The notes under the pieces are model-generated. The model worked only from the letters and a program-made list of their open reading frames with translations. It was not told the DNA's origin and searched no databases. Shown here piece after piece: positions 1 to 64,000 of a stretch of 64,000 nt of DNA. Both the position numbers and the translations under genes were made by a program. Numbering within the stretch: position 1 is the stretch's first letter; each line of letters opens with the position of its first letter. Location of the stretch: assembly GCA_036563485.1 (NCBI GenBank), contig DATCMI010000001.1:642938-706937 (forward strand), read 5' to 3'. The stretch is from Sphingomicrobium sp. (GTDB lineage: Bacteria > Pseudomonadota > Alphaproteobacteria > Sphingomonadales > Sphingomonadaceae).

Positions 1-250
1 CCAATCCGTTTACGGACGAGCCGGGCAATCGCGTCGCCGCCATCTTCTTCGACCAACAGCCTGGCAGCGAAGCCATCGACGAGGCGAAGAACAGGTCAAA
101 GGAACGGCTGGCGCGCGGCAAGCGTGAAATCTATGTCCACTATCCCGACGGGCTCGGCGCCTCGAAGCTCCAGCTGGGCACGAAGGCGGCCGGAACGGCC
201 CGCAACATGAACACGGTCGCCAAGCTCGCCGAGCTTGCAAGGGAGATGTC

Positions 251-254
<4 letters not shown>
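1..254 (+). CDS. DUF1697 family protein, 3' fragment
   Basis: Only the C-terminal part is in the window; the first full codon begins at base 3 and the stop is TGA 252-254. The reading frame ends with a stretch containing HYPDGLGASKLQL followed by TARNMNTVAKLAELA. That layout (YPDG...SKL..., then TARNW-like and TV.KLAEL) is the conserved end of DUF1697 proteins, small proteins of unknown function. The stop overlaps the ATG of the next gene as ATGA, which suggests translational coupling with the dienelactone hydrolase. The family call rests on this C-terminal motif alone. Confidence 0.8.
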
Positions 255-3008
<2,754 letters not shown>

Positions 3009-3050
3009 CCGTTCGGGAAAGGTTCAGCGCAGTTCGCGCAAACTTGCCTG

Positions 3051-3485
3051 ATGAAGCTGCCCCTCTGCCTCGCCGCGATCGCCGCTGCCGCGTCCGCGAG
3101 TCCCGCCTTCGCGTGCGCGCCGCCGCCGCCCGGCTGGGTGCCGCCGACGCATGAGCAGCTGATCGAGCGCTTCACCAAGCAGGCGGACCATATCGTCTAT
3201 GGGATCATCGCCCCGAGTGCCGCGGGCGACCGCAAGTCGATGCTGAAAGTGCTGCACGTCTACAAGGGCGGCCTGCGCAAGGGCTACACCATCGAGGGTA
3301 CCGCCAGCTTCGACCTTCCGGTGCCGCATTGTTCCGGCATGATGATGCCGCCCGACGAAAAGCCGGTCGGCACTTACGGCGTCTTCGCCCTTCGCGGGGA
3401 CTCGCCCGAGTTGAACATGATCAAGCCCGAGGACGTCCAGCTGATGATCCGCAAGGGCTGGATCCGCTCCGCCCAGGCCCTCTGA
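3051..3485 (+). CDS. Secreted hypothetical protein
   Basis: A 144-residue protein with a clear signal peptide (MKLPLCLAAIAAAASASPAFA, cleavage near residue 21) followed by a Cys- and Pro-rich start (CAPPPPGW). The mature part has a pattern V.KVLHVYKG and a second Cys in PHCSGM, which could form a disulfide with the first. I do not recognise a named family. The gene lies 42 nt after ligA. It ends on the palindrome TGATCA that also contains the reverse stop of prmA, so the two converge with no spacer. Confidence 0.75.
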   Translation: MKLPLCLAAIAAAASASPAFACAPPPPGWVPPTHEQLIERFTKQADHIVYGIIAPSAAGDRKSMLKVLHVYKGGLRKGYTIEGTASFDLPVPHCSGMMMPPDEKPVGTYGVFALRGDSPELNMIKPEDVQLMIRKGWIRSAQAL

Positions 3486-4352
3486 TCAGCGGCTGAGCAC
3501 CAGGACCGGCCACTCGCCGGGTCCGCGGTTCGCCAGCTTCATGCCTAGCTGCTCATAAGCGGCCGCAACCGCGCCAGCCTGGCTGTCGAGCAGCCCTGCG
3601 AGGATCACCGTCCCGCCGGGCGCCAGGGCCTTCACGAAATCCGGCGCGAGCTCGATCAGAGGGCCGGCCAAGATGTTGGCGATGATCAGGTCGTAGGGTG
3701 CGCGCGCCGCCAGCAGCGGCGAGTCCATGCCCTCCGCTACGCCGAGCAGGAGCTCCCCACTCGCATGGCCGAGCTCCACGCGGTTGATCGCGGCATTGTC
3801 GCGCGACACGTCGATGGCGATCGGGTCGATGTCGGTGGCGATGCACTTCGCCTGCGCCCACAAAGCGAGCGCCGCGAAGGCGAGCAGGCCGGTACCGGTG
3901 CCGATATCCGCGATATTCGAGAAAGAGGCGCCGTCGCGCTCGAGCCGGTCCAAGGCTTCGAGGCAGCCGCTGGTGGTCGCGTGCTGGCCGGTGCCGAAGG
4001 CGAGGCTCGCGTCGATCTCGAACGGGACGGTGCCCGGCGGAACGCTGCGGTACATGGGCGTGTGGACGTAGAAGCGGCCGGCGCGGATCGGCTGCAGCCC
4101 CTCTTGGCTCATCGTCACCCAGTCCGCCTCGCCGAGTTCGTCGACACGCGGCTCGCCGGACCCCAGCGCGACGAAGGCCGCGAGCTCATCGTCGCTCGGC
4201 GGATTGTCGAAATAGCCGTGGATCAGCCAGTCGTCGGGCTTCGCGGGATCCGGCTCGTCCGCGACGAGCACCGCGTTCGGGAAAAGATCGTCACTATCCG
4301 CGACCGCCTCACCCTGCGCGCGGGTGCAGGCTATCGTCACCCTGAAGCTCAC
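3486..4352 (-). CDS. prmA: Ribosomal protein L11 methyltransferase PrmA
   Basis: Methylates ribosomal protein L11 using SAM. The C-terminal half has the class I methyltransferase signature IADIGTGTGLLAFAAL, the acidic motif ATDIDP and the family motif NILAGPLIEL that binds the target amino group. The preceding FGTGQHATTSGCLEAL is typical of PrmA. I start at GTG 4350-4352, which overlaps the stop of the upstream lactamase-fold gene as GTGA and gives 288 residues; an open extension upstream in the same frame looks non-coding. Translational coupling with the upstream gene is likely. Confidence 0.93.
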   Translation of the reverse strand: MSFRVTIACTRAQGEAVADSDDLFPNAVLVADEPDPAKPDDWLIHGYFDNPPSDDELAAFVALGSGEPRVDELGEADWVTMSQEGLQPIRAGRFYVHTPMYRSVPPGTVPFEIDASLAFGTGQHATTSGCLEALDRLERDGASFSNIADIGTGTGLLAFAALALWAQAKCIATDIDPIAIDVSRDNAAINRVELGHASGELLLGVAEGMDSPLLAARAPYDLIIANILAGPLIELAPDFVKALAPGGTVILAGLLDSQAGAVAAAYEQLGMKLANRGPGEWPVLVLSR

Positions 4353-5266
4353 TTCTTCGCCGCCGCTTCCTTTGCGAGCCGCTCGTCGAGCGCCTTTGTC
4401 AGCTTGGCCGCATAGGTCTTGCAGCCTTCCGTCTCGAGGAGCGGGCGCCCGAGCGCGAACCTTTGGTCCAGCCCGCTCGCCGAGGGATGCGGCGTCAGGA
4501 TGATGTCGCAATCGAGGCTGGCGACCTTGGCGATGCTGGCGCGGAACGCCTCGAGCGCGCCGGGATGATCGCTGAAGCGGTAATCGGGGCCGCTGACTGG
4601 CGAGAGGCTGTCGGCATAGACGATGGTCCGGCACACGCCGCCGCCGCAGCTGACCCATTGCCAGCTCATCGCGCCGTGCGTGTGTCCCTTCGTGTAGTGA
4701 CCCTTGAGCATCAGATCGCCGAGGCGGACTTCCTCTCCGTCACGCAGCACCCGGTCGACGCGTGCCGGCGCGAACGGCTTGAGCACGCTCTTCTGCGGGT
4801 CGCCGTCTGCGGCAATGCCCGAGCGCAGCACCGGCGCTGCGTTCGCCGATGCATAAAGCTGGGCGCCCGTCAGCTGCTGCAGCCGGGCCATGCCGCCGAC
4901 ATGGTCGAAATGTTCGTGGCTGTGGAGCAGGACGCGCACGTCGCGCGGGTCGTAACCGAGGCGGCGGATGTTGGCGGCAACGAGGTCCGCACCGCCCTCC
5001 GTCCCGGAGTCGATCAGCACGCTGCCCTGGCTGCCGACGACCAGGACCGAGGCGATTCCGCAGGTGCCGACATAATAAGTGTTGGCGTGGATGCGCACGG
5101 GCGGCGCGGGCTTTTCCCAATCGTCCGACCCATCACAAGCGGCTGCCCACAGCGGCCCGGATGTCTCGATCGGCGCACGCGGCCGCTCGATGACCCTTGG
5201 CCGTCCAAGCGGCACGACCACCTGGTTCAGTTGCATGGCGGCAAGCAGGAAGAGGCTAGCGAACAT
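4349..5266 (-). CDS. Subclass B3-like metallo-beta-lactamase fold hydrolase
   Basis: A probably secreted zinc hydrolase (N-terminal MFASLFLLAAM). It carries the full zinc ligand set of subclass B3: HEHFDH (HxHxDH) around residues 117-122, His in KGHTHGAMSW near 195, and His in LTPHPS near the C-terminus. The B3 family includes carbapenemases as well as enzymes of other function; activity on beta-lactams is not proven by these motifs. I chose ATG 5266 because GGAG lies six bases before it; ATG 5278 is an alternative. The start overlaps the SDR gene upstream, and the end overlaps prmA. Confidence 0.82.
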   Translation of the reverse strand: MFASLFLLAAMQLNQVVVPLGRPRVIERPRAPIETSGPLWAAACDGSDDWEKPAPPVRIHANTYYVGTCGIASVLVVGSQGSVLIDSGTEGGADLVAANIRRLGYDPRDVRVLLHSHEHFDHVGGMARLQQLTGAQLYASANAAPVLRSGIAADGDPQKSVLKPFAPARVDRVLRDGEEVRLGDLMLKGHYTKGHTHGAMSWQWVSCGGGVCRTIVYADSLSPVSGPDYRFSDHPGALEAFRASIAKVASLDCDIILTPHPSASGLDQRFALGRPLLETEGCKTYAAKLTKALDERLAKEAAAKK

Positions 5267-5960
5267 AGCTGGCTCCATTGGCGTCGATGATGCTGCCCGT
5301 TGCCGAGGCGGGTGCGTCGACGGCCAGCCAGCGGATCACTTCGGCGACCTCGTCGGTCGACGCGACGCGCCCGAGCGGGATGTCGGCGATGATCTTCGCC
5401 CCGCCGCGGCCTTCGAGATATTCAGCCGTCATCTCCGACACCGTGAAGCCCGGCGCGACGGCGAAGCAGAGGATGCCGTCGGACGCATAGCCGCGGGCGA
5501 TCGTCTTCGTCATGCTGACCATCGCGCCCTTGGACGCGGCATAATGCCAGTGCTGCGGGCTGTCGCCCCGAAAGGCGGCGCGGCTCGCGACATTGACGAT
5601 GCGGCCGCCGCCGCCACGATCGAGGAAGTGCGACACCGCCAGCCGCGACAGATCCGCCGCCGCCTGCATGTTGATGGTCATGGTCCGGTGCCAGGCGGCG
5701 TGCCATTCGTCGTCCGGCGCATTGTCGCCGACGGCCTCGTAGATGCCGGCATTGTTGACCAGCACGTCGATCTCGCCGTCGAGCTCGTCGAGCGCCGTAT
5801 CCCAGATGTCGCGCGGCGCATCCGCGTTCATCAGGTCGCCCGCCACGAGCTGGTCGCTGCCGGCGGTCGAATGGCCGACGACCCTGTGCCCGGTTTTCCT
5901 GAGGAGCGCATAAGCGGCCGCGCCAATGCCGCGGCTCGCGCCGGTGACGAGGATGTTCAT
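5256..5960 (-). CDS. SDR family NAD(P)-dependent oxidoreductase
   Basis: A 234-residue classical short-chain dehydrogenase. The N-terminal TGASRGIG binds the nucleotide, NNAG near residue 75 stabilises the sheet, and the catalytic Ser (NVASRAAF) and YAASK (Tyr-xxx-Lys) are present. The Rossmann start MNILVTGASRGIG fixes the N-terminus. Substrate unknown. It is first of a three-gene minus-strand run (SDR, lactamase-fold hydrolase, prmA) with overlapping ends, so the genes are probably co-transcribed. Confidence 0.88.
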   Translation of the reverse strand: MNILVTGASRGIGAAAYALLRKTGHRVVGHSTAGSDQLVAGDLMNADAPRDIWDTALDELDGEIDVLVNNAGIYEAVGDNAPDDEWHAAWHRTMTINMQAAADLSRLAVSHFLDRGGGGRIVNVASRAAFRGDSPQHWHYAASKGAMVSMTKTIARGYASDGILCFAVAPGFTVSEMTAEYLEGRGGAKIIADIPLGRVASTDEVAEVIRWLAVDAPASATGSIIDANGASYVR

Positions 5961-5995
5961 GCCCCCGCCTAGCGCGCCGGCCGAGTCCCGCCAAC

Positions 5996-6059
5996 AGCGC
6001 TCACGCTGAGCTTGTCGAAACGCGAGCGCTCGCCCTTCGACAGGCTTAGGGTGAGCGCT
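5996..6059. repeat. REP-like inverted repeat
   Basis: Arms of 24 nt (5996-6019 and 6036-6059) match at 21 of 24 positions around a 16-nt loop. The core is CTGAGCTTGTCGAA / TTCGACAGGCTTAG. It lies between the end of the chemotaxis receptor and the start of the SDR gene, both on the minus strand. It could therefore end or stabilise the receptor mRNA. From memory, repeats of this core are common between genes of sphingomonads. Confidence 0.7.
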
Positions 6060-6065
6060 TTCTCG

Positions 6066-7355
6066 TTACGCGGCCATGCCGTTCACGAATTCCTTGGCGG
6101 TCGTCTTGAAGTTGGAGATCTGCTCCGAGAAGCGGCCGAAGCCCTGCTCGACCGCATCGATATCCTTGGCGACATTTTCGGTGTCGGTGCGGATCGCGGC
6201 GATGGTCGAGCTCATCGAGTCGGCGGCGAGCGCCGTTTCGTCGACCGCGGCGGTGATCATGGTCACGGTCTGGGCCTGGAGCTCCATCGCCTCGCGGATG
6301 CGGTCGGCGGAGGTCTGCACCTCCTCGACCGTGCCCTGGATGGAGCCGTTGGCATCGACCGTCTGGCGCGTTGCCTGTTGGATCGCAGTGATCTTGGCGG
6401 TGATGTCGTCGGTCGCACGCGCCGTCTGGGAAGCGAGGCTCTTCACTTCCTGGGCGACGACGGCGAAGCCGCGGCCGGCGTCGCCTGCGCGCGCCGCTTC
6501 GATTGTGGCGTTGAGCGCCAGGAGGTTGGTCTGGCCGGCAATGTCGCGGATCAGGCTGAGGATCGATTCGATCGCCTCGACGTGAGCGGACAGCGCCTGG
6601 CTGACCTTCACGGCCTGGCTCGCCTGGTCACTTGCGCGGACGGCGACGCCGGACGCGACTTCGACCTCGGCCCGGGCGTCCTCGATCGCGCGGATGAGGC
6701 CGGCCGCGGTCTGCGCGGCCTCGCGCATGGCGACGGCGGACTGTTCGGCAGCCGCAGCGACTTCGCTGGTCTTGCCGAGCATGCCGCGTGCCGACGCAGC
6801 GGTCGAGCGTGTGCGGTCTGTCAGCGACTTCGACTGTTCGGTGCTTGCGCGGACGAGTTCGGCGACTCGGCGCTCGAAATGCTCGCTTTCGCGGCCGCGC
6901 TGGTCGGCGGCGGCAATCGCTTCGAGCAGCGACACTTGCGCAAGGATGATGTCGCTTTCGACGATGCCGACGCGGTAAAAGGCGGCGACGCATTCGGCGA
7001 GCAGCGCCGGGCGGTCCGACAGCCGATCGGCGATGGCTTCGAGCGCCCCGCTGGCGATGCGGTTGCGGGCGGCCATGTAATCCGGAACCGAGATCCGCTC
7101 GCGGTAGATCTGGCGGCCGTACTCGGCGACCGACTGCACCCAGCCAGCGCTGACCTTGGTCGAATAAAGCTCCGAATAGCGGCGAGCGCGCTCGGGTCCG
7201 AACTGCTTTTCCACTTCGACCGCGAGCAGGTCCGTCACATGGTCGCTCAGCAGTGCGATGTCCTTGTCGAGCGAACCCCCGGCATTATAGGCGGCGATGC
7301 GCGCCCTCACCTGCTCGTCCGTCAGCTGCTGAAGCTGTGCCGTGTCGCCGCTCAT
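6066..7355 (-). CDS. Soluble methyl-accepting chemotaxis-type protein with globin-like sensor head
   Basis: A 429-residue cytoplasmic receptor without membrane segments or HAMP domain. Residues about 1-165 look like the protoglobin/globin-coupled sensor head (all-helical; [20 protein letters not shown]). Residues about 200-425 form the coiled-coil signalling domain, with the conserved hairpin tip [19 protein letters not shown] that binds CheA/CheW. At the place where globin-coupled sensors have the proximal haem His (H.RI..P), this protein reads RERISVP, so the haem ligand seems absent. No other che genes are near. Sensor type is moderately sure; the MCP signalling domain is certain. Confidence 0.85.
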
Positions 7356-7472
7356 CCGTCCGGTCTCCGTGCTATGCCTTCTGTCCGCCCCGCGGCGGTT
7401 CGGGCGTTCTCATGCAGCGGCAATGGTTAAGACGGGGTTAGGGCTGGCCTTTCGCAACCTTGCGTGGACTAA

Positions 7473-7493
7473 GGCCGCGCCTTAAGCGGCCTG
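7473..7493 (+). promoter_or_regulatory. Hairpin directly before the sdhC start codon
   Basis: Perfect 7-bp arms AGGCCGC (7473-7479) and GCGGCCT (7487-7493) enclose a 7-nt loop. The second arm ends three bases before the sdhC ATG and no clear Shine-Dalgarno sequence is visible outside it. In mRNA the stem would cover the ribosome landing site, so a role in translation control of the sdh operon is possible. This is seen in sequence; the function is inferred. Confidence 0.4.
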
Positions 7494-7496
7494 ACC

Positions 7497-7892
7497 ATGG
7501 CAAGCACCCGATCACGCCCGCTTTCGCCGCACCTGACAGTGTGGCGCTGGGGCCCGAATATGCTCGTTTCCATCCTCCACCGGGCCACCGGCATCGCCTT
7601 GTCCTTCGCGGGGCTGGCAATCCTGACCTGGTGGCTGGTGGCCCTGTCGCAAGGCGCCGACGCTTACGCGCAGTTCAGCGAAGCGATGCAGCACCCGCTG
7701 GGACTGATCGTGCTCGTCGGCATCACCTGGAGCTTCTTCCAGCACCTGTTTTCCGGCCTCCGTCACCTGGTGATGGACACCGGCGCCATCTTCGAGCTGA
7801 ACGTCAACAAGAGCTCGGCCAACCTGACGATCCTCGCCTCCGTGATCTGCACGGTCGCGCTGTGGGCCTATCTTCTGGGATATGTGGAATGA
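7497..7892 (+). CDS. sdhC: Succinate dehydrogenase cytochrome b556 subunit SdhC
   Basis: Membrane anchor of complex II, carrying haem b and part of the quinone site. The 131-residue protein begins with the family signature [12 protein letters not shown] and the RATGIALSF segment. It has three hydrophobic helices and includes [12 protein letters not shown], whose His is the usual haem ligand. First gene of sdhC-sdhD-sdhA; its TGA overlaps the ATG of sdhD (ATGA). Confidence 0.95.
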
Positions 7893-8284
7893 GCATCGGC
7901 GACAGCTCGACACCGCTTGGCAAGGTCCGCGGCCTCGGTTCCGCCCGCGAAGGCGGCGAGCATTGGCTCGGCGAACGGGTGACCAGCATCGCCCTGACTC
8001 TGCTCGGCGCCTGGTTCATCGCATCGCTCTTTCTGCTGCCGAACCTCGACCCGCGCACCTTCGCCGAATGGCTGCGGAGCCCGACGGCGGGCATCCCGAT
8101 GGCGCTGCTCGTGATCGTCGGCTTCAAGCATGCGCTAGACGGCGTGAAAGTGGCGGTCGACGACTATGTCCACGAAGAAGGCCTGCGCTTCGCCGTCAAC
8201 ACCTTCCTGCTGTTCCTGGCCGTGGGCGGCGCTGCGATCGCGCTTTACGCCCTCGCCTCCCTGACCTTCGGAGTTTCGGCTTGA
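7889..8284 (+). CDS. sdhD: Succinate dehydrogenase membrane anchor SdhD
   Basis: Second membrane anchor of complex II, 131 residues with three hydrophobic helices. Conserved features of alphaproteobacterial SdhD are [12 protein letters not shown] near the N-terminus and [18 protein letters not shown] in the middle (His as haem b ligand, DDY near the quinone). ATG 7889 overlaps the sdhC stop; its own stop overlaps the TTG start of sdhA as TTGA. Such chained overlaps imply one translationally coupled operon. Confidence 0.93.
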
Positions 8285-10086
8285 GCGCCTACAAGATCGT
8301 CGATCACACTTATGACGTCGTCGTCGTCGGGGCCGGCGGCGCCGGCCTTCGCGCCACCATGGGCGCGGCCAATGCCGGGCTGAAGACCGCTTGCGTCACC
8401 AAGGTCTTCCCGACGCGCAGCCACACCGTCGCGGCGCAGGGCGGGATTGCCGCATCGCTCGGCAACATGGGCCCGGACCATTGGACCTGGCACATGTACG
8501 ACACCGTGAAGGGCTCCGACTGGCTCGGCGACCAGGACGCGATCGAATATCTGACGCGCGAAGCGCCGGCGGCCGTGATCGAGCTAGAACATGCAGGCAT
8601 GCCGTTCAGCCGCACCGAGGAAGGCAAGATCTACCAGCGTGCGTTCGGCGGCATGACCCAGAACATGGGCGAAGGCCCGGCTGCGCAGCGCACCTGCGCC
8701 GCCGCGGACCGCACCGGCCACGCCATGCTTCACACGCTCTACCAGCAGAGCCTGAAGTATGACGCCGACTTCTTCATCGAATATTTCGCCATCGACCTGA
8801 TCATGGAGAATGGCGCCTGCCGCGGCTTGGTCGCTTTGTGCCTCGACGACGGGTCGATCCACCGCTTCCGTGCCCAGGCCGTCGTGCTTGCCACCGGCGG
8901 CTATGGCCGCGCTTATTTCTCGGCGACATCGGCCCACACCTGCACCGGCGACGGCAATGCGATGGTGCTCCGCGCCGGCTTGCCGCTGCAGGACATGGAG
9001 TTCGTGCAGTTCCACCCGACCGGCATTTACGGCGCGGGCGTTCTCATCACCGAAGGCGCGCGCGGCGAGGGTGGCTACCTAACCAACAGCGAAGGCGAGC
9101 GCTTCATGGAGCGCTATGCGCCGAGCGCGAAGGACCTCGCCAGCCGCGACGTCGTGTCACGCTCGATGGCGATGGAAATCCGCGAGGGCCGCGGCGTCGG
9201 CCAGCACAAGGACCATATCTTCCTTCACCTCGACCATATCGCGCCGGAGATCCTGGCTGAGCGGCTGCCGGGCATCACCGAGACCGCGAAGACCTTCGCC
9301 GGCGTCGACCTAACGCGTGAGCCGATCCCCGTCGTCCCGACCGTCCACTATAATATGGGCGGCATTCCGACCAACTATCATGGTGAAGTCGTGACGCTGA
9401 AGGACGGCAATCCGGACCGCGTCGTGCCCGGACTGTTCGCCGTCGGCGAGGCGGCCTGCGTCAGCGTCCATGGCGCCAACCGCTTGGGGTCCAACAGCCT
9501 TATCGACCTGGTCGTCTTCGGCCGTGCCACCGGCCTGCGCCTCGGCGAAACCTTGAAGGCCAACGCGCAGCAGGACGAGCTTCCGAAGGATAGCGCCGAC
9601 TTCGCGCTCTCCCGGCTCGACCATTTCCGCAACGCCAATGGCGGCAGTCCGACGGCGGAGATCCGGTTGGAGATGCAGCGGACCATGCAGGCCGATTGCG
9701 CCGTGTTCCGGACGGATGCGACGCTCGCCGAAGGTGTCGGGAAGATCGACAAGACTTTCATGCGCATGGCGGACGTAAAGGTCAGCGACCGCAGCCTGAT
9801 CTGGAACAGCGACCTCGTCGAGACGATGGAGCTCGACAACCTGCTCGCCCAAGCGGTCGTCACCATGCATTGCGCTACCAACCGCAAGGAAAGCCGCGGC
9901 GCGCACATGCAGGAAGATTATCCGGAGCGCGACGACAAGAACTGGATGAAGCACAGCTGCGCCTGGTTCTCAGGCTGGGGCGGTCAGGTCCCGCAGGGCG
10001 GCGTCCACATCGATTATCGCCCGGTCCACGAGTTCACGCTGACCGACGACATCCAGTACATCAAGCCGAAGAAGCGCGTTTACTAG
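8281..10086 (+). CDS. sdhA: Succinate dehydrogenase flavoprotein subunit SdhA
   Basis: Catalytic FAD subunit that oxidises succinate to fumarate. The N-terminal dinucleotide site is [21 protein letters not shown] is attached at His in [10 protein letters not shown]. The active-site regions [10 protein letters not shown] and [11 protein letters not shown] are present. I start at TTG 8281, preceded by GGAG and overlapping the sdhD stop; no in-frame ATG occurs before the Rossmann motif. The protein is 601 residues, the normal size. Unusually, no iron-sulfur subunit gene (sdhB) follows: the next gene is convergent. Confidence 0.96.
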
Positions 10087-10095
10087 GGCGCAGCT

Positions 10096-11196
10096 TCAGC
10101 CAGTCTTGGCGAAGGTCGCTATCCTGCCGCCTGCGGAGATGGTTCTCAGGCCAGTGACCCGGCCGCCTGTTCGCATGAACTGAAATCGCTCGGCCGTTGA
10201 GCCCTCCTGGAAGAGGGCGGAACCGATCGAGACAAGCTGCGCCGGTGCCTTGTCCGCCCGCTCGACAATCAGCTTGCCAGTACCGGACGCTCGGACGGTC
10301 ACCGGTCCGTAGGTGCCGGCGATTTCGGCCGCGGCCGGCACATCGACGGCCGGGTCCAGAAGCCACGAGCGCTTGCCCGCAGTATCGATGACGAGTGTCA
10401 TGTCCCTGAGGATGGCAAAGCCGATGTTCGCGCCCGCGCTGATGCCTGAAAAGGTGACCTGCGGGTCGTGAATGATGCGGGAGCCGATCTTCAGGTCGCC
10501 ATCGAGCTGACCGACATATACCTGCTGCGACCCGCTGGCGGAATAAGCCGTTGGCCCCGGTCGTGCAGGCGCCTTCAGCTTCACTTTGTTCATCATCGAC
10601 TTGGGCAGCATGAGACCCGTGTTCGACCCGCTGTCGAGGTGAGCGCGCACGCGCATGCCGCCGACTTCCACTGTCGCCGAAGGAAGATTGTCTGCGAAGG
10701 GCTCTGCCGCCTGCTGCGGCATGGTTCCGCCGTCGCGCGGCGCGACGCGAAGGCGGCCTGCGCCCAGTTCAAGAGTGACGAGCCTGCCGCCGAAGGCCGC
10801 GGGTCCGAATACCCCTACCGAGTCATCCGCAGCCGTCTCGAACAATTGCACCTTGGTGTCGGCGAGGCTGGCTGCACCGAGGCGCACAGACCCGAGTTCG
10901 ACAACGGGGAGCCAGCTTCTTTTGCCGGTCGCCAGGTCGATGGACTCCGACTTGCCGACGGTAGGGAGCTTCAGGCCGCTCGCATAGCTCTCCGTGAGCA
11001 TGTCGACGTCGGTGCCGGTGTCGAACACCACGGGCGCCGGCGCCGCGCCGCCGATGGTCAGGATAGCCATTGCGCGCGTGCCGGAAGAATAAAGGCGCAC
11101 CAGCTCTTCCCCCGGGTGAGGCGCAGATTGCGATGATCCGGCACTTGCAACGAGTGTGGCAGCGGCAAGCCCAAGAACGCCGACGAGAGAACGCAT
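10096..11196 (-). CDS. Secreted retropepsin-like aspartic protease family protein
   Basis: A 366-residue protein with a signal peptide (MRSLVGVLGLAAATLVASAGSSQSA). Two aspartic-protease-type motifs occur: DTGTDV near residue 59 and DSGSNT near 188, each after a beta-rich stretch, giving a two-lobed single-chain layout. Both Asp residues are kept, so proteolytic activity is possible, though many bacterial members are uncharacterised. The gene is divergent from the PadR-type regulator; the 77 bp between the two starts hold a strong inverted repeat, suggesting joint control. Confidence 0.72.
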   Translation of the reverse strand: MRSLVGVLGLAAATLVASAGSSQSAPHPGEELVRLYSSGTRAMAILTIGGAAPAPVVFDTGTDVDMLTESYASGLKLPTVGKSESIDLATGKRSWLPVVELGSVRLGAASLADTKVQLFETAADDSVGVFGPAAFGGRLVTLELGAGRLRVAPRDGGTMPQQAAEPFADNLPSATVEVGGMRVRAHLDSGSNTGLMLPKSMMNKVKLKAPARPGPTAYSASGSQQVYVGQLDGDLKIGSRIIHDPQVTFSGISAGANIGFAILRDMTLVIDTAGKRSWLLDPAVDVPAAAEIAGTYGPVTVRASGTGKLIVERADKAPAQLVSIGSALFQEGSTAERFQFMRTGGRVTGLRTISAGGRIATFAKTG

Positions 11197-11214
11197 TGGC
11201 CAACTCCGAATTTG

Positions 11215-11254
11215 TTGGTACGATCCGTATCAATAATGGTGCGTTTCGTACCAA
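11215..11254. promoter_or_regulatory. Inverted-repeat operator candidate in the divergent promoter
   Basis: Perfect 9-bp arms TTGGTACGA (11215-11223) and TCGTACCAA (11246-11254) are separated by 22 bp. They lie between the start of the minus-strand protease gene (11196) and the GTG of the PadR-type gene (11274). The position fits an operator for autoregulation by the PadR protein and control of the protease. Binding is inferred from location and symmetry only. Confidence 0.5.
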
Positions 11255-11273
11255 ACGGAGAAGGTGTCAAGCG

Positions 11274-11771
11274 GTGCGGAAGTTTAGTGAACTGGAAGGA
11301 GCCATCCTGAGCGAGATCGCTCTTCGTGGGAACGACACTGCCTACAAGGTGCGCATGGCTTTTCAGCAGTCGCCGAGCGACCAGTGGAGCGGCAGCGCCG
11401 GCGCGGTATCCCCGGCGATCAAGCGGCTGACGGAAGAGGGTCATATCGCCGCGCGGCCGCACGAACGCCGCCGCGGCCTGCAGCTCGAAATCACCGACAA
11501 AGGGCGCGAAACGCTCGCGCTTTGGGCGGCGGATGTTGAAACGGCGTGCGGGCTCGGGCTCGACCCGTTCCGACTCCGCTCCCCCTTATGGCAGGCCTTG
11601 GAGGGGGCGCAACGCGCGGCGCTCCTGAAGCAATTGGCCGATCGCACGGCAGCGCAGATCGACACATTGACGAACCGCACGGAGGATCGCGCAGACCAGG
11701 AACAGACCGATCTCGCGCTGAGGCTTCTCGACGCCCGGCTGCAGTGGATCGGCGACCGGCTGAAGCGCTGA
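11274..11771 (+). CDS. PadR family transcriptional regulator
   Basis: A 165-residue winged-helix regulator. Residues 1-85 match the PadR fold: LEGAILSEIALRGNDTAYKVR, then SAGAVSPAIKRLTEEGHIAAR (recognition helix) and the wing RRGLQLEITDKGRETLALW. The C-terminal half is helical, as expected for the dimerisation domain. I chose GTG 11274 because GGAGAAGG (11257-11264) lies nine bases upstream and the domain starts immediately after; the same frame is open further upstream through the operator. It is divergent from the secreted protease-like gene, its probable target. Confidence 0.82.
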   Translation: MRKFSELEGAILSEIALRGNDTAYKVRMAFQQSPSDQWSGSAGAVSPAIKRLTEEGHIAARPHERRRGLQLEITDKGRETLALWAADVETACGLGLDPFRLRSPLWQALEGAQRAALLKQLADRTAAQIDTLTNRTEDRADQEQTDLALRLLDARLQWIGDRLKR

Positions 11772-11880
11772 TCGAGCTTAGACCGACATCAGTGCGAACC
11801 TGGCACCGGAAGCTGGAGCCTGGACCGCGCCCCGATGCGGACGTCGCTGAGTCGCTCGGCGGACGCCGCTCTGCTCGAGC

Positions 11881-12390
11881 CTAACGCTCGTCCCTCAGCC
11901 CGATGCCGAAGCTGATCGGCGACATGCGCGGAGGTGCGGCTACCGGCTTCTCCTGCACTGGCGCCGCGGTTTCACGCGCCGGTGCGGGTGCTGGAGGAGC
12001 ACTGGGGCGCGGCCGGCGCGGCTCTTCATTAGAGGCTGCGGCCGGCACGGTCTTCAGGAGATCGCGATCGAGTTGGCCGGCTTCGGTGGCGGCGATCACG
12101 TCCTTCAGATAGGCTTCGGCATCCTTGGGCTTCAGCGCAATGGCCTCGTCGCCGGTCACAGGAATCACGTGCTTCCCAAGCCGCGCGGTCACCACCACTT
12201 CCTCATTGAAGCCATATTTGAGCCAGGGGTTGCGCTCCTTGGCAACGAGCGCCTTGACGGCCTTTTCGGCAGCACCCGCGAACTGGCGACGCAGGCGCTC
12301 GGCCGTATTGTCCTTCTTCGGCCGGGTCAGCGCGGCGCGGACCCGCTCAGCGGCGTTGCGTTGTTTCCACTTTTCCAGGTCAATTGCCAT
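11881..12390 (-). CDS. Hypothetical protein with charged N-terminus and Pro/Ala-rich tail
   Basis: From ATG 12390 (preceded by AGGGGGCG) the protein is 169 residues. The first 60 are highly charged (MAIDLEKWKQRNAAERVRAA) and likely helical, the middle (GFNEEVVVTARLGKHVIPVTG) looks like a small beta domain, and the last 50 residues are Pro/Ala-rich and probably disordered. No signal peptide or membrane segment. I do not recognise a family. Confidence 0.6.
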   Translation of the reverse strand: MAIDLEKWKQRNAAERVRAALTRPKKDNTAERLRRQFAGAAEKAVKALVAKERNPWLKYGFNEEVVVTARLGKHVIPVTGDEAIALKPKDAEAYLKDVIAATEAGQLDRDLLKTVPAAASNEEPRRPRPSAPPAPAPARETAAPVQEKPVAAPPRMSPISFGIGLRDER

Positions 12391-12539
12391 GGTTCGCCCC
12401 CTGTTCTCGGCAGATTGGCATGTTGGCCGCAAAAGCCTGGCGATTCAAACTCTCTCGTGGGCGCCCGGACGATCTAGCTCTTTTGCCGCGCCGATCGTCT
12501 GTGCATAGCACTGCCGACAGGACGCAAGACGAGGACAAG

Positions 12540-12749
12540 ATGACGGTAGATGAGGTGCTGCGGCGCATCGAGGAGATCGACGAGATCGCCGACCTGACCG
12601 AACGCGCCCACATGGAAGAGGATCGGCTCTACCGCGACGTTCTCGAGGCGATCGCCCGCGGCGTGGCGAATCCGGAAAAGCTCGCCCGCGCGGCGCTGAG
12701 CTCGCGCCGCCTAAACCTGGACCGCCATTATTCGTCGCGGATCGGCTAG
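12540..12749 (+). CDS. Small acidic/helical hypothetical protein (69 aa)
   Basis: ATG 12540 is preceded by GAGGACAAG. The 69-residue product (MTVDEVLRRIEEIDEIADLT...) is mostly charged helix with no membrane segment or Cys. The Arg- and Leu-rich end has RRLNLDRHY. It is divergent from the hypothetical gene before it and convergent with the gamma-carbonic-anhydrase-like gene after it. Coding is supported by the ribosome site and strong third-position GC; function unknown. Confidence 0.6.
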   Translation: MTVDEVLRRIEEIDEIADLTERAHMEEDRLYRDVLEAIARGVANPEKLARAALSSRRLNLDRHYSSRIG

Positions 12750-12762
12750 GCCGCTCGGCGGC

Positions 12763-13284
12763 TCAGACCGTCCGCAGCGTCGCAGCATAATGCGACGCCT
12801 TCTGCGCATAATGCGCGGCGGAAAGGCGCAGTAGCTGCCGCTCCGTCTCGGTAAGCTGCCGCACGACGCGCGCCGGCGTGCCGACGATCAGGCTCCCACG
12901 TTCGAACCTCTTCCCTTCCGTCACCAGCGCGCCGGCGCCGACGATGCAGTCCGGTCCGATGACGGCGCCGTTGAGGATCCGCGCGCCCATGCCGATCAGA
13001 CAATCGTCGGATATCGTGCAGCCGTGGAGGATCGCCTGGTGACCGACCGTGACGCGGGCGCCGATGGTCAGCGGAAAGTCCGCGTCGCTATGCCCGATGG
13101 CGCCGTCCTGGAAGTTGGTGTCGTCGCCGAGGATCAGCGGCGTATTGTCGCCGCGCAGGACCGCGCCGAACCACACGCTTGCCCGCGCGCCGAGCCGGAC
13201 GTCGCCAATCAGGTCGGCCGACGGCGCGGCCCACGCGCCGGGGCCGAGGACCGGTTGCAGGTCGTCGAGAGCGTAGAGCGGCAT
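12763..13284 (-). CDS. Gamma carbonic anhydrase family / hexapeptide-repeat protein
   Basis: A 173-residue left-handed beta-helix protein built of hexapeptide repeats (for example IGDVRLGARASVWFGAVLRGD). The zinc-ligand pattern of gamma carbonic anhydrases is visible: His in GAIGHSD and the pair in VGHQAILHGC. Members such as YrdA/PaaY are trimeric; some have carbonic anhydrase or thioesterase activity and many are uncharacterised. Start ATG 13284 fits the family length. It is the last gene before the integrated island. Confidence 0.88.
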   Translation of the reverse strand: MPLYALDDLQPVLGPGAWAAPSADLIGDVRLGARASVWFGAVLRGDNTPLILGDDTNFQDGAIGHSDADFPLTIGARVTVGHQAILHGCTISDDCLIGMGARILNGAVIGPDCIVGAGALVTEGKRFERGSLIVGTPARVVRQLTETERQLLRLSAAHYAQKASHYAATLRTV

Positions 13285-13310
13285 TGTCCGCCCTTAGCGG
13301 CTATCCGACG

Positions 13311-13355
13311 CAGCATCCAAATTCCCCGCCGCAAAGCGGCGGAATTTGGATGCTG
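13311..13355. repeat. Long hairpin abutting the left attachment repeat
   Basis: The arms start at CAGCATCCAAATTCC (13311-13325) and end at GGAATTTGGATGCTG (13341-13355), with a GC-rich inner stem GCCGC/GCGGC and an AAA loop. About 20 bp pair, with a two-base bulge. It sits immediately outside the left copy of the tRNA-Leu end, so before integration it probably lay just downstream of the tRNA gene. It has no T-run, so a terminator role is uncertain. Confidence 0.6.
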
Positions 13356-13370
13356 GTGCCCAGGAGAGGA
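13354..13370. repeat. Left attachment repeat (copy of tRNA-Leu 3' end)
   Basis: TGGTGCCCAGGAGAGGA is identical to 22561-22577, the last 17 nt of tRNA-Leu including the CCA (read on the minus strand). The rest of a tRNA is not present here. This is the standard scar of integration into a tRNA 3' end and marks the distal end of the island. Confidence 0.85.
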
Positions 13371-13432
13371 ACGGACACAGCAAACAAGAAAACCGCGGAT
13401 TCAAGCCAATGATACATCGCTCCGACGAATGA

Positions 13433-13457
13433 CTTTGTAGCGCCTTTTTGTAGCGTC
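13433..13457. repeat. Left arm-type box pair (putative integrase sites)
   Basis: Two copies of CTTTGTAGCG(C/T)C begin 13 nt apart, at 13433 and 13446 (the second has one mismatch). The 25-bp unit matches the one at 22474-22498 at 23 positions, in the same orientation. It lies exactly 62 nt from the attachment repeat. Short repeated boxes flanking the core are how tyrosine integrases bind att arms; that function is inferred. Confidence 0.7.
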
Positions 13458-13910
13458 TCAAGCTTGAGGGCGCGGGTTCGCCGAGCCCAACCAGAACCCA
13501 TCAACGGAGGCAATCTTACCTCTCCACCAGACCCCTCCGTGTGTCGGGGTGAGCCCACTGGGCGAGATTACATGAGCATCCTTGAGATGGAGAAACTCGG
13601 GATGGGGAACCGGCCCCTCTGATTGCGCCACCTCGCCAAGCGCCTCCAATGCAGCATTGAACATATGGTCTTCCCGAACAGTGTCGTTACCAATGGTCTT
13701 TGTGTTCACGGCGGCGCGGGTTGCCTCGAAATAGGCGCGCTGACCGGCTAGCGTTCCGGTAATCGTCTCGCCATTCGCCATCACGGTGAGGCCGATGTCT
13801 ACGCCGATGTCAGCGAGACGCACGAGCTGCGAAAGGAGCCAGTCGTGGCCCTCCGGCAGCGGCTCGAAATCGCCATCATCAGGCTCATCAGGCGCAATGT
13901 CGTCGCTCAT
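13458..13910 (-). CDS. Hypothetical protein resembling GvpU-type accessory proteins
   Basis: About 150 residues, soluble, acidic N-terminus (MSDDIAPDEPDDGDFEPL). The segment VDIGLTVMANGETITGTLAGQ followed by AYFEATRAAV resembles the core of proteins annotated as GvpU, and the C-terminus has a conserved-looking GGVWWRGKIASVDGFWLG. No gas-vesicle genes are nearby, so the name would be structural only. I use ATG 13910; TTG 13916 sits closer to the AAGGGA ribosome site and is equally possible. The gene ends right against the left arm boxes. Confidence 0.6.
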   Translation of the reverse strand: MSDDIAPDEPDDGDFEPLPEGHDWLLSQLVRLADIGVDIGLTVMANGETITGTLAGQRAYFEATRAAVNTKTIGNDTVREDHMFNAALEALGEVAQSEGPVPHPEFLHLKDAHVISPSGLTPTHGGVWWRGKIASVDGFWLGSANPRPQA

Positions 13911-13984
13911 GTTCAAGTCATCCCTTCACTGGGTTGTTGCCAAGTAGGCGAGGCGACCCGTCCGTAGGCCGCCGCACCCGTCAT

Positions 13985-14305
13985 TCACTGGTCGTTACAA
14001 GGCGTGTTGAAGTTGCGGCGAAGGTCGGTTTCCTCATCCAGCCGCGACTGAAGCCCAGCTTTATTGAGGTGAGCGTGAATGTGCGTTGCGCCATGCTTCA
14101 ACGCGGCTTCCCACTTGTGGTGGGTCGATGTGCATCGCTCGCCGAGGCACTCCGATTCACCAATGTAGACGGGAACCCATTTGCCGTTTGCGACCTTCGC
14201 GAAAATGTAGTTGCCGGGCTCGGTCTTGAACGAAGTTCCGACGCCGTAAACGTGATAGGTGTAGGTCCGACCGGACGCCCCCGGCCACTCACAAGTTGTC
14301 GACAT
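13985..14305 (-). CDS. GIY-YIG nuclease-like small protein
   Basis: From ATG 14305 (AGAGGG upstream) the protein is 106 residues. It shows the GIY-YIG layout: GNYIFAK, then VPVYIGES, an Arg shortly after in LGER, a Glu in RLDEETDL and an Asn in CND at the C-terminus. These correspond to the Tyr, Tyr, Arg, Glu and Asn of the fold. Such stand-alone small members occur in phages and islands; their cutting activity is mostly untested. Next gene downstream on the same strand is the GvpU-like one, about 75 bp away. Confidence 0.68.
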   Translation of the reverse strand: MSTTCEWPGASGRTYTYHVYGVGTSFKTEPGNYIFAKVANGKWVPVYIGESECLGERCTSTHHKWEAALKHGATHIHAHLNKAGLQSRLDEETDLRRNFNTPCNDQ

Positions 14306-14729
14306 GCTTCTTACCCTCTGATGCGTTTCACGCGAGCGTAAAGCACCGTTGGACAACAGCATCGTGTGTGCCGGAATGCCCGTTCCAACCAGGGGAACGG
14401 ATGCGGCAAAAAGGTCCCGCTGTTTCCTAGACTGACCTCACATCACGCGGAATCGGGCAAAGCGCCCGAGTCGCCACAAGGCATACCAGAACTAAAGGGG
14501 AACGGCTACCGCTAATAGACGCTCATGGCAGCTTTCGGCGCAATATGTGGTGGATAAGCTGTGGGTCAAATGGTGTGCGGCCGGAAGGTTGCCCAGCTCA
14601 AGAGAGACGGAATCAACAACAGCAGCCGACCGCGTTTAGCGGTTGTTTTGAAGAGGCGTTGGCAACGGCGTATGGAACCGCGCGGAGAACCAAAGGGGAC
14701 CCGCTCGGTCCCTCATACGGGGAACTTAA
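14306..14729. other. Gene-poor stretch in the island
   Basis: No convincing coding frame is seen on either strand in these 424 bases. A short hairpin occurs at 14380-14400 (CCGTTCC ... GGAACGG, 7-nt loop), upstream of the minus-strand GIY-YIG gene. The plus-strand HEPN gene starts at the right end, so both promoters must lie here. Two short overlapping plus frames around 14545-14809 look like chance openings. Confidence 0.55.
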
Positions 14730-15584
14730 ATGGTCAGCGTCGTAGTGGGCCATCGGGCGACGTCAGTGACGATAGTCGGGCACGGGCTAGAGATACCCGA
14801 AAGGTTTAAGCTCGCTCCCGGCATTCATGTTCAACCCGAGGTGCCGACATTCGAAGTCGAGGTCGCGGCGGAAGGCTGCCAGACCCCGCACGAGCTATTC
14901 GCTGTTCTGTCGATGCGCGACATTGCAACGTTCTCCATAGAGGTGACGCATAAGGGAGGGCCGTCGGCGCTGGGGGCGAAAGCATGGAACGCACTCTGGG
15001 ACTTTCACCTTCTCAGCGTCGCCTCTGGGTCGCCCGCATTTCCGCTGTTCACCGTTTCAGCTGGGACAAACTACACCGAGTTTGCGATTTCCAACCGTAA
15101 CCTCATCGTCAACCCGGTCGAGCAACTAACACGCGTCACCAATGAACAGCTTACCTGGGCTCGGGCGAGCCGCCGACGGTTCAACAGTCTCATCAGCGAT
15201 GAACGGTTCGGCGTAGCTATGCGGTATTTCGGAAACTCGCACTATTTGTTCGACGTAGAATCCCGCGTGATGCTCCTTTGGGCTGGCATCGAGGCGCTTC
15301 TGGCGGTCGATGCGGAGCAAAGCCGACGCATTGCACTCTACTGCGCGCTAATGCTCGACGAGGACTCGGCCGCGAAGGCGCGATACTACGACGCGGTCAA
15401 AAAAGCTTACGGCGTTCGCTCTAGAGTCGTGCATGGCAAGAGGCTGACGAAAGCCGCACGAGCGGAGGCCTATACCACGGCGAGCGACATTCTCGTCAGG
15501 CTTCTTGCCAAAGCCGTGAACCTCGGGCGAGTCCCTACCCAGAAAGACTTTGATGCGGTCGCGACAGCCGCGAAGTTGAAATAA
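14730..15584 (+). CDS. Apea-like HEPN domain protein, candidate RNase / defence gene
   Basis: A 284-residue soluble protein from ATG 14730 with GGGGA upstream. The C-terminal 120 residues resemble the Apea-type HEPN domain: LLWAGIEALLAV (W.aiEaL), a middle helix SRRIALYCALML, then the catalytic-type motif RSRVVHG near residue 240 (R-x4-H). The N-terminal half is beta-rich (VPTFEVEVAAEG..., TNYTEFAISNRNL) and could be a sensing domain. HEPN proteins of this kind include anti-phage abortive-infection RNases such as ApeA. Assignment to defence is inference from domain and island location. It ends about 65 bp before the serine recombinase. Confidence 0.7.
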   Translation: MVSVVVGHRATSVTIVGHGLEIPERFKLAPGIHVQPEVPTFEVEVAAEGCQTPHELFAVLSMRDIATFSIEVTHKGGPSALGAKAWNALWDFHLLSVASGSPAFPLFTVSAGTNYTEFAISNRNLIVNPVEQLTRVTNEQLTWARASRRRFNSLISDERFGVAMRYFGNSHYLFDVESRVMLLWAGIEALLAVDAEQSRRIALYCALMLDEDSAAKARYYDAVKKAYGVRSRVVHGKRLTKAARAEAYTTASDILVRLLAKAVNLGRVPTQKDFDAVATAAKLK

Positions 15585-15594
15585 GGTTGCAGGA

Positions 15595-15636
15595 CTGTAT
15601 AAAACAGCGTAACGAACGTTAGGGAGTTTTATACAG
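15595..15636. promoter_or_regulatory. Nested palindrome upstream of the serine recombinase
   Basis: Perfect 11-bp arms CTGTATAAAAC (15595-15605) and GTTTTATACAG (15626-15636) enclose 20 bp that contain a second palindrome-like core TAACGAACGTTA. The right arm ends 13 bases before the recombinase ATG. Serine recombinases bind dimer palindromes at res/att sites near their own gene, so this may be its recombination site and/or operator. Confidence 0.55.
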
Positions 15637-15648
15637 AGGGCGTTGGCC

Positions 15649-16329
15649 ATGAAGGTTGTGGCGTATTACCGTGTGTCCACGGCCGCCCAAGGTCGCTCGG
15701 GTCTAGGCCTGGATGCCCAGCGCGAAGCCGTCGCCAGATATTGCGATGGCCGCTCGTGTGAAGTTCTGGGCGAGTATGTTGAAGTCGAAAGCGGTAAGCG
15801 GAACGACCGTCCCGAGCTGGCGAAAGCACTACACCACGCCAAGGTGACTGGCGCGACCTTGGTAGTCGCAAAGATAGATCGTCTTTCCCGAAATGCGGCC
15901 TTCCTGCTCACGTTGCGGGACAGCGGAGCCAAGATTGTGGCCGCCGATAACCCCGAGGTTACAGATGTGACGGTGGGCATACTGGCCGTCATTGCCGAGG
16001 AAGAGCGGAAGGCAATCAGTGGGCGAACTAAGGCCGCTTTACAGGCCGCGAAGGCGCGGAATGTCAGGCTAGGTAACCCGAATGGCGCGGCGGCACTCCG
16101 GCGTGCTGGGAAGGGGAACAAAGCAGCCCTTAATGCCATAAAAAGCGCTGCGGATCGTCACGCGCTCGACCTCTCGCCCGTCATTCAGCATCTGCGGTCC
16201 GAAGGGCACCGCTCGCTTCGCCAGCTCGCATCGGCGCTGAACGAGCGTCACTTTCGGACGCCTCGGGGGGGCAAGTGGTATCCTACCTCCGTGCGCAACT
16301 TACTTGGCCGTTTAGCAGCGGCAGACTAG
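15649..16329 (+). CDS. Serine recombinase, resolvase/invertase family
   Basis: A 226-residue site-specific recombinase. The N-terminal catalytic domain begins VVAYYRVSTAAQG with Ser10 as nucleophile, followed by DAQREAV, the Arg-containing KIDRLSRN and the end-of-domain helix EEERKAISGRTKAAL. The C-terminal 80 residues hold a helix-turn-helix-like region (LRQLASALNERHFRTPRGGKW). ATG 15649 is used because AGAGGG precedes it; TTG 15643 is in frame. It could resolve multimers, invert a segment or be a leftover of an older element. The upstream nested palindrome is its likely target. Confidence 0.9.
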   Translation: MKVVAYYRVSTAAQGRSGLGLDAQREAVARYCDGRSCEVLGEYVEVESGKRNDRPELAKALHHAKVTGATLVVAKIDRLSRNAAFLLTLRDSGAKIVAADNPEVTDVTVGILAVIAEEERKAISGRTKAALQAAKARNVRLGNPNGAAALRRAGKGNKAALNAIKSAADRHALDLSPVIQHLRSEGHRSLRQLASALNERHFRTPRGGKWYPTSVRNLLGRLAAAD

Positions 16330-16534
16330 CAACGCTGCTGCGCCGCCGCTTGCATTGTAGGATTCACGAGCCACTAGACTTTTTCGTGCCGAATGAACTG
16401 GGCGCGGGCGCGGCTGGGCGCTTCGGTTCCCTCTTCGTAGAGGACGTGGCGCTTGCTCCTCATTGTTGCCGCCAGCACGGCGCTGGTTCTCCCTCCAGGG
16501 TTCGCCGCCATCCTTGTGTGGCTCGCTTGGCGAC

Positions 16535-16879
16535 TTACGAGCAAGCGCGGGCGATGAGCCGCCCATTGTCCCAGTTGGGCTTGTAGACCGCTTGGGAACG
16601 CTGGAGTTGCCAGCACGAGAGGTTCACCCTTCCGGCCCACACGACCGCCACTATCCGCCCGAAGCGGTCTACCGTCACCGGCTGGTAGCGAATGGGGCCG
16701 AGGCGCATCGCGCCAGTGAGGCTCCGCTTGGACGCCTGTCCGTCGCCTGGGACACACACGCGCCAGCGGGGACAGGATGCCAGCTCGGGGGCGTCGATGC
16801 CGAGGAGCCGCAAGCGCTCGCGTCGACAGCGGAGCGTGTCTCCATCGACAACGTAAGCGCTTGGGCAGTCGACTATCAT
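16535..16879 (-). CDS. Staphylococcal-nuclease-like (thermonuclease family) protein
   Basis: A 114-residue protein with the SNase-fold start VVDGDTLRC and RLRLLGIDAPEL, the Lys-containing ASKRSL and the later VDRFGRIVAVVWAGRVNLSCW. The first Arg of the active site (RLRLLGIDAPE) and Asp residues are present. There is no signal peptide, and the protein is shorter than classic SNases; small sphingomonad members of similar length exist to my memory. About 200 bases separate its end from the recombinase, without visible genes. Confidence 0.7.
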   Translation of the reverse strand: MIVDCPSAYVVDGDTLRCRRERLRLLGIDAPELASCPRWRVCVPGDGQASKRSLTGAMRLGPIRYQPVTVDRFGRIVAVVWAGRVNLSCWQLQRSQAVYKPNWDNGRLIARACS

Positions 16880-16903
16880 CGGGGCAGCTTCGCGCCTGTG
16901 GCG

Positions 16904-16933
16904 AATGTCCGCAATGGGTGGAAAGCAGACATT
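16904..16933. repeat. Dispersed short palindromic repeat, copy 1
   Basis: AATGTCCGC and GCAGACATT flank a 12-nt centre (AATGGGTGGAAA). Close copies occur at 18817-18843 and 19445-19473, all in the island. The arms pair at 8 of 9 positions. Confidence 0.65.
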
Positions 16934-17149
16934 GCGCTCCGCTCACTGCGAAGCGGCGGAACTAAGCCCCTTGCAGTTGTGGGCCAACTTGCCCGCGAGC
17001 ACTTCCCAGCAACCAGTGGCACCCACCCATACAGAATGTTCGCCGCTGCTGTCGTGTTCAGGCTCTTCAAGCAGCATGGTGCCAGGTCGACCACATTGCG
17101 GGCATTTACGCTGCCATCCTCTCTGAACTGTAGCCATGTGAAACTCCTG

Positions 17150-17497
17150 CTACGCAGCCTTGCGCACGAGTTTGACGGCCTCGGTGAGGTCAGCCATCCC
17201 GAACGGCTTTTGAATGACTATTGCCCACGGGCACCGTTCGCGGACCGCGGATGCGGTGCCGGTGATGTAGAGCACTGGTATCGGCTTTTCGTCACAAATC
17301 CGCTGCACCGCGTCGATGCCGCAGCCGCGCGAAAGCTGCACGTCCGACGTGATAAGGTCAGGGCAGCGCTCCAAAGCGGCTGCTACCGCTTCCTGCTCGT
17401 TCATTGCAAAAGCGAAGGAGGTGAAGCCGAGAGCGCGTAGGCGATCTTCGATAAGCTGGGCGGTGAGAAACTCATCCTCAATGATGAGCGCGTGCAT
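17150..17497 (-). CDS. Single-domain response regulator
   Basis: A 115-residue stand-alone receiver domain without output domain. The acidic pocket EDEF is at the N-terminus, the phosphoacceptor is the Asp in ITSDVQLS (about residue 53), the Thr/Ser switch is in YITGT, and the conserved Lys is in IQKPFG. Its ATG overlaps the stop of the DUF6894 gene (TAATG), so the two are translated together. It may relay phosphate or act by protein contact; no histidine kinase is in the window. Confidence 0.88.
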   Translation of the reverse strand: MHALIIEDEFLTAQLIEDRLRALGFTSFAFAMNEQEAVAAALERCPDLITSDVQLSRGCGIDAVQRICDEKPIPVLYITGTASAVRERCPWAIVIQKPFGMADLTEAVKLVRKAA

Positions 17498-17751
17498 TAT
17501 GCGGCCATAACGGCGGGGATAATGTTCACCGCGTGTTCGAAGGGCAGAGTGTAGATGATTGCTCCGCCTTCATCCTCGGCATCGATACGGAAGCGCAGGT
17601 CCAGCAGTCCATCCCGGATGTCGCCCACCAGCAAGTCTCGGGCTGTAAAGAGCACCGCGTCGCGGAGCGCGGCAAGGCTCGCAAACTCCCGTCCCTCCGG
17701 ATCCAGTAGTTCGTCGGTGCCGTCTCGAAGATGCATGAAATAGCGCGTCAC
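17497..17751 (-). CDS. DUF6894 family protein
   Basis: An 84-residue protein starting GTG 17749-17751 with GGGGAG upstream. The N-terminal RYFMHLRDGTDELLDPEGREF followed by LAALRDAVLFTARDLL is the DUF6894 pattern, a small family of unknown function common in Rhizobiales and Sphingomonadales. It forms an operon with the following response regulator and is divergent from the Crp/Fnr gene, sharing the palindrome at 17833-17848. Confidence 0.8.
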   Translation of the reverse strand: MTRYFMHLRDGTDELLDPEGREFASLAALRDAVLFTARDLLVGDIRDGLLDLRFRIDAEDEGGAIIYTLPFEHAVNIIPAVMAA

Positions 17752-17832
17752 GATCCACTCCCCGACTACAAGGCGGGAGCATGGTGACTCTCAGCCGCCG
17801 ACGCCCAAGTCTTTGGCCGGCGATGTTTTTTT

Positions 17833-17848
17833 TGTAACACAAGTTACA
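17833..17848. promoter_or_regulatory. Crp/Fnr-type palindrome in divergent promoter
   Basis: TGTAACACAAGTTACA reads as TGTAA-N6-TTACA, the half-site length and spacing of Crp-superfamily operators. It lies between the divergent DUF6894/response-regulator operon and the Crp/Fnr gene. Autoregulation and control of the operon by that regulator is the simplest inference. Confidence 0.55.
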
Positions 17849-17978
17849 CGGGCTGTCCCATATTGTTTCGCCGAAGACCAAACTTAGTTTAGTTGGCAAT
17901 CGGCTAACGTGGATTGGTCGAGGTGCCTACCGTGTGCTATAAACGACCGTCGTTCCTCGGCGACTGAGAGGGTGTCTT

Positions 17979-18767
17979 GTGCTCCCGCCTATCTCTTCGG
18001 GAGCAATCGCAGTGCAGCCTCAAACCAATTCTTCCACTCTCGAGCCGCTGGTCGCCAAGCTCGCCTATCGTGCCGAGCTGGATGCGGACGATCGCGCTGC
18101 GATTCTTGGACTTCCCTTTACGATCAAGAAAATGCAGCGCGCCGAATTCATCGTGCGGGAACGCGACATTGCGACGCACTCGTGCGTTATGCTTGCAGGC
18201 TTCTCTATCCGGTCCAAGCTGGTCGCCACCGGCCACCGCCAAATTGTTGCTATCCACATGAAGGGCGAAGCCGTCGACCTTCAGAACTCGATGCTGAAAG
18301 TCGCCGATCACAGCGTGCAGATGCTCACCACCGGCAAGGTGGCGATGATACCCCGGGAGGCGCTCGTCGATCTTACGCTCGCGCGGCCCAAGGTAGGGCA
18401 CGCGATGTGGATCGACACCCTCGTTGATGCCTCGATCTTCCGCGAGTGGATTGCGAACGTGGGCCGAAGAGATGCCCGCACGCGCATGGCGCATCTGCTT
18501 TGCGAGTTCTCGCTCCGTTTAAAGTCTGCCGGCTTGGGCGATGAGGGCGGTTACGAGCTACCGATGACACAGGAACAGCTTGCTGACACGACCGGCCTGA
18601 CAGCAGTCCACGTCAATAGAACGATGCGGGCCTTGGAGAGGGAAGCAGTCATCAGCCGCCCGAACCCTCGCACACTGCGCATTGCCGATTGGCGCAAGCT
18701 TGTTGAGCTTGGCGATTTTGATAGCAATTATCTGCACATGCGCGAGGATGATGCGGCGTTCGCCTGA
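17979..18767 (+). CDS. Crp/Fnr family transcriptional regulator
   Basis: A 262-residue regulator starting at GTG 17979 with GAGAGGG six bases upstream. The N-terminal 150 residues are a cyclic-nucleotide-binding-like beta domain (VRERDIATHSCVMLAGFSIR). The C-terminal winged helix has TQEQLADTTGLTAVHVNRTMRALE, with the recognition helix in VHVNRTMR. There are no clustered Cys residues for an iron-sulfur centre, so it is not a classical FNR. A palindrome of Crp geometry sits in its upstream region. Confidence 0.88.
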   Translation: MLPPISSGAIAVQPQTNSSTLEPLVAKLAYRAELDADDRAAILGLPFTIKKMQRAEFIVRERDIATHSCVMLAGFSIRSKLVATGHRQIVAIHMKGEAVDLQNSMLKVADHSVQMLTTGKVAMIPREALVDLTLARPKVGHAMWIDTLVDASIFREWIANVGRRDARTRMAHLLCEFSLRLKSAGLGDEGGYELPMTQEQLADTTGLTAVHVNRTMRALEREAVISRPNPRTLRIADWRKLVELGDFDSNYLHMREDDAAFA

Positions 18768-18816
18768 GGGGCCGGGCTTATATCGGCTTTTCATCGAAAG
18801 CAGACCTAAGCGGCTG

Positions 18817-18843
18817 ATGTCCGAATGGGTGGAATGCGGACAC
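18817..18843. repeat. Dispersed short palindromic repeat, copy 2
   Basis: A diverged copy of the 16904 repeat (ATGTCCG ... GCGGACACT). A half-copy, CGAAAGCAGACCTAAG, lies just before it near 18795. The repeat touches the stop of the minus-strand membrane protein gene. Confidence 0.55.
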
Positions 18844-19403
18844 TAGCCCGCGAGCAATCCGGGGATCGTGGAACCAGGATAAGAAAGCACCAGCAGCGTG
18901 AGCCCAATGACGCTCAGCCTGCGTGACCGCGCCAGCAAAACTACCGCGCTGAATGCGACCTGTGTCGCTAGAAACGCCAGCCCTAACCAGCTTGTGTTGA
19001 CCTGCACACCCAAGGCAGCTTGATAAAGGATGGCAAGTAAGTTGCAGAGTACGACACCCCCGATGACCAGGCGGCGGTGCTCAAAATAATATAGATCGTA
19101 GTCCGGCCATTCGGTTGGCTCTTCGGGGAACGTGATCCGTGCAATTAAATAATAGAGCCCGGTCACAACCAAGCCGCACATAAGTGCCACGTAGCTGGCA
19201 GGGACCCGGTCTCTGATGAACCAGGCCCACATCCAGAAGGACGTTAGGTCGAGGGAGACAGCCAGCCCAAGAAGCGGCGACAGTAGCCCGATATGCACCT
19301 TTCGCCGTGATTGGAACGACTTGCCAAAGCCGCTGAGCAGCTCGGCGAGGCCAAGACCGAGGACAAGGCCGAAAAACGAAAATACGAAGCTGAATGTGTC
19401 CAT
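18843..19403 (-). CDS. Multi-pass membrane protein of unknown function
   Basis: A 186-residue protein with about five hydrophobic segments: 3-25 (FSFVFSFFGLVLGLGLAELL), 38-62, 70-92, 112-132 and 138-160 or beyond. There is no export signal other than the first helix. A short loop with acidic residues (FPEEPTEWPDYDLYYFEHRR) lies between helices 3 and 4. I do not recognise a family. The gene is flanked on both sides by copies of the same palindromic repeat. Confidence 0.7.
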   Translation of the reverse strand: MDTFSFVFSFFGLVLGLGLAELLSGFGKSFQSRRKVHIGLLSPLLGLAVSLDLTSFWMWAWFIRDRVPASYVALMCGLVVTGLYYLIARITFPEEPTEWPDYDLYYFEHRRLVIGGVVLCNLLAILYQAALGVQVNTSWLGLAFLATQVAFSAVVLLARSRRLSVIGLTLLVLSYPGSTIPGLLAG

Positions 19404-19444
19404 GCAGGGCGCCCCTTGCGGCGCACCCTAGCGCATGCGCTCCC

Positions 19445-19473
19445 AATGTCCGCAATGGTTCGAAAGCAGACAT
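19445..19473. repeat. Dispersed short palindromic repeat, copy 3
   Basis: AATGTCCGC, a 12-nt centre (AATGGTTCGAAA) and GCAGACATA. It matches copy 1 closely and lies about 40 bp before the membrane protein start. Confidence 0.6.
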
Positions 19474-19525
19474 AAGCTGATGGGGCGCAACGGACGCTTT
19501 ACCCTAGGACGCTAATCTCCTCCGC

Positions 19526-19870
19526 ATGGGGAACGTAAGGCCATTTCGCGGGCGACCGAGGCTCTCTGGCTATCGTGGACGCAAGAAGCGCGACAGCGGC
19601 GTCTACCCCTTCGTCGTGGGCGGCTTCGCTCTCGTGGCAATCTACGGCGCCCTCAATCCCGAAAAGATGCCAGCGCCCGTCCAAGCGGCTGCGCGAGCGT
19701 CGCGGGACCTCGGGCGCGAGAACAGCCCAATGGCGGGAGCTTACTACCCGAATTGTAACGCGGCTCGGGCGGCTGGGGTGGCTCCCATCTATGCGGGTGA
19801 ACCTGGGTATCGCGAGCCGCTGGATGCGGATGGAGATGGCATCTCTTGTGAGCCTTATCGGGGCATGTAG
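19526..19870 (+). CDS. Excalibur calcium-binding domain protein, membrane anchored
   Basis: A 114-residue protein. A basic N-terminus is followed by one membrane helix (VYPFVVGGFALVAIYGAL, about 27-43). The C-terminal 45 residues form an Excalibur domain: YYPNCNAARAAGVAPI, then the calcium-loop-like DADGDGISCEPY with the two Cys of the motif. Excalibur domains are extracellular and often accompany SNase domains; an SNase-like gene is 2.6 kb away on the same island. Confidence 0.85.
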   Translation: MGNVRPFRGRPRLSGYRGRKKRDSGVYPFVVGGFALVAIYGALNPEKMPAPVQAAARASRDLGRENSPMAGAYYPNCNAARAAGVAPIYAGEPGYREPLDADGDGISCEPYRGM

Positions 19871-20277
19871 CCACGCCATTCACACGTAAGGCTTAGCCCG
19901 CTTTTGGACCGCGAGAATGGACGCGACGGAGCGCACAGGCGTCGAGATTGCGGAGACCTCCGGCGCGGCCTTCTACGCTCATGAAAGACGGCCTTAGCCC
20001 GCCCTTTCCATACCCGAAATCCCATGGGGCAGGAGCCGGAGCCGCCTGGGAGACGCCAAAGGGTTTTACTCTCACTTTCAAGGGCTTGACAGCGCCCGCC
20101 TGGATCGGTGAACTGCTGTGGCTCGCGTGCGCGTAACTTTGGTTACCTATAGTTCCGCTCTTGCTGGCTAGGGGATTGAGGTCAGCAGACCTTTAGTCGC
20201 CTACAATCATCCGTTTACTCCTCTGGTCACCCGAGGGGGAGACTAGGAGGACACCACAGAAAGAAATTACGAAGTTT
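19871..20277. other. Gene-poor stretch in the island
   Basis: No coding frame I can support. Short frames on both strands near 19893-20136 overlap one another and show no family. A strong AGGAGG occurs near 20245 but is too far from the next ATG (20278) to serve it, and no start codon follows it at normal spacing. Confidence 0.5.
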
Positions 20278-20496
20278 ATGTCTAAACGGCAGCCCTTGCG
20301 CTCATCCGTCGATGCTATGTGCAAGGTTTGTATTTACGACCCCCTGGCCGGTGGGAAATGGCGGGAACAGGTGGCGCTTTGCTCTAGCAGCAGTTGCCCC
20401 CTCCATCCGCATAGGCCGGTCCCGAGACACTGTTCCCGGGACGGAATTATCATCCCACAGGCAATCAAAGAGCTGGGATTGCGGTTGGCGGCTTAG
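20278..20496 (+). CDS. Small Cys-rich, phage-type zinc-binding protein
   Basis: A 72-residue protein with Cys at CKVCIYDPLAGGKWREQVALC and again in CPL. The spacing C-x2-C ... C-x5-C suggests a zinc ribbon. Proteins with CIYDP..GTWR.QV..C...CPL are, from memory, common small phage and prophage proteins of unknown role, which fits the mobile context. The ribosome site (GAAG) is weak. Confidence 0.65.
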   Translation: MSKRQPLRSSVDAMCKVCIYDPLAGGKWREQVALCSSSSCPLHPHRPVPRHCSRDGIIIPQAIKELGLRLAA

Positions 20497-20553
20497 CCCC
20501 ACTTTCCTCGCCAAAGAGCGCGCTCTGATTGGTCTATGCTACATGGGTAGCGC

Positions 20554-20582
20554 GGGGGTCACGGTTAACCGCCGTGGCCCCC
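20554..20582. repeat. Strong hairpin between the Cys-rich gene and the integrase
   Basis: Arms GGGGGTCACGG (20554-20564) and CCGTGGCCCCC (20572-20582), one mismatch, 7-nt loop. It lies between the convergent ends of the 20278 gene and the integrase and could terminate either, although no T-run follows. Confidence 0.5.
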
Positions 20583-20758
20583 GATTTGTATCGTTAAGCC
20601 CTGCTTTCCAGACCATCGCTGGACCAGGCCTCGCCCGCTCACGTCGGGCCGTGCGAGATATTCAGATTTCGCACAGGCGTATTATTCACATAACACAGAA
20701 GATTTCCGCCGCTAACCGCGCCTCGCCCCGTGGGCTGTCAGCGGCGCAAGAGATGGGC

Positions 20759-22450
20759 TCAATCCGCAGGAGCGACCCAGCGACGAACGCGAGACAGGTT
20801 CAGCCTATCAAAGGTGACGTTGTGGATTTCGTCACCAAGAGGGCTCCGTGAACCGTAGCGCGTATTTTGTCCGGGATGGGCGTGGCCCTGGATGTAAGCT
20901 CGGGCATCCTCGGGAACGCGGCACCGCCGAGCTTCGGTCGTCCAAGTATGGCGGAAGTCACGTGACGGCAATTTGCCGGACGTGAGAGCGTTGTGCTTCC
21001 GCAAATAGGCCCCCCAGCTTTCCGTAAAGCCGCCATACAGCTCCTTCCGCTCGCCCTTGGTGCCGAGCGAAGGAAACAACGCCGTCTTTCCAGCCTCAAG
21101 CAGCCAACCCCGATAGTCGAGCAAACCAAGCTCAATGAGCAAACGCGGGATGGGGAACGTTCGCCTACCCTCGCCAGCCTTAAGGCGACGTTGCCCCTTA
21201 CGCGGATGCTCACCCGCGTCCGTGATTGTCAGCGTCCACTCGGCGGTCTCGGGGTCCTGGCGGATGTCGGTCACAAGAAGCTGGCAAATCTCCTCGGGCC
21301 TCGCCCCCGTGAAAATCAACATCAACGGAATCCAGTAGAGCGCCTCGCCCTTGGAGCGCGGAGGGCGCTCACCAGCCGTGAACAACGGAAGGTCGATGAT
21401 GGTCTGCAGCTCACGGAACGTGAACCCTTCCTTCTCAACCCGACGAGCCTTCGGAAACTTGTGTCTGGCGAACGGATTGGACGCACCTTCGCGAATCTTT
21501 CCGACGTCCTGAAGCTTCGCCCAAACGGCCGAGAGCATGGCGACGTGCTGTTTCATCGTCTTCACAGCCAGCGGCTGAAAGGTCTTGCCGTCGTAAGCGT
21601 CTACGAGCTTCGGCAGCGTCCAGCTCCGCTCATTGAAGGGGCGCTTCGCTGGGCATTTGGCGAGCAAGTCGATGAACTCGGCGACGTGCGCTCTCGTAAT
21701 CTCACGGGGCGTAAGTTGGCCATGAACCTCTTCAAAGAACCGAGAAGCCGTGGCCGTCGCTTGCTTCGTCGTCGCGCTGAACCCGAACGCCGTCCGCTCA
21801 AGCGCTTCGCGTGCCAGCGACACAAAGCTGACCGAAGCTGCCGAAGAAGTCTGCGTCGGCTGTCGACCAGCGGGCGCGGGCCCCACATCAGGGGTATCCA
21901 CCGGCACACCAGCATCCCTGGCGAGTTGGATTTCGGTTGCAGCAATAGTCGCCTTGAGCAGTTCGCGGCAGAGACGGCCGAACGCTTCGGTTTGCATGTC
22001 AAAATGCCAGCCTTGTTCGGCGGCGATGCTTACAGCTGTGGACCCCCACCGGCTGGTAATTTCCGGCCCGCTGCAGTCCTCCAGCTCGGACCCATAGCCA
22101 AGTTCGTTGGCCTCGTGCCGCTCGCGGTCGACGCGGCCAAGGATGCGCTCCCGTTCGTCCTCCGCCAGCACGTTCGCTTTGTAGGTTTCCGCGAGAAAAG
22201 CGATGCGGGCTTCATCCAAAAGATCAAAGGAGCCCGAAACAGCCTTCCGAGCTGTTGCCACAAGCCGCTCATAATCATCGTTCGCGGCTTGATAGCGCGC
22301 CATCGCACCTGGGTCCGCAAGGCTGGTCGCCTTGAGGGAAGCAATCAGCTCACGCTGGCCGATGTGGGCACGGAGCTTTTCAGGGAAGGAACGCCGATAT
22401 TCCAGCCGCCCCGCTTTGCGGGCCTGAACATATTGCACAGAAATCCCCAC
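20759..22450 (-). CDS. int: Tyrosine-type site-specific integrase
   Basis: A 563-residue phage-type integrase. The N-terminus (QYVQARKAGRLEYRRSFP) is the DUF6538-like DNA-binding entry domain, then a core-binding SAM-like domain near 210-300. The catalytic domain has the first Arg in TGARPEEI, the box RDFRHTW, where Arg stands in the usual place of the first His of HxxR, and the Tyr nucleophile in HPGQNTRYGS. It lies 110 bp from the tRNA-Leu and reads away from it. Tandem boxes that repeat at the other island end lie just upstream, so it should recognise them. Confidence 0.93.
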   Translation of the reverse strand: MGISVQYVQARKAGRLEYRRSFPEKLRAHIGQRELIASLKATSLADPGAMARYQAANDDYERLVATARKAVSGSFDLLDEARIAFLAETYKANVLAEDERERILGRVDRERHEANELGYGSELEDCSGPEITSRWGSTAVSIAAEQGWHFDMQTEAFGRLCRELLKATIAATEIQLARDAGVPVDTPDVGPAPAGRQPTQTSSAASVSFVSLAREALERTAFGFSATTKQATATASRFFEEVHGQLTPREITRAHVAEFIDLLAKCPAKRPFNERSWTLPKLVDAYDGKTFQPLAVKTMKQHVAMLSAVWAKLQDVGKIREGASNPFARHKFPKARRVEKEGFTFRELQTIIDLPLFTAGERPPRSKGEALYWIPLMLIFTGARPEEICQLLVTDIRQDPETAEWTLTITDAGEHPRKGQRRLKAGEGRRTFPIPRLLIELGLLDYRGWLLEAGKTALFPSLGTKGERKELYGGFTESWGAYLRKHNALTSGKLPSRDFRHTWTTEARRCRVPEDARAYIQGHAHPGQNTRYGSRSPLGDEIHNVTFDRLNLSRVRRWVAPAD

Positions 22451-22473
22451 GCGACTGGCTCCTGACGGGGCGC

Positions 22474-22498
22474 TTTGTAGCGCCGCTTTGTAGCGTCG
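22474..22498. repeat. Right arm-type box pair (putative integrase sites)
   Basis: CTTTGTAGCGCC (22474-22485) and CTTTGTAGCGTC (22487-22498), 13 nt apart, same orientation as the left pair. They are 62 nt from the tRNA-end repeat and about 25 bp upstream of the integrase start, so binding could also control the integrase promoter. Confidence 0.7.
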
Positions 22499-22560
22499 GA
22501 GCGAATCTAAGCGGCTCTATTCCGGCCTTTTTCTATGATTGCAACCACTTAGCGCAGCAA

Positions 22561-22647
22561 TGGTGCCCAGGAGAGGACTCGAACCTCCACGCCCTTGCGA
22601 GCGCCAGCACCTGAAGCTGGTGCGTCTACCAATTCCGCCACCTGGGC
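22561..22647 (-). tRNA. tRNA-Leu (anticodon CAG)
   Basis: Read on the minus strand, the acceptor stem GCCCAGG pairs with CCTGGGC and is followed by A and an encoded CCA. The anticodon arm is CCAGC-TTCAGGT-GCTGG, giving CAG (reads CUG). A long variable arm (GCGCTCGCAAGGGCGT) and GGTTCGAGTCC T-arm confirm a class II leucine tRNA. Its last 17 nt form the attachment site of the island. Confidence 0.97.
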
Positions 22648-22716
22648 ACATGCAAGCTGTTTGGCAGGCGGCGGCGCTTAAGGGGCGCGGGCGCGCCTTG
22701 TCAACGAAGGAATCAA

Positions 22717-23691
22717 GTGCTTAGGCCCGCCGCCATGATCGAGCCCGCAGAGCAGCTAGTTACCGTCTTCGGCGGCAGCGGATTTATCGGCCGCTACGTC
22801 TGCGAATTCCTGATGAAGAGCGGGGCCCGCGTCCGCGTCGCGCAGCGCGACCCGCGCCGCGCATATATCATCCAGCCGCTCGGCCAGGTCGGGCAGTACG
22901 GCTTCGTGAAGGCCGACCTGACGAACGCCGACAGCGTCCGCGAAGCGGTCAAGGGCGCGACTGGCGTGGTCAATCTGTGCGGGGTGTTCGGCCGGCAGAT
23001 GCAGAAGCTGCATGTCGAGGGCGCGCGCAACGTTGCCGAGGCAGCCCGGGAAGCGGGGTGCGAGGCGCTCGTCCATGTCTCCGCCATCGGCGCTGACCGC
23101 AACGCCCAGTCGAACTACGGCCGCACCAAGGGCGAGGGCGAGGATGCCGTCCGCGCAGCCTTTCCGGCCGCCACGATCGTCCGCCCATCGATCGTCTTCG
23201 GCCCCGAAGACGATTTGACCAATCGCTTCGCCGGCATGGCGCGGCTGCCGTTCCTTCCGGTGATCGCGTCGCAGCGCAATTTCGCCCCGGTCTTCGTCCG
23301 CGACCTTGGCAAAGCGATCGCGATGGCGGCGATGGACGCGCAAAGGTTTGGCGGAAAGACCTTCGAGATCGGCGGGCCGCAAGTGATGAGCATGGCCGAG
23401 CTCCACCAGGCCATTCTCGAGATCACCGAGCAGGACCCCGGCGTCGTGCACCTTCCGGACTTCTTCGGCAGCCTGCTTGCGAAGTTCGGCTGGCTGCCGG
23501 GCGCCCCGCTGACCAAGGATCAGTGGCTGATGCTCCAGCGCGACAATGTGCCGGCGAAGGGCACTCCCGGTTTGGACGCGTTCGGCATCAAGGCGACCCC
23601 GCTTGCCGCAGTTGCCTACGAATGGCTCGGCCGCTTCCACAAGGGCGGCAAGTTCGCGGGCCGCCGTATCAACCTGACCGCGACCTCCTAA
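22717..23691 (+). CDS. NDUFA9-like NAD(P)-binding protein (complex I associated family)
   Basis: An atypical SDR of about 320 residues. The Rossmann motif is TVFGGSGFIGRYV, followed by RDPRR (NADP-type), VNLCGVFG, and YGRTKGEGE in place of the usual YxxxK. In eukaryotes NDUFA9 is an accessory subunit of complex I; the bacterial role is less sure. GTG 22717 has AAGGA five bases upstream; ATG 22735 is also possible. The next gene, uppP, starts directly after the stop. Confidence 0.85.
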   Translation: MLRPAAMIEPAEQLVTVFGGSGFIGRYVCEFLMKSGARVRVAQRDPRRAYIIQPLGQVGQYGFVKADLTNADSVREAVKGATGVVNLCGVFGRQMQKLHVEGARNVAEAAREAGCEALVHVSAIGADRNAQSNYGRTKGEGEDAVRAAFPAATIVRPSIVFGPEDDLTNRFAGMARLPFLPVIASQRNFAPVFVRDLGKAIAMAAMDAQRFGGKTFEIGGPQVMSMAELHQAILEITEQDPGVVHLPDFFGSLLAKFGWLPGAPLTKDQWLMLQRDNVPAKGTPGLDAFGIKATPLAAVAYEWLGRFHKGGKFAGRRINLTATS

Positions 23692-24492
23692 GTGCCTGTC
23701 CTCTGGCTTGTGATCATCCTCGGCATCGTCGAGGGGGTTACCGAATATCTGCCGGTCTCCTCGACCGGGCACCTGATCCTCGCCACCGAGCTGCTCGGCT
23801 TCAAGGCGGGCGATTGGGAAGCATTCAACGTCGCCATCCAGCCCGGGGCCATCCTCGCGATCGTGGTACTTTACTGGCAGACGTTCTGGGACGTGCTCAC
23901 CGGCCTGTTCGGGCGCGAGCCGAAGGCCTTCGCCTTCGTCCGCAATCTCGTCATCGCCTGCGTTCCCGCCATCGTCCTTGCGCTTCTGTTCGGCGATACG
24001 ATCGAGGCGATGCTCGGGAGTGCGGTAGTCGTCGCCTGGGCCCTCATCATCGGCGGCGTTGCGATCCTGGTCCTCGAAAAGACCGTGAAGCCGCGCGAGT
24101 GCGACGGGGTGGCGAACCTCAGCGTTAGGCAATCGGCGTTGGTCGGTCTCGTCCAATGCCTCGCGATGGTGCCCGGGGTGAGCCGCTCGGGCGCGACGAT
24201 CCTCGGCGCGATGGCGTTCGGTGTCGATCGCAAGACCGCCGCCGAGTTCAGCTTTTTCCTCGCCATGCCGACGCTTTCGGGCGCGACGGCTTACTATCTC
24301 CTCAAGCATCACGACCGGATCGCCCCGGAGATGTACGGCAACATCGTCATCGGAAGCATCGTCAGCTTCGTCGTTGCGCTCGTCGTTGTGAAGCTCTTCG
24401 TCAGCTACGTGACCCGGCACGGCTTCGCCCCCTTCGCCTGGTACCGGATCGTCGCCGGAGCTGCAGCGCTTGTCTGGCTGACGGCGCGCTGA
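23692..24492 (+). CDS. uppP: Undecaprenyl-diphosphatase UppP (BacA)
   Basis: Inner-membrane enzyme that recycles the undecaprenyl carrier for peptidoglycan synthesis; extra copies give bacitracin tolerance. The 266-residue protein has eight or so hydrophobic helices and both signature motifs: EGVTEYLPVSSTGH at the N-terminus and PGVSRSGATI in the second half. GTG 23692 directly follows the TAA of the NDUFA9-like gene, so translation is probably coupled. Confidence 0.95.
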   Translation: MPVLWLVIILGIVEGVTEYLPVSSTGHLILATELLGFKAGDWEAFNVAIQPGAILAIVVLYWQTFWDVLTGLFGREPKAFAFVRNLVIACVPAIVLALLFGDTIEAMLGSAVVVAWALIIGGVAILVLEKTVKPRECDGVANLSVRQSALVGLVQCLAMVPGVSRSGATILGAMAFGVDRKTAAEFSFFLAMPTLSGATAYYLLKHHDRIAPEMYGNIVIGSIVSFVVALVVVKLFVSYVTRHGFAPFAWYRIVAGAAALVWLTAR

Positions 24493-24504
24493 CTTCCCCG
24501 CCGT

Positions 24505-24525
24505 CGGAGTTGATGATAAACTCCG
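24505..24525 (+). terminator. Possible weak terminator after uppP
   Basis: CGGAGTT (24505-24511) and AACTCCG (24519-24525) can pair around a 7-nt loop just after the uppP stop. Downstream sequence has only scattered T residues, so termination strength is doubtful. Confidence 0.3.
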
Positions 24526-24553
24526 TCAGTTTCAGTAGCTTAGTGGTGCCGCC

Positions 24554-24985
24554 ATGCGTTTGGGCTTGTTCGTCGCTCCCCTCCTCCTCTGTTCGTCGCC
24601 GCTGTTCGCGCAAGCGGCGCCGACGCCGCAGGATGTCAGGGACATGCAGCAGGTGGTCGCCGATCCCGCACTTGGCGGCAAGTTGGCGAGGATTATGGAA
24701 GCGATGTCGAAATCGCTGCTCGACCTGCCGGTCGGCAACATCGAAGCTGCCGCCGAAGGCCGCAAGCCCACCGCCGCCGACCGCCGCCGCACCGTTCGTT
24801 CCGAAACCGGCATCAGCGAGCGCGAGCTGCACGCCCGGATCGCTGCCGCGCAGCCGATGCTGCAGCAGAGCCTGAAGGCTGTGACCGATGCGCTGCCGTC
24901 GATGATGCACGGCCTCGCCCAGGCGCAACAATCGATCGAGCGCGCGGCGGCAAATATGCCGGACCCGACCTACCCGAAGCGCTAG
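24554..24985 (+). CDS. Periplasmic hypothetical protein
   Basis: A 143-residue protein with signal peptide MRLGLFVAPLLLCSSPLFAQA. The mature part is helical and charged (DPALGGKLARIMEAMSKSLLDLPVGN), with a Gln-rich helix near the end (AQPMLQQSLKAVTDALPSM). No domain recognised. It stands alone between uppP and fzlA on the same strand. Confidence 0.7.
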   Translation: MRLGLFVAPLLLCSSPLFAQAAPTPQDVRDMQQVVADPALGGKLARIMEAMSKSLLDLPVGNIEAAAEGRKPTAADRRRTVRSETGISERELHARIAAAQPMLQQSLKAVTDALPSMMHGLAQAQQSIERAAANMPDPTYPKR

Positions 24986-25018
24986 ACCTAAGCGTCTGCC
25001 CCGCTAAAGCTGCCCGTC

Positions 25019-26799
<1,781 letters not shown>

Positions 26800-26850
26800 T
26801 TAACCATGTTAATCGTTAGCTGGTGGTGAGTTGCGGTGAGCTGAAAAACG

Positions 26851-27585
26851 TTAAACCGCCGGTGACGAAGAAGCCGTCGCCGCAACGAGATAATTTAGCC
26901 TTACATCGTCGCTGAGGTGCAGGCCTTTCAGCGGCGACCAGGCGATACCCTCCACATCAACGCAGTCGAGGCCGGCATCCGTCAGCATCTGCTTCAGCCT
27001 TTCAGGCGCGATGAACTGATCGAACTGGTGCGTGCCCTTCGGGATTCGTCCGAAGCCTTCGGCCAAGGTGATGGTCAGCAGCTTCGACCAGCCGGTCGCG
27101 TTAGGCGTCGACATGATCAGCAGCCCCCCGGGCGCCAGGCGCGCGGCAAGCGACCGGACGAAAGCCGCGGGGTCCGCGACATGTTCGATCACCTCGAGAC
27201 AGGTGACGAGATCGAACTTGCCTTCGAGGTCGAGGACATCGCCGGCCCGATAGTCGATCGCCAGGCCGACCATCTCGGCATGGGCGCGCGCGGCACCGAT
27301 CAGTTCGGCGGACGCGTCGATGCCGGTCACTGTCGCGCCCATCCGCGCCAGCGGTTCGGCGAGAATCCCGGCGCCGCACCCGACATCGAGCGCGCTTTTA
27401 CCGGCGAGCGGCGTCCGGCTGCATTCGTCGCTCTGCCAATGCTGGTCGATCCGGTCGCGGATGTATTTCAGCCGCACCGGGTTGATCTTGTGAAGCATCG
27501 CCTCGGGGCCGTTCGGGTCCCACCAGCGCTCGGCCTGGCTCGCGAACTGCCGGACCTCTTCGGGAAGGATGCTTGTTTCTGCCAT
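26851..27585 (-). CDS. ubiG: Ubiquinone biosynthesis O-methyltransferase UbiG
   Basis: A 244-residue SAM methyltransferase that does both O-methylations of ubiquinone synthesis. The UbiG-specific start FASQAERWWDPNGPEAMLHKINPVR-like region is present, then the SAM motif LDVGCGAGILAEPLARMGA, the LEVIEHV motif and the family tail TPNATGW...HQFDQFI. It is divergent from lysC, with 44 bases between the two starts. Confidence 0.95.
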   Translation of the reverse strand: MAETSILPEEVRQFASQAERWWDPNGPEAMLHKINPVRLKYIRDRIDQHWQSDECSRTPLAGKSALDVGCGAGILAEPLARMGATVTGIDASAELIGAARAHAEMVGLAIDYRAGDVLDLEGKFDLVTCLEVIEHVADPAAFVRSLAARLAPGGLLIMSTPNATGWSKLLTITLAEGFGRIPKGTHQFDQFIAPERLKQMLTDAGLDCVDVEGIAWSPLKGLHLSDDVRLNYLVAATASSSPAV

Positions 27586-27629
27586 TGCCCGACTCTAACA
27601 GTCCGCGCGGTTGATCCCAAGGAGCCCTT

Positions 27630-28862
27630 TTGTCCCGCATCGTCATGAAATTCGGCGGCACGTCGATGGCGGGGATCGAGCGCATCCGCAGCGTTGCCGA
27701 GCGCGTGCGGCGTGAGGCTGACGCCGGCAATGAAGTGCTTGTGGTCGTCTCGGCTATGGCCGGAGAGACGGATCGGCTGGTGCAGCTGTGCCGCGAGGCC
27801 GCGCCGCTCCACGACCCGACCGAATATGACGTGGTCGTGGCGAGCGGCGAGCAGGTGACCGCCGGCCTTCTTGCGATGACGCTCCAGGCCGCGGGGCTGA
27901 AGGCGCGCAGCTTCATGGGCTGGCAACTCGTCCGCGCGTCGGGCGTCCACGGCAATGCCCGCGTCGAAGCCATCGAAAGCGCGACACTCGACGAGGCACT
28001 GAAAGGCGGCACGGTCGCGGTCATCCCGGGCTTTCAGGGCGTCGGCGAGGACGGGCGTCTCGCCACACTAGGCCGCGGCGGCTCCGACACTTCCGCCGTC
28101 GCGATCGCCGCGGGCGTGAAGGCCGACCGCTGCGACATCTATACCGACGTCGACGGCGTCTACACGACCGACCCGCGCATTGTGCCGCGCGCGCGCAAGC
28201 TCGACGCCATCACTTTCGAAGAGATGCTGGAGCTCGCCGGGGTGGGCGCGAAGGTCCTGCAGACGCGCTCGGTGGGCCTCGCGATGCGCGAGAATCTGCC
28301 GCTGCGCGTCCTTTCCGCATTTGAAGACAAGCCCGGCACCCGCGTCGTCGCGGAGCTTGAAGGAGCCGACATGGAAAGAAACCAGATCGCCGGCATCGCC
28401 GCCGACCGCAACGAGGCGCGAGTGAGCCTGACTGGCGTGCCCGACCAGCCCGGCACCGTCGCGCAGGTGATTACGCCCTTGTCCGAAGCCGGCATCCTGT
28501 TCGACATGATCGTCCATGCCGCGACGCCGGACAGCGGCGCCTCCGACCTCACCTTTACCGTCCCCCGCGCCAGCCTTGCCCAGGCGCTGTCGGTAATCGA
28601 AGACCGCAAGGAGCAGATCGGCTTCGAGCGGATCGTCACCGACGACGCGGTCGCCAAGGTCAGCATCGTCGGCGTCGGCATCCGCTCCAACCCGCAGCTT
28701 GCCGCAAAGATGTTCGAAGTGCTTGCCGAGCGGCGCATCAACCTGCTCGCGGTCTCGACCAGCGAGATCAAGGTCAGTGCATTGATCGCCGAAGCTGAGC
28801 TGGAGCTTGCCGTGCGCGTCCTTCACACCGCCTTCGGCCTCGATACGGAGCAAGCGGCATGA
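27630..28862 (+). CDS. lysC: Aspartate kinase LysC
   Basis: First step of the Lys/Thr/Met pathway: phosphorylates aspartate. The kinase domain begins IVMKFGGTSMAG, with the substrate loop GRGGSDTSAVAIA near residue 150. Two ACT domains follow (GVPDQPGTVAQVI, then VGVGIRSNPQLAAKMF) and would bind the feedback inhibitors. TTG 27630 has AAGGAG five bases upstream, better than the internal ATG 27645. It ends overlapping the next gene as ATGA. Confidence 0.96.
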   Translation: MSRIVMKFGGTSMAGIERIRSVAERVRREADAGNEVLVVVSAMAGETDRLVQLCREAAPLHDPTEYDVVVASGEQVTAGLLAMTLQAAGLKARSFMGWQLVRASGVHGNARVEAIESATLDEALKGGTVAVIPGFQGVGEDGRLATLGRGGSDTSAVAIAAGVKADRCDIYTDVDGVYTTDPRIVPRARKLDAITFEEMLELAGVGAKVLQTRSVGLAMRENLPLRVLSAFEDKPGTRVVAELEGADMERNQIAGIAADRNEARVSLTGVPDQPGTVAQVITPLSEAGILFDMIVHAATPDSGASDLTFTVPRASLAQALSVIEDRKEQIGFERIVTDDAVAKVSIVGVGIRSNPQLAAKMFEVLAERRINLLAVSTSEIKVSALIAEAELELAVRVLHTAFGLDTEQAA

Positions 28863-29917
28863 GCGGCGAAGGCCTGATCCCCGAGGCTCGCCCGGTCCAC
28901 GGCAGCGAAGGCCACAGCCGCCTTGCCGAACTGATGCATCGCGGCACCGAGTTCCTCGGCTGCGAGCATGCGATCATGGGCGGGGCGATGAGCTGGATCA
29001 GCGAGCGAAACCTCGTCTCCGCCATCTCCAACGCCGGCGGATTCGGCGTGATCGCCTGCGGCGCGATGACCCCCGATCTGCTCGACACCGAGATCGCCGA
29101 AACCAAGGCGCGGACGGAGCGCCCGTTCGGCGTCAATCTGATCACCATGCACCCGCAGCTCTCGGAACTCATCGATGTCTGCGCGAAGCATGGCGTCGGC
29201 CATGTCGTGCTCGCCGGCGGCCTTCCCCCCGGCGGCGCGATCGACCGGATCAAGGCAAGTGGCGCCAAGCTGGTCGCCTTCGCGCCGGCGCTTGCGCTTG
29301 CGAAGAAGCTGATGCGCTCCGGCGCCGACGCGCTCGTGATCGAGGGCATGGAAGCCGGCGGCCATATCGGCCCGGTCTCCACCTCAGTGCTCGCTCAGGA
29401 AATCCTGCCCGTGGTAGCGAAGGACATTCCGGTGTTCGTCGCCGGCGGAATCGGCCGCGGCGAGGCCATCGCCGCTTATCTCGAAATGGGCGCGGTCGGC
29501 GTCCAGCTCGGCACCCGCTTCGTCTGCGCCAACGAGTGCATCGCTCATCCGAACTTCAAGAAGGCGTTCATCCGCGCCTCGGCGCGCGATGCGATCCCCA
29601 GCGTCCAGATCGACCCGCGCCTCCCGGTGATCCCGGTCCGCGCGCTCAAGAACCGGGAGATGGAGAAGTTCGCCGAGAAGCAGCGCGAAGTCGCGAGCCT
29701 GCTCGACAGCCAGGGTCTGGAGATGGCCGAAGCCCAGTTGCAGATCGAACATTATTGGGCCGGCGCGCTCCGCCGCGCCGTCATCGACGGCGATGTCGAA
29801 AGAGGCTCGGTGATGGCCGGCCAGTCGGTCGGCATGGTCACCCGCGAAGAACCGGTCGCCGAGATCATCCGCGAGCTGGTCGACGAAGCCGCCAACGCGC
29901 TGGAGAGCCGGGGTTAG
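28859..29917 (+). CDS. Nitronate monooxygenase-like FMN oxidoreductase
   Basis: A 352-residue TIM-barrel flavoprotein. Features are the N-terminal EHAIMGGAMSWIS, VNLI, the GMEAGGHIG motif with the catalytic-type His, and the FMN phosphate segment VFVAGGIGRGEAIAAYLEMGA. The family includes nitronate monooxygenases and enoyl-ACP reductase FabK relatives; the exact substrate is unknown. Its ATG overlaps the lysC stop, so it is co-translated with the aspartate kinase. Confidence 0.85.
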   Translation: MSGEGLIPEARPVHGSEGHSRLAELMHRGTEFLGCEHAIMGGAMSWISERNLVSAISNAGGFGVIACGAMTPDLLDTEIAETKARTERPFGVNLITMHPQLSELIDVCAKHGVGHVVLAGGLPPGGAIDRIKASGAKLVAFAPALALAKKLMRSGADALVIEGMEAGGHIGPVSTSVLAQEILPVVAKDIPVFVAGGIGRGEAIAAYLEMGAVGVQLGTRFVCANECIAHPNFKKAFIRASARDAIPSVQIDPRLPVIPVRALKNREMEKFAEKQREVASLLDSQGLEMAEAQLQIEHYWAGALRRAVIDGDVERGSVMAGQSVGMVTREEPVAEIIRELVDEAANALESRG

Positions 29918-29966
29918 GCTTCTTCACTAATGGCGAAGCGTGGCGCCATCTGATAGCCGGGCAAGG

Positions 29967-32237
29967 ATGCCAACCGCCGCCGCCACCTCAGCCCGGGAGA
30001 TCCTGACCGGTCTTCATGAGATCATGGCCAAGCGCGGGTCACCGCAGGGCAAGCTCGACCGCACGGTCGACCTGATCGCCGGGTCGATGCACAGCGACGT
30101 CTGCTCCATCTATCTGCTGCGCGACAATGTGCTCGAGCTGTTCGCGACCCACGGTCTGCGCAAGGAAGCGATCCACGTCACCAAGCTGCGCATGGGCGAA
30201 GGCCTGGTCGGCACCATCGCAGCCGAAGGGCGCGTGCTGAACCTGGCCGAGGCGGCGGACCACGCCGCTTTTGCCTACCGGCCGGAGACCGGCGAGGAGC
30301 GATATCACAGCTTTGCCGGCGTCCCGATCGTGCGCTTGGAAAACCCAGTCGGCGTCCTCGCCGTCCAGAACGCAGCACAGCGCCGCTACGAGGATGTCGA
30401 GATCGAGGCGCTGCAGACCGTGGCGATGGTGTTGTCCGAGCTGATTGCCGGCGCCCGGCTCGTCGACGGCGCGAGGCGCAGCCGCTTGCGCAGCGCCGGT
30501 CCGCTGCGCCTGTCCGGCCTCAAGCTCGTGTCCGGCATGGCGAGGGGCCAGGCGGTGTTCCACGAACCCCGCGTCGTCGTCGAGCATACGGTGGCCGAGG
30601 ACACCGAGGCCGAGCGCGAGCGCGTCTACGCAGCCTTCCGCAAGATGCGCGAGCAGATCGACAATATGGCCAAGGAGGCCGAGTTCGGGACTGCCGGCGA
30701 GCATCAGGAGATCCTCCAGACCTATCGGATGTTCGCCTATGACGAGGGCTGGTCGCGGCGGATCAACGCGGCGATCGACAGCGGCCTGACCGCCGAAGCG
30801 GCGATCGAGCGTGTGCAGCAGCGCACCCGCGCTCGCATGCAGGAAATCGACGATCCGCTGCTGCAGGAGCGGATGCACGACCTTGAAGACCTGTCGAACC
30901 GGCTGCTGCGCATCGTGTCCGGCCGGATGGGCACGGCCGCGCAGACGGGGCTCGCCGCCGACGCGATCCTGATCGCCCGCAACCTCGGGCCCGCCGAGCT
31001 GCTCGAATATGACCGGCGGCGTCTCAAGGGCGTGCTGCTCGAGGAAGGCTCGTTGACGTCGCACATGACGATCGTCGCGCGGGCCATCGGCGTGCCGGTG
31101 ATCGGACGCCTGCAGGACATTCGCCACAGCGTCGAGGAAGGCGAGACGATCCTCGTCGACGGCGACCACGGCAGCGTCATCGTTCGTCCGAACCGGACAT
31201 TGCTGTCCGCCTTCGAGCACCGGATGGCGTCGAGCCATAAGCGCCGCGCCGAATTTGCCGCCGCCCGCACCCTGCCGCCGGAGACCAAGGACGGCCTCAG
31301 GGTTAGCGTCATGGTCAACGCCGGCCTCGCCGAAGACGCCGGGACTTTGCCGATGACCGGCGCCGACGGCATCGGCCTGTTCCGTACCGAATTCCAGTTC
31401 CTCGTTTCCGCGACCATGCCCGGCCGCGACCGCCAGCAGCGGCTATACATGAAGGTGCTCGAAGCCGCGGGAGACCGACCGGTCGTGTTCCGCACCGTCG
31501 ACATCGGCGGCGACAAGGCGCTTCCTTATCTCACTGATCATGCCGAGGAGCAGGCCGAGAACCCCGCCATGGGCTGGCGTGCGCTGCGCCTGTCGCTCGA
31601 TCGCTCGACGCTGATGAAGGCGCAAGCGCGCGCGCTGATCGAGGCGGCGGGCGGCAAGGTGCTCAACGTCATGTTCCCGATGGTGTCGGAGCCATGGGAA
31701 TATGAAGAAGCGCGCGCCTTGTTCGAAGAGCAGGTCGAATGGGCGCGCAACGCGCATCGCAAGATGCCCAAGCGCATCCACTATGGCGTGATGCTGGAAG
31801 TCCCGAGCCTCGCCGAGATGCTCGACCAGCTGCTCCCGCGGGTCGACTTCATCTCCGTGGGCACCAACGATCTGACGCAGTTCCTGTTCGCAGCCGACCG
31901 CTCCGACCCGCGGCTGGCGCAGCGCTATGACTGGCTGAGCCCCGCCATCCTGCGCTTCCTGCGGCGCATCCTCAAAGAGGCGAAGGATGCCGAGGTGCCG
32001 GTGCGGATTTGCGGCGAAATGGCCGGACGACCGCTCGAAGCCATGGCGCTGATCGGCATCGGTGCCGAAAACATTTCGATCACGCCCGCGGGCGTCGGGC
32101 CGATCAAGGCGATGATCCGCTCGCTCGATGCCTCGGCGGTGCGGGCCAAGCTCGAACAGCTGCTCGCGCGGCCGCCGAGGGACATGCGGAAGGCGCTCGC
32201 CGACTGGGCCAAACGGAAGGGTGTGACGCTCGGCTAG
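29967..32237 (+). CDS. ptsP: Phosphoenolpyruvate-protein phosphotransferase PtsP (EI-Ntr)
   Basis: Enzyme I of the nitrogen-related PTS: takes phosphate from PEP and passes it to NPr. A GAF domain covers about residues 10-160 (SDVCSIYLLRDNVLELFAT). The PEP-utilising N domain follows, with the phospho-His in the segment GSLTSHMTIVARAIGVPVIG. The C-terminal PEP-binding barrel has GIGLFRTEFQFL and SVGTNDLTQF. ATG 29967 gives 756 residues, the usual size; GTG 29940 is an alternative. Confidence 0.95.
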   Translation: MPTAAATSAREILTGLHEIMAKRGSPQGKLDRTVDLIAGSMHSDVCSIYLLRDNVLELFATHGLRKEAIHVTKLRMGEGLVGTIAAEGRVLNLAEAADHAAFAYRPETGEERYHSFAGVPIVRLENPVGVLAVQNAAQRRYEDVEIEALQTVAMVLSELIAGARLVDGARRSRLRSAGPLRLSGLKLVSGMARGQAVFHEPRVVVEHTVAEDTEAERERVYAAFRKMREQIDNMAKEAEFGTAGEHQEILQTYRMFAYDEGWSRRINAAIDSGLTAEAAIERVQQRTRARMQEIDDPLLQERMHDLEDLSNRLLRIVSGRMGTAAQTGLAADAILIARNLGPAELLEYDRRRLKGVLLEEGSLTSHMTIVARAIGVPVIGRLQDIRHSVEEGETILVDGDHGSVIVRPNRTLLSAFEHRMASSHKRRAEFAAARTLPPETKDGLRVSVMVNAGLAEDAGTLPMTGADGIGLFRTEFQFLVSATMPGRDRQQRLYMKVLEAAGDRPVVFRTVDIGGDKALPYLTDHAEEQAENPAMGWRALRLSLDRSTLMKAQARALIEAAGGKVLNVMFPMVSEPWEYEEARALFEEQVEWARNAHRKMPKRIHYGVMLEVPSLAEMLDQLLPRVDFISVGTNDLTQFLFAADRSDPRLAQRYDWLSPAILRFLRRILKEAKDAEVPVRICGEMAGRPLEAMALIGIGAENISITPAGVGPIKAMIRSLDASAVRAKLEQLLARPPRDMRKALADWAKRKGVTLG

Positions 32238-32282
32238 GCCGAAGCGGTTGACACGCACGGCGCAGGCCTCAAACAGTTGCAC

Positions 32283-33119
32283 ATGGCCAAGCGCGACACC
32301 GACGCCGACATTCTCGACCCCGACATGACCGAGGCCGAGGTGCCGACCGTCGGCGAACGGCTCCGCGCCGCGCGCGAAGCTAAGGGGTTGAGCCTCGAAG
32401 ACGTCGCGGCGCAGACGCGAATTCCGCACCGCCACCTCGAAAGCATCGAGAATGCGCAGTGGGACAAGCTCCCCGCGCCCACCTACACGATCGGTTTCGC
32501 AAAGAGCTATGCATCCGCGGTCGGCGTGGACCGCACGGAGATCGGCGACCAACTGCGCGAGGAGATGGGCGGCCAGCGCTTCGCAAGCCACCAGGCCGAA
32601 GTCATCGAACCCGCTGACCCGGCGCGCACCATGCCCAAATGGCTCGTCATTTCCGCTATCGTCGGCGTCATCCTGCTTGTGCTGCTGATGAGCTGGCTCA
32701 GCCGCCGCTCGCTCGAGCAAGGGGACGCGCCAGCGAGTACAGCCGTTGCTTCCTCGCCGGCGCCGGCCGCCCAGACGCCGTCCCCGGCCGCTCAGCAACC
32801 GGCGGCGCAAGGCCCGGTCGTGCTTACCGCCGTTCAGCCGGCGTGGATCCAGGTTACGGACCAGGGCAAGAGCCTGTTCCAGGGCGAGCTCCAGCAGGGC
32901 CAGAGCTTCACCGTGCCGCAGACGGCGACCGCACCCTTGTTGAAGGCCGGCAAGCCCGAAGCGCTGAAAGTCACCGTCGGCACGGCCACTGCACCCGCCG
33001 TCGGTCCCGCCGGCAAGGTCGCATCGAAGGTCAGCTTGAAGGCAGACGACCTGATGCGTGGTGGCGCGCAGCCGGCGACTGGCGCGGCGCAACCGCCTGC
33101 ACCACCGCCGGCCCAGTAG
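32283..33119 (+). CDS. RodZ-like HTH membrane protein (DUF4115)
   Basis: About 278 residues. The N-terminal helix-turn-helix is VGERLRAAREAKGLSLEDVAAQTRI with the RodZ-type continuation HLESIENAQWDKLPAPTYTIGF. One membrane helix (WLVISAIVGVILLVLLM, near 120) follows. A Pro/Ala-rich linker leads to a periplasmic DUF4115 domain (PAWIQVTDQGKSLFQGELQQGQSF). RodZ links MreB to the wall machinery; alphaproteobacterial members are less studied. TTG 32277 is in frame just before the ATG. Confidence 0.82.
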   Translation: MAKRDTDADILDPDMTEAEVPTVGERLRAAREAKGLSLEDVAAQTRIPHRHLESIENAQWDKLPAPTYTIGFAKSYASAVGVDRTEIGDQLREEMGGQRFASHQAEVIEPADPARTMPKWLVISAIVGVILLVLLMSWLSRRSLEQGDAPASTAVASSPAPAAQTPSPAAQQPAAQGPVVLTAVQPAWIQVTDQGKSLFQGELQQGQSFTVPQTATAPLLKAGKPEALKVTVGTATAPAVGPAGKVASKVSLKADDLMRGGAQPATGAAQPPAPPPAQ

Positions 33120-33184
33120 ATTCATCCGCGGGCAAGGCGCCGCGGAGCACAGTCGCGTCGACATTGAAGCGTGGGGAAATTCCA

Positions 33185-34111
33185 GTGAAGTTCATGCGTC
33201 CGATCACCGCCTTCGCGGCCGTCGCAACCGCCGCGCTGATGCCGGCTACCGCCGCCATGGCCCAGCGCCAGCAGCCCACGCCTGAGCAGCGGATCGATCG
33301 TCTCGAACGGCAGGTGGATGAAGTGCAGCGCCGCGTCTTCCCGAAGGGCAGCCCGGCGGCGACGGCGGGCTTCCGCGACGACCCGGCCGCGACCCAGTCG
33401 GCAGTGGTCAGCCTCGATCAGCGGCTCGATGCGCTCGAACGCCAGGTGACCGATCTCGTCCGACAGAACGAGGAAAATGCCAGCCGAGTCCGCAACATGG
33501 AAAATGCGCTGCGCCAGACGACCGCTGACCTGAACCAGCGCATCGCGACGCTGGAGCAGCAAGTGAGCACGGCAGCCGTGGCGCCGGTTCCGGTCGACAC
33601 GGTCCCGGTCGGCACCACGCCGGCAAGGCCGAAGCCGACGACGACGACGACGCCGAAGACGACCGGTGCAGCGACGCCGTCCGCGACGCCGGCGAGCGGC
33701 GGTCCGGCGGTTGCCGCCGCCGATCCGGCGGAAGACGCCTACACCGAGGGGTTCCGCCTGTGGGAAGCGGGCCAGTACGACCAAGCGATCAGCTCGCTAC
33801 GCGCGTTCGTCGCGGCTTATCCCCGCCACCGCCGCACCAGCTATGCGAAGAATCTGATCGGCCGCGCCTTGCTCGACAGCGGCCAGCCGCGCCCAGCCGC
33901 GGAAGCTTTCCTCGCCAATTACCGCACCAATCCCGGCGGGGAGCGGGCGGCGGACAGCCTTTATTATCTTGGCCAGTCGCTGATGAAGCTCGGCCAGCGT
34001 GAGCAGGCGTGCAAGGCCTATGGCGAGCTCGACGCGGTTTATGGGTCGAAGATCCGGGCCGACCTCAAGAAGCTTTCGAGCGACGCCAAGGCCGAGGCCA
34101 ACTGCAGCTAG
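33185..34111 (+). CDS. ybgF: Tol-Pal system protein YbgF/CpoB
   Basis: A 308-residue periplasmic protein from GTG 33185 (GGGGA seven bases upstream; ATG 33194 follows in frame). Signal peptide ends near PATAAMAQ. A coiled coil (QRIDRLERQVDEVQRRV and a second Leu-heptad stretch) is followed by a Pro/Thr-rich linker and a C-terminal TPR domain (YTEGFRLWEAGQYDQAISSLRAF, then AADSLYYLGQSLMKLG). CpoB coordinates wall synthesis and outer-membrane constriction with Tol-Pal; the other tol genes are not here. Confidence 0.88.
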   Translation: MKFMRPITAFAAVATAALMPATAAMAQRQQPTPEQRIDRLERQVDEVQRRVFPKGSPAATAGFRDDPAATQSAVVSLDQRLDALERQVTDLVRQNEENASRVRNMENALRQTTADLNQRIATLEQQVSTAAVAPVPVDTVPVGTTPARPKPTTTTTPKTTGAATPSATPASGGPAVAAADPAEDAYTEGFRLWEAGQYDQAISSLRAFVAAYPRHRRTSYAKNLIGRALLDSGQPRPAAEAFLANYRTNPGGERAADSLYYLGQSLMKLGQREQACKAYGELDAVYGSKIRADLKKLSSDAKAEANCS

Positions 34112-34117
34112 GCGACA

Positions 34118-35107
34118 ATGCCGGTGGGTGAGCCTTCGCAGGTCGACCCACAGCTCGCCGAGCGCTTCGCGCGCGACGTCGATGCGCTGGTCCCGGCAGG
34201 TTTGCGGCTCGGCCTCGCCGTTTCGGGCGGCCCGGACAGCGTCGCCCTCCTCCTGCTCGCCGCGGCGGCCATGCCCAAGCGCATCGAGGCGGCAACCGTC
34301 GATCATGCGCTGAGGCCCGAAAGCCGAAGCGAGGCTGATTTCGTCGCTCGGCTTTGCGCCGGCTCAAGCGTTCCGCACTCGATCCTTACCGCGACCTGGC
34401 TCGAACAGCCGACGACGGCCGTGCAGGAACGTGCGCGCTCCGAGCGCTACCGCCTGCTCGGCAATTGGGCCGATGAGCGGGGGCTCGCAGCAATCCTCAC
34501 CGGGCATCACCTCGACGACCAGGCGGAAACTGTTCTGATGCGCTTGGCGCGCGGCGCGGGCGCGAAGGGTCTCGCCGGGATGCGTGCCGTCGCCGACATT
34601 CCGGGCTGCAGCGTCCGGGTCGTCCGACCGCTACTCGGCTGGGCCCATGCCGAGCTTCAGGCGATCTGCACTTCAGTGGGCGTCGATCCGCTCCTCGACC
34701 CGAGCAACGCCGACGACCGGTTCGAGCGGGTCCGCGTCCGGAATGCTCTCGCCGATGCCGACTGGCTCGACGCCCCTGCGATTGCTGCAAGCGCAGCTCA
34801 CCTTGCCGACGCCGACGAGGCGCTCGACTGGGCCAGCGACCGCGAATGGCAGCGAGCCGTGACCGTGACTGAACAGGAAATCGGTTACCGCGCGAGCAAT
34901 GCGCCACGCGAGATCCTTCGCCGGATCACCGTTCGAGCGATTGCTACCCTCGCGAGCGAAGGACGAGGCGCGGAGCTTCGCGGCCGCGAAGTCGATCAGG
35001 TCCTTGCGGCGCTTCTCAGTGGGGGAACCGCAACGCTGCGCGGGGTCCAGTGCACCGGCGGCGCAGAGTGGCGCTTCCGTGCCGCGCCGCCGCGGCGGCC
35101 GCTCTAG
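34118..35107 (+). CDS. tilS: tRNA(Ile)-lysidine synthase TilS
   Basis: Modifies the wobble C of tRNA-Ile(CAU) to lysidine, which changes its identity. The ATP-pyrophosphatase loop SGGPDS is at residues 36-41. Further motifs are TVDHALRPES and LTGHHLDDQAETVLMRLARG. At 329 residues it has the catalytic domain and a short C-terminal part, as is common in alphaproteobacteria. It begins 6 nt after ybgF and shares a CTAG stop overlap with the convergent hydrolase. Confidence 0.94.
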   Translation: MPVGEPSQVDPQLAERFARDVDALVPAGLRLGLAVSGGPDSVALLLLAAAAMPKRIEAATVDHALRPESRSEADFVARLCAGSSVPHSILTATWLEQPTTAVQERARSERYRLLGNWADERGLAAILTGHHLDDQAETVLMRLARGAGAKGLAGMRAVADIPGCSVRVVRPLLGWAHAELQAICTSVGVDPLLDPSNADDRFERVRVRNALADADWLDAPAIAASAAHLADADEALDWASDREWQRAVTVTEQEIGYRASNAPREILRRITVRAIATLASEGRGAELRGREVDQVLAALLSGGTATLRGVQCTGGAEWRFRAAPPRRPL

Positions 35108-35979
35108 CGCAGGTTCGCTCGATAGAGCGCCAGCAGCTCGCTCCAGGCCCGCTCCGCCTCTCGCTCATTGTAGCTCTGGCTGCCCGCGACCGTCCAACCA
35201 TGGTCGGCCGGATAGGAATCGACCCTTGCGGGCCGCTTGGCCGCGGCGAAGGCGGCCTTTAGCGTCTCGATCTCCTCCGGCCGCTCCGCCGCATCATTCT
35301 TGCCGAGCAGCACCAGATAGGCCGCCTTGGTCTTGGGAATGAGCAGGTGCGGGCTGGATGGCTCGTTCGTGACCAAAGTGCCCGGATGGAAAGCGGCCAC
35401 TGCGCCGATCCGGTCGGAACGTGCAGCGGCGGTGCGGAAGGCGAACGGACCGCTCATGCAATAGCCCTGCACCCCGACGCGCCGCTTGCGGTCGGTTTGC
35501 GGCTGCGCGTCGAGGAAGCTGACGAACGCCGCGGAGTCGCGGTCGACCATCGCGTCGGTCACCCCCTTGCGGAAACCCATGATCTTTTCGCGGTCGGCCG
35601 GCTTGCCGAAATCGAACGGGCCGGTGACGACCGGCGCCTTCTGCGCCCGGTAATAAGGGTTGGGCACCAGCACGACATAACCCTGGGCGGCCAGCCGGCG
35701 TCCCATCTCGCGGAACACCGGGCGAAGGCCCAGGATGTCCGGCCACAGCAGGACCGCGGGCCAGCGGCCCTTTCCTTCCGGATAGAAGAGCGCCGCATCG
35801 GCATTGCCGTCGATGGCGACGGTGACATCGCGTTCGACAACATGCTTGCCGCCCGTTTCATGCGCAGCGGCGCCGGCAGGGAGGCCGGTCGCCGCAACGG
35901 CTGAAAGCGTCAGCAGCAGCGTCCGCCGCGTGACCGCCGTATCGACGATGAAGCCCTGATGATTGCCGTCACCACACAT
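35104..35979 (-). CDS. Exported dienelactone hydrolase family protein
   Basis: A 291-residue hydrolase. The N-terminus MCGDGNHQGFIVDTAVTRRTLLLTLSAVAATGLPAG looks like a twin-arginine-type export signal after a short cytoplasmic leader, here TRRTLLL. The nucleophile is Cys in GYCMSG, with an Asp in GKNDAAE and a His in ADHGWT. It is thus the same family as the gene at 251-973 but located outside the cytoplasm. ATG 35979 has GGAG seven bases upstream. Confidence 0.83.
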   Translation of the reverse strand: MCGDGNHQGFIVDTAVTRRTLLLTLSAVAATGLPAGAAAHETGGKHVVERDVTVAIDGNADAALFYPEGKGRWPAVLLWPDILGLRPVFREMGRRLAAQGYVVLVPNPYYRAQKAPVVTGPFDFGKPADREKIMGFRKGVTDAMVDRDSAAFVSFLDAQPQTDRKRRVGVQGYCMSGPFAFRTAAARSDRIGAVAAFHPGTLVTNEPSSPHLLIPKTKAAYLVLLGKNDAAERPEEIETLKAAFAAAKRPARVDSYPADHGWTVAGSQSYNEREAERAWSELLALYRANLR

Positions 35980-36133
35980 GTCGCATCTCCATCGCTGCCG
36001 CAGGGAGCGCAGGCTTGCCCGAAAAGCACCGCGCCGCGCAATCGCCGTTCACTCCACCCTAAGGCCGCATTGTTATTAAGCGGCACGCGCCTATTTTAGA
36101 CGCAAGCGCGCTGTGCGCACGAGAGACGAGCGG

Positions 36134-38089
<1,956 letters not shown>

Positions 38090-38144
38090 CTTTCCGTTCA
38101 GCCTCGCTAGGCTCCCGTCGCACTTCACGGGAGGATAGCCGAGT

Positions 38145-38516
38145 ATGCGTAAGTTTCTGATCGCGGCACTGCTGATCGCCGCGCCCGCGTCAGCTTGGGC
38201 GCAGTCAATGAATGCCGAGGCTTTTCATCAGCGCGCGACCGCCCTTCAGAAGAAGGGCGCCCTGGCCCTGTTCTCGATGGGTGAAGTCAAAAAGCTGATG
38301 GCGGAAGGGCAAGCCGCGGGCAAACGCGCTGCTCAAGCCCGCCGCGCAGCACTTGCGGCCGGAGAGAAGCCGCGCTTCTGCCCGCCGGCCGGCAAGGGCA
38401 AGATGGACGACAACGAGTTCATGACGAGGCTGTCGGCGATCCCCAAGGCCGAGCGGGCGCGGATCGACATGACCGAAGCGGTGAACCGCATCCTGGCCCG
38501 CAAATATCCCTGCTAG
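38145..38516 (+). CDS. Periplasmic hypothetical protein with two conserved Cys
   Basis: A 123-residue protein with signal peptide MRKFLIAALLIAAPASAWAQ. The C-terminal part FCPPAGKGKMDDNEFM...RLSAIPKAERARID...AVNRILARKYPC has a spacing loosely like Rap1a/Tai immunity proteins (C...P..G...L....P..R...AV...L...PC); this is only a resemblance. It follows ftsH by 55 bases and shares a CTAG with the convergent DUF3667 gene. Confidence 0.65.
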   Translation: MRKFLIAALLIAAPASAWAQSMNAEAFHQRATALQKKGALALFSMGEVKKLMAEGQAAGKRAAQARRAALAAGEKPRFCPPAGKGKMDDNEFMTRLSAIPKAERARIDMTEAVNRILARKYPC

Positions 38517-39580
38517 GCCATGATCCCTAGTGCCACGAGCAGCAGCAGGAACAGGACGATTGCCACCAGCGCGAAGAACGAAAGCACTGCCGTCCGCCAG
38601 ATCGCGCTGAACCGGCCAAGCTCATAAGCGCCGCGAAGCTGCCGGTACATGTGGATCGGCGGGATGAAGAGCATCAGCTTGCGGAACCAGCCGAGCCCCG
38701 GGATCAAGGTCGTCAGGGCAAGCACCACAAGCCAGATGCTGACGAAGGTGATCGAGTAGGTGACGAATACCGTGTGGTCGTAGGCGCCATATTGCCGGTA
38801 GCGGCGGCGGTGAAGGAACAGCAGCCAGACGAACGGGACCGAGATCGGGATCAGCGCCCATGAGAATTTATAGGCGTTGCTCTGAATCTTGTAGAAGGCG
38901 AGCTGCGGGTTCGCGTTGAACTTCTTCAGCTTCTCGTCGAGGGCTTTCCAGCCGGTCTTGCCGTTGACGATCTGGCTGGTGTTTCCCTGCTCTAGCGCTT
39001 CGAACTTTTCGAGGGCCTTGATCCCCTCCTGCGTTTCCCGGATCTGCTCGTCGATCTTGGCGATGGATTGCGGGTTGGAGCCACGTTGGGCGCGCGTTCG
39101 CGATTCCTGCAGTGTCGTCAGTTCCCGCCGCTGCTCCTGAAGCGCCCCGGCGACGTCGCCGCGCGGATCGTCTAGGCCGTCCGGCTTCATATTCGGCCCG
39201 GCGAACGAATAGACGGCGAACATCAGGAAGACGGTGAACAGGAACAGCGCGACCGGCGACACGAAACGCGCCCGCTCGCCCGAGATGTAGCGCCGCGTCA
39301 GCTCTCCTGGCCGCCACGCGAGCATCGGCAGGGTGCGCCAGATCTTCCCTTCGAAATGGAACACGCCGTGGAGCAGGTCGTGAAAGAAGGCGCCGAGCGT
39401 CCGATGAACATGCGCCTGCTGCCCGCAGCAGCGGCAGTAAGGGCCGGTCAGCTCCGCGCCGCAGTTCAGGCAATTGCCTTCGTGCGTGTGCCCGTCGGCA
39501 GCCTCGCCGGCCTTTGGCTCCACCGCCCGTGCAAGCATCCCGCCTGCCACGACATCGCCGACTGCGTCCATTTCCCCCAT
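38513..39580 (-). CDS. DUF3667 domain membrane protein
   Basis: About 355 residues. A zinc-ribbon start (CLNCGAELTGPYCRCCGQ) is followed by the DUF3667 helix HRTLGAFFHDLLHGVFHFEGKIWRTLPMLAWRPGELTRRYI-type region. Four or so membrane segments follow, with a soluble coiled-coil insert between the first and second. Function unknown. I use the ATG at 39580 (MGEMDAVGD) because sphingomonad homologues, as I recall them, start there; ATGs at 39592 and 39613 are also in frame. Confidence 0.82.
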   Translation of the reverse strand: MGEMDAVGDVVAGGMLARAVEPKAGEAADGHTHEGNCLNCGAELTGPYCRCCGQQAHVHRTLGAFFHDLLHGVFHFEGKIWRTLPMLAWRPGELTRRYISGERARFVSPVALFLFTVFLMFAVYSFAGPNMKPDGLDDPRGDVAGALQEQRRELTTLQESRTRAQRGSNPQSIAKIDEQIRETQEGIKALEKFEALEQGNTSQIVNGKTGWKALDEKLKKFNANPQLAFYKIQSNAYKFSWALIPISVPFVWLLFLHRRRYRQYGAYDHTVFVTYSITFVSIWLVVLALTTLIPGLGWFRKLMLFIPPIHMYRQLRGAYELGRFSAIWRTAVLSFFALVAIVLFLLLLVALGIMA

Positions 39581-39627
39581 GCAGCGCGACATTAGGCGGC
39601 GTTGGCGGCGCATGCTAGCGGCTAGGC

Positions 39628-40287
39628 ATGCGGATCGGGCTTCTCGGCGGCTCCTTCAATCCTGCCCATCGAGGGCACCGGCGGATCAGCCTCGAAGCGA
39701 TGCGCGCGCTTAGCCTCGACGAGGTGTGGTGGCTGGTCTCGCCGGGCAACCCGCTGAAGGAAGGCGCGAGGGACATGGCCCCTTATGAGGCGCGGCTCGC
39801 CTCGGCTGAGGCAATGGCGCGCGGGGCCCGCATCCGCGCGAGCGATTTCGAGCGGCGCGAAGGGACCCGTTATACGATCGACACGGTGCGTCGGCTGAAG
39901 CGGCGTCACCCCGAGCACCGCTTCATCTGGTTGCTTGGAAGCGACACCCTGCCAAATTTTCACAAATGGCGTGATTGGAGGGGGTTAGCATCAGAACTGC
40001 CGATTGCGGTGATTCGCCGGCCCGGTTATGATTCGGCTGCCCACGCGGCGCGCGCGATGGGTTGGCTGAGGCGGTTCGTTCACCCGCGCGGCCAGGCGGC
40101 GAAGTGGACGAAGTGGAGTGCACCGGCGATCATTTTCCTTCGCCTGCCCCCCGACCCGACCTCCGCGACCGCCATCCGCGCGCACGATCCCAACTGGCAC
40201 CGTCGAACGAAAGCGCCTTCCGTGCGTTCGTCTCGTTTCGGTTCCCCAATGTCACCCAGGAGACCCCTTGACCGAACGTCCAGCTGA
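39628..40287 (+). CDS. nadD: Nicotinate-nucleotide adenylyltransferase NadD
   Basis: Makes nicotinate adenine dinucleotide in NAD synthesis. The nucleotidyltransferase motif GGSFNPAHRGHRRIS is at the N-terminus, the substrate loop WWLVSPGNPLK follows, and the C-terminal TSATAIR corresponds to the ISSTxIR motif. The last 20 nt overlap the start of rsfS. This nadD-rsfS pair is a common bacterial arrangement. Confidence 0.93.
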   Translation: MRIGLLGGSFNPAHRGHRRISLEAMRALSLDEVWWLVSPGNPLKEGARDMAPYEARLASAEAMARGARIRASDFERREGTRYTIDTVRRLKRRHPEHRFIWLLGSDTLPNFHKWRDWRGLASELPIAVIRRPGYDSAAHAARAMGWLRRFVHPRGQAAKWTKWSAPAIIFLRLPPDPTSATAIRAHDPNWHRRTKAPSVRSSRFGSPMSPRRPLDRTSS

Positions 40288-40675
40288 GACAGCCGCCGCC
40301 GCTGATGCGGGCCATGCTCCATTCGACGTCGAAGACCTCCACAAGCTCGTGATGCAATCGCTCGACGACGACCAGGCGCAGGAGGTCGTGTCGATCCCGC
40401 TCGCCGGAAAGTCGAACATCGCCGACCATATGGTAGTCGCCTCGGGCCGCTCGACCCGGCAGGTCGCGTCGATGGCCGTTAAGCTTGCTGAAAAGATAAA
40501 AGAGCGATTTGGGAAAAGCGTTCGGATCGAAGGGCTTCAGACGGCAGACTGGGTGCTGATCGATGCGGACGACGTGATCGTCCACTTGTTCCGGCCCGAA
40601 GTAAGAAGTTTTTACAATTTGGAGCGAATGTGGGCGTTCGGCGATGATGCAAACGTGAGCGCTGCCCGGGGGTAA
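40268..40675 (+). CDS. rsfS: Ribosome silencing factor RsfS
   Basis: Binds ribosomal protein L14 and blocks subunit joining in stationary phase. The 135-residue protein has the DUF143 pattern: DLHKLVMQSLDDDQAQEVVSIPL, DHMVVASGRSTRQVASMA, and the C-terminal DWVLIDADDVIVHLFRPEVRSFYNLERMW. TTG 40268 is chosen because AGGAGA lies five to six bases upstream; it overlaps the nadD end. Confidence 0.94.
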   Translation: MTERPAETAAAADAGHAPFDVEDLHKLVMQSLDDDQAQEVVSIPLAGKSNIADHMVVASGRSTRQVASMAVKLAEKIKERFGKSVRIEGLQTADWVLIDADDVIVHLFRPEVRSFYNLERMWAFGDDANVSAARG

Positions 40676-40680
40676 AGCAC

Positions 40681-41523
40681 ATGCGGTTCATTGCAGTCCT
40701 GATCTCGCTTCTGGCGCTGGTCGCGCAACCTGTTGCTGCGGCCACGTCGCCGACGCTGGTCAGCGTTGAACAGCAGCTCAGATATTTCGTCTCCGGCAAG
40801 TCGGCGGACGTCGGCATCGCCGCGCTCGACCTCAACAGCGGCGAGATGATCAGCGTCAAAGGCAATTCCCCCTTCCCGATGGCAAGCACCGTCAAGGTCG
40901 CCGTCGCCGCCCTCTACCTCGCGCAGGTCGATCACGGCCGCCGCTCGCTCGATGAAACCATCAATGGCGTGTCGGCGCGTTCGCTGATGCGGCGGATGCT
41001 GGTGCACAGCGACAATCGCGCGACGGACATCCTGATGGCCGACCTCGGCGGGCCGGCGAAGCTCGACCAGTGGCTCAAGGACAATGGCGTGCGGGGCGTT
41101 CGCGTCGACCGCAACATCGCTCAGCTGCTCGCCGCCAAGCGCGACTTGTGGGACCGCCGCGACTCCGCGACGCCGACGGCAATGGTCGACCTCCTGAAGC
41201 GCATCTACAAGGCGGAGCTGGTCACGCCCAAGAGCCGCAATTACCTGCTCGACATCATGGGCCAGTGCGAGACGGGCAAGAACCGGATCAAGGGCCTGCT
41301 TCCGGGCGTGCCGATCGAGCACAAGACTGGGACGCTGAACGGCTATGCCAGCGATGTCGGCTTCATCACCATGCCCGACGGGCGGCGGGTCGCGGTCGCG
41401 ATCTTCACCCGCGGCGGCGCCGACCGGCCGCGCACGATCGCCGAAAGCGCCCGCGCGATCTACGACGGGTTTAAGGCCGCGGTGACCTGGCCGTTCCAGC
41501 CCGCAGCCCTCTCCACGCAATAA
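40681..41523 (+). CDS. Class A beta-lactamase-like serine hydrolase, probably not a canonical lactamase
   Basis: A 280-residue secreted protein (signal peptide ends near PVAAA). The penicillin-binding fold motifs are complete: S69-T-V-K72, SDN at 110-112 and KTG at 215-217. In the omega loop, where class A enzymes have Glu166 and Asn170 (RLDRxExxLN), this protein reads RVDRNIAQLL, so both are replaced by Ile and Leu. Without that Glu, deacylation should be slow. It may be a wall-related hydrolase or binder. It sits 5 nt after rsfS, in a run with rlmH and envC-like genes. Confidence 0.8.
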   Translation: MRFIAVLISLLALVAQPVAAATSPTLVSVEQQLRYFVSGKSADVGIAALDLNSGEMISVKGNSPFPMASTVKVAVAALYLAQVDHGRRSLDETINGVSARSLMRRMLVHSDNRATDILMADLGGPAKLDQWLKDNGVRGVRVDRNIAQLLAAKRDLWDRRDSATPTAMVDLLKRIYKAELVTPKSRNYLLDIMGQCETGKNRIKGLLPGVPIEHKTGTLNGYASDVGFITMPDGRRVAVAIFTRGGADRPRTIAESARAIYDGFKAAVTWPFQPAALSTQ

Positions 41524-41524
41524 T

Positions 41525-41947
41525 TTGCTTCTGCACATCGTCGCGCGCGGGAAGATCGGGCGCTCGCCCGAAGCCGAGCTCGTCGACCGTTATTTGAAGC
41601 GCATCGCCTGGCCGACGAAGCTGACCGAGCTGCCCGACCGCGGCGGCAAAGTGCCGGAAGTTACAGCCAACAGCGTCACAGTGGCGCTAGATGAGCGGGG
41701 CGACGCGCTTTCATCCGTGGAGCTCGCAAAGCAGCTGGAGCGCTGGCGCGACAGCGGGAAGCGCGAAGCGCGCTTCCTGATCGGCGCCGCCGACGGGCAC
41801 GGCGACGACGGCCGGAACGACGCCGACCTGCTGCTCTCTTTCGGTCCGGCGACATGGCCGCACCTGCTGGTTCGCGCCATGCTTGCCGAACAGCTGTTCC
41901 GCGCGACATCCATCCTTGCGAACCACCCGTATCATCGCGAAGGTTAG
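41525..41947 (+). CDS. rlmH: 23S rRNA pseudouridine-1915 N3-methyltransferase RlmH
   Basis: A 140-residue SPOUT methyltransferase acting on assembled 70S ribosomes. Conserved parts: LHIVARGKIGRSPEAELVDRYLKR at the start, LDERGDALSSVELAKQL, FLIGAADGHGDD, and the SAM-knot end LLVRAMLAEQLFRA..I..NHPYHR. TTG 41525 directly after the lactamase-like stop is the only start that keeps the whole N-terminal strand. Confidence 0.93.
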   Translation: MLLHIVARGKIGRSPEAELVDRYLKRIAWPTKLTELPDRGGKVPEVTANSVTVALDERGDALSSVELAKQLERWRDSGKREARFLIGAADGHGDDGRNDADLLLSFGPATWPHLLVRAMLAEQLFRATSILANHPYHREG

Positions 41948-41950
41948 CGC

Positions 41951-43129
41951 ATGAGGCTGGCTCTTGCCGCGCTGCTCCTGATCCCGCCGCTTGCCGCCAG
42001 TGCTCCGGCGATGCAGGCGGCCGAGCCGCTCGACGACGCGCTCACGCGCGCCCGCGCCGAGCAGGCCGCCGCCGAACGCCAGGCCGCGAACCTCGAACGC
42101 CAGGCGGCAGCCGCGAAGGACGAGGCCGGACGGTTGCGCGCGCAGCAGGCCGCTGCCGCACAGGCGCTCGACGCGGCGGAAGCGGGCATCACCGCGGCCG
42201 AAGCCCAGTACCGGATCGCCGCCGCCCATGCGGCTGCTTACCGCCAGCGGCTGAGCGCCGAGCAGCGGCCTATATCGTCGCTGCTTGCTGGCCTGGCGAC
42301 GATGGCCCGCCGTCCGCCTCTCCTCGCTTTGGCCGACCAGGGCGGCGCCGATGAGCTGGTAAGGGTCGGCGTGCTGCTGGATTCGACCCTTCCGGTGATC
42401 CGCCAGCGCACGCAGGCGCTATCGGCCCAGCTGGCTCGGGGAGAGCGGCTGGAGGTGTCGGCTTTGTCGGCCCGCGCCGAGCTGGTCCGCAGCCGTCAGG
42501 CACTCGCCAGCCGCCGGCAGCGCTTTGCGGCGCTTGAGCGTCAGGCATTCGATCGATCAATTGCGGCAGGGGGCCAGGCGCTAAGCGCCGGCGACGTCGC
42601 CATTTCAGCCGACGAGCAGGTCGCGCGCCTGAAGAGCGAGGCGACGCGTCGGGCAGAGGCGGCACAGATCGCGCGGCTCCTTGCCGCGGAGCAGCCGGCG
42701 CCGCCGCGGCCGACAGCATCGCCGGCTGCCTCCGCCTTCGCTCCATTCGCTTATCGGCTCCCGGTCGCCGCACCGGTCGTGCAGGGGCTCGGCGCCGTCG
42801 ACGAGAGTGGCGTTCGCTCCCGCGGGGTCAGCTTCGCGACTGCGCGCGGAACGGCGGTGTCCGCGCCCGGCGCAGGGATCGTCCGCTTTTCCGGACCGTT
42901 TCGCGATTATGATGGCGTTCTCATCATCGACCATGGCGGCGGCTGGCTGAGCGTGATCGTCAATGTTGCTTCGCCGCTCAAAGCCGGCGAGCGCGTCGAG
43001 GCTGGCGCCTCCATTGGCCGCGCCCTCGGCCCGCTCGAGCTTCAACTGTCCCGCAATGGGCAGCTCGTCTCTCCTGCCCTCATCGCAGGTTCATCTCAAA
43101 GTCTGTCAAAGGATAGGAAAGGCAGCTAG
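41951..43129 (+). CDS. EnvC-like murein hydrolase activator (degenerate M23/LytM)
   Basis: A 392-residue exported protein (signal ends near ASAPAMQA) with two long Ala/Gln/Arg coiled coils (about 25-100 and 130-235). Its C-terminal LytM-like domain is GVSFATARGTAVSAPGAGIVRFSGPF...GVLIIDHGGGWLSVI. The catalytic HxxxD and HxH motifs of active M23 peptidases are missing (SFATARG; LELQLSR), as in EnvC-type activators of amidases. It overlaps ctpA as TAGTG, as EnvC and CtpA genes often pair. Confidence 0.87.
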   Translation: MRLALAALLLIPPLAASAPAMQAAEPLDDALTRARAEQAAAERQAANLERQAAAAKDEAGRLRAQQAAAAQALDAAEAGITAAEAQYRIAAAHAAAYRQRLSAEQRPISSLLAGLATMARRPPLLALADQGGADELVRVGVLLDSTLPVIRQRTQALSAQLARGERLEVSALSARAELVRSRQALASRRQRFAALERQAFDRSIAAGGQALSAGDVAISADEQVARLKSEATRRAEAAQIARLLAAEQPAPPRPTASPAASAFAPFAYRLPVAAPVVQGLGAVDESGVRSRGVSFATARGTAVSAPGAGIVRFSGPFRDYDGVLIIDHGGGWLSVIVNVASPLKAGERVEAGASIGRALGPLELQLSRNGQLVSPALIAGSSQSLSKDRKGS

Positions 43130-44520
43130 TGCCCGAAGAACCGCATGACGCCGCCGCGCAACTGGGACGCGACCACATGAAACTGACTTCCAAGCTTCTC
43201 CCCCCGCTCGCCCTCGTCGGAGCGCTCGCCTTGGTACCCGTGACCGCCAGCTCTCTCGCTGCCGCGGACACGACCAATTACCAGGAGCTCGAGAAGTTCA
43301 TGAGCGTCTACGAGCGGGTGAAGGCCAATTATGTCGAGAAGGTCGACGACAAGACGCTGATCAAGGGCGCGATCGATGGCATGCTTGCCGCGCTCGACCC
43401 CCACTCGAGCTTTGCCGAGGGATCGGAGTTCGACCAGCTTCGGGCGACCACCGATGGCAATTACGGCGGCCTCGGCCTTACGGTCTCGATGGAGGACGGC
43501 GTCGTCAAGGTGATCGCCCCGACCGAGGACACGCCCGCGGATCGCGCCGGCGTCAAGGCAGGCGACTACATCACCCACATCAACGGCGAGTTCCTGAACG
43601 GCCTCAGCCTCGACGAAGCCGTCGCCAAGATGAAGGGCGCGCCGGGCACGTCGGTGAAGATCACGATCGTTCGCCCGGGCCGCGACAAGCCGCTCGACCT
43701 CGCCATCGTCCGTGAGCGCATCGAGCTGCGCCCCGTCAAGTGGGAGGTCAAGGAAGGCGTCGGCTACATCAATATCAACAGCTTCAGCGGAAACGTCGGC
43801 GAGCAGGTTCATTCGGCCCTGCTGTCGATCGACAAGGCGACCGGCGGCAAGCCGATCGGCTATGTCGTCGATGTCCGTTCGAACCCGGGCGGCCTGCTCG
43901 ACCAGGCGATCGACGTCGCCGACGATTTCCTGTCAAGCGGCGAGATCGTCTCGCAGCGCGGCCGCGAGAAGACCGACATCGAACGTTATTACGCCCGTCC
44001 CGGCGACCTCGCGCACGGCCTTCCAGTCATCGTCCTCACCGACGCCGGCACCGCTTCCGCGTCTGAGATCGTTGCCGGCGCCCTGCAGGACCATCGCCGC
44101 GCGCTGATCATGGGTGAGCCGAGCTTCGGCAAGGGATCGGTGCAGACCGTTGTCCAGACCGGCCCGAATGCCGCGCTTCGCCTGACGACCGCCCGCTATT
44201 ACACGCCGTCGGGCCGCTCGGTTCAGGCCGGCGGCATCGAACCCGACATCATCGTCCCCCAGCTCAGTGATCCGGACTACAAGGACCGCAAGGTCATCCG
44301 CGAGGCCGATCTTCGCCGCCACCTGCTCGCCCAGTCGCAGGTGAAGGACAAGCTGCTCGAAGCCGACGATCGCCCGGACCCGCGCTTCTCCGTGAGCGCG
44401 GAAGAGCTGAAGAAGCAGGGCATCAAGGACTTCCAGCTTCATTATGCGATCAGCACGCTGAAGCGCATGGCCGCGGTAAGCCCGGCGAGCGGCTCCGGCG
44501 CGACGAAGAAGACGCGCTAG
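43129..44520 (+). CDS. ctpA: C-terminal processing peptidase CtpA (S41 family)
   Basis: A periplasmic serine protease. A signal-like segment (KLTSKLLPPLALVGALALVPVTA), a PDZ domain (GGLGLTVSMEDGVVKVIAP...DRAGVKAGDYITHING) and the S41 core follow. The Ser nucleophile is in DAGTASASEIVAGAL and the Lys base in FGKGSVQT. GTG 43129 overlaps the envC-like stop and has GGAAAGG upstream; ATG 43177 would place the signal peptide at the very N-terminus and is also credible. Confidence 0.94.
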   Translation: MPEEPHDAAAQLGRDHMKLTSKLLPPLALVGALALVPVTASSLAAADTTNYQELEKFMSVYERVKANYVEKVDDKTLIKGAIDGMLAALDPHSSFAEGSEFDQLRATTDGNYGGLGLTVSMEDGVVKVIAPTEDTPADRAGVKAGDYITHINGEFLNGLSLDEAVAKMKGAPGTSVKITIVRPGRDKPLDLAIVRERIELRPVKWEVKEGVGYININSFSGNVGEQVHSALLSIDKATGGKPIGYVVDVRSNPGGLLDQAIDVADDFLSSGEIVSQRGREKTDIERYYARPGDLAHGLPVIVLTDAGTASASEIVAGALQDHRRALIMGEPSFGKGSVQTVVQTGPNAALRLTTARYYTPSGRSVQAGGIEPDIIVPQLSDPDYKDRKVIREADLRRHLLAQSQVKDKLLEADDRPDPRFSVSAEELKKQGIKDFQLHYAISTLKRMAAVSPASGSGATKKTR

Positions 44521-44527
44521 GAAGCTA

Positions 44528-45052
44528 ATGAGCGAGGCGCTCGCATTGCAGTCTCGCGGCGGGGCGCCGTGGCAGCCGGCGTCGGTGGCTCGGCTTGTTG
44601 CGCTGCTGCTGCCGCTGGCCCTCCTTGGCGGTGCGCTCGGCTCGCAATATCTGGGCGGCCTGCACCCCTGCGAGATGTGCTATTGGCAGCGCTGGCCGCA
44701 CGCCGCGGCGATCTTGCTCGCCGCGCTCTCGTTCACCGCGCCGGCAGCCTCATCGCGCTCCCGCACCGTGGTAATCCTCGCAGCGCTCGCCATCGCGGTT
44801 TCCGGCGCCATCGGGGTCTATCACGCCGGTGTCGAAGCGAAGATCTTCGAAGGCATCACCCAGTGCACGGCGACGGCAAAGGGCGGCAGCACCGCGGACC
44901 TCTTAAAGCAGATCACGCACGCGCCGCTGATCCGCTGCGACCAAGTGCAGTTCAGCTTCCTCGGCATCTCCATGGCAGGCTGGAACGCAATCCTGTCGCT
45001 CGGCGGCGCGGCCCTGATCCTGATCTTGAGCCTCAGGGGGCGGCGCGCGTGA
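44528..45052 (+). CDS. dsbB: Disulfide bond formation protein DsbB
   Basis: A 174-residue quinone-linked membrane oxidase that recharges DsbA. Four hydrophobic helices are visible. The first Cys pair is in HPCEMCYWQRWPH, and the second is split between GITQCTA and IRCDQVQ in the second periplasmic loop. ATG 44528 is 8 nt after ctpA. Its stop overlaps the coq7 GTG (GTGA). No dsbA is seen in the window. Confidence 0.92.
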   Translation: MSEALALQSRGGAPWQPASVARLVALLLPLALLGGALGSQYLGGLHPCEMCYWQRWPHAAAILLAALSFTAPAASSRSRTVVILAALAIAVSGAIGVYHAGVEAKIFEGITQCTATAKGGSTADLLKQITHAPLIRCDQVQFSFLGISMAGWNAILSLGGAALILILSLRGRRA

Positions 45053-45585
45053 GCGGCTGGCGTCCCGGCGACCGGCGCGCCAACAGCGCATCGATGATCC
45101 GCGTCGACCAGGCCGGCGAATATGGCGCCACGCGTATCTACGACGGCCAGCTCGCCGTACTTCGGCCCAATTGCAGTGAGGCCAAGCTGATCGCGCGCAT
45201 GGCGTCCCAGGAGCAGCGCCATCTGCGCCGCTTCGACCAGCTCGTTGCCGAGCGCCGCGTCCGTCCGACCGCGCTTCAGCCTTTGTGGAGCATGGCCGGC
45301 TACGCGCTCGGGGCCGTGACGGCACTGATGAGCGAAAAGGCGGCGCTCGCCTGCACCGAGGCGGTCGAGACCGAGATCGATAAACATTATGCGCAGCAGC
45401 TGCGCGACCTGGGCGAGGACGATGCTGAGCTTTCGGCCGACATCGCCGAATTCCAGGCCGACGAGCTCGAGCACCGGGACTCTGCGCGGGATGCCGGCGC
45501 GGCGGGGGCGGTCGGCTATCCCCTGTTGACCGCGGCAATCCGTGCCGGATGCAGGGTCGCCATCGGCCTTTCGAAACGGATTTGA
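45049..45585 (+). CDS. coq7: Demethoxyubiquinone hydroxylase Coq7
   Basis: A 178-residue diiron monooxygenase for the last ring hydroxylation of ubiquinone. The carboxylate-bridged ligands are in DQAGEYGATRIYDGQ (Glu), QEQRHLRRF (Glu and His), EAVETEIDKHY (Glu), and DELEHRD (Glu and His). GTG 45049 overlaps the dsbB stop and follows a GGGGG stretch. With ubiG it supports an aerobic, ubiquinone-based respiratory chain. Confidence 0.95.
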   Translation: MSGWRPGDRRANSASMIRVDQAGEYGATRIYDGQLAVLRPNCSEAKLIARMASQEQRHLRRFDQLVAERRVRPTALQPLWSMAGYALGAVTALMSEKAALACTEAVETEIDKHYAQQLRDLGEDDAELSADIAEFQADELEHRDSARDAGAAGAVGYPLLTAAIRAGCRVAIGLSKRI

Positions 45586-45631
45586 GGAACAACCGGCGGC
45601 CGTTGTCCGCTGATGAGTCTGGAAGGATAGA

Positions 45632-46039
45632 ATGATGAGGTTGGCAATCATCCTTGGCGCCGCAGCAGCGGTCACTGCCGGACTTGCGTTCCCGCAAGGC
45701 GCGGCGCAGGCGCAGGCCCAGCGCGGCATTGCGGAAATCGTCGTGTTCGGCACCGACCCCTGCCCCCGCTCGAGCGACGACAAGATCGTCGTCTGCCGCC
45801 GCCTCGACGAGCGGTTCCGCTACCGCATGCCCGAAGCCTATCGTCCGAACGGCAGCTATCAGGAGCGCCAGTCCTGGGCGCAGCGCGCGAAGAGCCTCGA
45901 GACCGTCGGCCGCACCGGCATCAACAGCTGCTCACCGGTTGGACCCGGCGGGCACACCGGCTGCCTGACCCAGGTGATCAACCAGGCGCGCAACGAGCGG
46001 AACGCTCAAGCCGACGCGGACACGCCGCCGCCACAGTAA
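45632..46039 (+). CDS. Periplasmic hypothetical protein with conserved Cys pairs
   Basis: A 135-residue protein; signal peptide MMRLAIILGAAAAVTAGLAFPQGAAQAQA, with GGAAGG upstream. The mature part has IAEIVVFGTDPCPRSSDDKIVVCRRLDERFRYRMPEAYR and later INSCSPVGPGGHTGCLTQVI, giving four Cys that could form two disulfides. Proteins with this PCP...IVVC.R..E..RYR.P pattern are, to my memory, frequent in sphingomonads and unnamed. Confidence 0.72.
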   Translation: MMRLAIILGAAAAVTAGLAFPQGAAQAQAQRGIAEIVVFGTDPCPRSSDDKIVVCRRLDERFRYRMPEAYRPNGSYQERQSWAQRAKSLETVGRTGINSCSPVGPGGHTGCLTQVINQARNERNAQADADTPPPQ

Positions 46040-46129
46040 GCGCGTAGCGTGATCGCGGTTGGTCGAAAGCCGCTTCCGCTGCTCCGCGGGCTTGTTACGC
46101 TGACGTGACAGGCACGGGGGAGGTCAATC

Positions 46130-47530
46130 ATGAGCATCGCTGAGGCTACGCCGGATCTCGAACAGGGGGAGCGCGACGACCGCGCCTTCCTTGGCCACCC
46201 CAAGGGCCTGGGCTACCTCGGCTTCGCCGAGGCGTGCGAGCGCTTCTCTTATTATTCCATGCAGACGCTGCTGGTGCTCTACATGGTCAACTATTTGCTC
46301 GTCCCCGGGCGGATGGAAAATGTCGTCGGCCTCGATTGGCTGAACGCCCATGTCTATCCAGGGCTCTCGGGCCAGCCGCTCGCGTCAGCCATCTTCGGGA
46401 CCTACACCGCGCTCGTCTACGCGACGCCCATTCTGGGCGGGATCATTGCCGACAAATGGCTGGGCCGCGACGCGACACTGATCGTCGGCGGCGTGCTGAT
46501 GGCGATCGGCCACTTCCTCATGGCGATCGAGCCTGCCTTCCTTCTCGCACTGCTGGCGCTGCTGCTCGGCGTCGGCGCCTTCAAGGGCAATATCGCGACG
46601 CAGGTCGGCGCGCTCTACGGGCCCAACGACCTTCGCCGCGCGATGGCCTTCCAGATCTTCTACATCTTCATCAACGTCAGCGTGATCGCAGCGCCGCTGG
46701 TGTCCGGCACGCTTGGCCAGGAGGTCGGCTGGCACTACGGCTTCGGCTGCGCCGGTGTGGTGATGGTGATCGGCCTCGTCATCTACATGGTCGGGCGCCG
46801 TCACCTTCCGAGCGAAAGCCGACCCGTGCGCGGGGAGCAACGCCCACGCGATCCGCTGAGCCGCGACGACTGGATTTCCGTCGCCACCTTGCTGGTGCTG
46901 ATCCCGGTGCTCGCCATCGCGCTGCTCACCAACCAGGAGATTTTCAACGCCTACCTCGTCTGGGGCGACCAGCAGTTCAACCTGACCTTCATGGGCACCA
47001 CGCTGCCGAGCAGCTGGCTGATCACGCTGGATGCGACGCTCAGCTTCTCGATGCTGGTCGCCGTCGCCGCCTTCTGGAAATGGTGGGGAACGCGCCGGCG
47101 TGAGCCGGACGAGGTCAGCAAGATGATCATCGGCAGCCTCTTCACCATGGCCGGCGGCATGTGCCTGTTCATGGCCGCGCTGACGCAGCCCGAAGGCGGC
47201 AAGATCGGTATCTTCTGGCCGTTCCTGTTCCACTTCCTCAACAGCCTCGGCTTCGCCCACATCCTGCCGATCAGCCTGGCGCTCTTCTCGAAAGTGTCGC
47301 CGCGGCAGATCACCGCGACCGTAATCGGCCTCTATTATCTCTCCTTCTTCCTCGCCAACGCGATCGTCGGCTGGGTGGGCGGTCTCTATTCGAGCCTGCC
47401 GACGACGACCTTCTGGCTGCTCCACGTCGCCAGCGCCGCATTCGGCCTTATCGCCTTTGTCATCTTCAAGATCGCCGTCGGCAAGCGGATGGAGAGCACG
47501 GCCGCGGACCAGGCAGCGGCCCTGAGCTGA
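46130..47530 (+). CDS. POT/PTR family peptide MFS transporter
   Basis: A 466-residue proton-coupled di/tripeptide transporter with about 12-14 hydrophobic helices. The POT signature E-x2-E-R-F-x-Y-Y is present as EACERFSYY in helix 1. The first cytoplasmic loop has ILGGIIADKWLGRD, and the PTR2-type GVGAFKGNIATQVG follows. ATG 46130 has GGGGGAGG upstream. It stands alone; substrates are probably short peptides. Confidence 0.92.
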   Translation: MSIAEATPDLEQGERDDRAFLGHPKGLGYLGFAEACERFSYYSMQTLLVLYMVNYLLVPGRMENVVGLDWLNAHVYPGLSGQPLASAIFGTYTALVYATPILGGIIADKWLGRDATLIVGGVLMAIGHFLMAIEPAFLLALLALLLGVGAFKGNIATQVGALYGPNDLRRAMAFQIFYIFINVSVIAAPLVSGTLGQEVGWHYGFGCAGVVMVIGLVIYMVGRRHLPSESRPVRGEQRPRDPLSRDDWISVATLLVLIPVLAIALLTNQEIFNAYLVWGDQQFNLTFMGTTLPSSWLITLDATLSFSMLVAVAAFWKWWGTRRREPDEVSKMIIGSLFTMAGGMCLFMAALTQPEGGKIGIFWPFLFHFLNSLGFAHILPISLALFSKVSPRQITATVIGLYYLSFFLANAIVGWVGGLYSSLPTTTFWLLHVASAAFGLIAFVIFKIAVGKRMESTAADQAAALS

Positions 47531-47595
47531 GCGCCTCTTGCAGTGCTGCGATCGAGGGTGTATTGCCGCTATAATACGCTAAGGAGGAGACTCGA

Positions 47596-48318
47596 ATGCG
47601 CAAGTCCTACGCCGCGGTGCTGATCGCCGCCCTCGCCACCGCCGCCGGCTGCAGCGGCGTTCACGCCGAAGACGGCGGATCGAGCGTGTCGCGCAACTAT
47701 AATGTCGGCAATTTCCAGCGAATCGAAGTGGCCGGCTCCTATGACGTCGAGGTTCGCACCGGCGCCAACCCGGGCGTGTCTGCCACCGGCTCGGAAAAGC
47801 TCCTCGAGAATACGATCGTCGAAGTTCAGGGCGACCGCCTCGTCATCCATCCCGACAAGAAGAGCAGCTGGTTCCGCCGCTCGATCCGCGGCCATGCCCG
47901 CTTCACCGTCACGGTGCCGCAGCTGAGCGCCGCGAGCATCGCCGGCTCGGGCGACCTGAGGATCGATCGCATTCAGGGCGCGCGTTTTGAAGGCGCGATT
48001 GCCGGTTCCGGCGACCTCGATCTGCAGAACGTCGACGTGCAGGAACTGAAGCTGTCGATCGCAGGCTCCGGGGCGGTAAAGGCCGGGTCGGGCAAGGCGC
48101 GTTCCGCCAAGTACGAGATCGCCGGTTCGGGCGACGTCGATGCCGGCGGCATCCAGACTCAGGAGGCGAGCATCTCCGTGGCGGGCTCCGGCGACGTCCG
48201 CGCGCATGCGAGCGGCACCGCGGACGTCAGCATCATGGGGTCGGGCGACGTCGAGCTGTCCGGCGGCGCCAAATGTTCGGTCAGCAAGGCGGGCTCTGGC
48301 GACGTCCGCTGCTCTTAA
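47596..48318 (+). CDS. DUF2807 (GIN domain) lipoprotein with AGSGD repeats
   Basis: A 240-residue exported protein with a lipobox-like end of signal (ATAAGC, Cys19). The body is a right-handed beta-helix-type GIN domain. IAGSGDL, IAGSGDLDL, IAGSGAV, IAGSGDV, VAGSGDV, MGSGDV and KAGSGDV recur about every 20 residues, one per turn. AAGGAGGAG upstream is a strong ribosome site. The next gene encodes a second, diverged DUF2807 protein 35 bp away. Confidence 0.85.
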   Translation: MRKSYAAVLIAALATAAGCSGVHAEDGGSSVSRNYNVGNFQRIEVAGSYDVEVRTGANPGVSATGSEKLLENTIVEVQGDRLVIHPDKKSSWFRRSIRGHARFTVTVPQLSAASIAGSGDLRIDRIQGARFEGAIAGSGDLDLQNVDVQELKLSIAGSGAVKAGSGKARSAKYEIAGSGDVDAGGIQTQEASISVAGSGDVRAHASGTADVSIMGSGDVELSGGAKCSVSKAGSGDVRCS

Positions 48319-48353
48319 AGCGCTTTTAACCATGTTCGGGGAGAAGCTGTGCG

Positions 48354-49049
48354 ATGCGCAGCTTCCTCCTCCCCGCCGCGGCCCTGATCGCGCTCGCGAC
48401 CCCGGCCGGCGCCGCTACCCGCAATTTCGGGATCACCGGCTTCACCAAGATTCGCGTGGACGGCCCGTTCAAGGTCCGCCTGGCGACCGGCGTCGCACCC
48501 TTCGCAAAAGCCTCCGGCTCTGCCTCGGCGCTCGACCGCCTGGCGATCAGCGTCCAGGGCGAGACGCTTGTCGTCCGCTCCAACACCGCCGCGGCCGGCA
48601 GCTATAGCGGCAACGACAATGGCCTCGTCGAAATCAGCGCCGGCACCCACGAGCTCAGCGCCGCCTGGCTCAACGGCTCAGGCTCGCTGGCGATCGACCG
48701 CGTGAAAGCGCTGAAGTTCGACTTGTCGGTTCAGGGCAGCGGCGCTGCCGAAATCGGCCAGGCAGCCGTCGATCAACTCAACATCAACGCGCTCGGCACC
48801 GCGAGCGCGCGTGTCGGCGGCAAGGCCGGCAAGCTGACGGCCGTCGTACGCGGCATCTCCAGCCTCGACGCCGCCGCGCTCATTGTAAAAGACGCGACGC
48901 TCGGCGCCGAGGGTGCAGCGACCATCGCCGCGAACGTCAGCGGTTCGGTGAAGCTCGACGCCAGCGGACCGGCGACGGTGCGGCTGGCCGGCCGGCCAGC
49001 CTGCACCCTGCGCGTCAGTGGGGCCGCGACGGTGAGCGGCTGCCGCTGA
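48354..49049 (+). CDS. DUF2807 (GIN domain) secreted protein
   Basis: A 231-residue protein with signal peptide MRSFLLPAAALIALATPAGA. The GIN-type start (FGITGFTKIRVDGPFKVRLATG) parallels the previous gene, and the repeats are looser (LNGSGSLAI, VQGSGAAEI, ALGTASARV, VSGSVKLDA, VSGAATVSG). A C-terminal Cys pair (ACTLRV...GCR) may close the helix. It probably arose by duplication with the upstream gene. It abuts the convergent CADD-like gene in TGATCA. Confidence 0.82.
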   Translation: MRSFLLPAAALIALATPAGAATRNFGITGFTKIRVDGPFKVRLATGVAPFAKASGSASALDRLAISVQGETLVVRSNTAAAGSYSGNDNGLVEISAGTHELSAAWLNGSGSLAIDRVKALKFDLSVQGSGAAEIGQAAVDQLNINALGTASARVGGKAGKLTAVVRGISSLDAAALIVKDATLGAEGAATIAANVSGSVKLDASGPATVRLAGRPACTLRVSGAATVSGCR

Positions 49050-49718
49050 TCAGTTGACGGTGGCGCGGGCCTCCACGCCCGACAGGAAGTTCCACAGCGC
49101 ACCGGCAAGCTCCTCGCCCGCGGCGACGGCTTCCTGGCGCTCGCCTTCAGGCAAGCGGTCGAGCAGGTCGCGGCAGACCTGGCTATGCTCGACGTCGGCG
49201 CTCTCGTGGACGCGGAAGAAGCGCAGCGTCTCCTCGTCCTCGATGCCATAGCGGTCGATCAGCCCGTCGATCTTGGCGCTCGCGACGCCAGGAAACTGGC
49301 TTTCGTAGGCGTAAAGCGCGCCGAGGCCGGCTGCATAGGACTGGCGCGACAGCTTGCGGAAGGTGTCGATCAGCCCCTGAGTCTCCGCGTTCAGTTCCTG
49401 GCCGCGCACGGCATCGGCATTCTCGCCGAGCCCGCAGGCGAACATCATCCACAAGCTCGCATGGTCCTGCTTGCCGGCGTCCAGGCCTTCTTCCTCGGCG
49501 AGGTTCTCGGCCAGCATGCGGCGGCCGTCGCGGTCCTCGCAGGCGCTGTGCACCGCGCTCACCGCGCGCGGGAAGGCTTCGACGTGATGGAAATATTGCC
49601 GCGCATAAGCGCGCAGCGTGTCGAGCGGCAGGCGCCCCTCGGTCCATGCCTGGTAGAAGGGATGCTTGAGCATTGCCCGCTCCGCCACCTTGATGTCGAT
49701 CGCGTTAGAAACACTCAT
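49050..49718 (-). CDS. CADD/TenA-like iron-containing redox enzyme
   Basis: A 222-residue helical haem-oxygenase-like-fold protein. Conserved parts: KHPFYQAWTEGRLPLDTLRAYARQYFHHVEAFPR, AEEEG with acidic metal ligands, LWMMFACGLG, and ESADVEHSQVC near the C-terminus. The pattern matches the group containing Chlamydia CADD, a self-sacrificing 4-aminobenzoate maker; the role here is not known. ATG 49718 is used because GGGAGG precedes it. Confidence 0.75.
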   Translation of the reverse strand: MSVSNAIDIKVAERAMLKHPFYQAWTEGRLPLDTLRAYARQYFHHVEAFPRAVSAVHSACEDRDGRRMLAENLAEEEGLDAGKQDHASLWMMFACGLGENADAVRGQELNAETQGLIDTFRKLSRQSYAAGLGALYAYESQFPGVASAKIDGLIDRYGIEDEETLRFFRVHESADVEHSQVCRDLLDRLPEGERQEAVAAGEELAGALWNFLSGVEARATVN

Positions 49719-49795
49719 GCCTTGCCTCCCGTTGATGGCGCTGGAGGCCGGGCGATAACTCGGGCATCGGCAGCCGACAAGCATAAGGAGTCGGC

Positions 49796-50125
49796 ATGAG
49801 CGGAACGGAGGGGGCGAACATGGACGTCAGCAACAATGAGGCCAAGCACCAGTTCGAGATCGACCTCGGCGATACCACGGCCGTCGCCGTCTACAATCTG
49901 CTCAAGGGCAAGATCATGTTCACCCACACCGAAGTGCCGCCGGAGCATGAGGGCAAGGGGATCGGATCGGCCCTGATCCGCGCCGGGCTCGGCTATGCGC
50001 GCGAGCATCAATTACAGGTGATCCCGATCTGCCCCTTCTTCGCGGCCTACATGAAGAAGCATGAGGAAGTGCAGGACCTTCTCGACCCGTCCTACCGTAA
50101 CGCTCTTGGACTCCCGGCCGGCTAG
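49796..50125 (+). CDS. GNAT-like N-acetyltransferase (YjdJ/PF14542 type)
   Basis: A 109-residue minimal acetyltransferase-fold protein. FTHTEVPPEHEGKGIGSALIRAGLGYAREHQL carries the acetyl-CoA pyrophosphate loop (EGKGIGSAL), and VIPICPFFAAYMKKHEEVQDL is the usual end. ATG 49796 has AAGGAG five bases upstream. Divergent from the CADD-like gene. Substrate unknown. Confidence 0.88.
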   Translation: MSGTEGANMDVSNNEAKHQFEIDLGDTTAVAVYNLLKGKIMFTHTEVPPEHEGKGIGSALIRAGLGYAREHQLQVIPICPFFAAYMKKHEEVQDLLDPSYRNALGLPAG

Positions 50126-50218
50126 AGCCGCGCTTCCAGACGTCCGAAGTCAAAGAAAGTCGAAACCCGACGGCTCCCCGCGCGTTGACTGGCCAACTAC
50201 GAAAAAGGGAGAGAAGTC

Positions 50219-50278
50219 ATGTATTTCGGTATTGGCGGACTGATCCTGCTGATCATCATCCTTGCGATCCTGTTCTAA
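50219..50278 (+). CDS. 19-residue hydrophobic membrane peptide
   Basis: ATG 50219 to TAA 50276-50278 encodes MYFGIGGLILLIIILAILF, a single membrane-spanning helix with almost no polar residue. A purine-rich ribosome site (AGGGAGAGAAG) ends three bases before the ATG. It lies alone between the GNAT gene and the convergent DUF1489 gene. I recall similar tiny peptides in other sphingomonads, but this is memory, not a search. It could stabilise a membrane complex. Confidence 0.6.
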   Translation: MYFGIGGLILLIIILAILF

Positions 50279-50291
50279 GCAAGACCCGCAA

Positions 50292-50693
50292 TCAAACCAG
50301 CGCCAGCGCCGCAAGACGGCCGTACAGCTGCGGAGGCAATGCGCCGATGCCGCTGCCGTCATCGTCGGTTGCTGGCGCTTCTGATTCCTCGAGATAGCGC
50401 CAACCCTGGTGGGCGCGGCGGAACAATGGCGAGACGCTGACCAGCTCTGCGCAGCAGACGATGTCGATGCGCCCGTCTTCGCGATCCTCGAACCGCAGGA
50501 TCTCGTTCCCGCCGACGATGCGGTGCTTGACGATCCAGTAGAGATTGCCCCCGACCAGCTCGGATGCGCGCTTCGGCCGCATCCGCGTCGGCACACGCAA
50601 CTCGCTGCCGGCGGCACGGCTGGCGACCCGCTGCTGGAGCGCGGCGAGGTCGCGGCAGGCAAAGGCCACCTTCGTCATGTGGAGAATCGGCAC
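50292..50693 (-). CDS. DUF1489 family protein
   Basis: A 133-residue protein with the DUF1489 layout: HMTKVAFACRDLAALQQR at the start, TRMRPKRASELVGGNLYWIVKHRIVGGNEILRFE in the middle and GWRYLEESEAP at the end. The family is alphaproteobacterial and uncharacterised. Start GTG 50693 keeps the typical MP.LHMTK N-terminus. It lies just downstream of mgtE on the same strand, 39 bp away. Confidence 0.87.
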   Translation of the reverse strand: MPILHMTKVAFACRDLAALQQRVASRAAGSELRVPTRMRPKRASELVGGNLYWIVKHRIVGGNEILRFEDREDGRIDIVCCAELVSVSPLFRRAHQGWRYLEESEAPATDDDGSGIGALPPQLYGRLAALALV

Positions 50694-50732
50694 CCGACCT
50701 GAGTGCCGAAAACATCGCTGTTTCGCAATGAC

Positions 50733-52157
50733 TTAGTGGACGATTCCAGTCGCGGTGGCGAGGCCGAGTACGGCGAGGAAGCCCATCGAATCAGTGACCA
50801 TCGTGACGAAGACGCTGCTGGCCACCGCCGGGTCGGCGCCCGACCGTTCGAGCGCGAGCGGCACCAGCACGCCGGCGAACCCGGCGACGATGATGTTGGT
50901 CAGCATCGCCGCGCCGATCAGCAGCCCGAGCGACGTGCTTCCGAGCACCAGGGTCACCCCGACGCCGATCAGCGCAGCGACGGTGATCCCGTTCAGCATC
51001 GCAACGCGGATTTCGCGGCCGACCGCGCGCCACCGGTTGGAGCCTGTGAGCTGGTTGGTGGCGATCGCGCGGACCGTGACGGCCAGCGTCTGCGTTCCGG
51101 CATTGCCGCCGACGCCGGCGACGATCGGCATCAGCACGGCAAGGACGGTCAGCCGCTCGATCGCGCCTTCGAAATGGCTGATGACCGAAGCGCCGACCAG
51201 CGCCGTGACGAGGTTGGCGACCAGCCACCGCACGCGCGAGCGATAGCTCTCGGTGACGGGCTCGTTGATGTCGCCTTCTTCGCCGACACCCGACAGGAGC
51301 AGCACGTCCTCGCCGGCTTCTTCCTGGATGATGTGGACGATGTCGTCGACGGTGATCATGCCCACCAGCCGACCGGCATCGTCGATGACGGCGGCGGACA
51401 CGAGCGCATATTTCTGGAAGCGAAGCGCGACGTCTTCCTGGTCCATGTCGACCGGGATCAACGTCTGCTCGCGTTGCATGACGTCGCCGACCGCGACCGC
51501 GCGCGGGGTCCGCAAGATGGTCGACAATTTGCAGGTGCCGACCGGATGGTGCTGCGCATTGACGACGAACACTTCCCAGAAGTCCGCCGGCAGGTCCTCG
51601 GTCGAGCGGAGATAATCGATCACCCGGCCGACGTCCCAATGCTCCGGCACCGCGCAGACGTCCCGCTGCATCAGGCGGCCGGCCGATTCCTCGGGGTAGC
51701 TCAGCGCCTCTTCGACGGCGGCGCGATCGTCCGGCTCCATCGCCCGGAGCACCGCCTGCTGCTCGTCGCGGTCGAGGTCCTCGATCAGCGCGACGGCGTC
51801 ATCGGTGTCCAGCTGCCCGGCAATGTCCGCGACCTGCTGCGGCTCGAGCTCGTCGAGCAAATCGTCGCGGACGAAGTCGTTCATTTCCGCGAGCACGTCG
51901 GGGCTGACGATCCCGGCCAGCGCCTTGACCAGCCCGTCGCGCTCGTCCCGAGCGGCAAGCTCGATCAGGTCGGCAACGTCGGCGGGGTGGAGCGGCTGGA
52001 CCAGCTCGCGCGCGGTTTCGTCGTCGCCATGCTCGACGGCGTCGAGCACCCTCGCAACGAATTCGGGCCGCAGCCGGTCTTCCTCGTCGATGGCGCTGGA
52101 ATGGGCCGGGTTCGATTCGGCAACAAGATGCGCGGCGATGTCGTCGCTCTCGCTCAT
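50733..52157 (-). CDS. mgtE: Magnesium transporter MgtE
   Basis: A 474-residue dimeric Mg2+ channel. An N-terminal superhelical domain (LHPADVADLIELAARDERDGLVKAL), two CBS domains (DVMQREQTLIPVDMDQEDVALRFQKYALVSAAVID and IHIIQEE regions) and five C-terminal membrane helices are present. The pore motif is PIVAGVGGNAGTQTLAVTVR. ATG 52157 has AGAGGGG upstream; ATG-like starts further up are less supported. Confidence 0.94.
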   Translation of the reverse strand: MSESDDIAAHLVAESNPAHSSAIDEEDRLRPEFVARVLDAVEHGDDETARELVQPLHPADVADLIELAARDERDGLVKALAGIVSPDVLAEMNDFVRDDLLDELEPQQVADIAGQLDTDDAVALIEDLDRDEQQAVLRAMEPDDRAAVEEALSYPEESAGRLMQRDVCAVPEHWDVGRVIDYLRSTEDLPADFWEVFVVNAQHHPVGTCKLSTILRTPRAVAVGDVMQREQTLIPVDMDQEDVALRFQKYALVSAAVIDDAGRLVGMITVDDIVHIIQEEAGEDVLLLSGVGEEGDINEPVTESYRSRVRWLVANLVTALVGASVISHFEGAIERLTVLAVLMPIVAGVGGNAGTQTLAVTVRAIATNQLTGSNRWRAVGREIRVAMLNGITVAALIGVGVTLVLGSTSLGLLIGAAMLTNIIVAGFAGVLVPLALERSGADPAVASSVFVTMVTDSMGFLAVLGLATATGIVH

Positions 52158-52275
52158 CTCGTTGACCCCTCTACTGACCGGCAAGCGCCCTCCTATGGTC
52201 GCCACTGCTCTGGCGCAACCACAAGCGGCTCCCTAAATCGTCGCCTTCACGACCTTTCAACCGGAGTACTCAAGC

Positions 52276-52731
52276 ATGGCCGACGGCGAGCGCCTTCACC
52301 TTTCCCTTTCCAGCGGCGGCGAAGTCGTCATCAAGCTCCGGCCCGACCTTGCGCCCGGCCACGTCCAGCGGATCACGGAGCTCGCCAGCAGTGGCTTTTA
52401 CGACAATGTCCCGTTCCACCGGGTGATCCCTGGCTTCATGGCGCAGGGCGGCGACCCGACGGGCCGCGGCACCGGCGGCTCCGATCTTCCGAACCTCAAG
52501 GCCGAATTCTCGAACGCGCCGCACGTCCGCGGCACCGCGTCGATGGCGCGCACCAACGACCCGAACAGCGCCAACAGCCAGTTCTTCATCTGCTTCGACG
52601 ACGCGCGCTTCCTCGATGGCCAGTACACCGTCTGGGGCGAGGTCGAGAGCGGCATGGAGCATGTCGACAACCTGCCCAAGGGCGAGCCGCCGCGCGAGCC
52701 GGGGCGGATCGTGAAGGCCACCGTCGCCTGA
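52276..52731 (+). CDS. Peptidyl-prolyl cis-trans isomerase, cyclophilin type
   Basis: A 151-residue cytoplasmic cyclophilin. Catalytic features: FHRVIPGFMAQGGDPTGRGTGG (Arg of FHRVI), SMARTNDPNSANSQFFI and the C-terminal FLDGQYTVWGEV. No signal peptide, so it is the PpiB-like cytoplasmic type. Its TGA overlaps the ATG of the SDR gene by one base. Confidence 0.94.
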   Translation: MADGERLHLSLSSGGEVVIKLRPDLAPGHVQRITELASSGFYDNVPFHRVIPGFMAQGGDPTGRGTGGSDLPNLKAEFSNAPHVRGTASMARTNDPNSANSQFFICFDDARFLDGQYTVWGEVESGMEHVDNLPKGEPPREPGRIVKATVA

Positions 52732-53486
52732 TGACCAACGTCGCGCTGATCACCGGCGCGTCCGCGGGCCTTGGGGAGGAGTTCGCGCGTCAGCTGTCGA
52801 AGCGGGGGCACCGGCTGGTGCTCGCCGCACGGCGCAAGGACCGGCTCGATGCTCTGGCCAAGGATCTCGGCAACGCCCGCGCGGTGGCGATCGACCTGTC
52901 GGAAGCAGGCGCTGCGGACCGGCTCCTGGCGGATCTCGCCGAGGCCGGCGAGCAGGTCGACGTGCTGATCAACAATGCCGGCTACGGACTGATTGGCGCG
53001 TTCGCTGAACTCGATGCGGCGCGGCAGCGGCAGATGATCGACCTCAACGTCGCCAGCCTGACCGATCTCTGCCGCGCGGTCGCACCGCAGATGATCGAGC
53101 GTCGGTCGGGCGCGATCCTCAACGTCGCGTCGACCGCGGCCTTCCAGCCGGGGCCCCTAATGGCGGTCTATTTCGCGACCAAGGCTTTCGTCCTGTCGCT
53201 GAGCGAAGCCTTGCACGAGGAACTGAAGCCGCACGGAATCAGCGTGAGCTGCCTGTGCCCCGGCCCGACCAAGACCGAGTTCGGCGATGTCGCCGGGTTC
53301 GGCGGCAATGGCGCGTTCGACCGGCTGGCCATGAACGCGCCGGAGGTCGTCCAAGCCGGGCTCAACGGGCTCGACCATAACCGCGCCGTCGTCGTGCCTG
53401 GGCTGATCAACAAGGTCGGGGCACAGAGCACGCGCTTCGTTCCGCGCGCGCTGGTTCGCAAAATCGTCGCCGCGATCAAATATTGA
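52731..53486 (+). CDS. SDR family oxidoreductase (DltE-like)
   Basis: A 251-residue short-chain dehydrogenase. ALITGASAGLGEEFARQL binds the cofactor, AARRKDRLDAL suggests NADP(H), NNAGYG is the structural motif, and the catalytic residues are in NVASTAAFQPGPLMAVYFATKAF (Ser, Tyr, Lys). The C-terminal helix ends LVRKIVAAIKY. TGATG coupling to the cyclophilin gene. Confidence 0.9.
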   Translation: MTNVALITGASAGLGEEFARQLSKRGHRLVLAARRKDRLDALAKDLGNARAVAIDLSEAGAADRLLADLAEAGEQVDVLINNAGYGLIGAFAELDAARQRQMIDLNVASLTDLCRAVAPQMIERRSGAILNVASTAAFQPGPLMAVYFATKAFVLSLSEALHEELKPHGISVSCLCPGPTKTEFGDVAGFGGNGAFDRLAMNAPEVVQAGLNGLDHNRAVVVPGLINKVGAQSTRFVPRALVRKIVAAIKY

Positions 53487-53556
53487 CCTGCGCAAGTGAA
53501 CCTCCGCGCCGCTGCCGCCGTTGCACAGGCGGCAAGGGTGCGGGCCTGGAGAGAAT

Positions 53557-55866
53557 ATGGCTGAGACAGACACGATCGATCGCGTGAAATCGCGCAAGGT
53601 GCAGGTGGCGAGCCTGCCGCCCGCCGACAGCGGCCGCGGTTTCGCGCGGCTGCCCGACGCGCTGATGGATGAGCTTGGGCTTTCCGAAGGCGACGTGATC
53701 GAGATCGCCGGCAAGCGGACTACGGCGGCGCGCGCCATCCGCCCCTATGGCGAAGACGAGAATATCGACATCATCCGCCTGGACGGGCTCCAGCGCGCCA
53801 ATGCGGGCGTCGGCTCCGGCGATTTCGTCGACGTGCGCAAGGCGCAGTCGAAGGCAGCGACCCGGGTCGTCTTTGCCCCTGCCCAGCCCAACGTGCGGCT
53901 TCAGGGATCGGCCGACGCGCTCCAGCGCACCTTCGCCGGGCGGCCGCTGGTCGAAGGTGATGTCGTGTCCACGACCGGGCATCAGCGCGTCAACGCCGAC
54001 ATGCCGGACCACATCCGGCAGATGCTCAACGCGCCGGCCTTTGCGCTTCAGGAATTGCGGCTGGTGGTCGTGTCGACGACGCCGCGCGGCATCGTCCACA
54101 TCGATGCGAAGACCACCGTCGAGCTGCTCCCGGAATATAAGGCTGTCGACGGCCAGCGCCGCGCCGACGCCACCTATGACGATCTCGGCGGCATGCGTGA
54201 CACGATCGACGCGCTTCGCGAGATGGTCGAGCTTCCGCTCCGCCATCCCGAGCTGTTCCAGCGCCTCGGCGTCGATCCGCCCAAGGGCGTGCTGCTTCAC
54301 GGTCCGCCCGGCACCGGCAAGACGCTGCTGGCGCGCGCCGTCGCGAACGAAAGCGCCGCCAAATTCTTCCTGATCAACGGGCCGGAAATCATGGGCTCGG
54401 CCTATGGCGAGAGCGAGCGGCGCCTCCGCGAAGTGTTCGAAGAGGCCGCGGAAGCCGCGCCCTCGATCATCTTCATCGACGAGATCGATTCGATTGCGCC
54501 CAAGCGCGGCAACGTCACTGGCGAAGCGGAAAAGCGCCTCGTCGCTCAGCTGCTGACGCTGCTCGATGGCATCGAGCCGCGCCAGAACACGGTGGTGATC
54601 GCCGCCACCAACCGGCCCGAAGCGATCGACGAGGCGCTCCGCCGCCCTGGCCGCTTCGACCGGGAGATCGTCGTCGGCGTGCCCGACGAGAACGGCCGCC
54701 GCGAAGTGCTGGGCATCCACACCCGGGGCATGCCGCTTTCGCCCAACGTCAACCTCGATGACCTTGCGCGCCGCACCTACGGCTTCGTCGGCGCCGACCT
54801 TGCCGCTTTGTGCCGCGAGGCGGCGCTCGAGGCGGTCCGCCGCATCATGCCGAAGATCAACCTGTCGGAAGAGACGATCCCGACCGAGATCCTCGACAGC
54901 CTGTCGGTCGACCTGCGCGACTTCGACAACGCCCTGAAGCGCGTCCAGCCGTCGGCCATGCGCGAAGTGATGGTCGAAGCGCCGCAGATCCGCTGGGAGG
55001 ACATCGGCGGCCTCGACGCCCCCCGCGACCGACTGCGCGAAGGCGTCGAGCTTCCGCTCAAGCATCCCGAAGCGTTCCGCCGCCTCGGCATTCGGCCGGC
55101 CAAGGGCTTCCTGCTCTATGGCCCGCCGGGGACCGGCAAGACCTTGCTCGCCAAGGCCGCCGCGCGCGAGAGCGAAGCCAATTTCATCGCCACCAAATCG
55201 TCCGACCTGCTCAGCAAATGGTATGGCGAGAGCGAGCAGCAGATCGCCCGCCTGTTCAACCGCGCGCGCCAGGTCGCGCCGACCATCATCTTCATCGACG
55301 AGCTCGACAGCCTCGTGCCCGCGCGCGGCGGCGGCCTTGGCGAACCGCAGGTGACCGAGCGGGTGGTCAACACCATCCTCGCCGAGATGGACGGCCTCGA
55401 GGAGCTCCAGAACGTGGTCCTGATCGGCGCGACCAATCGGCCGAACCTGATCGACCCGGCGCTGCTGCGCCCCGGCCGCTTCGACGAGCTGATCTACGTC
55501 GGCGTGCCCGACAGCGGCGGTCGGCACCGCATCCTCGCCATCCATACGGAAGGCATGCCGCTGGCCAAGGACGTCGATCTCGAAAAGCTGGCGCAGCGGA
55601 CCGAACGCTTCACCGGCGCCGACCTCGAAGACCTGGTCCGCCGCGCCGGCCTGACCGCGCTGCGCCGCGGCCTGGAAGCCGCCGAAGTGACGATGGCCGA
55701 CTTCGAAGCCGCGCTGACCGAGACCCGCGCCTCGGTGACGCCGCAGATGCTCGAGGAATATGATCGCATCCAGGAGACGCTGAAGAGCGACGCCACCCGG
55801 CCGCTCGGCGGCATCGGATTCGTCCTCCCCGGCATGCTCCGGCCCAAGGAGGGGGGAAAGCCTTAA
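53557..55866 (+). CDS. Cdc48/VAT-type double AAA ATPase
   Basis: A 769-residue protein with the layout of archaeal VAT / eukaryotic p97. The N domain (residues 1-190) starts with a double-psi-barrel-like part (GRGFARLPDALMDELGLSEGDVIEIAG). D1 has GPPGTGKT and FIDEIDSIAPKRG; D2 has GPPGTGKT and FIDELDSLVPARG. Both have intact second-region Arg residues (RPGRFD). D2 carries an aromatic pore loop (SKWYGESEQQ). It should unfold proteins by threading. ATG 53557 follows GGAGAGAAT. Confidence 0.93.
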   Translation: MAETDTIDRVKSRKVQVASLPPADSGRGFARLPDALMDELGLSEGDVIEIAGKRTTAARAIRPYGEDENIDIIRLDGLQRANAGVGSGDFVDVRKAQSKAATRVVFAPAQPNVRLQGSADALQRTFAGRPLVEGDVVSTTGHQRVNADMPDHIRQMLNAPAFALQELRLVVVSTTPRGIVHIDAKTTVELLPEYKAVDGQRRADATYDDLGGMRDTIDALREMVELPLRHPELFQRLGVDPPKGVLLHGPPGTGKTLLARAVANESAAKFFLINGPEIMGSAYGESERRLREVFEEAAEAAPSIIFIDEIDSIAPKRGNVTGEAEKRLVAQLLTLLDGIEPRQNTVVIAATNRPEAIDEALRRPGRFDREIVVGVPDENGRREVLGIHTRGMPLSPNVNLDDLARRTYGFVGADLAALCREAALEAVRRIMPKINLSEETIPTEILDSLSVDLRDFDNALKRVQPSAMREVMVEAPQIRWEDIGGLDAPRDRLREGVELPLKHPEAFRRLGIRPAKGFLLYGPPGTGKTLLAKAAARESEANFIATKSSDLLSKWYGESEQQIARLFNRARQVAPTIIFIDELDSLVPARGGGLGEPQVTERVVNTILAEMDGLEELQNVVLIGATNRPNLIDPALLRPGRFDELIYVGVPDSGGRHRILAIHTEGMPLAKDVDLEKLAQRTERFTGADLEDLVRRAGLTALRRGLEAAEVTMADFEAALTETRASVTPQMLEEYDRIQETLKSDATRPLGGIGFVLPGMLRPKEGGKP

Positions 55867-57161
55867 GCCTCGAGCCGCCGCCGCGCTGACACGGCAAGGC
55901 CGAGGAGCAGTACGGCAAAGACTGCGAACGGCAGATTGGTGTCGAGGCCGTAGAGCGCCATGCCGATCCCCGGCGCGAGCACATAGCTGATGCCGTTGGC
56001 CGAGGTGATCACGCCAGCGACCGCGCCTTGGTCGGCGAGCGGCACGGCCAGCGACGCGCCGCCAGTGAAGCCCGGGCGGGTGAAGCCGAAGCCGAGCGAC
56101 GACACCGCGAAGCCGATGGTGATGCCGTAAAGGTCGTTCGAGAACATCGTGCCGGCAAGGCCGATCGCAGCGACGACCGAACCCCAGACGATCAGCGCGC
56201 GGGGAGTGAGCGACAGGCGCGGGATCACCGCCCATTGCGCGCCCAGCGTTGCCGCCGCCCCAGCCATCATGACAATGGCGATCGGTCCTTCCGAACCCGA
56301 CGGCGCGAGCTGCAGCCGATCGATGACGAAGAAGCCGATGCAGGTGAGGATCGCCGCCTGAGCATGGCCCGCGACCACGCCGGCGACGATCCACGGGCGG
56401 ATTCGCGGGTCGTTCCAGCGCAGCCGCTTGCGCCGCCTCGGCGCCGTCGCGGCGACGACACTGGCGCCGGTCGGTGCCGTCGCTTGCGACGGATAGCTCA
56501 TTGCGGCACCGCGGCCGCTCAGCCGCTCGTGCTGGTCGTCAGGCAGCCACAGCATGATCGCCGCCGCGACTGCGCCGCCGATGATCGCGAAGGCAAACAA
56601 CGGCCCGGCAAGCCCGACCACCGGAAGGACGAACAGTGGCGCCACCGCGGGCCCGATGATCGTGCCGAGCCCGAACGAGGACGACAGCGCCGAGAGCGCC
56701 GCGACCCGGCCGCTGCGCCGCGTCTTGGAGGCGAGATAAGCCTGCGTCGCGGACGGCGTCGCGCAGCCGAGGCCGCCGTAGATCGCCCGGAAAATCGCGA
56801 AGAGGCCGAAAGTCAGTGCGCCGGAAATCCAGTGATTGAGCCCGGCGAGAAGCGCCGCTCCGCACAGCGCCGTCGAGACGATGAAGCCGGCCATGCCGAC
56901 AATGGTCAGCTTCTTGCGCCCGTGGCGGTCGCTCTTGTCGGCCCAGTATCGCGCCATCAGCGCCCACAGCACCGCCGACCAGGTGTAAGCGATCGCAACC
57001 CAGAAATCGGCAATGCCGATCTCGCGGCCGATTGCCGGCATTACGGACTGCAAGGCGGTATTGCCCGACGCCGCCACCAGCATCGCCGAATAAAGCAGCA
57101 GGAAGTGCGGCGTCGTCAGCGCGGTCGAGCCGACGCCCCGCTGGCGCGCAATCGAACTCAT
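55863..57161 (-). CDS. MFS transporter, multidrug/tetracycline-type
   Basis: A 432-residue transporter with 12 predicted helices and a basic central loop (ATAPRRRKRLRWNDPRIRPW). The loop 2-3 motif is ADKSDRHGRKKLTIVG, the DHA1 signature, and helix 5 has SSFGLGTIIGPAVAP (antiporter motif C-like). It probably exports a drug or metabolite. It converges on the cdc48 gene and shares the TTAA stop overlap. Confidence 0.87.
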   Translation of the reverse strand: MSSIARQRGVGSTALTTPHFLLLYSAMLVAASGNTALQSVMPAIGREIGIADFWVAIAYTWSAVLWALMARYWADKSDRHGRKKLTIVGMAGFIVSTALCGAALLAGLNHWISGALTFGLFAIFRAIYGGLGCATPSATQAYLASKTRRSGRVAALSALSSSFGLGTIIGPAVAPLFVLPVVGLAGPLFAFAIIGGAVAAAIMLWLPDDQHERLSGRGAAMSYPSQATAPTGASVVAATAPRRRKRLRWNDPRIRPWIVAGVVAGHAQAAILTCIGFFVIDRLQLAPSGSEGPIAIVMMAGAAATLGAQWAVIPRLSLTPRALIVWGSVVAAIGLAGTMFSNDLYGITIGFAVSSLGFGFTRPGFTGGASLAVPLADQGAVAGVITSANGISYVLAPGIGMALYGLDTNLPFAVFAVLLLGLAVSARRRLEA

Positions 57162-57320
57162 CGCCCGCGACTAGGGCCACTCACCGACGAGTGAAACCTC
57201 TTCATCGTGCAAAAGAGCAAGGCGGGGGGCACCGCCGGGCGTGCCGCGCGTTCCTGAAGCTTGCCAAGCCGGAGAGCTTTTGCCAACGCTCCGGCCCTTC
57301 GCCCGACCGACGGAGTCATC

Positions 57321-57959
57321 ATGTCGTCATCACCCGCGCGTACGCTCAAAGGCTCGCGCAAAGTTCAGCAGCGCAGGGACCGCCGGTCGCGCAGCCCGCA
57401 ATGGCAGTTCCTCCGCGGATTCCTGAAGAATCCGGTGATGGTCGGCTCGATCATTCCGTCGAGCCGCATTCTCATCGAGAAGATGCTGAAGCCGGTCGAT
57501 TGGGAGAACGCCAAGCTGTTCGTCGAGTACGGGCCTGGCGTCGGCACATTCACGCGCCCGATCCTCGAAAAGCTCGGCCCTGACGCCAAGCTGGTGACGG
57601 TCGATACGAACGCGGATTTCACCCGCTACCTCGAACACTCGATCGACGACCCGCGGCTGGTGACGGTGACGGGCTCGGCCGCCGACATTGAAAAGATCTT
57701 AAAGGAGCGCAAGCTCGGCGCCGCCGATTACGTACTTTCCGGCCTGCCCTTCTCGACCCTTCCGCCGGGCGTCGGCGATGCGATTGCCAAGGCGACGTCG
57801 AAGGTGATCCGTCCAGGCGGCGCCTTCCTCGTCTACCAGTTCAGCCCGAAGGTGCTGGATTTCATCAAGCCATACTTCGACGACATCAAGCGCGGCTTCG
57901 AGTGGATCAACGTCCCGCCCGCGACGCTGTTCTGGGCGTACAAGAAGAAAGGCCGCTAG
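57321..57959 (+). CDS. PmtA-like SAM-dependent methyltransferase
   Basis: A 212-residue protein related to phosphatidylethanolamine N-methyltransferase PmtA and to rRNA dimethylases. QFLRGFLKNPVMVGSIIPSSRILIEKML is the amphipathic N-terminal region, FVEYGPGVGTFTRPIL the SAM site, and LSGLPFSTLPP the N/D-P-P-F-like catalytic region. The target is likely a membrane lipid head group. ATG 57321 has GGAG five bases upstream. It shares a CTAG with the convergent phospholipase D gene. Confidence 0.8.
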   Translation: MSSSPARTLKGSRKVQQRRDRRSRSPQWQFLRGFLKNPVMVGSIIPSSRILIEKMLKPVDWENAKLFVEYGPGVGTFTRPILEKLGPDAKLVTVDTNADFTRYLEHSIDDPRLVTVTGSAADIEKILKERKLGAADYVLSGLPFSTLPPGVGDAIAKATSKVIRPGGAFLVYQFSPKVLDFIKPYFDDIKRGFEWINVPPATLFWAYKKKGR

Positions 57960-59125
57960 GCCTCCGGGCGGAAGTTCAGCCGCCGGGTGACGGTGTAGTC
58001 CATCACATTCACCAGGAAATGCGAGATCGCCCACTTTAGCCGCCGCCACGGGTTCGCGCGGCGCTTGTGGAGGTCGGGTGAGATCCACTTGCTGTCGGCA
58101 AGCTCGCCTTCGAAATAGCGCCGCATCGCCTCTGCGAAGCCGGAGTCCTTGATCCGGAGCATCAGCTCCAGATTAATATAGAGGCTGCGATAGTCGAAGT
58201 TCGACGAGCCGATGTGGACCACGTCGTCGACGATCGCGAGCTTGGTGTGCAGCTTCGCCGGCTGGTACTCATACATTTCGACATGGCGCCGCAGCAGGCG
58301 GCTGTAGCTGTGCCGCGCGGCCGCGATGGTCGCATTATTGTCGGACCGTGATGGCGTGATGATCCGAACCTTGCCGCGCCGGCCGATCCGGCCGATGCGC
58401 CGCAGCATCGCGCCCGGCGGCGCGAAATAAGCGAAGGCCATGTCGAGCCGCTGGCCGCGCCGCATGTCCCGCCCGATGCTGCGCCACCAGCTGTTGCGCA
58501 TGCTCAAGGGCCCGCTGAACTTCCACTGCAGGGGACCGCGCCAGGTGGTGAATTCGGCGACGATCCGCCGTAGCGAGCGGAGCTTCGCATCCTTGCGCTG
58601 CGACCAGCGAAGCAGGCTGTCGAAATAGCGCGCCGGGGCGTCGATGTCCGGCCCGTCGATGCGCAGCCACAGGTCGCGCCAATGTTCGCGTCCCCGGTCG
58701 GTCAGATATTCGCTGTCAATGTTGGCGCCGCCGATAATCGCCGTCTTGCCATCGATCACGATCAATTTCTGGTGGTCGCGGACGAAATAGCGGCGGCCAT
58801 AGGAGGCGTTGAATACGCAATGCTCGCCGCCGGCCTCGTCGAGCGCGGCGAAGAAATCGCCGCCGGCGCCAGAGCCGAAGCCGTCGACAAGCAGCTTCAC
58901 CTTCACGCCGCGCCGGGCCGCCGCAACCAGCGCGTCGCGGACGCGGTCGCCGGCCCGGTCGGGGTTGAACATGTACATCAGCAGCCGAACGCTTTCCTGC
59001 GCCCCTTCGATCAGGCCGAGGAGCAGTTCCGCCCTCTCGCGGCCGCTCTCGATTACCTCCAGCCGGTGCCCGGCGACTTCGGCGCAGATGCGCGGTCGCG
59101 TGCTTGGGGCGTCGGGGTCGGCCAT
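57956..59125 (-). CDS. Phospholipase D-like / cardiolipin synthase family protein
   Basis: A 389-residue enzyme with two HKD motifs: [20 protein letters not shown] near 137 and [19 protein letters not shown] near 298. Each has H-x-K-x4-D. No clear N-terminal membrane helices, so it differs from classic Cls. Cardiolipin synthesis or another phosphatidyl transfer is likely. Its neighbour is a possible lipid methyltransferase, which suggests a small lipid-remodelling locus. Confidence 0.88.
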
Positions 59126-59138
59126 GGCAGCGCTTTCC

Positions 59139-59167
59139 TTGACTTTTCGGGTGCCCGCAAGCTATTG
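59139..59167 (+). promoter_or_regulatory. Candidate promoter of rpoZ
   Basis: TTGACT (59139-59144) and CTATTG (59162-59167) are 17 bp apart, about 65 bp before the rpoZ ATG. The -35 box is near consensus while the -10 is weak. Position in the short gap between divergent genes supports it. Confidence 0.4.
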
Positions 59168-59234
59168 CCGCGGCCTTCCTGAAATCCCATCTTCCGGCAG
59201 CAGATTTGCTGCGGAAGGCTTTGCGGAGCGACGA

Positions 59235-59576
59235 ATGGCGCGCGTTACGGTTGAAGATTGCGTAGACAAGATCCCGAACAGGTTCGACCTGGTGCTGCTG
59301 GCTGCCCAGCGCGCGCGCCAGATCTCGGGCGGCGCCGACCTCACCATTGATCGCGACCGCGATAAGAACCCGGTCGTCGCCCTTCGCGAAATCGCTGAAG
59401 AGACCGTGCGTCCCAAGCACCTCGAGGAAGCGGTCGTCAGCAACCTTCAGAAGGTTCGCATCGACGAGGAAGACGAGACGGAAGAGCTGGCCTCGCTCAG
59501 CGAAGCCGCCGAGGCGCTGCGCCTGACGGCCGCCGCGCCGCCGCGTCCGAGCCCGTCGGGCAACGATTACGAGTAA
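59235..59576 (+). CDS. rpoZ: RNA polymerase omega subunit RpoZ
   Basis: A 113-residue subunit that helps fold beta-prime and binds ppGpp. [31 protein letters not shown] is the conserved N-terminus and [16 protein letters not shown] the core helix end. The C-terminal tail is acidic, then Pro-rich. ATG 59235 fits the family start. In many alphaproteobacteria rpoZ precedes spoT/relA; here the next gene is pdeM. Confidence 0.96.
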
Positions 59577-59662
59577 GCGCCACCCGCAGCCTGTCCGGGG
59601 GACAGGCGAGCATGGTGCTCAACCCACTGGATAGAATCACCGCGGCTGGTTAGACCGGCCGC

Positions 59663-60325
59663 ATGGTTCCCTTTTCGTTCGCAGGCGAAACATTCGAAGC
59701 CACGCCGTCCGGCGCGCTCTATTGGCGCGCACAGGATGCGTTGCTCCTCGCCGACCTGCACCTGGAAAAGGCGAGCTGGTATGCAAAGTCCGGCCAGTTC
59801 CTGCCCCCGTACGACAGTCACGCGACGCTGACCGCGGTGGCGGAAGAGGTGGAGCGCAGCGGCGCTCGCCGGCTCTATTGCCTCGGCGACAGTTTCCACG
59901 ACCGCTTCGGCTGCGACCGCCTGCCCGCTGAAGCGCGCGACCTGCTGATCCAACTGACATCGCGGCTCGACTGGACGTGGATCGTCGGCAACCACGACCC
60001 TGGCTTTGCGGACCATTGCGGCGGTGCCATCCGCGATGAAGTCGAGCTCAACGGCATCATCCTTCGCCACGAGGCGCTGCCTGCGGAGCCGCGCCCGGAG
60101 ATCTCGGGCCACTATCATCCGAAGCTGCGCATGCACCTGAAGGGCCGCAACGTCTCGCGCCGCTGCTTCGTCGTTTCGCCTGCCAAGATCATCATGCCGG
60201 CGTTCGGCGCGCTGACCGGCGGGCTCGACGCCAGCCACCCGGAAATCCTGCGCTCGGTCGGCCGCGGGGCGGCTGCCCTCGTTCCTGTCTCCGACCGGCT
60301 GCTGCGATTTCCGCTCGCCGCCTAG
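59663..60325 (+). CDS. pdeM: Ligase-associated metallophosphoesterase PdeM
   Basis: A 220-residue calcineurin-type phosphoesterase. Metal motifs in order: LADLHLEK, LGDSFHD, GNHD and SGHYHPK. The family often sits with an ATP-dependent DNA ligase, LigD-like nuclease and Lhr helicase in DNA repair loci, but none of those is adjacent here. It shares a CTAG with the convergent small gene. Confidence 0.88.
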   Translation: MVPFSFAGETFEATPSGALYWRAQDALLLADLHLEKASWYAKSGQFLPPYDSHATLTAVAEEVERSGARRLYCLGDSFHDRFGCDRLPAEARDLLIQLTSRLDWTWIVGNHDPGFADHCGGAIRDEVELNGIILRHEALPAEPRPEISGHYHPKLRMHLKGRNVSRRCFVVSPAKIIMPAFGALTGGLDASHPEILRSVGRGAAALVPVSDRLLRFPLAA

Positions 60326-60558
60326 GCGGAGCGGATTTCAATCGCCATCGCGCCGCTTGGGCTCAGCAGCAGCCGCGCGGTCGAGCGCCGGCGTTTCCCG
60401 AAGGTCGCCGCCTGAAGCTCGTTGCGGGCATTGTGACGGTCGAAGCTGAAGCCGCGCTCGTCCGCCTGACGCTTCAACTGATCGAGGTGCGTATCGAGGT
60501 CGGCGATCCCTTCTTCGGGATCGAAATCCATCACTACTTCAAGGTCGCCGCTATTCAT
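60322..60558 (-). CDS. Small conserved-looking hypothetical protein (78 aa)
   Basis: From ATG 60558 the product is MNSGDLEVVMDFDPEEG..., with an acidic first half and a basic second half (FGKRRRSTARLLLSPSGAMAIEIRSA). No membrane segment or signal. It follows lysK by about 40 bases on the same strand and may be co-transcribed. Not recognised; the start is tentative. Confidence 0.55.
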   Translation of the reverse strand: MNSGDLEVVMDFDPEEGIADLDTHLDQLKRQADERGFSFDRHNARNELQAATFGKRRRSTARLLLSPSGAMAIEIRSA

Positions 60559-60599
60559 CCGCGGCCATGCTTCGCCGCTTGGGCCGCGATGCGCAAGCC

Positions 60600-62189
60600 C
60601 TAGGCACCCGCGCTTGCCAGCGCCTCGGCGATCAGCTTGCGGCTGTTGTCGATGCCGTAGAGGGCGATGAAGCTGCCCATGCGCGGTCCCTGGCTCGACC
60701 CGAGCAGCGTCTCGTAGAGCACGCCGAACCAGTCGCGCAGCCGCTCCTTGCCGTAATGCGCCTTGCCGACTTCGAAGACGCGGTTCTGGATTTCGTCGCC
60801 CGGCGTGCCGGGATCGAGTTCCGCGAGCTGCGCATCGAGGTCGCGCAAGGCCGCCGCTTCTTCGCCCGTCGGCGATCGCCGCTTGAGCGTCGGCGCCACG
60901 AAATCGCGAGCATAGTTCACCGCGAGCGCAATCAGCTCGTCGAGTTCCGGCTCGCTCTCGGGCGACGTGCCAGGTGCATAGCGCTGGACGAAGCGCCACG
61001 CCGTCTCCTTGTCCGCGACCCCCGGCAGGCTCACCAGGTTGAGCAGCAATCCATAAGTGAGCGGCAGAGTCTTCGACGGCACCTTGCCGGCATGGATGTG
61101 GTGAACCGGGTTGCCGAGCTGCTGCTCCAGCGCCTGGTTCGGGTAGGTGCCGCGGAACTGCCAATATTCGTCCACCGCGCGCGGGATGACGCCGATGTGC
61201 AGGCTCTTCGCGCGCTTGGGCTCGCGATAGATGTAGAAGGCCAGGCTCGGTTCGCTGCCGTAGCGCAGCCATTCCTCCAGGCTGAGCCCGTTGCCCTTGG
61301 ACTTCGAGATCTTCTCGCCTTTTTCGTCGAGGAACATCTCGTAATTGAAGCCTTCGGGCGGCTTGGCGCCGAGCACCCGCGCGATCTTGCCGGACTGGAC
61401 GACGCTGTCGATCAGGTCCTTGCCGGCCATTTCATAATCGACACCCAGCGCGACCCAGCGCGCGGCCCAGTCGACCTTCCACTGAAGCTTCGCGCGTCCG
61501 CCGAGCGCCGATTGTTCGACGCGGCCGCCGTCCTCGTCCTCGAACGCGATCAGGCCTGTTTCGGCGTCGATGACCGTCACCGGCACCTGAAGCACGCGCC
61601 CGCTGGTCGGCGACACTGGAAGGATCGGCGAATAGGTCTGCCGCCGCTCTTCGCGCAGGGTCGGCAGCATCACGTCCATGATTGCGCCGAAGTTGCGCAG
61701 CACGCTCCGCAACACATCGTCGAACCGCCCACTGGTGTAGCAATCCGTCGCCGACAGAAATTCATAATCGAAGCCGAAGCGGTCGAGGAAGCGCCGCAGC
61801 ATCGCATTATTGTGGTGGGCGAAGCTTTCATGGGTCCCGAACGGGTCGGGAATCTGGGTCAGCGGCTTGCCCAGATGCTCGGCCAGCATCTCCTGGTTAG
61901 GCACATTGTCGGGCACCTTGCGAAGCCCGTCCATGTCGTCGCTGAAGGCGATCAGCCGCGTCGGCGCGCCGCCCGTCAGCTCTTCATATGCCTGACGCAC
62001 GAAGGTCGTCCGTGCGACTTCGTTGAAGGTGCCGATGTGCGGCAGCCCCGACGGCCCGTAGCCCGTTTCGAACACGACCGGCTCCCCATTCGGCTTGCCG
62101 TCGGGCCAGCGCTTCAGCAGCTTGCGCGCTTCCTCGTACGGCCAGGCCTTCGATTGCATTGCGGCGGTGCGCAGGTCAGTGTCGCTCAT
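60600..62189 (-). CDS. lysK: Lysyl-tRNA synthetase, class I (LysK)
   Basis: A 529-residue class I LysRS, the archaeal and alphaproteobacterial type, unrelated to class II LysS. The HIGH-type motif is GLPHIGTFNE, the KMSKS motif is KISKSKGNG, and the SDDMDGLRKVP segment is typical. The C-terminal anticodon-binding helical domain is complete. It charges tRNA-Lys with lysine. Confidence 0.96.
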   Translation of the reverse strand: MSDTDLRTAAMQSKAWPYEEARKLLKRWPDGKPNGEPVVFETGYGPSGLPHIGTFNEVARTTFVRQAYEELTGGAPTRLIAFSDDMDGLRKVPDNVPNQEMLAEHLGKPLTQIPDPFGTHESFAHHNNAMLRRFLDRFGFDYEFLSATDCYTSGRFDDVLRSVLRNFGAIMDVMLPTLREERRQTYSPILPVSPTSGRVLQVPVTVIDAETGLIAFEDEDGGRVEQSALGGRAKLQWKVDWAARWVALGVDYEMAGKDLIDSVVQSGKIARVLGAKPPEGFNYEMFLDEKGEKISKSKGNGLSLEEWLRYGSEPSLAFYIYREPKRAKSLHIGVIPRAVDEYWQFRGTYPNQALEQQLGNPVHHIHAGKVPSKTLPLTYGLLLNLVSLPGVADKETAWRFVQRYAPGTSPESEPELDELIALAVNYARDFVAPTLKRRSPTGEEAAALRDLDAQLAELDPGTPGDEIQNRVFEVGKAHYGKERLRDWFGVLYETLLGSSQGPRMGSFIALYGIDNSRKLIAEALASAGA

Positions 62190-62235
62190 GTCGGGCGCGC
62201 GTTAGCCCGTCAGCACGAGAGGGGAAAGCACGGCA

Positions 62236-62580
62236 ATGAGCTATCAGGCGTCATGTCATTGCGGGGCGGTGACCGTCGAGGTCGACGCCGACCCGCCGGC
62301 CGAGGCGATCTCCTGCAATTGCAGCCACTGCAGCCGAAAGGGATTCGTCCTGACCTTCGTCCCGCGCGACCGCGTAAGCGTGGCCGGCGAGGAGGCGCTT
62401 GGCGAATATCGGTTCCACAAGCATGCGATCGCCCACCGCTTCTGCACCAAATGCGGCGTTCAGCCTTTTGCCGAAGGTCCGGGCCCGGATGGCCCTGGCG
62501 CAATGATCAACCTGCGCTGCGTACCCGATATCGATCTCAACAGCTTGAAAATTACACCTTTTGACGGTGCCAGCCACTAG
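62236..62580 (+). CDS. GFA/CENP-V family zinc protein
   Basis: A 114-residue protein with the GFA zinc motifs: SCHCGAVTVEV, SCNCSHCSRKG and FCTKCGVQPF. Seven Cys in this spacing bind two zinc ions. Relatives include glutathione-dependent formaldehyde-activating enzyme, but many members have no known substrate. It is divergent from lysK; 46 bases separate the starts. Confidence 0.9.
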   Translation: MSYQASCHCGAVTVEVDADPPAEAISCNCSHCSRKGFVLTFVPRDRVSVAGEEALGEYRFHKHAIAHRFCTKCGVQPFAEGPGPDGPGAMINLRCVPDIDLNSLKITPFDGASH

Positions 62581-62621
62581 TCAGCCGTTGCCAATTTGTT
62601 CACGGGACTTCAAATGAAGCG

Positions 62622-64000
62622 GTGAACCCGCTTTCCCTTCCGGCGCTGCATGCAACCCATGCCGGCATCTGGCTGGCCGGCGGCGATGGCGACGTCAGGG
62701 AAGCCAGCCGCGGCGAAGCCGTCTCGCGGGCCGCGGAAACGCCGCACATCATCCTCAACGCGCCGCTGATCGGACAGCGGCTCGGTTATCCGGAGCTCAG
62801 CGGGCTCGACCTGCTCGAGCTTTATGCCTTCATCCACCCGGCGCGCTTCGCCGTTCCGACCGCCGCCGGCTTGAGCCGCGCCGTCGGCCTCGAACCGCCA
62901 GGCAGCGAGGCTGAAGCCGCGGAGACGCTGCGCAAGATCGCGGATCGCCTGCTTGCCGTCCTGCACGATGAAAGCTGGCCACAGCGCGAAGGCGCATGGA
63001 CCAGCAATGCAACGCTTCACCGGCTCGGCTGGGGCTGGGCGCCGCTGATCGGCGCTCGCCTCGCAAGGCCGGAGCGCGGCGAACGCATGCTGTTCGCGCG
63101 GCTGCCGCAATGGGAGGAAGCTGGCGAGCGGCCGCCTGCCCGCCCGGCCCGCGTCGACCCGGCCGCTGCTCGCGCCAAGCTCGACGCGCTCACCGGCCGC
63201 GTCGAACCGCGCGAGGGTCAGAAAGCGATGGCCGAAGCGGTCACCACGGTTTTCGCGCAGAAGAAAGCCAAGGACGCGCCCAACCTGCTGCTCGCCGAAG
63301 CCGGCACCGGAATCGGCAAGACCCTGGCTTATCTCGCGCCCGCTTCGCTGTGGGCGGAGCAGGCGGGCGGCACTGTGTGGGTATCGACCTTCACCAAGGC
63401 GCTGCAGCGGCAGCTCGATGCCGAAGGCCCTAAGCTGTTCGCCGATCCGCAAGAGCGGGCGCGGCGCATCGTCATCCGCAAGGGCCGCGAAAATTACCTG
63501 TGCCTGCTCAACCTCGAAGACGCGCTGCAGGGCGCCTTTGCCGGCCGTGCCGCGATCCTCGCGCAGCTGGTCGGCCGCTGGGCTGCATATTCGAAGGACG
63601 GGGACATGGTCGGCGGCGACCTGCCGGGCTGGTTGCCCAGCCTGTTCCGGCGCGCCGGCGCGACCGCGCTGACCGACCGCCGTGGCGAGTGCGTCTACGC
63701 CGGCTGCCCGCATTACCGCCGCTGCTTCATCGAGCGCGCCGAGCGGGCAAGCCGCGACGCCGACCTGGTCATCGCCAACCATGCCTTGGTGATGATCAAC
63801 GCCGCCCGCGCGCGCGAAGACGCGCCGGGCCGCATCCTGTTCGACGAAGGCCATCATCTGTTCGACGCCGCCGATTCAACCTTCGCGGTGGCGTTCGGCG
63901 GGCATGAAGCTATCGAGATGCGGCGCTGGATCGTCGGCTCCGAAGGGCGCTCGCGCGGTCGCCGGCGCGGCCTGGCCGCGCGGCTGATGGACGTGGCTTC
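62622..64000 (+). CDS. DinG/XPD-like superfamily 2 DNA helicase, 5' part
   Basis: At least 459 residues are visible and the frame runs off the window. Walker A is LLAEAGTGIGKTLAYL; a DEAH-type box reads DEGHHL. Between them Cys residues (YLCLL, and ECVYAGCPHYRRC) match the four-Cys iron-sulfur cluster of DinG/XPD helicases. The first 190 residues precede the helicase core and look like a degenerate exonuclease-type domain. GTG 62622 is the best start found, with a weak ribosome site. It unwinds DNA 5' to 3' by family analogy. Confidence 0.87.
   Translation, partial: MNPLSLPALHATHAGIWLAGGDGDVREASRGEAVSRAAETPHIILNAPLIGQRLGYPELSGLDLLELYAFIHPARFAVPTAAGLSRAVGLEPPGSEAEAAETLRKIADRLLAVLHDESWPQREGAWTSNATLHRLGWGWAPLIGARLARPERGERMLFARLPQWEEAGERPPARPARVDPAAARAKLDALTGRVEPREGQKAMAEAVTTVFAQKKAKDAPNLLLAEAGTGIGKTLAYLAPASLWAEQAGGTVWVSTFTKALQRQLDAEGPKLFADPQERARRIVIRKGRENYLCLLNLEDALQGAFAGRAAILAQLVGRWAAYSKDGDMVGGDLPGWLPSLFRRAGATALTDRRGECVYAGCPHYRRCFIERAERASRDADLVIANHALVMINAARAREDAPGRILFDEGHHLFDAADSTFAVAFGGHEAIEMRRWIVGSEGRSRGRRRGLAARLMDVA

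Follow-up and report, generated by a model that had tools for sequence, protein, structure and literature searches.

A 9.2-kb sphingomonad island at a tRNA-Leu(CAG) gene that carries a tyrosine integrase and a serine recombinase

Two described systems offer points of reference for the locus considered here. The I55-family islands of Pseudomonas, as presented in the part of PMC12595487 (PNAS 2025) drawn on here, use tmRNA as the target, are bounded by a 14-bp repeat, and encode AlpA; a jumbo phage carries I55. PinQ, a serine recombinase with an effect on phage defence, inverts a 1797-bp segment, and recombinases often adjoin anti-phage genes, according to the portion of PMC12529663 used here. 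The present locus is a sphingomonad island of 9.2 kb seated at a tRNA-Leu(CAG) gene in a 64,000-nucleotide stretch of Sphingomicrobium DNA (the window). It is a genuine integrative island, which is presumably mobile and, in the copy carried by the window, putatively defensive.

Element ends, target and tyrosine integrase

The sole tRNA of the window, an intact tRNA-Leu(CAG), has been located by ARAGORN at 22561–22647 on the minus strand. Rfam gives a full-model match to tRNA (53.8 bits) and no other match above the gathering score in the stretch. The 17-bp 3′ end of this tRNA, TGGTGCCCAGGAGAGGA, occurs in two exact direct copies: the attR core (22561–22577, +) is the end of the intact tRNA itself, and the attL core (13354–13370, +) forms the left boundary of the element, which thus covers 13354–22560 (9,207 bp) plus the second core copy. 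No further copy of TGGTGCCCAGGAGAGGA within 3 mismatches is present in the window, and at least two such matches appeared in 1 of 100 shuffles. A pair of arm-type sites, TTTGTAGCG repeated twice with a 13-bp period, lies 63–65 bp inward of each core, at 13434–13455 (+) on the left and, in the same orientation, at 22474–22495 (+) on the right; the arm-type repeat TTTGTAGCGNNNNTTTGTAGCG has its only two matches in the window at these positions, versus 0.03 expected. These paired repeats were missed in the first reading of the sequence. Because paired TTTGTAGCG sites stand inside each core, both ends of the element are secured.

The preliminary description proposed an integrative island at tRNA-Leu with a 17-bp duplication of the tRNA end at 13354 and 22561. 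The duplication is indeed exact and direct, and the island is borne out by its cores and arm sites as well as by the distant empty sites and the integrase relatives beside this tRNA in five more genomes of the genus, both described below. The segment of about 9.2 kb has a lower G+C content than its flanks (57–64% in 1-kb windows wholly within the island versus about 65% outside).

A tyrosine integrase next to the tRNA had likewise been reported, and the gene (20759–22450, −) is intact and starts about 110 bp from the tRNA. Its product matches the PHROG integrase family phrog_1 (E 4.8e-24), and its Pfam matches to DUF6538, at the N-terminus, and Phage_integrase are both weak and under the cut-offs. 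It contains R384, K424, R500, H523, and Y532, which we take to be the positions of the tyrosine-recombinase pattern. A search of solved structures with the integrase alignment returned nothing usable. Relatives at E ≤ 1e-60 are encoded by 7 of the 71 genomes of the genus, the own genome included, and in 6 of these 7 the integrase gene adjoins tRNA-Leu(CAG); in the seventh (G046), where the contig is cut, the core is present with no tRNA adjoining. The closest relative is 48% identical, so there is no case for recent movement. No relative was found in the scan of viral contigs, one weak and partial match was obtained among 50,697 phage records, and 29 plasmid records matched distantly (24–33% identity in the best 15 of 29). 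Azospirillum is the commonest name among the plasmid matches listed; thus, distant relatives of the integrase are not confined to sphingomonads.

Related elements, their far-end slot and the remaining cargo

Besides the window copy, related integrases adjoin tRNA-Leu(CAG) in five further genomes of the genus, and Sphingomonas sp. AR_OL41 bears an element at the same tRNA site with a 17-bp repeat. Pairs of arm sites are found at both ends in 5 of the 6 tRNA-Leu(CAG) elements of the genus, G046 being left out of this count since its cut contig has no tRNA. The sixth element, that of G003, has the right arm pair only, with a left repeat bearing one mismatch and no left arm sites, and its locus holds little beyond the integrase. 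Five elements of 6.7–9.2 kb are built on one common plan, and no transfer or phage genes were noticed in them among the part of their proteins scanned against families. L089, L090, L091, and L096 are identical with the loci of G045, G003, G046, and G061 and are counted once. In a comparison of 22 loci, both flanks were recognised in 12. Two of the 12, in G025 and G043, are empty, with 441 and 475 bp separating the tRNA from a carbonic-anhydrase-like flank gene and no second core within 1 mismatch; several others are filled by different DNA. The flank protein of the two empty-site genomes is 59% and 54% identical, a distance at which base-level joining of the flanks is impossible.

The stretch between attL and a palindrome upstream of the serine-recombinase gene (see below) forms a slot, in which about half the relatives carry an anti-phage gene or system. 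Defence-type genes occupy it in 5 of the 9 elements with a readable slot: a Thoeris set (ThsA and two TIR proteins) in G032, Mrr in AR_OL41, an SbcB-like gene in G061 (RTasSbcB, E 3.5e-110), an LmuB-like gene in G041 (E 1.2e-19), and a weak methylase-like match in G055 (best E 2.6e-8). The slots of the remaining four (G000, G024, G045, and G064) gave no clear defence match.

In the window copy, the slot holds three uncharacterised genes. The first encodes a GvpU-like protein of 152 aa (13458–13916, −; 59.9 bits against a curated cut-off of 70), and a homologue with 38% identity is encoded close to the G009 serine recombinase. The second encodes a protein of 125 aa (13985–14362, −) present in 1 of 71 genomes of the genus, its own. 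A GIY-YIG-like motif was discerned in it by eye alone; the assignment was rejected, as profile comparison gave a non-significant probability of 13% over 17 residues. The third product, a candidate HEPN-type defence protein of 284 aa (14730–15584, +), bears an RSxVVH motif conserved in 3 of 3 homologues; homologues are encoded near restriction-type and AAA/UvrD genes. It has no PADLOC match, no credible Pfam match, and no HEPN family in Pfam; solved-structure searches with the protein and its alignment yielded nothing usable, and its single-sequence structure model (pLDDT 37) is too poor for reading the fold. The slot of this copy most likely contains a HEPN-type nuclease and two partner genes. 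PADLOC found no defence system in the window, ThsA and ThsB being absent from the island, and returned a single weak SNase-domain match. The possibility of a "defence-carrying" island, raised previously, is supported for the family, with Thoeris in G032 and Mrr in AR_OL41; for the window copy, whose left-slot genes match no known defence family, a defensive role is putative.

The remaining cargo consists mostly of regulators and small proteins with no relation to defence. It includes an SNase-like nuclease (16535–16879, −; Pfam, PHROG), a single-domain response regulator (17150–17497, −; Pfam), a DUF6894 protein (17497–17751, −), a Crp/FNR-family regulator (17979–18767, +; Pfam), a 186-aa protein with no family match (18843–19403, −) that has 28–34% identical relatives near the serine recombinases of G064 and G046, an Excalibur-domain protein (19526–19870, +) with a relative within the G024 element, and a 72-aa ORF with no family match that may not be a gene (20278–20496, +). 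A 29-bp palindromic intergenic repeat is found at 16904–16932 and again at 19445–19473. As the preliminary description had it, structural phage and transfer genes are missing: among the 12 island proteins scanned, each against one or more libraries, there was no match to structural phage, packaging, capsid-remodelling, phage replication, relaxase, or conjugation families. A replication-initiator gene was not found in the island either.

The serine recombinase and its palindrome

A Pin-like serine recombinase (Pfam, PHROG) is encoded at 15643–16329 (+), with possible starts at TTG 15643 and ATG 15649. Immediately upstream is a 38-bp imperfect palindrome with the asymmetric centre AA (15597–15634), which may serve the recombinase as crossover and operator site. 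With up to 3 mismatches allowed in 25 bases, no second such site was found in the genome, nor was one found below 16 mismatches of 40 in the loci fetched for 18 homologues; a role as a DNA invertase is accordingly unlikely and has been rejected. A solved-structure search with the protein gave nothing usable.

The gene lies inside 5 of the 6 tRNA-Leu(CAG) elements of the genus and inside three tRNA-Ala elements, and in all 8 it is oriented towards the integrase. It is absent from the G003 element and from the four integrase loci outside the genus (L092–L095). Of the 8 elements, 5 (window, G061, G032, G041, and G064) have a clear palindrome upstream of the gene, and 3 (G045, G024, and G055) do not; the G046 recombinase, being a fragment, was excluded from the palindrome and identity comparisons. 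Copies also occur outside this integrase family (L074, L076–L078, L084, and L088). Relatives on plasmids are 51–56% identical among the matches listed, 14 of 15 residing on plasmids below 50 kb. All four plasmids fetched carry a replication-initiator gene, and two of the four have a clear upstream palindrome. The serine-recombinase module may have a history partly separate from that of the island. Its own palindrome is the most likely site of action of the resident recombinase, which would there resolve dimers or tandem copies and control its own promoter.

Alternative explanations and relation to known systems

Taken as a whole, we consider it probable that the island is a site-specific integrative element with an often-defensive slot and a serine recombinase working at its own palindrome. 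The tyrosine integrase would bind the paired arm sites close to each end and recombine the 17-bp core formed by the 3′ terminus of tRNA-Leu(CAG), leaving the tRNA whole. As no transfer genes are recognised, the excised element would move between cells by means of a helper (a transducing phage or a conjugative element) or through the uptake of free DNA. The most serious competitor, which we regard as possible while favouring the former, is an ordinary integrative island in which the serine-recombinase gene is ordinary cargo that came from small plasmids and plays no part in the element. The mostly small plasmids bearing its relatives (among the matches listed), the copies outside the integrase family, the absence from G003 and from all four loci outside the genus, and the lack of a clear palindrome in 3 of 8 elements are in line with this; the recurrence of the gene in 5 of 6 tRNA-Leu(CAG) and three tRNA-Ala elements, always inside and facing the integrase, speaks against it.

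That the locus is instead what decay has left of a once larger integrative conjugative element or prophage, reduced to the integrase and some cargo, seems unlikely to us. The mixed cargo, the intergenic repeats, the uneven G+C, and the nearly bare G003 locus would fit such decay, but no damage is seen in the integrase, the tRNA, either core, or either arm pair, and the five elements sharing one plan showed no transfer or phage genes in their partial scan. Small size, a tRNA site, an integrase at one end, and missing transfer genes are also what would be expected of a PICI- or P4-like satellite, packaged by a helper phage using packaging or capsid-remodelling genes of its own. The earlier suggestion of a satellite has, however, gained no positive support, given the family results for the 12 proteins, the empty viral-contig scan, and the single weak phage match, and we judge it unlikely; a phage may still transport the island without the latter having packaging genes. 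Returning to the element with a working serine recombinase, a bolder version, to which we give little credence, makes the recombinase and palindrome a cargo-exchange device that swaps the whole attL-side slot, and the 284-aa RSxVVH protein an undescribed defence effector. Related islands in tandem or as circles would then recombine at the palindrome while integrase, arm sites, and target stayed unchanged, and the family would trade defence systems by site-specific recombination. If cargo is truly swapped in this way, the rapid replacement of defence genes would acquire a concrete and testable mechanism.

The two ends, the target, the arm sites, and the relatives together define a family of very small sphingomonad islands, whose attL-side slot is a place to search for new anti-phage genes. 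In the titles and abstract starts of the open-licence papers listed, neither a paper naming this family nor a mention of DUF6538 was found. Compared with the I55 islands, as far as they are covered by the part of PMC12595487 drawn on, a tyrosine integrase adjoining an RNA gene, direct repeats, the lack of transfer genes, and defence cargo (here clear in some relatives of the window copy) are shared. The tRNA-Leu(CAG) target, a different integrase, and the serine-recombinase gene set the present island apart; neither "serine recombinase" nor "resolvase" appears as a term in that paper's main text, and with no AlpA match among the 12 proteins scanned, the I55 family proper does not fit. Unlike PinQ, as portrayed in the same portion of PMC12529663, the serine recombinase here has no second site in its genome, and inversion is unlikely. 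It resembles, at 51–56% identity among the matches listed, the resolvase-type recombinases of small alphaproteobacterial plasmids, which differ from the island in their replication-initiator genes (four of four fetched). With the genomic islands of the Islander kind, in the part of PMC4383910 consulted, the locus shares the tRNA kept whole, the copy of the tRNA end displaced to the opposite boundary, and the tyrosine integrase. To this general class, as outlined there, the present family adds arm pairs, a defence-prone slot, and usually a second recombinase, and we regard it as new among small tRNA-integrating islands, with a layout that combines two unrelated recombinases.

The island ends and the tRNA-Leu(CAG) site

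The tRNA-Leu end duplication reported in the preliminary description is confirmed: exact 17-bp copies of the tRNA-Leu(CAG) 3′ end (cores) lie at 13354–13370 and 22561–22577, and the target tRNA is intact. G+C content drops from about 65% outside the island to 57–64% within it. The tyrosine integrase, which had been placed inside the island beside the tRNA, is indeed found there (20759–22450); it matches PHROG integrases with an E-value of 4.8e-24, and its Pfam matches to DUF6538 and Phage_integrase are weak and below their cut-offs. Immediately outside the left core, a long near-perfect inverted repeat recognized by eye (13314–13353) is perhaps a terminator.

The segment had been described as an integrative island, and distant congeners that lack it support this. 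Both flanks were located in 12 of the 22 tRNA-Leu(CAG) loci inspected, and two of these 12, in the genomes G025 and G043, are unoccupied and have no second core, with distances of 441 and 475 bp, respectively, between the tRNA and the start of the left flank gene (carbonic-anhydrase-like in our reading). Other loci are filled with DNA devoid of the window-type integrase, as judged by a crude motif screen that missed the integrase of G053. The G053 element has a 22-bp repeat, a far-end type IIG restriction gene, and an integrase that we read as differing in kind from that of the window; thus, tRNA-Leu(CAG) serves more than one kind of element. In the G007 locus L048, a 44-bp inverted copy of the tRNA-Leu 3′ end and the adjacent downstream DNA (14796–14839) lies beside a partial, distant integrase match, apparently representing a rearranged element at the same tRNA.

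The integrase family (E ≤ 1e-60) is present in 7 of 71 genus genomes, the window's own included. Six of these genes adjoin tRNA-Leu(CAG), and the seventh (G046, locus L046) lies on a cut contig where the core is present with no tRNA beside or after it; its box-I arginine is replaced by Q and its serine recombinase is a fragment, so that it is a decayed or misassembled copy. A pattern-based scan of GTDB contigs yielded eight loci, all from Sphingomonas or Novosphingobium, some of them adjoining tRNA-Leu(CAA) or tRNA-Gln(CTG). Distant relatives reside on plasmids of other Proteobacteria (24–33% identity among the matches listed).

Just inside the cores, paired repeats TTTGTAGCGNNNNTTTGTAGCG occur in the same orientation at 13434–13455 and 22474–22495, 63 bp inward from the left core and 65 bp from the right one, as the sole two matches in the window at ≤3 mismatches (0.03 expected). 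Similar pairs, some degenerate, are found at both ends of the elements from G024, G055, G061, and G045; with the window included, this makes five of the six loci in the genus where the integrase adjoins tRNA-Leu(CAG). G003 has the right pair only, and its left repeat, bearing one mismatch, may not mark the true element end. A diverged pair is present at both ends in the Sphingomonas strain AR_OL41, whose integrase is 39% identical. The paired repeats probably serve as integrase arm sites.

The serine recombinase and its palindrome

A Pin-like serine recombinase (15643–16329) lies inside the att-bounded element. In all eight elements that carry it, whether at tRNA-Leu (the window, G024, G055, G061, G045) or tRNA-Ala (G032, G041, G064), the gene is internal and directed at the integrase; it is absent from G003 and from the four integrase loci outside the genus (L092–L095). 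In the G061 element (L080), an IS605-type TnpB-like gene directly follows its 3′ end (12957–14117, + strand). A ParB-like protein is encoded between the two recombinases in L043, L045, L047, L080, and L046 (the last assigned through BLAST grouping), matching phrog_1033 in four of four scanned and Pfam in none of five; no such protein was noticed in the window copy.

Among 18 homologues, four of them on plasmids, an upstream imperfect palindrome was found in 13 when judged against 300 shuffles (reached by at most 8), centred 28–60 bp ahead of the aligned start. Its central dinucleotide is self-complementary in none of the 13, a post hoc observation with a chance of about 2%. The palindrome passes in five of the eight elements, the window's 38-bp site (15597–15634) among them, and fails in G045, G024, and G055, the sequence in the latter two being still alignable with the site. 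No second copy of the window site was found in its genome.

In six pairs (window–L045, window–L080, L045–L080, L047–L080, L074–L080, and L075–L085), DNA homology starts within about 2 bp of the left palindrome edge and extends to approximately the recombinase gene end; in the remaining pairs, it starts further in. The same pattern is expected where a gene and its operator are conserved as a unit. No correlation exists between the integrase and recombinase identities (Spearman −0.14, p 0.70; ten non-independent pairs from five elements): relative to the window, G045 has the nearest integrase (48%) and a 49% identical recombinase, and G055 the most distant integrase (40%) and a 76% identical recombinase. 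Further, G009 bears a 72% identical recombinase with no relative of the window integrase within the 19.9 kb fetched. Taken together, the homology edges, the uncorrelated identities, and the G009 copy suggest separate movement of the serine-recombinase module. The grouping of G024 with G061 in both trees argues against full independence; the recombinase tree is unsafe because of two long branches (G041, G045). In L084 (G064:C2:533500–553400), relatives of the window's Crp (51%), 186-aa protein (28%), and serine recombinase (55%) lie together, the window-type integrase is absent, and we read the nearby ORFs as tyrosine-recombinase-like.

As to function, the enzyme would resolve dimers or tandems, a role proposed because it resembles the recombinases of small plasmids and its site is single. 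That it is mere cargo is distinctly possible without being probable, and exchange of cargo at the palindrome site is very doubtful; the former gains and the latter loses from the failure of the palindrome in three elements, the lack of the recombinase in the four integrase loci outside the genus, a 49-bp match left of the palindrome shared by L047 and L080, and the partly congruent trees.

Cargo and noncoding repeats

The slot that runs from the far end to the serine-recombinase palindrome (the far part where no such gene exists) holds defence-type genes in five of the nine elements in which it is readable: Thoeris (ThsA macro and two TIR proteins) in G032, an SbcB-like exonuclease with a weak GIY-YIG match in G061, a 984-aa protein weakly matching methylases in G055, an SMC/LmuB-like ATPase in G041, and an Mrr restriction enzyme in AR_OL41. 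The integrases of G032, G041, and AR_OL41 sit on more distant branches. No clear defence match was obtained for the slots of G064 (a SEC-C motif alone), G024 (a TIGR04255 match below the cut-off), G045 (two small proteins scanned), and the window.

The window slot encodes a 152-aa protein, GvpU-like below the cut-off, a 125-aa protein found in one of 71 genus genomes, namely its own, and a 284-aa protein found in two of 397 family genomes (own included) and on one Agrobacterium plasmid. All three homologous proteins share RSxVVH, a pattern seen in HEPN nucleases. Since this protein matches no PADLOC family and, in Pfam, gives a sub-threshold HNH_repeat match and nothing else, its possible defence role is drawn from its place and neighbours: in G117, the homologue adjoins genes that we read as cytosine-methylase-like and Vsr-like, and on the Agrobacterium plasmid AAA-ATPase and UvrD genes lie at least 1.5 kb away.

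A 27–29-bp palindromic repeat occupies gaps between the right-slot cargo genes (16904–16932, 19445–19473; degenerate at 18779–18842). The 2.33-Mb genome contains eight copies at ≤3 mismatches, two in the island and four on one strand within 11 kb (G000:C1:1396434–1407575), where it also lies 3′ of a second Crp/FNR-like gene; it is frequent in the loci L056, L088, and L076 as well and could be a REP-like or cassette-boundary element. In the three tRNA-Ala(GGC) elements, the integrase is followed on its 3′ side by a common, apparently noncoding segment of about 200 bp (L075:10921–11140, +; L085:6102–6320, −; L079:8340–8580, −), which is 78% identical, more conserved than the integrase DNA, and holds two GGGAGAGnCCG...GGTTCAT units. 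It occurs in one of 397 sampled family genomes and has no Rfam match; a structured RNA is possible, with double changes at 5 of the 59 pairs predicted but a covariation term that is unfavourable on balance.

Mobility and comparison with known islands

In the proposed scheme, the tyrosine integrase would insert the island at the tRNA, a step that is well supported. A helper would move the island between cells, as may be supposed because of the lack of recognized transfer genes and by analogy with the Pseudomonas tmRNA defence island I55, which is transduced by a jumbo phage according to PMC12595487. Defence islands in tRNA and tmRNA genes that lack transfer genes are already known; the present family, its arm sites, the use of tRNA-Leu(CAG), and the recurrent two-recombinase plan appear to be new, as far as searches of the literature show.
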